DNA of 64,000 nucleotides, taken from assembly GCA_949710005.1 (NCBI GenBank), contig OX453274.1, positions 38,226,214 through 38,290,213 on the forward strand, given 5' to 3'. A program made the position numbers and the translations under genes. Positions 1 to 64,000 of the stretch are shown here, piece by piece (within the stretch, counting starts at the first letter, position 1; each line of letters starts with the position of its first letter). The stretch is from Ricordea florida. Taxonomy: Eukaryota > Cnidaria > Anthozoa > Corallimorpharia > Ricordeidae. The notes under the pieces were generated by a model. It worked only from the letters and a program-made list of their open reading frames with translations. It was not told where the DNA came from and did not search any database.

Positions 1-240
1 CCTTTCTAGCTCTTAGAATGAAGTGAATAAAACGATATTACATCTCATGAACACTGATTTAAGAAACTGATTTCGAAATCCACCAAGCACGCGGATAGAC
101 TGTTTTGCGAACCCAGCGAGTTTCATTTTTAACTCCTCTAACTGGCCAGTATTGTGAATAAATCGTCAAAAACAGAAAGTCTTCTTGTCATTTTCAATTA
201 AAACACTACGGTCATGAGGTATGTGTGTTCGAAATATTTT

Positions 241-410
241 AATGAAAGGCCCTTTTAAATGCCTAAGTGACAGATTTCCCTACCCTTTCATATACTTCGA
301 TTTGTGAAATCCCTACCCTTTCATATACCTGAAGCGTGAAAAAGGTACCCCTTTCGAGAGAAGCCTCCCCGTATAGGCCATTATAGGGAGTACACCCCAC
401 CCCCCCCGCA
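241..410. repeat. Degenerate repeat upstream of CASK
   Basis: CCCTACCCTTTCATATAC occurs at about 278 and 310, followed by a GAAAAAGGTACCCCTTTCGA segment and CCCCGTATAGGCCATTATAG. I associate this sequence with dispersed repeats of coral genomes. The remainder of 1-760 shows no gene; the CASK promoter is presumably here. Confidence 0.55.
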
Positions 411-760
411 AAAAAATCCCTACAGTTTGCCTCTTCTAGGGCGCGAAGCCACGACCTCCGGACAGATCAGACCCGAACGGGGCAAAGTTGGGAGTGATTA
501 TATCCGGTGATTGTGGGTTTGAACCCACGTGTAGGTAAGAAGGCCACAATCAGCCAAAAAGGGGTGGTTTCTAGGCTGCTATGTAGCCAGGCTTCCAGCT
601 GGCGTTGCAGTGGTCACTTTTCATATGATCTGGGCAAGGCATCTTCCTTTCGCCCTCTGTGTTTAGCCTTTTGCTATGTTCATTCGCCCATCGTCCCGCT
701 GATCTGTAAAAGTTAGCATTCGCTACTCAATCCATCAAAACAGGGACATTAATAACAGTT

Positions 761-34761
<34,001 letters not shown>

Positions 34762-37050
34762 CCCTGCTCCACCCCTCTAAGGAATCATCACGCGCCAATA
34801 CACTTCTCAAGAGGGAATCGGATGACCCCACCTTATCCCAGCACGCCACGCCCACTGGACTCGTGCCTACATTGAAACGTTACTACAGTGGTGTATCTAC
34901 CTTGTCAAATAACATTTTTGTCCTCTTACTTTAACCTGGTTTTATAGAGAATCGAATCAGAAATCCGGGAATGACTGCTGAAGATACTGAAGAACATAGA
35001 AAAGTCAGAACAAGATGGAAAATGATCAGGGTTTAAACTGATAATGAGGTGTTCAACATCTTACTTCAGTCTGCGCGGCTGAACAAATGTTAAACGCTTT
35101 AGCAGCTTGAAAAAGGTTTGCTAACCTCATTTATCAAGTTTATTGGAACCGGGCTCGTTTGTCTTGCTGCAACTTTCAACAGCCATAACACGCTATTCCC
35201 CTTTGTTGAAAAGCGGCACAACATTAGGTGTTAAACTGTATGTCAGCAAATAACTTGTAGCAGGTCATCAGACAGTGCTTTTTGTACTGATTCTCGCAGG
35301 GGTGGGGGGGGGGGGGTAGGAAGGGATCCTCTATGCAAAACATGAGCTTCTCATCATAGCACTTGAGGTTTGGACTCAACTCATGGTAAAATATAAGCTG
35401 TCCGTTGACATTATTTTTTCTTATCTTGGTAATTTTTGCGTTCCCTGCTTGATATTTGATTCGTTCTTGACTTCGAGCTATGTCTCATTTAACTTGACAG
35501 GCGAAAAGTTTCAGCCGTAACTGTTGGGTTAAACGAATTCTCTTCCATTTTCACTTGTACAAACAAAACTTAACTAACAAAATAGTATTTAAATATAGCT
35601 AGCGATCATCAAGAATTCTTGGGTTTTCTGTGGGGTCTTTTAGTACTTAAAATGTAAAGGAAAAGTGCAGATTCGTCGCCAGGGGGTGGGAGAGCGCAAC
35701 ATTGAAAGCAGAAATGTTTAGAGTGAGAGTAATGTTAAAGAAAATGCGCACTCTTTTAAGTCACCGTAAACTGGGTTTAAGGACCTTGCCACTGTACCAT
35801 TGCTAGGAAATAACTTCCCCTCTGCTCCAGAGAAAAAGCCTCATGAATGTTGCAAGGAAGGCGAAAACCGCTGTCCAGTAACTTCTAATGGTTGCTCTTG
35901 TGCGTTTGAATCACGTGGTGGTACTTGGGGTTCCGTCCTATGGTCGCTGCAGTTAGTGACTTAAGGTTTGAATTGTGGAATGAAAGGCCGATTATTTAAA
36001 CTGTTTTAAACTAGGATTTAAAATAATCGAAAGATATCATAACCGAGCCATGTGCTGTTCATGTAAAGAACGAAAAAGTGTTCATTTTAACGGATGCGGC
36101 ATTTGTCTCTGGTTCGTTTTGAATGATACAAAACGATCGATGTTGGCAGTTTTAGGTCGATTTAGACCATGGCTTTGTTGAACTCGCTCTGAACGTTGCT
36201 AGAATATTCGGCTCGTGTAGTTAAAGGACCGTCAGACGTGACTTCGAATCATTTGGTTTGTTTACTTGGTTCCGTAACAGTAGTCCACCCGACACTGAAT
36301 CACTTTAGTGTGAAGGGTGTTTTACAACTAACTCCGCTTTTTTTTTTAATTTAATAAAAATAGTGCATAATTTTGATGAATTTGTAATGTATAAAAAACT
36401 ACAAAGAAAGCAGCTGGACTAGCCTTTCTCCGTTAACTGTGGTGAGGTGTACGCGGTGTTATGTCTTCGGAAGCATCTCTTGGGCGGCTTCTCACCTTTT
36501 GCAGCTTTGCGTTTTAAATTTGTCAACTTGTAGAGAACAAGGTTTATATGCATGAAATTAGGGAGTTTGAAATATGGTAAGAGGAAGGTGCACTTATTTG
36601 ATTAATGCACGTTTCTTTGAAAATTTCGAGCGATAACCCTCGTCGCTTGCCAACCTCGTCACAGAGCGGACCAAGACCATGTTGGTTTCTGCTGTCACGC
36701 AACTTATATCGCGTGACGCGTTCTTTTGCGTGACTTTTCTTGAAAGTTATTATATAGCTGTGCAAATGTTATGTCGTTCACTAGCTTGATCCAGTTATTT
36801 TGCTCGAGAAAGTTAATAGGGGTATTTAATGGCGCGGTCGTTTTCTCTTTTGGTGATCGCATGCTTCACGCGACGGCGCGATAAAGTGACGTGACACGGC
36901 GTTAACGAAAGATGAGAGAAACCGTGAGTGTGATGTAGAATTAGGTTGCCTAGCTGATAGTTTTGTAACTATAAACTGTTTTGATATAGGTATAATTGTA
37001 CAATAAACTAAAATATTTCAACCAAGACATTTGTGGTACTAATCTTCATT
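34762..37050 (+). other. CASK 3' flank, likely 3' UTR
   Basis: No ORF or recognised repeat. A 13-G-rich tract lies near 35300. AATAAA signals on the plus strand at about 36353 and at 37002-37007 are candidates for the CASK polyadenylation site. Confidence 0.4.
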
Positions 37051-37059
37051 TGAGGTATC

Positions 37060-37320
37060 AATATTAATCATTGATGTAATGACATTAATTGATCATCACA
37101 GTTATGCACACAACTTAAGCAGCTGTGAAATTAAAGCCTGAAAAAAAAGCTCAGGCCTGAACGGGATTCGAACCCATGACCTCTGCGACACCGGAGCAGT
37201 GCTCTACCAACTGAGCTATCAAGCCATCTGCGAGCTGGTCATATTGTGAGTTCGTACGTAATATACCCGTAGATGGAGAAGAATGATTCATATGAATATA
37301 TGAGACCATATATTTGAACT
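37060..37320 (-). repeat. tRNA-derived SINE, minus-strand copy
   Basis: Same family as 31090-31300, with the head on the minus strand (GCTTGATAGCTCAGTTGG read from about 37223 downward) and the body ending near 37060. Arranged head to head with the next copy. Confidence 0.85.
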
Positions 37321-37369
37321 GCGGATTAATACTGATGTAATGACATTAATTGATCATCACATTCATTTG

Positions 37370-37620
37370 CATCATTCTTCTCCATCTACGGGTATATTAC
37401 GAACTCACAATATGACCAGCTCCCAGTTGGCTTGATAGCTCAGTTGGTAGAGCACTGCTCCGGTATCGCAGAGGTCATGGGTTCAAATCCCGTTCAGGCC
37501 TGAGCTTTTTTTTCAGGCTTTAATTTCACAGCTGCTTAAGTTGTGTGCATAACTGTGATGATCAATTAATGTCATTACATCAGTATTAATCCGCAGTTCA
37601 AATGTATGGTCTTTCATATA
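37370..37620 (+). repeat. tRNA-derived SINE, plus-strand copy
   Basis: Upstream flank CATCTACGGGTATATTACGA, tRNA-like head from 37428 (GCTTGATAGCTCAGTTGG ... GGTTCAAATCCC), then the common body. Mirrors the 37060-37320 copy around 37345. Confidence 0.85.
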
Positions 37621-37659
37621 TTCATTTGAATCATTCTTCTTCATCTACGGGTATATTAC

Positions 37660-37990
37660 GAACTGACAATATTTCAGGCTTTAAAATTCACAGCTGCTTA
37701 AGTTGTGTACATAACTGCGATGATCATTTAATGTTATTACATATTAATCCGCAGTTCAAATATATGGTCTTTCATATATTCATTTGCATCATTCTTCTTC
37801 ATCTACGGGTATATAACGAACTCACAATATGACCAGCTCCCAGTTGGCTTGATAGCTCAGTTGGTAGAGCACCGCTCCGGTTTCGCAGAGGTCATGGGTT
37901 CGAATCCCGTTCAGGCCTGAGTTTTTTTTTCAGGCTTTAAAATTCACAGCTGCTTAAGTTGTGTACATAACTGCGATGATCATTTAATGT
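37660..37990 (+). repeat. Partial plus full tRNA-derived SINE copies in tandem
   Basis: A headless body (37675-37800) is followed by a complete unit with a head from about 37849. Both share CACAGCTGCTTAAGTTGTG and GCGATGATCATTTAATG. This gives a small array of four related units over 0.9 kb between CASK and U2AF1. Confidence 0.82.
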
Positions 37991-38607
37991 TATTACATAC
38001 AAAACTAAACTGATGCAAAAAGAAAAAGCTGTACTTTTTTCCGACAAAAAACAGTTCTCTACTCGTGATATTTGATCGAACACAGTCCTTTGCATTTGGG
38101 ATATATCACCATAGCATAGAGACAACTGCGACGGGTAGGGTTGGTTGACAATGAAGGAACTGTGCATTAAATAAAAAATTTGCAGATGTAATCAGTACAT
38201 GGTGGTTTAATTGTTTCATGAGTCGGCAGGGCAATCTCTGTAGTACAAACCAACAGCATCTAGCTACATCTGTAAGAAAAATCAAGAACTTGAAGTTCAC
38301 AGGAAAGTGACATGAAAGAACATCAAATGGGAACAGTGTTAAAATTAAGAGGCCGTCGCTTAACACGTTCTACTGTTACAGCTTATCTGTAGTTATGCGG
38401 TTATAACATGAAACTATGACGCTTGGAACAAAATACATCTATCACTTAGTCCAGGTCTGACAAAACTGCTCGTTTTCTGAGGAATATAAAGGGGCTACGC
38501 CTTGTCCCTTGGAACAAACAAGAAAGCTGTTCGCTCATCAAGGTACTGGAGCTAGGTTGTTTGTTGTGTTCAGTGGATCAGATTGGATCACTCAGTGTAT
38601 GTCATGT

Positions 38608-41600
38608 CTAATGCCGCCCTCGCCTGTTGTCTCGGTCACGTGGCGATCTCTCACGGCGAGGTGAACGCGACCTGTCCCTACGGGGTGGGGGTGACCTGGA
38701 TCGGCGGCGCGGAGGAGATCTGGATCGAGAACGACGTGTGTATGGAGGCGATGCCGAACGAGACCTGTGAAAATATGGGAATGAAGTTATGGACAGTATG
38801 CATCAACATTGCAGTTCAAATCCCTACCACTGGAACTCGTAACAGAGTTCAAAATTCGCTAATTAGTCATCTTAAAGGGACGTTTTACAGGTTTAGAAAT
38901 GTACAATCAGCTAGCATAAAAAGGATGACCTTTCTCAGAGAATATTTGTGCTTATAAGGGAAAATCTAGACAATGAGGTCAATAAATACCTCTTATTAAT
39001 CGAGTTCGAGGTCCGTACTGTAAAATACGGACCGAGTTTTTTCCCGTCGATTCGCGCTTGGGCCATAAATCGACGGGAAAAACTCGGTCCGTATTTTACA
39101 GTACGGACCTCGAACTCGATTAATAAGAGGTATGTATTTTCACGGGAGTCTCAGCTCTGTAGCATTAGCAGTTGATGTTAACACCAAATCATCATCTAGG
39201 CAGTGATCGCTTTGCGATGGTTGCAGCTGTACGCTGTACATTGCGAGCGCTTTTGTAATGGTCTGCGATTTTTCTAAAAGACAGGCTGTGGTAACATGCT
39301 CCAACCAGCTCGATTAGCTTTGCTAAATTTGGGTGGAAAAAACTTTTTCATTGTAACTCGTATGTCATTAACGTTGCTGCTGTTGTTGTTTGTTGAAGAC
39401 TTAAGGTAGATGTTGGTATAACACCAGTCGATTGTCCTCCTCCTTTAACAGTAATGGGAGGCTACAAGGCAAAACCTCAAGGTTTACTACTGGAACAGAA
39501 CGCTACTCGGCCATATTACCGTGGAGGTGATTCTTTTGCACCGGCGCCTGCACCCGCCCCTCTAAAATAAACAGAAAGTATCTCATATGCATTAATGCAC
39601 CTATCAATGTGAAGGGACTGTTCGCTATTTATGGCTAGGGGGGTGGTGTTTAGAGTGGGGGAGGGGGTGTAAAATTTTCAAAACCAAGGGAAATGGGAGT
39701 GATTTCGAATACAGTAGAATCGAGGGGGTTAACGTTTTTGCCGTTTTCCAGATATATTAAATGGAGCTTTGTTTTGGGCCAGTGGCATAAACTGAGGGGG
39801 ATTTTTTTTTTGGGGGGGGGGGGTGGTGGTGGTGATTTTAAGATACATGCACTTTCGGGAAGGGGTACATTTTTAATCTGCCTTTGTTAAAAATCACCGA
39901 GCACCCTAAGCCATAAATAACGAACAGTCCCTAATCTGGAGGGAAGGGGCCCATCTGGGGAATTTGACCAAAGAAAGCGGCCCGTGGTGTGAACCTGTTT
40001 ATATTACAGAAAGCATTATTAAAGACTATTATTGAAATAAACGAGGGGAGTGGTCGCCCAATCTCCCGGGCCAGGGGGTCATGAAAGAAACGCTCGACAT
40101 CTATAAATTACAACTGCATCTACAACGGCCTGACCACAACACTGGGTTCTACATCTCGTATTCTTCGCGTCCAATAAAATTACACTATTAAAATATTAGA
40201 ACGTTATTTCTGTCAATGAGACACAGTTGACCACGGTCCTTAGTTGGGCGTGGCAACGCTCCAAGCTGCGACTGTTTTGGTTGCCATGACGACTAGAAAA
40301 AAATTGGCGCCCAAAACTGTCAGAAAACTCGTCAATTTTGGCGACCTTCCTGGCCATTTGATTTGTTTTGATATCCAAAAATAATAACAATTTACGACCA
40401 CAAAACCGCTCAGTTCTTCTTTCGTCATTTACGGTTCTTTAAAGACTTAATAAAAACACATCATTTTTCGCCAAGCTATCCTGGGTAGGGAATAAGTTTG
40501 ACCAATTAACCAACTTACCTTCTCCTCCGCCTATTTCGTCCATACAGTTCCCTTCTGTATCAGGAGAAACATGACATGTATTTGTTACAAGTGGCTATTG
40601 ATGGATTCTGACTATATTTACTAAGCTAATATTTAAGTTATCTCAGCTGAAGTATCAAGGCTTCAAGCCTGGTTTTCACTACGACACAAGCATAACGATT
40701 AGCAGAAAACAAAGGAGAACACAAAGGAATGAAATCAAGCGTACGACATAAGACCAAGACATTGACATAAGACCAAGCTATAAGCAAAGTAAGGACAAAG
40801 AAAGAAACAAACAAAGAAGAACACCGTCCTTTTCCCTTGTAAAGCTTCACAGGAAACATTTTTCTTTGTTTTTATTTGCTTATGCTTGCGGCATATGAAA
40901 CCCAGGCTTTAGCCTTTAACCTCTGAGATCAGAGCAGTAATTCTCCTTAGTTGGTGCCATACACAGGTTCAGTACACATTTAAAACAAGTTCCAACTCTT
41001 GTATTGCAACAGTTACTGTTCAAACAACTGTCCTGAGGGTAGCTTCAATCACAGAGACAGAGCAGTTTTGACCTCTGAACTTTATTTTCTCAAAAGAAAA
41101 CAAATGTTAACCTACACGGAAAATGTTAGTCTGCGATTGCTGTTTCTCTGCATTTTTCTAGCATGTTAAACATGATGGGGATGGACGTGAACTGTTCTAA
41201 ATCCCAGGAATACAAGGAGATATAAAAATATGCTGTACCAAGAAACCTGAGATAGCAAGGACAGAACTTCAATACTCTGCTACTTGACTGTATACTTTCA
41301 GCAACTTTAAATTTAACCAGTTTTGTATAACACAAGGGGCATGTATACAATAATAATAAGATAACACTAATTGGCACCTAACCAGTTTGCCCCATTTAAT
41401 ACACTACTCAGTGTTCTTGCCAGTTTCACACTTCAGTACGTTCAGAATTTTTTTGTGACCACACAATAATTGTGCATAATTAGTAAGTACTAATTAAAAC
41501 TTCGACTCGAGTGTGCACTGAAAGGGATATAGTGTAAATTAAGTTCTGTAAATGTGTGTGTAAGTTCCCACAGATGTAAAATAATGAACAATTTTGGTTC

Positions 41601-44600
41601 CTTCTCCAGGTACCGGCACAGATGACGTAGCACCTTGTTTCATTGACGTAGCACATTGTGTGTAAATTATTCAGTGACATGTTTTATTGTCTAGCCTTGT
41701 TTTAGTCATCTGTGCCAGTACCTGGAGAAAGAACCACAATTTTTCTTTTTTCTTGTTCTGCCTTCTCCATTTCCTGACCCGATGATTGTTGATACCTGTC
41801 ATCACTCTGGATGCAGACTTTCTTATACAGCCTATTCATTCACAAAATCAGCAGCCAAGTTTATGACGGAAACAAAAGAATATGTTTGCATATGAATAGA
41901 ATTTAATTCCTGAGGGATTAGTTTGGGACATCAACATGGCCACCTTTTCTTTCTTTGGGGACATCAACATGGCTGCCATGATGTCATGTACATACGCTCT
42001 ATATTTAGTTTTTACATTCACACACAATAACATTTTCTTAAACAAAATGATAGGAAATCTAGTTTGAAACCTTTGTGGCAGTGACAGTTACTAAGCAATT
42101 ATAAATTGTCAAGAATAAATTTTATAACTTCATTTTAAAATTTTCACTATCAACATTAATTAGCCTGTAAATGGTAATAAAGGCCTTTCTATCCTCGTGC
42201 ACATTCATTAGATTGTTTTATAATCAATCTGATTCTGCCATCACCTGTCCACAACTTATGCTCAGTCCTACATGTGGGCTATCAACTGTATGATTTCAAA
42301 CAACCTACATCTGAACATACTAATATTACACTTCTATTGTATTATTATAGTTATAAAAAACGAGCAGAATTATTATTGATATTGCTCAACACTGACACTG
42401 TTAATGAAGACATTTATATAGCAAAATATCAATAACTTGGTATAATAAATGTTTGAAGTCAGTATAATTAATACTTTAAAAAGGATATTTATTTATTGCA
42501 ACATTTGGTTTTTATTGATATTCTACTTTATGGTTATGATCTTCAAACCTGACCAGAATATCAACAGAGTACTCTAAATGGCCACACTGTTGGGGATGCA
42601 AATGTAGACATAATGAAATCTTTTTATTAGTAGCAGGTGTTTTGGACTTGCAAGAACATGGTACAGTATGATTTATATTTTAATGTTACACCCACTGATT
42701 TTACTTTGTTTTTATGGTTGTGATTTTAAAAACCAACCAGACTATCAATATTTACTAAGCATTCTGAGTGGCCATACTGCTAGGTGTGTGAATGTGGGAC
42801 ATGTATAATATATAACTAGTGTATATTTCCTGTTATTGGCAAGTTGTGTTTTGTACTGGCAAGAACACCGGTCAGCACTTCATCACACATGTGCTACCTG
42901 ACACTCACCGCAATTCTCTTGAAATGGGCCGCATATGCATGAAGTTACAAAACCCACCACGTGAACACTCTCTAGGAATATACAAGAAGACTATGTTTCA
43001 AATTAATTTTGATGAGTTCAGGCGCGCTTACCGGCTGTCCCGAGAGATAGGTCTCAGATGCATGAAGTTACAAAACCCTCCTCTTGTGCATTCACTGCAT
43101 AACAGAGGGGATCAGAAAGTCAGAAGCTATAGGGGGAAGCTTAAAAATTCAGTCTATAGTTCCAAAACCATAGAATATCCTAACTCTTGCAATTAACACT
43201 TAACCTTGTCCAGTAATTCTAGACTGAAGCACAAATAACATTTCAAAAGTGTCAACTCTACACTATCTTGATATGCTCAAAAGCTCCGACTTGTAAAACA
43301 AATTTAGAAGGATAAAAGCTTGACATTTGCCGCAATGAAGTGTACAAACAACACTTTCCACATGTAATATAATAATTTTTACAAGAACAGTTGACTATTG
43401 ACACTCTATAATGAAGCTCATATGAGAGCTCCTGTTTTAACTTTAATTTTTTTATATATATTCCAAAACTACAAGAACAGTCAATGGTATACACATTGGT
43501 CATAAATGTAAGACGTCTCACCTTCCAATGCTACTTTTTCGAAATATAACCCACTTAAGTTCACAAAAATATGCACAGAATTAAAGGGAAGATTTTAAAG
43601 AAATAGGCAAGACCAAAACATAATTCTCTTTTCTAATATCACTATTTCTGACCATGTCACCATGTCGATTTTGATGTTACAATACGATAATTCCTTTGAT
43701 TTGTGTCCAGATTAAAGGAGGGGTTTTCATATCATGATTTCAATATACCGGTAGTTTTTATGAATTCAGAGCATGGGATAAAGTGCTGTGTCAAGGGATT
43801 CTAAGCTCATGCTTGATGCTATTGACTTTCTAAGGATCACTTATGGAAGTAAGAAGTGTTGGTGGTACATGCATTAACTGTGTGGATCTCCATTCGCTCC
43901 GACGAAGGGCTAACGCTCGAAACGTCAGCACCTCCCTTTTACCTTACGGTGGTATAACTTACTTAATCAACTTGTTTGATTTATCCAGTTTCTTGTGTCT
44001 CCATATACCGTATTTACTCGTGTATAAGTCGACCTTTTATGACCAAAAAATCATCCCAAAAAATCACCCCCGACTTATACACGAGTCATACACAAAGACC
44101 TGACCAAGCAATCCAATAAATTAGCATAACAATTGCCCTAAGTCCATTACGAAAACCGAGTTAACAAAACCAGTTCTAATTGTGCTTGAGTATTATCAGT
44201 TTTCGGCACATTTTTCGTCAACAAAAAAGTCTGAAATTCTAAATGTTAAGTGGTTTAAATGCAGACCTACTGGTGATGAATTCTATTGTGTCTTTTGATC
44301 TGTAGATCAGACATTTTTCTTAAAGCTTCGCTGGTGTTTACAGTGCTGAACTTTCGTTTTCATCGAACGATTACAGTAGCTTAGTGACCTGGCAAATGCT
44401 GTTGCTCGTGTGGTCTTGTTGTAAATCGAAGTGTTCGTTTGTGCTTAAATCGTGATGATATAAACAAGTCCAAATACCTTCACAGCTCACGATTACCATG
44501 TTTTCAGTATATTCTTAGGAAGAAAAGATTAACTTTTTTGGGAAATTTCTAATGGACTGAATTTCACTACTGTAACCAGAAACAATGAAAAATCCGATTT

Positions 44601-44868
44601 TTGACCTTGAGAATGGGGGGTCGACTTATACACGAGTTCGACTTATACACGAGTAAATACGGTAGCTGTTTTTAGTATCACCCAACTAGTGGACTAACGC
44701 AAATGCTGCAATCTGATTGGCTACGCTACTAGAGGACTATTAGTAATAGTCCTCAAGTAGCGAAATTTGTGACTCTTTCTTTCGTCTTATTCCCAAATAA
44801 ATATTTCTTGGACTGGCATTTGCTGACTTTATTAATGCCGTTTCTGTCTGACTAGTTGATTGATACTA

Positions 44869-44902
<34 letters not shown>

Positions 44903-47900
44903 GTAAATAGCCCATTTGGCTGCCCTCATAGGATATTAGCCCTTCGCCCTTGTGGGCTACAGGTCTAACTGTCAAGTAGAACACCAGAAAACTCTGGTGT
45001 ATACATCCACTTACCCCATTTCATACTGCCTGCAACATGCCTCTCTGAAAGGTAAAAATAACTAAATTACCTTCTTCCTCTGGAAGAACATTGTTTGGGC
45101 ATTTATTTCAACTGAACTACGGCAGCCTACTGTCAAGTAGATACAGTACAAGTTGCATCTCAGACTAACATATATTGTAAGGTTTTGCTTCCCCCTAGCC
45201 ACAGACCTAGCATTTTTTCACTTAAAATTATGACTGCTTTTACAGCACAATGAACTCAACCTGAGCCACAAACAGTTTGAAACTTAAAGCAACAGTTTTT
45301 GTTTTTGATCAGCTAATGAACTACTGAAGTCAGACTTCTATGTTGTAACTGGTTTTTGATTGGCTAACAAACTATCAAAGTCAGACGCCTTTGTTGTAGA
45401 TTTGACCTTTGATTGGCTGATTGATGTTGAATGGCCCAGGTTAAGTTTGTTGAACTGTGAAAGCGTTTTATCTCATAACTCTTATTGTTGGAATGACAAA
45501 TGGAATCAAGTAGATCAAGATAACTGGTTTAATGTTTAACTATAATTTAGCATAGGAGACCAATCTTGGGAAGTGCTTTGTTAAGTTTACTCACCTAAAA
45601 TCTGTCACTGGTGACAGCTCTGCATAGATTGGCTGCCCTGAGAAAGAACAGCAAAGAGGAGCTTCACATAATGCATGTGGGTAGGGCTGATCAACACAGC
45701 AATAAAGGGGAAAAATCAGGCAACAAACAACATACAGTAAAACTTCTGCATTTCAAGAACAGAGAAGTAAAACTAAACATGCGATTTGAAGCACTATACA
45801 GTACCGCTCAAAGGTAAGTTGACAGTCACTCGCGAGTTGCGAAACTCGACTCGAGACTCGATCCTCGATCCTCGAAAATTTCGAGAATTGAGTCTTGAGT
45901 CGAGTTTGCCGACTCGCAAGTTAAGTCTTTCGAGTTTCGAGTCGAGAAAAATAATGAGCTTGCTGGAATAACTTAATTAACTGAATGAAAAGCGTTCGTT
46001 GATGCCATGGGGATAAAGCGTACTGATTTTAAAGTGTCAAGTGTTCTTTAGAATGGTTAGGGAGATTAAAACGCTGTGCGACCGGTTTGGATGTGTCTTA
46101 GTCATCTTTCTCAACGCCGGTATCCAGTCAGTTCACTCCATGGTCAGATCGTTCCAAAATAAAAGTCAGATCGTTCCACAAAAAGTAGTACGGTAGTTTT
46201 GCTACAAAGTCATTTCGCTGCAAGTCGTATCAATATATCATTCCAAGGCACGGCAAAATTTACAAATGTATCAAGGAGAAGCACGTTTCGTTTACTGACT
46301 GAGAACAAATTCGGGTAAAGAAATCTTCGAGTAAAAATTCAGCAATTCCGAATCTTAAAAAGACTCTACTAAAACACTTGCACCTCATTTATTGTTTGTT
46401 GATGCAAAAGCTTACAAGTGGGGAGCAATTTTCCATTACGCCGTCATGAAATCAAAACACTCACGAATTTTGCATACGCGTTATAGTTAATTACGATTTG
46501 TTGTTTGAAATAAAGTGAGGCTGTTTTCAACATCAGTTGTTGTTTTGGAGAATAATTGTCTTGTAAGGTTGTGTCGTATTAGAGGTTGTAAAGGCCGTGA
46601 GTTGCGTTACGCGAATATTAAACAATTCGACTTTGGCTTAATTGACGCATGCAGATTTGTGCACGTGAAAATGCACGCGCTAGTTAGGCGGTTGATTTTC
46701 GCTTCTTGAACGACTTGTTCAACTTCTTGAGATAAATAAATGGTGGCCCATTTGTGGTATTTCATGCATACATATATTATGGACATGCACATGAAAAAAC
46801 AACATGCGAATAAAGATTCTCATATCGGTCGTGTTTCGAATGGAGTTCGGCTAAATAATAATTACTATATCGTCCGCGGGGTCCTTTCTTCCAAGTTTAT
46901 ACGACAAGTCTTGTTTCCTTGTTGAATACAATACAAGCAAAAGTAATTGTGAGATGATAATTCGTATTTCATAAGACAGAGTAACTCGTGACGTCTCAAT
47001 TCTGTAAGATATTCAAGGTATTATTTTTTCTCGTCGCGAACCAAGACACCATACTATAACTTTGAGTGGACATCAACAAGTACAAACAACTGAATACTTG
47101 CGTGCGAATGGTTATTGTTCTTTCTTCGAGAGATTAATCACCAATTAGAATTTATGAATATTCCAGATATCTCGATTCTCGATACTCGATTCTCGATTCT
47201 CGCGTCTCGAAACTCGAACGTCTCAACCTTCGCGACGCAAGAATCGAGTTTCGAGGATCGAGTCGAGACTGTCAACTTACCTTTGAGCGGTACTGTAGCA
47301 GCATGCCTACATGTATGTAATGGCTCATGGTCACATATCTATGATGCTATTCAAAGTTAGATTATAACAAAGCCAGTGCTCAAAACTACCTTTTAGAAAT
47401 GGTTTTCCTGCGACAAGTAGTACAAAATTTTTGGTGGTCCTGGAAAAAATCTAACTGGCCCCTTTGAACTTTGCTCTGTTCCTTTTCGATAGCCAAGCAA
47501 AGAAAAGCAGTGGCAAGCGGCCACAACTGTTGCTTATTTTAATACTGGTCATATTTTCCTGCCATGGCTGCTATCTATTGCTCATGCTACAACGAGTTTA
47601 CTCACACCAGTGTCTCTCTATTTTCAAAATGGACTCAAGGACAAAGGTAAAAAGAAGCAACATCCATCTCATCATTCTATGCTACAAAGTCTGAAAACCA
47701 AGCCCAAGCCACTGTGATGAGTCAAGAGCTGTATGTGCTACAGCACCACTCATGCTCCCTCCAAAGGCAACAGCCACCCCAACTGTGCGCAACACTGATA
47801 GAGTGTTGCATTACTTACCATTGTACCAGCGGTTATCAAGGTCCTTCACAGCCTTCTCTGCATCTTCTTCATAACGAAATTTGACATACACATTTCCAAC

Positions 47901-50900
47901 AAGATGGTCTCCAAGGTTATCACATACATTCATTTCTTCAATTTCACCATACTGAAAATTACAAAGCTTGGCATTAAATTCAAATCATTTTACAGTGCTT
48001 AACCCTTAGATTTCACTCCATATGCCCAAAATAAAAACAACAAAATACAAAGACACTGACCTTTTCCTCAAGTTCCAGAAAAACATCCTACCAAAAAAAA
48101 ATAATAATAATAATAAAATGACATTTCTGCTCGTTTCAAAAATTTTATTTTTTGTAGTACTTTCATTGAGACTACAAATTATCAGAGGATACTGTATTTA
48201 CCTCAAAGAATCGATCATAGTGTTCCTGAGCTTCCACATCTGAAATGGCACTACCTGCAATAAAGACAAGGAAAAGTTAGAAATAACAAGATTGATAAGT
48301 TAACTTTATATATGTTTCCACATCCACTAGTACATTCAATTTTTTGAAAGTATTAAAATACATATATAAAGTTTTCATACCTTAAATGTCCGAAAGCATA
48401 ACCAAACCTATAATTTTTCATTTAGATCCATTCACTTCGTGAAAATGAAAAAAATAAGCTGGTTGTAATACATTTCAGATTTGTCACTTCTGTAAAAAGA
48501 TCTCCCTCAATGAAAACAGAAATGTAGTCTTTCAGGGTAACTGATAAAAGATTAATACTTGTAACATTAAGTTTTCAGAGAATGTTGATTTCCCTGGTTA
48601 TGCATGCACAAGTGATTGGACAGTTCTTCCCAATGTTTTAAGCCTATGCCATGTAAAATTAACATCAACATCAACATCATCATCATCATCATTATTATTA
48701 TTATTATTATTAACTGATAACAAGCAAAACGTTCTCTATCACTCACTTGTTCCATCAGCAACTTGAGCTGCACTCTGTGGATTCTGATACATGTTCTGTA
48801 GCAAAATGGTCTGAAAATCAAGAGGCAAGGTTTGCATTTAGTCCATGTATGGTTATACTGCTGTCATAAATGATAATTGCTCAGAGAAAAGGTCATAGAG
48901 ATTTCATTTGTATTTTCATTTAATTAATCCGCATCAACAGGTTAAGTTGCAATGTACAAGAAACAAGGAAGAGATGAAAAGGGTATGATATGGTAGACTA
49001 ATTATAATTATGCCTTTTTTAAAAAAAAATATTACATTTTTGGTTACGATAGAAAAAGGAATCTTGCTATAAATAAAGGAAATGAGAGACAGAAAGGAAA
49101 AGAAGGCTTTACAAAGGTCAAGTAGCAGGGATTGACACTAAGTAAAATAATACTGGAAGAGATTTAATGATAAACCACTATGTTCATAAACATACACTTG
49201 TACAATGTAAGTAGTGCGTCAAGAAACTGCTCTACATGGACATGTTTTAATCTGGCTACTGCTCTTTGCTGCCACTTTATCGTGTACTTAGCTGACACTA
49301 CTGTGCCTCCAATTAACTTATACGTGCAACTGATATTTTTTTGCTAAAACCAGTGCTGTCAATAAGACCCGGCTCCCGCTGGAGCTCTGGTGAGGGGTCT
49401 CTTCCAAATTGGCTGCTATATTTCTTGCATAAATGTGCTTATAAACAAATAATTTAAATGAACTATTGAACCAGTTTTAAACAAAAAATCTAATAACAGT
49501 AACACTGACATCATATCTTTGATTCTAGGTATAATGTGTTTTTTTTCTTTCAAGTTACTGCATTGAGAGTTGTAAATGCACCAACAAAAACCTTTTTTAT
49601 TATTATCATTATCATTATTATAATTTCTCAGGTTTTTATTATTTTGCTAAAAGGACACAAATACACCAAAAGTGCCTTATATACAAGATACAGACTACTA
49701 ACCTGACTGAAGGTTGGTCTATTGTGTAGCCGAGAGCAACGGTCTCCATGACGGCAGGCTCCGATTTTAAAGTAGAAAGAACAGTTTACCCTGTAAATAA
49801 TGAGAAGCACGTTTTAAAGCATCTTCAACAGTAATCTAGTAAGGAAGGAACTATGGAAATAACAAAAGCAGAAATCAATTTAAGGTAACCATGCACATCA
49901 TTGGTACAGGCAATGCTTGGCCTAAAGCTACAGCAGAGGAAAAGAGAAATACTGTATTTATGTGTGTATAATATGCACTTTTTTCCCCAAAATTCATATT
50001 CAAAATTGTGGTGCGTATTATACATAAATCCTATTGTTTTCCTGTAAATACATGTAAAGCTGCAAATCTGCTTGGAAAAAACATCTTTAATGCTTCAAAC
50101 GTCTCTACTTAGTAACCTGGTAGTTTAACTTGACAACAAGGGCATTTGTTTATCAAGTTGTTTTCAGAGTCTTGACTTTCTTTGCTGTTTTGTTTGTCTT
50201 ATAAAGCCACTTTTTATCTACTCACACTTAAGGTTTGCTTGAATTCATCATGTTTGATTTTGTAAGCATAATTTTTACAAAAATTTTGGTTAAAATGACC
50301 ACATACACACGTGTTGCTAAACCAGATAAAACGCCCATTTATGTGCAATAATATGAAACTTATCACAGATCCATAGTAGCTGAAAGAAACTTGTAGGAAG
50401 CACAAGATAAGTTTTACAAGAAATTCTTATATGCTGGATCAACTTCACAGGTAAATACAGTAGGTTTTTTATGGAAACTCCTGTGCAGAAATAACTTTTT
50501 TTGGTAATGTAATATGGATTTACCAAACTTTGAATTCTTGATACTTCAGTTTTCAGAGAATTAATCTTTAGTTGTTGCAGTGAATTTTTCTCTTATTTAC
50601 TTAATTGTTTTTGAAAAGCATGCTCAAAAATTAGGGTGCGTACTAGGGTGCGCATAAATACTGTAGGTTTATGCCCAGGTGTCTACAAACCGAAGACCCA
50701 AAGACAAAGAACCCCGTTTAAATGCTTTGACAAGCCTTTAAAAGACATTTATCAGTTGCTTTATGGGGTGCAGAAATACTCGTTATTGATAGGGTCTTGT
50801 TTTGTAGTTTGACCAGGGTCAAACTACAAAACAAAGACTCCCCCAAAACTCTATGGCAGGCCTTTAAAATACACATTATCACTCACTACGACTTATAGGG

Positions 50901-51624
50901 CACTGAAATACACGTAATTGTTAGGGTGTTTGTTTTGTAGAAAAAGCTGGCTCAAACTACAAAATGAAGACCCTATCAATAACAGGTATTTCAGCGCCCC
51001 ATAAAGCGTAGCGACTGATAATATGTATTCTAAAGGCCTTTCAAAGCGTTTTAGCGGGGGTCTTCGTTTTTGGGTATTCGGTCTTTGGTTCGCAGATTTT
51101 CTACCGTTCTGGCAAACTTCCATAGCGCCGACTGTAATCGACTCTTCTCGAACCTAAAATTTCCTAGAGTCTCCGAGGAAGATAATTCTTTCGCCTTATT
51201 ACCTTAACACCACGAGGAAGTAACAAAGGTAAACGTGAATTCACTCATGGAACTCTTAGATTTTTCTAAGTAACAGGTCGATGTAACCATGAATTTAGCA
51301 CTCAATAAAATGAAAATAATTCGAACAAACATAATTAATTGTAACCTTTTATAGTTTGAAAATCACAGTGGTAGTTAAAGAATTGCTGTTGCATAGAGCG
51401 CGTTTTAATGAACAATTTAGCGATCGCTCAAGTTCAGAAGATAGCACTCGGTTGGTCACAACGGCGCGTTTGACCTCACTAAAAGCTCGCAACCTCTCAA
51501 CGGTACATCACATTCGTCAACGCTTCACGCTTACTTTTGAAGCTAATTTGCTAGCGTACAAAAGGTATAATGGCCCTTACTTATCTTTCTCTGTTCCAAA
51601 GATGGACGCCAAATACTCCGCCAT
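38608..51624 (-). CDS. U2AF1: U2AF1 (U2AF35), small subunit of the U2 auxiliary splicing factor, complete
   Basis: Recognises the AG of 3' splice sites as a heterodimer with U2AF65. Exons in transcript order: 51581-51624, 49703-49790, 48747-48810, 48202-48254, 48061-48087, 47819-47951, 45595-45637, 45015-45044, then either 43032-43094 or 42909-42971, 40519-40554, 38608-38764. With one of the two 63-nt exons the CDS is 738 nt (245 residues; human 240), and every junction is in phase with GT-AG. Residues: [15 protein letters not shown] start; zinc finger 1 with Cys18, Cys27, Cys33, His37 and conserved Ser34; UHM domain ([19 protein letters not shown]); zinc finger 2 with Cys155, Cys163, Cys169, His173; C-terminal RS tail ending at TAG 38608-38610. 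Numbering matches human through zinc finger 2. Introns hold a Tc1/mariner-like element, two other TIR elements and hairpins. Confidence 0.96.
38987..39132. repeat. Long near-perfect hairpin (65-bp arms)
   Basis: Arms 38987-39051 and 39069-39132 are reverse complements apart from one T/A-run length difference; the spacer is 17 nt. Arms begin TACCTCTTATTAATCGAGTT and contain a nested GGTCCGTA...TACGGACC pair. U2AF1 intron 10. Confidence 0.97.
39613..39932. mobile_element. MITE with about 30-bp terminal inverted repeats
   Basis: Left end AGGGACTGTTCGCTATTTAT; the complement of the right end reads AGGGACTGTTCGTTATTTAT. The interior is G-rich (G runs near 39800-39830) and non-coding. U2AF1 intron 10. 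Confidence 0.85.
41595..41742. repeat. Inverted-repeat hairpin element
   Basis: Arms TGGTTCCTTCTCCAGGTACC and (complement) TGGTTCTTTCTCCAGGTACT, about 32 bp each, continuing GGCACAGATGAC. U2AF1 intron 9. Confidence 0.85.
42909..42971 (-). CDS. U2AF1: U2AF1 alternative exon 9b (zinc finger 2, downstream copy)
   Basis: A second 63-nt exon with acceptor ATTCCTAG and donor GTGAGT. It encodes [12 protein letters not shown] followed by MRPISRELR, agreeing with human at Glu180-Leu181 but not at Thr164 or Leu174. The 60-nt intron separating it from 9a (42972-43031) is very short for an animal intron, so joining both copies should be sterically disfavoured. If both were included the frame would stay open. 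The copies differ at 13 codons, nine of them synonymous, while a central 21-nt block is identical. Confidence 0.88.
43032..43094 (-). CDS. U2AF1: U2AF1 alternative exon 9a (zinc finger 2, upstream copy)
   Basis: A 63-nt exon flanked by a good acceptor (TTATGCAG) and donor (GTAAGC). It completes Gly161 and encodes [12 protein letters not shown] followed by LRPISRDSR, supplying Cys163, Cys169 and His173 of CCCH finger 2. It agrees with human U2AF1 at Thr164 and Leu174 but has Asp-Ser where human has Glu-Leu (180-181). Its length and entry/exit phases match those of the copy 60 bp downstream. Confidence 0.88.
43840..44004 (+). mobile_element. Probable Penelope-like element terminal fragment with hammerhead-like motif
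   Basis: Contains GACGAAGGGCTAACGCTCGA then AACGTCAGC (43901-43929), a sequence I associate with ends of Penelope-like elements, some of which carry hammerhead ribozymes. A helix GGGC-TAAC-GCTC followed by GAAA fits helix II and part of the core, but the CUGANGA box reads CCGACGA with an extra A. Followed by TTACGGTGGT. Likely degenerate. Confidence 0.35.
44006..44664. mobile_element. pogo-like non-autonomous TIR element
   Basis: Ends TACCGTATTTACTCGTGTAT (left) and the complement TACCGTATTTACTCGTGTAT (right). Both ends also repeat a GTATAAGTCGAC block, in the same design as 7265-8094. No transposase domain. U2AF1 intron 8. Confidence 0.8.
45797..47297. mobile_element. Tc1/mariner-like non-autonomous element with 27-bp TIRs and TA target duplication
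   Basis: Exact inverted ends starting CAGTACCGCTCAAAGGTAAG (45799) and ending with its complement at 47295, flanked by TA on both sides. Both subterminal regions (45825-45950 and 47165-47265) are dense arrays of ACTCGA/CTCGAT motifs in mirrored orientation. The interior has no recognisable transposase. U2AF1 intron 6. Confidence 0.9.
48660..48715. repeat. Microsatellite (ATC)n/(ATT)n
   Basis: CATCAACATCAACATCATCA followed by ATTATTATTATT, about 30 bp downstream (transcription sense) of U2AF1 exon 3. Confidence 0.9.
49950..50665. mobile_element. TIR element related in design to the pogo-like ones
   Basis: The left end TACTGTATTTATGTGTGTAT and the complement of the right end TACAGTATTTATGCGCACCC form imperfect inverted ends, with GTGCGTATTATAC and GGGTGCGTACTAGGGTGCGC internal blocks. 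No ORF of note. U2AF1 intron 1. Confidence 0.6.
50685..51100. repeat. Large imperfect inverted repeat
   Basis: The left half (AACCGAAGACCCAAAGAC ... AAGCCTTTAAAAGACA ... TTATTGATAGGGTCTTGTTT) is mirrored by the right half (AGACCCTATCAATAACAGG ... TCTAAAGGCCTTTCAAAGCG ... GGTCTTTGGTTCGCAGA). A further internal palindrome GTTTGACCAGGGTCAAAC sits near 50825. U2AF1 intron 1. Confidence 0.75.
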
Positions 51625-53982
51625 GCTGCCAGTTTCTGTAGCTATCCAAAATGCATCGCGCCATCCCCATTCTGATCTTTACGCTGATTGGTCATTGCAG
51701 AGCATCAACCAGAGAGGCCCTGTTAGGACGGCGGGAGGAACATCTTGAAAAATTGGCCAATTTTTTCAAGTTTGTCATTCGTAATCCGTCTCAGTCTTTG
51801 TCAGTCATAGCCATTCTTGTTTATTTTCAGTTTTTTATTTTAATTTTGTTGTTATTCTACCTTCGGAAACTATTATTGTGAGGTTTCCTTCAAAATAAAA
51901 AGGAATCAGAAAATGATTTAAAATATGGTGACAATGCTTTAATGATCCATATATTTTAAAGTCACAAAAAAATTTTGAAAATAATCCGTATCCCAATAAC
52001 GTAAAAAATATCCCTAAACTAAAATTCTTAACCATTTTTACCCGCGCATCTTGAATTTATTACCCAGAAGACTTAGCAACTTCTAATGACCTCTACTGCG
52101 AGACATCGCATGCGCGGAGTCACCACTGGATTATAATATTTGTCATTCTCTGACTTCTCTGTATGTGTTTTACCTTTCTTTATGACCTTTTATCCTTTTT
52201 TTATGTAGAAAGAAATCTGTGCGATAATGGTCGATAACGATTGATGATAATCTGTTATTTTAAAATGAGACGCAACAGGAGCCAAGTGATCGGCTGGATG
52301 CAAATAATCTGTAATCTGTAAATGAAGTCGCCAAGAATCCGTATCCCTTCTCAATAGGGAAAGATCTCATGCATATAATCACCACGCGTTCCCAGTTACG
52401 TAAGACATGTTAAATTATTTAATTGCGTCAAAGCACCATTCAAATACGTATAGGGGACTCGTGGTGGGTATATACATGAGATCTCTACCCCCCAATAATA
52501 TAATCCGTAATCCTAAAACCCTAACAGGGTCTCACCAGAGAACAGCTAGTGTACGAATACCAGTAATCACTCTGTAAATGTGCCTTGAAAAGATGTATTT
52601 TTTTGGTATTTTCTAATCTTACATATGTTATTTGTCACTGAATTTTTTCATGTAGTCCAGTTAAATTGAGAGGTTTTTGCTTTACTGTTGTAAAAATCAA
52701 AACTCTTGCTCAAAGCAATACTGTAACAACAGATGCTGAGGATAGTCCAGTGAAGACAAAGAATGTTAATGAACTATTCAGAAGATAAAAAAATGCATGT
52801 TGTCAGAACCAAGTGTGCTAAAAAAGGTACAAGACCTCTTAACAACTGGTTTTAATGATTGATTGGATGCAAAAATGTCCTTTATAGCCAATCCTGATCA
52901 ATCATTTATAATAGCGATGCAAAATCAAAGTTGAATGCAAAATTCAATTCAACAATCAACCAAATTCTCCATAAATGGATGTCAAATATTGTCATTGTCT
53001 AAGTACTAAGAAAGATGTATAACTTTTTTTTTGGAGGGAACCCAACTAGTTTAACAGTCACCCAACTAGTTTAGCATTTTAGTTATTTTGGGTGTCCCAC
53101 TACTGAATGTACTGTACTGTTTATTAATATATTTATAATTACAATCTTGTAAATTCTTTTAGTTGTTTACAGTAGTAGAAATAAACTGTTGTTGTTGTTG
53201 TTGATGTTGGAGCTGGGGTGGTTAAAAATCATGGGATTTCTTTGTTTGCAATGACTTATTTAGGTGTCCCATTTATCGACTTAATTCACAAAAAATGGTC
53301 ACAATAGCTGGCAGAGTTTTAAGGATGGGTTTCATTGTACAAAGAACTGTTTGTACCACACACTCAGAGGAATAACTGATTTAAAATAAAACCTGTGAAT
53401 GTCTAAAATTTTAAATACTTTTATTACAAAGGAACTTCTGAACATCAAGTCTATTATTCACAGGCAACTGTGGTATACCGTACTTCAAAGGTTGAGCTTT
53501 TGTAAGAGAACATGGCTTAGCTACTCCAATGCCAGCCCAAATGATATGTCAAAAACCAGAGTCAAAGGTCACCCATTACAAAATGTTGGGTAACTTGACC
53601 TTAAAAGTGATATGCTGAGAGGCTAGTTCAACTTGAGAACCTAGGTTCTCAAGTTGAACAGAAGTGAACCTCAAGTTGGTCAGCAGAGGTCCTCAAGCAC
53701 AACAGTACCGTGGTTAGGTCTTAAATCCCATACCCATGGTCTCAAAAACACACCTATTGTTTGAATGGATTCCTAAGCATAATATATGAAAACAGTAGAA
53801 ATTGTCCAAAAATTTGTAAAATATACATGAAGTTTGGTAAGCAGTTAACAGCTGTGATCCTTCTGTAATTGTATCACTATGATATATATTCAGGGTTAAT
53901 GTTTGCACCTTGTCGTTCTTAATTGCTTTTGATGGTTGTTAATCTTGCAAAATATTACATTTACAGCATGTTTAAGCCAAGT
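51625..53982. other. Intergenic region between U2AF1 5' end and PSENEN 3' end
   Basis: It must hold the U2AF1 promoter (just above 51624) and the PSENEN 3' UTR, but no clear box is visible. It contains an inverted pair AGATCTCATGCATATAATCA / TATATACATGAGATCT (52362-52493), a GTT microsatellite near 53190 and a perfect 32-bp palindrome at 53627-53658. The minus strand has AATAAA near 53420, a candidate PSENEN poly(A) signal. Confidence 0.45.
53627..53658. repeat. Perfect 32-bp palindrome
   Basis: Centre ACCTAGGT; each half begins TTCAACTTGAGAACCT read inward. Followed by related AAGTTG/CAACTT half-copies to 53690. Confidence 0.9.
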
Positions 53983-55388
53983 TCATGGTTCACCCAGAGG
54001 TATTACAAATGATATTCTGTCTCCAATTTCTCCCCAGCTTGCTCGGTAGTTCTGGTAAATAACAATCCATGCTGTCAAACCACCAACCCATACAAGAAAC
54101 CCCACAGCAGATTTTATTACATCTGAAAAAAAGAACAACATCTTAGAAACAAACAATAAACATGCGTACAGGGTGTTGAGGGTTATTCTTTTGAGAGCTA
54201 CTGAATTCAAAACTGTACTGGGCAACAGTATGTTTTACTATACAGTGTGGTTCTAACTTCCCCATCTGTGAATCAAACCATGCAACGTGACCATTCTTAG
54301 TAAAGCTAGTGAGCAGTACTGTACATCAGTATGGTTTGTTTAGTGATGCAGTGTGGTTCTAAATCCTCTCATGCATCTGATCAGCTTAGTTATACCACTG
54401 TAAGATGAAAACGAATCTGATGTTTGAAGCCTTCTACCTTCTTCAGCCTGAAGGTGAATGGCAGGATTGTGGATTTGTGAAGTATTTTGTTTTGATTATG
54501 TTTTAGTTGTGCTACTGTCGGAATCATGGAAAAGTGTGAGTGGAAGCAAATTGTATATCCTTTGACTGGGAGGGAATTAGATGGAATGAAAAGCATTTGT
54601 TAATATCGCAGGGATTAAGACTACCTATATATTTGTAAGGTAAACTTTCGTTCTGTGTAGATTATTTCAACTTTCCGTGTTACCCAGAAGCAAGATTGCC
54701 ATATATAGTTTGAGCATGATGGCCAAGCAGATTTAACAGCATGTCCTTCCCTATATTTCTGCCTACATTTCATTGACCACATAAAAATAAATTAACAAAT
54801 GAATAAATAATGAAAAATAACTTACATGACTTAATTTTAGACTGCTCTGTAAATGGCGAACGAAGAAATGCCTCCCTGAAGAACCAGATGATGTTGACAA
54901 ACCACAAGAAAGGCAGCAAAGCGAATCCTCCTAAGAAATGTGTTAACACAAAGGAAGAAAAATACAGAGCAACACACAGGGACAGAGAAGTAAACTTGTC
55001 ATTTAAATCGCGGACATGAAGTTACGTGTTAAGGATACAGACTACACAGAAAGAGATTTGGCGCTAGAGTGGCAAAATCATTTGAAACAATTTAAAACTT
55101 CGTGCACCTCACAAGGCACTAATACAAGCGGTAGCTTAAAATAACCAATTTTACGTGTTAAAAATAATGAAAGGAAATCAAATTGCCAAGCACTGACAAG
55201 CACTAGCGAACATGATTTTAAGTTCCTGGGGATTTCACGCCAAACCATGGAAACAAATCCATGAAGACTATTGAAAAAAATCCTTAAAAAAAAACAAAGG
55301 CTAATAGTAAAGTAGCATCAACCACATGAATGGTATATTTCCTGCAAAGATTGACTTTGTCGTCGTCTGAAACTTTCCTCAAATCCAT
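53983..55388 (-). CDS. PSENEN: PSENEN (Pen-2), gamma-secretase subunit
   Basis: Small membrane protein needed for presenilin endoproteolysis in gamma-secretase. Exon 3 (53983-54122) encodes the second hydrophobic segment and the conserved tail ([15 protein letters not shown], then [18 protein letters not shown] and the stop). Exon 2 (54826-54930) encodes [22 protein letters not shown] and the loop. Exon 1 starts at 55388 with [18 protein letters not shown], matching the Pen-2 N-terminus. The exon 2/3 junction is clean (T|GTAAGT, completing Tyr). The exon 1/2 junction is not: exon 2 needs one leading base, but the only nearby GT after RKY (CAT|GTGG, after 55326) leaves none. A missed micro-exon, non-canonical donor or assembly error may lie there. 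Human Pen-2 is 101 residues; the 245 nt of exons 2-3 plus about 61 nt would fit. Confidence 0.88.
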
Positions 55389-55500
55389 GGTCAACAAACT
55401 TCTTGTCGAAGCTGAGGTGACGTCATGCCAAATTTTCCCACAATGCAAATGCTATTATTTGCTGTCGCTAACATGACGCTAGTTTGCTTTTAAAGTCAAA
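55389..55500. promoter_or_regulatory. Head-to-head intergenic promoter region between PSENEN and SMG9
   Basis: Only 112 bp separate the two start codons, which face outward, so both 5' UTRs and the core promoter must lie here unless upstream non-coding exons exist. A perfect palindromic CRE/ATF site TGACGTCA is at 55418-55425. No TATA box is obvious. The bidirectional role is inferred from geometry. Confidence 0.6.
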
Positions 55501-58500
55501 ATGGAGGATAGTGATAGAGGATTCCGTCGCGGTAGAGGTGGTCGAAGAAGGGATAGAGGTTACAGAGAACGATCATCAAGGGTGAGGGTTATGTGATATA
55601 GTCTTGTTAGAAATTTGTTCTTTAAATTTTTGATTTGCTTTTGGCTGTGTATCGTCTTTTTTGTGCGTCATAAAAAATTACTCAAGTTTGCAAGCTTATA
55701 AACCATTATTATTATCAAGATACGCGGCCAAATTGAAAACCGCACTCTTGAAAACACGCGCTTTGCGGGCCGCAAATGACTCCTAGCGGGCCGTTAATGC
55801 ATTAACGGCCCTGCAGCTGAGTCCATTGCCTGTGAACGGGAAGACTATTATTTTTTTAAATATAAACTGTCTTTTTGCTAATCATTGTTACCAATCTTTT
55901 TAAAACTAGATTATATTTGACATTTTATTGTTAACAAAAAGGAATTTTATTTGGCTCTTGTTTAGCTGATCGTATTGTAGCAACAACTTTCCATACCATA
56001 GTTTCATGCTACATCTCTGTTAAACATTTTTTTCTTATTAAATGAATTTGTACGATTTGGCCTTGTGTATTGATAATAATGATAATCGCATGACTTTTGT
56101 CGGTCATATAGTTTATTTGTGTCCCTCGTAGCATCATTTGCGCCCTTGCGCTTCGCGCTCGGGCGCAAATGATGCTACTCGGGCCACAAATAAACTATAT
56201 GCCCTCCAAAAGTCATGTGATTGTCCTATTACAAAGTGTTTGTTTGTCCGGCATTCAGAGGGCAGCTGGACAGAATTTTCAAAATACTTGGTTTCCGGCA
56301 GTCTGATTTTCTTCGCTTTCAGGGTAGATTATGCCAATTAGGTTAAGGATTAGGGCTAGGAGATAAGGCATATGGATGTTTATATTAGGTAATCACCGAT
56401 ATTAAAATCATAACACGAAGAAATTTCCGGACACCGAGTATTTTGAAAATTCTGTCCGGCTGCCGGACATATAGACACAGCGTTTTCATTGTGAAGAATC
56501 GGGTGAAATAATTAATTGTGCTATTACTCAGCTGGGTACTCATTAACTTCTCGGCTTGATTAGTGAGTGCTGAACAGAAACATTTCTTTATATTTTCACC
56601 AGAAAGTTGGCAGCCATGCAGACCACCTAGTAATAGGAACCTGGATGATTATTGCTATAATTATAATATAATAAAATTAATGATATAATGATATAGTAAT
56701 GTTAATGATAATAATAGCAATGATGATGATAATAATGAATATGATTATAATTATTATTCTAGGTCTTCTCTACTTGTTGAGTCATTCAGTAGCAATAATT
56801 TATGGGTGAAAGTGAAGAACTGACTGTTGGCCAACAGTTGACCGACTATTGGCTGGCTGTTGGCCAACAGTTTTCTTCAACACAGTTTAGTACTGTCAGC
56901 CTCTAGCCATCTGCTGGTAACTTGTCAGTAACCTGTCGGTAATATGTTGGCAATCTGTCAACCACCTCTCAGTGGAGGTGAGCTATTCACTTTTACCACA
57001 ATATGTCTGAATTGTCAGGTACCTCATGGAAGCGTTGCATAGAGATCAGTAATTTTGTTAAAATTAAAATGTTTTACCAGGGTAAAGGAGATGGCCACGG
57101 TGTACAAGCTGCTGCAGCCCAGCCGATGAAGACACCCATAATACTAGCCAAGCCACCCACTGACAGGGTAAACTTGTGATAGATATAGTGGCTTGCAAAG
57201 TTGGCTTTGTGTGTAAATATTGTGGCTCTGTTTTATCCTTGGTTTAAATTTTGTTTCCTTTGTCTTAAACTCGTTGCCATACATTACTATACCCAAAAAC
57301 AAAAGGAAGTAATATTTAAACCAAGGATAAATTGAGCCACAATATAGACAAGTACTTTACATTTTAGGCAAAGCTTCGTATAAGATTGTTGAGGCAATTG
57401 TAGAAAGAGAAAAAGTCTCCATTATTTCATGAACCCAACCATGACTGTGTTTTTATACCATTACTTCATTGAAAAGTAGGTTTTAAATATCTAATATTTC
57501 TTTTTGTTTTTCTTTTAGGGTCAAGAGACACCTGTTAAACAAATTTTGATAAAACCAAGGTGTTTTTTTAATTTTTTGACTGGGAATACTGTTAGAATAC
57601 AAAGATGTTGAAGTTTTAAGCATTTGCTCCTTATAAGCACATAAGTTCTCTTGTGGAACTTAACATACATCATTGACTTGTTTGATAGCCTAAACTCTTT
57701 TTGCTTTTATATCCCACCAGCACAGCATCAGTTTCCTTAACAAAACCATTTTATTGATTCTCAATTAATCACTGACAATAGAAATAAGTTTGAATGAGTC
57801 ATAAGCATGTTTTTGACAATTTTCCATAACACATATAGTCAAGTCTGCTATTACTGTCACAATATTTTTAGTTAAAAGCACCAAGAAATATTGACCTCAA
57901 CATTAAGTACACTGATCTGTAATTTCAGTGAAATGTTGACTCAGTTGCTGACATTTTTTCTTCAGCCATTTAAAATTTCTTGTATTAAATACTGAATTAA
58001 TTTGTAGTTTGTAACAATTTCATTCCTTTACAAGCGATCAGTCACAGGTTACATTGATTTCTTTATAATGCCTGTTAAATTTGATGTTTTAAAGAGAGCC
58101 ATCCCAGGAAGGTGTAATCCGACCTAGTGGGCCATTGCAAACTGTCCGTGGAAAAACAAATCTTGCAGACCATAGTGAAAGTCCAGGAAGGGAAAGGGGT
58201 GGTGTTGCAGCTCAGTCTCACAGTTTAGCTGGGATGGTAGCAGGAATTGCTCCAACAGGTATTATTGAACTTGCAAATAAATGTAATTAAAGTTAAGATA
58301 CCACCTAAACTTGCTTGATAAAATGTGTAGCATTTTGCCTTTGGTGGGCTCCATAAATATCAGTCATTTGTCATTTTTTATAAATCAGTGTTAGTTACTA
58401 TGGATTTTCCGTCTTTGTAATATCATTGCTTGTCACCTTGCATTGAACCTTATAGCAGACTTCCTAATATTGGAAGACTACCATGCTATTAAACTGCCAC

Positions 58501-58532
58501 TGCATTACCATGCCTTCCTGATTTACTTAATT

Positions 58533-58568
<36 letters not shown>

Positions 58569-61500
58569 ACAATCGACCTCAAATCGCATCCGATCGCACA
58601 ATTCACGAAAAATCGCATAATTCAAAAAATAACGCACAATGTTCATAAAATAAAGCATGAATCAACAAGTTTCTTTGGAATTCCTGCAAAAATACGCCAT
58701 TTTCAAGATGATTTACCTTGGAAAAAGGCTAACAAGACTCTTTCACCTTCGATTTCGTATTCATTTGAATGTCAAGGACTTGGTACGAGTCTCATTCTTA
58801 AAGAGTCACCTATTGGTGTAACACAAACACGCCCCTTGTTCAGATTAGCCAATCTGAATGGCTGTAATTTCCGGCCGTTTACCCGCATGGCGTACTACCC
58901 CCACGGGTGATTTTTGCCAAAAGGAAAAAGGGAATCGTCAGAAAGCGCACTTGCAGATAACCCGCACACAAAAATGAAAGAAAGTTATGCAAAACAGTGA
59001 GAGAACTCACAAAATTTGAAGCGATGGAGCGCTTTGAAAATTGCTCTGAGCCTTTCAGGCATTTTTTAATTGAACTCGTATTTCTCGAAACACTTATCGT
59101 ATCGTATTAGAATCGAAGAAAACTTTATTCCTTGTTTTTTGCTTAACAAAATACTTTTCAGCATGCTATTAGCAAGTTTTCAGAACCACTGAAAACTATT
59201 GAGAATTGAACAAACTTGTAAAATTCGGTTCGCAATTTCCTCAAGAAACAATATCTCGGGATCTTCCGGGTCTTAGAAATTGCTTGAAACGGGATGCATC
59301 GAGTATTTTGGTATTATTTCTATCCTTGCAGGAGCCCATCACCCCGATCCTGGGCTCCTGATCCTTATCAGTGTTTTGTTTACATGCGTGCCGACAATTA
59401 TATTTTTATCGCCTTGAACTAATTATGCGGCGCTATGAATTGAACAGATCACTAAAACTTTTATTTATCTCAGGTTCTACTTAGTCTAAAAAATCACTTG
59501 CAACGGGAATATACTCCACAACCTAAAGCAGTGCTAGCTAGGAATATTTCGCTGATGCGTTGAGTATTCTTACATTATTTTTTTATCACAGACAATGTTA
59601 GGTTTGCAATGCACGTGTGCGGACAGACGTCAGCATCATGTTTCAGCTTAGCTCCACCTCGTTCCCAGGGTTCTCTCCTACTCGGGGGCCGAGTGGGAGA
59701 GGACCCTGGGAACAAGGTTGAGTTTAGCTTTGTGTTTTACACAATAAAATTGTTTCATATAAAGCAGAAACGCATTCAAAATGTCTTAAGAGCAGCAAAA
59801 AAGTGTTTTTCTTATCCTGAAACCTTATAAAACAAGCTTAAAATTGCTCAGAAAAAAATCGCACAATCTTCATTATTTATCGCATAATTGGCCTCTGTAA
59901 TCGCATAATCTGCCCTGCAAATTTCACATAATTTGCATTTTTTTATCGCACCCTATCAGAAGGCCTGACTAATAAACATATGGATTCCCTTCAACTCTTA
60001 TTCTACTCACAATGAGGATGGCACATACTCAACATAGAACATGTTCCATTGTACACAGCATTCACATGCTCTACTTGTTATTCACTTATACTCAGCTGCC
60101 AGCCCAAGTGTGGAAGGACTGGCTGCAAACATGGCTTCCCTTAAACTTGGTCTTTCTAATCATGATGGAGTCCTGCGTGTTGTAAAATTACTGGATGACA
60201 GCTTACAGTGGAATGACAGTGCTTTAGAGGTAAAATTAAGGTTATATAATTATTTTTACTTTCTTACAAATTGGTGCTATATTGATGGGAGGATAAAACA
60301 CACAAAATTGGGTTGATATAAAGTTTTGCCAGTGTAAAAACAAGGGAAAGAACTTCCCTTTTCTCTCATGGTGGTACAACATACATTTATCAACTCATTT
60401 GGCAAACCCAGTTTTGTGTTTTGTGATGCTATTCAGGGCTGCAAATAATATTGCTTATATTTTTCTTAACTTGCTGTAACCACTATTTATGATATCTCTC
60501 AGTTAGTACCTACATGTCCTGTGATTGGTCGATTATCTGGTCTGTATTCTCTAGTACCACTCACTGAATTTGAAGCTTAATTTTTGTGAGGTCTAAAAGA
60601 GAAATAGGAAGTATCGTACTGACCTCATTGTTCTCAGTCCATACTATAAGTTATGTTCCTCATATTTTCCCCTTGATTCAAGGCCCACATGTGTTGCATT
60701 TTTAAAGCTTCAAAGCTTTAAATCAAGGGGAAAAAAACTAAGTCAGAACTAAACAGCACTGGCATCAAACTTGGTTATTAAGAGGTGCTGTATGTTTGTG
60801 TGGTAAATAGAAAACAACTTTAATTTTTCTTGAAAATGTGGAATGAGATAGTTTTAACTTCCCTGGTGAAAATCTTTGCAGGATCTTTGAGGATCTTAAA
60901 AGATCTGTAAAGACCCACACAGATCTTCAAAGATCTGCAAAGATCTTACAAAGATCCTCAAAGATTTCATGAGGATCTTCTCAAGATCGTCTGAAGATCC
61001 TGGCAAAGATCCTTGTAAAAATCTTTGTCAGGATCTTTAAGGATATTGCTAGGACCTCACCCAGATCCTCAAGGATCCTTGAAGGACAAAGATCTTCAAG
61101 ATACATGCAAGGACCTTCAAGGACTCTCAAGGATCTGGGTGAGGTCCTTAAGGATCTTGGCAAGAATTTGAAATATCTGTGAGGATTTATTATTAAGATC
61201 TTCAAAGATCTGCACTAGGATTTTCATGCAGATCTTCAAGGATCTTCAAAGATCCTTCAAAGATATTCACCAGGGCTAAGTAGTTATAAATTCCTTTTTT
61301 GTTAGATCCTTCTTGATCAAACAGATTTCTTAGTTGTGGGTGTGATTGGCCTGCAAGGTGTTGGAAAATCCACAGTTCTTTCAGTACTGGGAGGTGCAGG
61401 TCCATTCAGTGACTCAAGGTTTGAAATATATATATGTTATTTACCGGGCGGGAGGTCCGTATGGGAAAAAAACTGTGCCCGAGGTTTTGAGTACGGCCCG

Positions 61501-63594
61501 AGGCCGAAGGCAGAGGGGCGTACTCAAGACCAAGGGCACAGTTTTTTCCCATACGGACCGACCTAGACCGGTAAATAACTTATTTATTTGTTCTGTTTGT
61601 TTGCTTTTTTTTTCAATTTGCCGCCAATAGCGCGAGTAAAAATCCGGACCGTGGTCCGTATCGTAAAAAGCTGGACCGGTTACGAACGCGCGATTAGCCA
61701 GTCAGATTCGAGGAGTTGGGATTCCGGCCCGCTGAGATGCTTCAGAAAAAAATAAAATATTATTTGTCTTTGCTAACTGTGCTTTTAAGGCATCTGACAA
61801 GGTTGGTTGGCAAAATAGTGTTAAGTACACAGATAATATGAGTTGAAACAATGCTGTTGAACATATGAAGTCTTGGGATCACGAACTCACAAAGCATGGA
61901 TTTCGAAAGCTTGGTCTACAAAATGTCAGGCCTAGAAGCTCAGCCTCTGACTCTCAAACAAAAGTCTCACAATCTTACTAGTCTTAGTTTGTAGAATGCA
62001 GTGAATTAATGTTTGAGAAGTAAATGCTCAGATTGCTCATATCTTTTTAGGTCTCCATTGTTTCCTGTCCAGTCCAGGCAGATTCAAGTAAGGAGCATGT
62101 GTTGATTAAATTATCAATGTGTGCTTATCATAAATAGCTTTTTCTTTTGCTTTGATGTCATTAAGTAATTGAAATGTGGAAGTTTGGTAAGGAAAAGAAG
62201 TGGATTAAAGATACAAAGGAAGAAGAAAGATAGGTAGTATAAACATAATAAAAAGAATAATGAGAACCAAACGAAACTCACATGCATGCATGTATTTTGC
62301 TGGCCTAGTCTATTGCAGGATTATCTCTACTGTTGCATTATATTATCTCGCAGGTAACAACTTATATACCTGAGTGGAGGGAGATCGTCTGGAGTTCCAC
62401 TTCTTTTCAAAGAAAGCTTCACAGTGCCATCATCTGAATGTGAATCCTAGACCTACTTATTTTAACTCCAGCATACTAACTACTATACCTAATACGTATT
62501 CACAAATGGCAAATACAAGTACATGCAATAGTCTCTAATTTATTTAATCATTTTAGGAAGGAGTTCCCATGGTATCAAAGGTGTATCTATATATACCGGT
62601 ATATATTTGGGTACTTTTTTGTGTTATGACAGGAAAGTGGTACAAACCAGACATGTGGTATTGACATGGCTGTGACACCAGAAAGAGTTATTTTGTTGGA
62701 TACACAGGTATTATTTTCAATTTTTGCCACTGTTCACTTTGTTGGGTGGCAGGAACAGATCACATTCACTTTGGACAATTACAAGAGCCAGCTTTAATTT
62801 CAAATTAATAATGTAATCCTATTCGGGTAGAAGTTCAAACAGAAAATGTAACATTGGGATTACTCTGTCTAAAGAAAATGGACAGTGGTCATAGAAAAAT
62901 CCTGTTGAGAAAATAGATAATGGAACATCAAAAAGGGGCTAAAATATGAATTTATATGTTGTGGTTCAATTTTATCCTCACTTTTAATTTTATTTTTCTT
63001 TGTTTCAAACTCATTATCATATATTATCATAGCAAAAAACAAAGGAAAATAAAATTTAAACGAAGGAAGAAATTGAACTACAACATATACAACTGATTGC
63101 CCAATAATGCATAAGAGCAAAGGTGTTACTTTGTTAATTTGTTATCCTTGATTCGTTGTTTGCCTGTTTGCCCTTTAACATTATTGTTGTTTTCTTGTGC
63201 AGGCACTTTTGAGTGCAGCGTTGTTGGATCATCTGATTCATCATGACCGTAACATTCCTCCTGAGTACACATCTCCAGAAAACTATAATGAAATTCAGGT
63301 GGCTTCTGAATTCTCTTTACTGATTCAGTTGTTACAATATTGTTTGACAGAATTTTTTGCCTTAAAAATACCTACTCAGCTATCTCACATTATGTTGTTT
63401 GAAATGACAAATCCAGCTATCATCTTTGACTTCTTCACTTGTCAGACATTTCAGGGGTGTTTATCTAATGTTATACTTTCTTTTAATTTATGTTTCTGTG
63501 TTTTACAGTCATTGCAGATAGTCACTTTCCTGTTAACAGTGTGTCATGTTATTCTAGTGGTACAGGATTGGTTTACTGATATCAATATTTTAAG
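55501..63594 (+). CDS. SMG9: SMG9, nonsense-mediated mRNA decay factor (5' part; continues beyond the window)
   Basis: SMG9 with SMG8 forms the regulatory part of the SMG1 kinase complex that phosphorylates UPF1. Exons: 55501-55581, 57081-57167, 57519-57559, 58095-58258, 60096-60229, 61306-61418, 62051-62087, 62633-62707, 63203-63298, 63509-63594. They give 914 nt (304 complete codons plus two bases) with all phases consistent; human SMG9 is about 520 residues. The N-terminus is Arg/Gly-rich and divergent. KTPIILAKPP matches the conserved N-terminal motif. The GTPase-like fold starts near residue 170 with P-loop GLQGVGKST (184-192), then NQTCGIDM, LLDTQ (240-244), LLDHLIHHDRNIPPEY and VQDWFTD. 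The start is the first ATG of the open frame; it is supported by position next to the shared promoter but not by N-terminal similarity. Confidence 0.94.
56098..56218. repeat. Inverted-repeat hairpin (SMG9 intron 1)
   Basis: Arms start TGACTTTTGTCGGTCATATA and continue through TAGTTTATTTGTG and GTAGCATCATTTGCGCCC; the complementary arm runs GGGCGCAAATGATGCTAC to AAAAGTCA. The loop is CGCTTCGCGC-like. A smaller GC-rich palindrome (GGGCCGTTAATGCATTAACG) lies near 55788. Confidence 0.9.
57218..57345. repeat. Foldback MITE, copy 1 (SMG9 intron 2)
   Basis: Arms TATTGTGGCTCTGTTTTATC and (complement) TATTGTGGCTCAATTTATCC; the interior pairs through CTTGGTTTAAAT. A diverged second copy lies at 62954-63089. 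Confidence 0.85.
58533..59967. mobile_element. hAT-like non-autonomous element
   Basis: Terminal inverted repeats CAGGCCTTCTGATA / TATCAGAAGGCCTG; flanking 8-mers ACTTAATT and ACTAATAA are only partly alike. Both ends carry repeated TCGCA(C/T)AA motifs (TCGCACAAT, TCGCATAAT). No complete transposase. The hAT assignment rests on the CAG...CTG ends and is tentative. SMG9 intron 4. Confidence 0.65.
60861..61275. mobile_element. GATC-rich foldback element next to SMG9 exon 6
   Basis: Ends CCCTGGTGAAAATCTTTG and (complement) CCCTGGTGAATATCTTTG. Almost the whole interior consists of degenerate AAGATCTT/AGGATCCTTGAAG-type words carrying GATC. It stops 30 bp before SMG9 exon 6. Confidence 0.85.
61436..61579. 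repeat. Long inverted-repeat hairpin (SMG9 intron 6)
   Basis: Arms GTTATTTACCGG ... GGTCCGTATGGGAAAAA and the complement TTTTTCCCATACGGACC ... CCGGTAAATAAC, with GAGTACG/CGTACTC further inward. It begins 18 bp after exon 6. Shares the GGTCCGTA word and arm design with the hairpin at 38987-39132. Confidence 0.9.
62954..63089. repeat. Foldback MITE, copy 2 (SMG9 intron 8)
   Basis: Arms ATGTTGTGGTTCAATTTTAT and the complement ATGTTGTAGTTCAATTTCTT; the core TTTGTTTCAAACTCATT matches TTTGTCTTAAACTCGTT of copy 1. Confidence 0.8.
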
Positions 63595-63599
63595 GTAAG

Positions 63600-64000
63600 G
63601 AGTCGGTGAACATTACTGACATCAGTATGACACCAAAATTTGCGTCCGGTTGTCTTGGACCGGTGGATGTTGCTGCTGGGGAAATAAATTTCCCGGGGCA
63701 CTTAACGTGCAACCAAAAAATTCGGAAATTTTGGTTGGAAGTGAAATGAGACGGTCCATTTCGTTTCGATCCGACCGGAATATTTGGGGCCACCTTTGAA
63801 GGTAGTTACGATTGACCGGTCGGTCTGACCCGACCGAAATGGCGTGTTCAATTTGGCCATTCTGTTTCACTTTGACTTTTCTCTTTGTTTGAAGATGGCG
63901 CCGAAGGTAAGGGAACGCTCGGGACCTTAGAGTGGATTTGTCTGTCTGAAAGTACCGTTTATTCAGCAAAAGAAAATTGCAAAATCCAAAACCAGAAATT
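63600..64000. other. SMG9 intron 10, repeat-like end of window
   Basis: GC-richer stretch with repeated ACCGGTCGGTC/GACCGACCGG-type words and AAATTTCCCGGGG, probably part of a dispersed element cut by the window edge. Antisense frames of 67 and 115 codons lack motifs. Confidence 0.3.

Follow-up and report, generated by a model that had tools for sequence, protein, structure and literature searches.

Alternative exons in the U2AF1 family and in OGDH

In mouse, the ZF2-coding exon of U2AF26 (U2AF1L4) is alternatively spliced. This case is similar to the one described here in that alternative splicing affects the ZF2 region of a U2AF1-family member, although it consists of exon skipping and not of a choice between exons. 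In vertebrate U2AF1, exons Ab and 3 measure 67 nt and code for a portion of the UHM, and transcripts that include both or lack both undergo decay (PMC5224494); the mouse U2AF1a and U2AF1b isoforms show different 3' splice-site preferences (PMC6821156). The locus of Ricordea florida analysed here shares with this vertebrate system the gene itself, a tandem of homologous exons of equal length, and predicted isoforms only a few residues apart (PMC5224494, PMC6821156). Unlike those UHM exons of 67 nt, whose joint use or loss ends in decay, the exons found here are of 63 nt, encode part of ZF2 and remain in frame in every combination. The sequence-only reading had already set the exons found here apart from the vertebrate ones, placed at residues about 46-67, and this contrast holds, the vertebrate exons encoding part of the UHM (PMC5224494). 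Exon E3 had one match in the protein search, and it is the ZF2 exon that is duplicated here, not the Ab/3-type UHM exon.

Regarding the mechanism, the closest described system is that of OGDH exons 4a and 4b, whose branch points, 25–41 nt from the 5' splice site and thus below the threshold near 50 nt cited for U1/U2 assembly, enforce exclusivity (PMC7969005). The two spacers are alike in having branch points, mapped in OGDH (PMC7969005) and only predicted here, at no more than about 50 nt from the 5' splice site that precedes them. OGDH is an unrelated gene. With respect to previous descriptions, U2AF1 is not mentioned in the main text of a survey of human tandem exon events (PMC9741552), and no duplicated ZF2 exon of U2AF1 nor cnidarian U2AF1 isoforms were recognised by title or abstract start among the open-access matches listed, which does not imply their absence from print. 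Both forms may already be present among the gene models of corals.

The U2AF1 gene of the window

The window (the whole stretch of 64,000 nt that was analysed) carries on its minus strand a single intact U2AF1 gene, made of 12 coding exons with either copy of the duplicated one. When these twelve exons were joined, a protein of 259 residues was read from ATG to TAG, both with exon A and with exon B, with its domains in the order ZF1, UHM, ZF2, and RS tail. The features of the gene are as follows:

51581..51624, minus strand: U2AF1 exon E1, with the start codon
49703..49790, minus strand: U2AF1 exon E2, ZF1
48747..48810, minus strand: U2AF1 exon E3, 64 nt, at the position of vertebrate exons Ab/3 (PMC5224494)
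48202..48254, minus strand: U2AF1 exon E4
48061..48087, minus strand: U2AF1 exon E5, 27 nt
47819..47951, minus strand: U2AF1 exon E6, UHM/RRM
45595..45637, minus strand: U2AF1 exon E7
45015..45044, minus strand: constant exon E8, with the first Cys of ZF2 (C155) and Gln157, which would join A or B
43032..43094, minus strand: U2AF1 exon A, residues 162-182
42972..43031, minus strand: spacer intron, 60 nt, GT-AG, with a short pyrimidine stretch
42909..42971, minus strand: U2AF1 exon B, residues 162-182
40519..40554, minus strand: constant exon E10, with the next acceptor beyond A or B
39520..39561, minus strand: U2AF1 exon E11, Gly-Ala linker
38608..38764, minus strand: U2AF1 exon E12, RS domain and stop codon

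The identity of the gene, proposed earlier from its sequence, was confirmed by this ZF1-UHM-ZF2-RS architecture, with the zf-CCCH and RRM domains exceeding their Pfam cut-offs and the RS tail encoded by E12, and by the search against solved structures, in which S. pombe U2AF23 was the best PDB match and the nearest full-length solved relative (E 2.1e-69, with a query lacking one serine). In addition, human numbering fits the predicted protein, with Ser34 and Gln157, the hot-spots of human U2AF1 (PMC7505975), in place.

Several repeats were observed within the introns of the gene. The intron between E6 and E7 contains an element of ~1.5 kb (45797-47297), likely a non-autonomous DNA transposon, whose terminal inverted repeats, of 31 bp, are perfect and whose sub-terminal repeats are rich in TCGA. 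A MITE-like element (44006-44664), with 30-bp inverted arms 97% complementary and 599 nt apart, lies in the intron between E8 and A, about 0.9 kb upstream of exon A, and a foldback with 64-nt arms, also 97% complementary, was found in the last intron (38981-39138). Elsewhere in the window, an open frame of 1177 residues on the minus strand (15943-19476) looks by eye like a LINE-type endonuclease/reverse transcriptase, and four tRNA-Thr (GGT) genes appear on both strands within about 7 kb (31121-31193, 37153-37225, 37429-37501, and 37846-37918), these four tRNAs being the only Rfam matches at the gathering threshold within the window. Finally, a large family of fluorescent-protein exons was detected in the genome, with 71 matches to PF01353, 64 of them on contig C11, 3 on C4, and 4 on C15, in agreement with an anthozoan origin.

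Two tandem copies of the ZF2 exon

Exons A and B are homologous, lie adjacent to each other between E8 and E10 of the same gene, and have equal phase and a length of 63 nt each. Both are bounded by canonical splice sites (TATGCAG/TGA...CCG/GTAAGC for A and TTCCTAG/AGA...GCG/GTGAGT for B, with slashes at the exon borders). Forty-four of their 63 bases are common and 19 differ, resulting in four residue differences (T164S, L174M, D180E, and S181L). Either exon completes the ZF2 finger, with all the zinc ligands intact and no stops, and the zf-CCCH profile scored 52.9 and 52.6 bits for the two forms (whole protein, both fingers; cut-off 20.5), with its best stretch in ZF2. The frame is kept in all four combinations (A, B, both, or neither).

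The description given in the sequence-only reading was reproduced, including coordinates, lengths, splice sites and phase of the two exons and the 60-nt spacer, the junction positions of E8 (45015) and E10 (40554), the four residue changes, the identity of a central 21-nt block, and the preservation of the frame upon double inclusion. The nine synonymous codon changes that it counted were also found inside the exons, a number that becomes ten if the split Gly161 codon is included. An open frame of 126 codons on the plus strand (42816-43196), antisense to exons A and B, was also observed, which is probably due to chance.

With a probability that we estimate at roughly 70%, the ancestral ZF2 exon of U2AF1 would have been duplicated in tandem long ago in this anthozoan lineage, with both copies kept as alternatives.

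Spacer intron and choice between exons A and B

The spacer between the two exons is shorter than any of the other 11 introns of U2AF1, which range from 109 to 2354 nt, the latter being the intron from B to E10. It is also shorter than all the 67 intron estimates sampled in the same genome (27 from myosin heads and 40 from kinesins). These were obtained by pairing only neighbouring exon matches whose profile positions were nearly contiguous and whose gaps were below 12 kb, drawn from 81 rows for myosin (out of 227 candidates, 65 were scored) and 124 rows for kinesin (out of 212, 122 were scored). At the sequence level, the three shortest kinesin estimates corresponded to introns of 80, 80, and 98 nt, and none of the 67 was below 80 nt after this reading, which covered 3 of the 67. 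The raw figures of the two 80-nt introns had been 62 and 74 nt, which puts the error of such estimates at up to about 18 nt. Left out of the sample were six kinesin rows and one myosin row exceeding the profile span by 33–477 nt, which may hide introns or insertions; in three of them, with an excess of 33–42 nt, the figure was estimated from the profile span only.

A yUnAy count placed the candidate branch points of the spacer at distances of 28, 33, and 18 nt from the 5' splice site. Such crowding of the 5' splice site of A would disfavour the joining of A to B, since the branch points would be too near for joint U1 and U2 assembly, while the splicing of E8 to B would still be served by the spacer branch point. 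In this way, E8 would be joined either to A or to B, and each of them then to E10. The comparison with other introns of the genome is a weak one, because the score is a simple yUnAy count that produces ties, and an intron of 60 nt forces short distances anyway. In fact, the top candidates of two 80-nt kinesin introns, at 53 and 50 nt, tie with one at 38 nt and with others at 46 and 36 nt, respectively, so ordinary introns may also have distances below 50 nt.

Mutually exclusive use of A and B is the likeliest reading, and its enforcement by the short spacer, as proposed in the sequence-only reading, is plausible. Rather unlikely, in our view, is that A and B act as independent cassettes used non-exclusively, with some transcripts including both (280 aa) or neither, a possibility favoured by the preservation of the frame in the four combinations, by the GT-AG ends and short pyrimidine stretch of the spacer, and by those two 80-nt introns of a kinesin gene of the same genome, with some of their branch-point candidates below 50 nt. 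Moreover, a human intron of 56 nt is spliced with SPF45 (PMC8363638), so a length of 60 nt represents no absolute bar. Nevertheless, double inclusion would repeat half a CCCH finger and double skipping would lose three zinc ligands, both being likely harmful in a core factor, and every intron sampled in this genome is longer than the spacer. Exclusive use of the two exons thus appears likely, but it may be leaky, and any leaky joint use could not be removed by decay, as every combination is in frame.

Two further mechanisms of exclusion were considered. Decay as the enforcer was ruled out, because the frame survives double inclusion as well as double skipping; if the spacer is retained, on the contrary, a TAA follows immediately after exon A. 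On the other hand, no support was found for a competing RNA structure, either by folding 261 nt (z 0.45, a stability equalled or exceeded by 136 of 200 shuffles) or with the 21-nt block as sole selector, as 41 of 60 shuffled blocks pair at least as well as the block with the rest of the gene.

Age of the duplication and selection on both copies

By the Nei-Gojobori method, 14.7 synonymous sites carry 12 differences between A and B and 51.3 nonsynonymous sites carry 7, corresponding to a pS of 0.82, with synonymous sites saturated, versus a pN of 0.14. When the 19 differences were simulated under neutrality in six settings of 20,000 runs each, no run gave four or fewer residue changes; the means were 11.4–11.9 residue changes, and 43–56% of the runs were free of stops. 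No similarity beyond that of shuffled sequence was detected among the 300-nt flanking introns and the spacer. These results indicate that the tandem duplication is old and selectively maintained, having been subject to protein-level constraint for at least most of its history. The earlier proposal that selection had retained both proteins is supported, as purifying selection on the pair, by the difference between pS and pN and by neutral runs never giving so few residue changes.

These same data bear on whether just one of the exons is a working copy, the other being an unused or minor leftover, which we find quite improbable. The presence of Leu181 in B, as in S. pombe, where A has Ser, would fit such a leftover, but a dead copy at this distance would be expected to carry about 11–12 residue changes (with 43–56% of runs stop-free), against the four observed, without stops, on a background of saturated synonymous divergence, and all the zinc ligands are intact, as are the splice sites of the two exons.

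Finally, an assembly artefact, an allelic copy or a paralogue is scarcely credible, with 19 of 63 bases differing, unrelated flanks, and one gene in a 538-Mb assembly of 48 contigs, to which the window belongs. A 601-bp region had one match in this assembly, and the protein search, carried out up to E=10, returned 12 matches, seven at the U2AF1 locus and five elsewhere with E values of 1.36 or worse, with no second copy or retrocopy of U2AF1 among them. Thus, the paralogue or artefact that the sequence-only reading had named as what could explain the second exon did not appear, with a single locus and no collapsed duplicate found in the assembly. A search for relatives in prokaryotic and viral contigs gave 58 and 7 pattern matches, respectively, none of them confirmed, and this has no bearing on animals.

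The unchanged 21-nt block

The central block that is identical in both exons occupies the following positions:

43058..43078, minus strand: 21-nt block GGGTTTTGTAACTTCATGCAT, exon A copy, identical to the exon B copy
42935..42955, minus strand: 21-nt block GGGTTTTGTAACTTCATGCAT, exon B copy, identical to the exon A copy

Among the codons that keep their residue and could change silently, none of the six inside the block has changed, compared with 10/10 outside it (hypergeometric P 1.2e-4, leaving aside the split Arg182 codon; with Arg182, 10/11 outside, P about 6e-4). In addition, when the 19 differences were shuffled along the exon, an identical run of the length of the block had a P of 0.0016. 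The identity of the block seems therefore anomalous, and either a short gene-conversion tract or a constraint at the RNA level could be sufficient to produce it.

RNA contacts and isoform function

In the S. pombe structure, the ZF2 contacts named are C149, R150, R159, C163, N164, and F165, with main-chain contacts by R145, E146, and C148 (PMC7505975). According to the alignment, R159, C163, N164, and F165 correspond to human-numbered residues 165, 169, 170, and 171, identical in A and B, whereas the other yeast-contact positions map to the constant exon E8, the codon of R145 being split between E7 and E8, both constant. The variable residues 164, 174, 180, and 181 are absent from the ZF2 contacts named for yeast (PMC7505975).

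The sequence-only reading had suggested that the switch could tune AG-context preference. With the named ZF2 contacts unchanged between A and B, the direct form of this proposal becomes less likely. An indirect effect may still exist, given that the vertebrate U2AF1a and U2AF1b isoforms differ in the UHM and not in the fingers, and yet differ in site preference (PMC5224494, PMC6821156). If site choice is affected at all, it would be through second-shell residues or via partner proteins. The output of the locus would consist of two U2AF1 isoforms of 259 aa with the same known RNA-contact residues, differing beside the zinc ligands (164 and 174) and in the post-finger segment (180 and 181), and the likeliest effect, by analogy with U2AF1a/b, would be a modest shift in finger packing or partner contacts, affecting the use of some 3' splice sites.

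The acceptors of the two exons differ at -3 and +1 (CAG/T in A and TAG/A in B), the positions read by U2AF1 (PMC7505975). This difference allows for a self-regulating switch, although it is only a lead, as unrelated acceptors often differ there by chance. We consider it improbable that each ZF2 isoform recognises its own subset of 3' splice sites and that the two thereby regulate the choice between A and B, with the frozen 21-nt block as a shared regulatory element, the whole having evolved independently of the vertebrate switch. If this were true, U2AF1, a core splicing factor, could hold a switch in which the ratio between the isoforms adjusts itself.

Significance

Even if the second form were not expressed, the locus would still offer a clear example of an exon that was duplicated long ago and maintained by selection, with an unusually short intron between the copies. 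If both isoforms are made, a tandem-exon switch would have been gained twice independently in one general splicing factor, affecting one domain in vertebrates and another in an anthozoan. In that case, it could be tested if splicing is reprogrammed by small changes next to an AG-binding finger that itself stays the same, and if switches of this kind accompany stress, symbiosis or development in corals.
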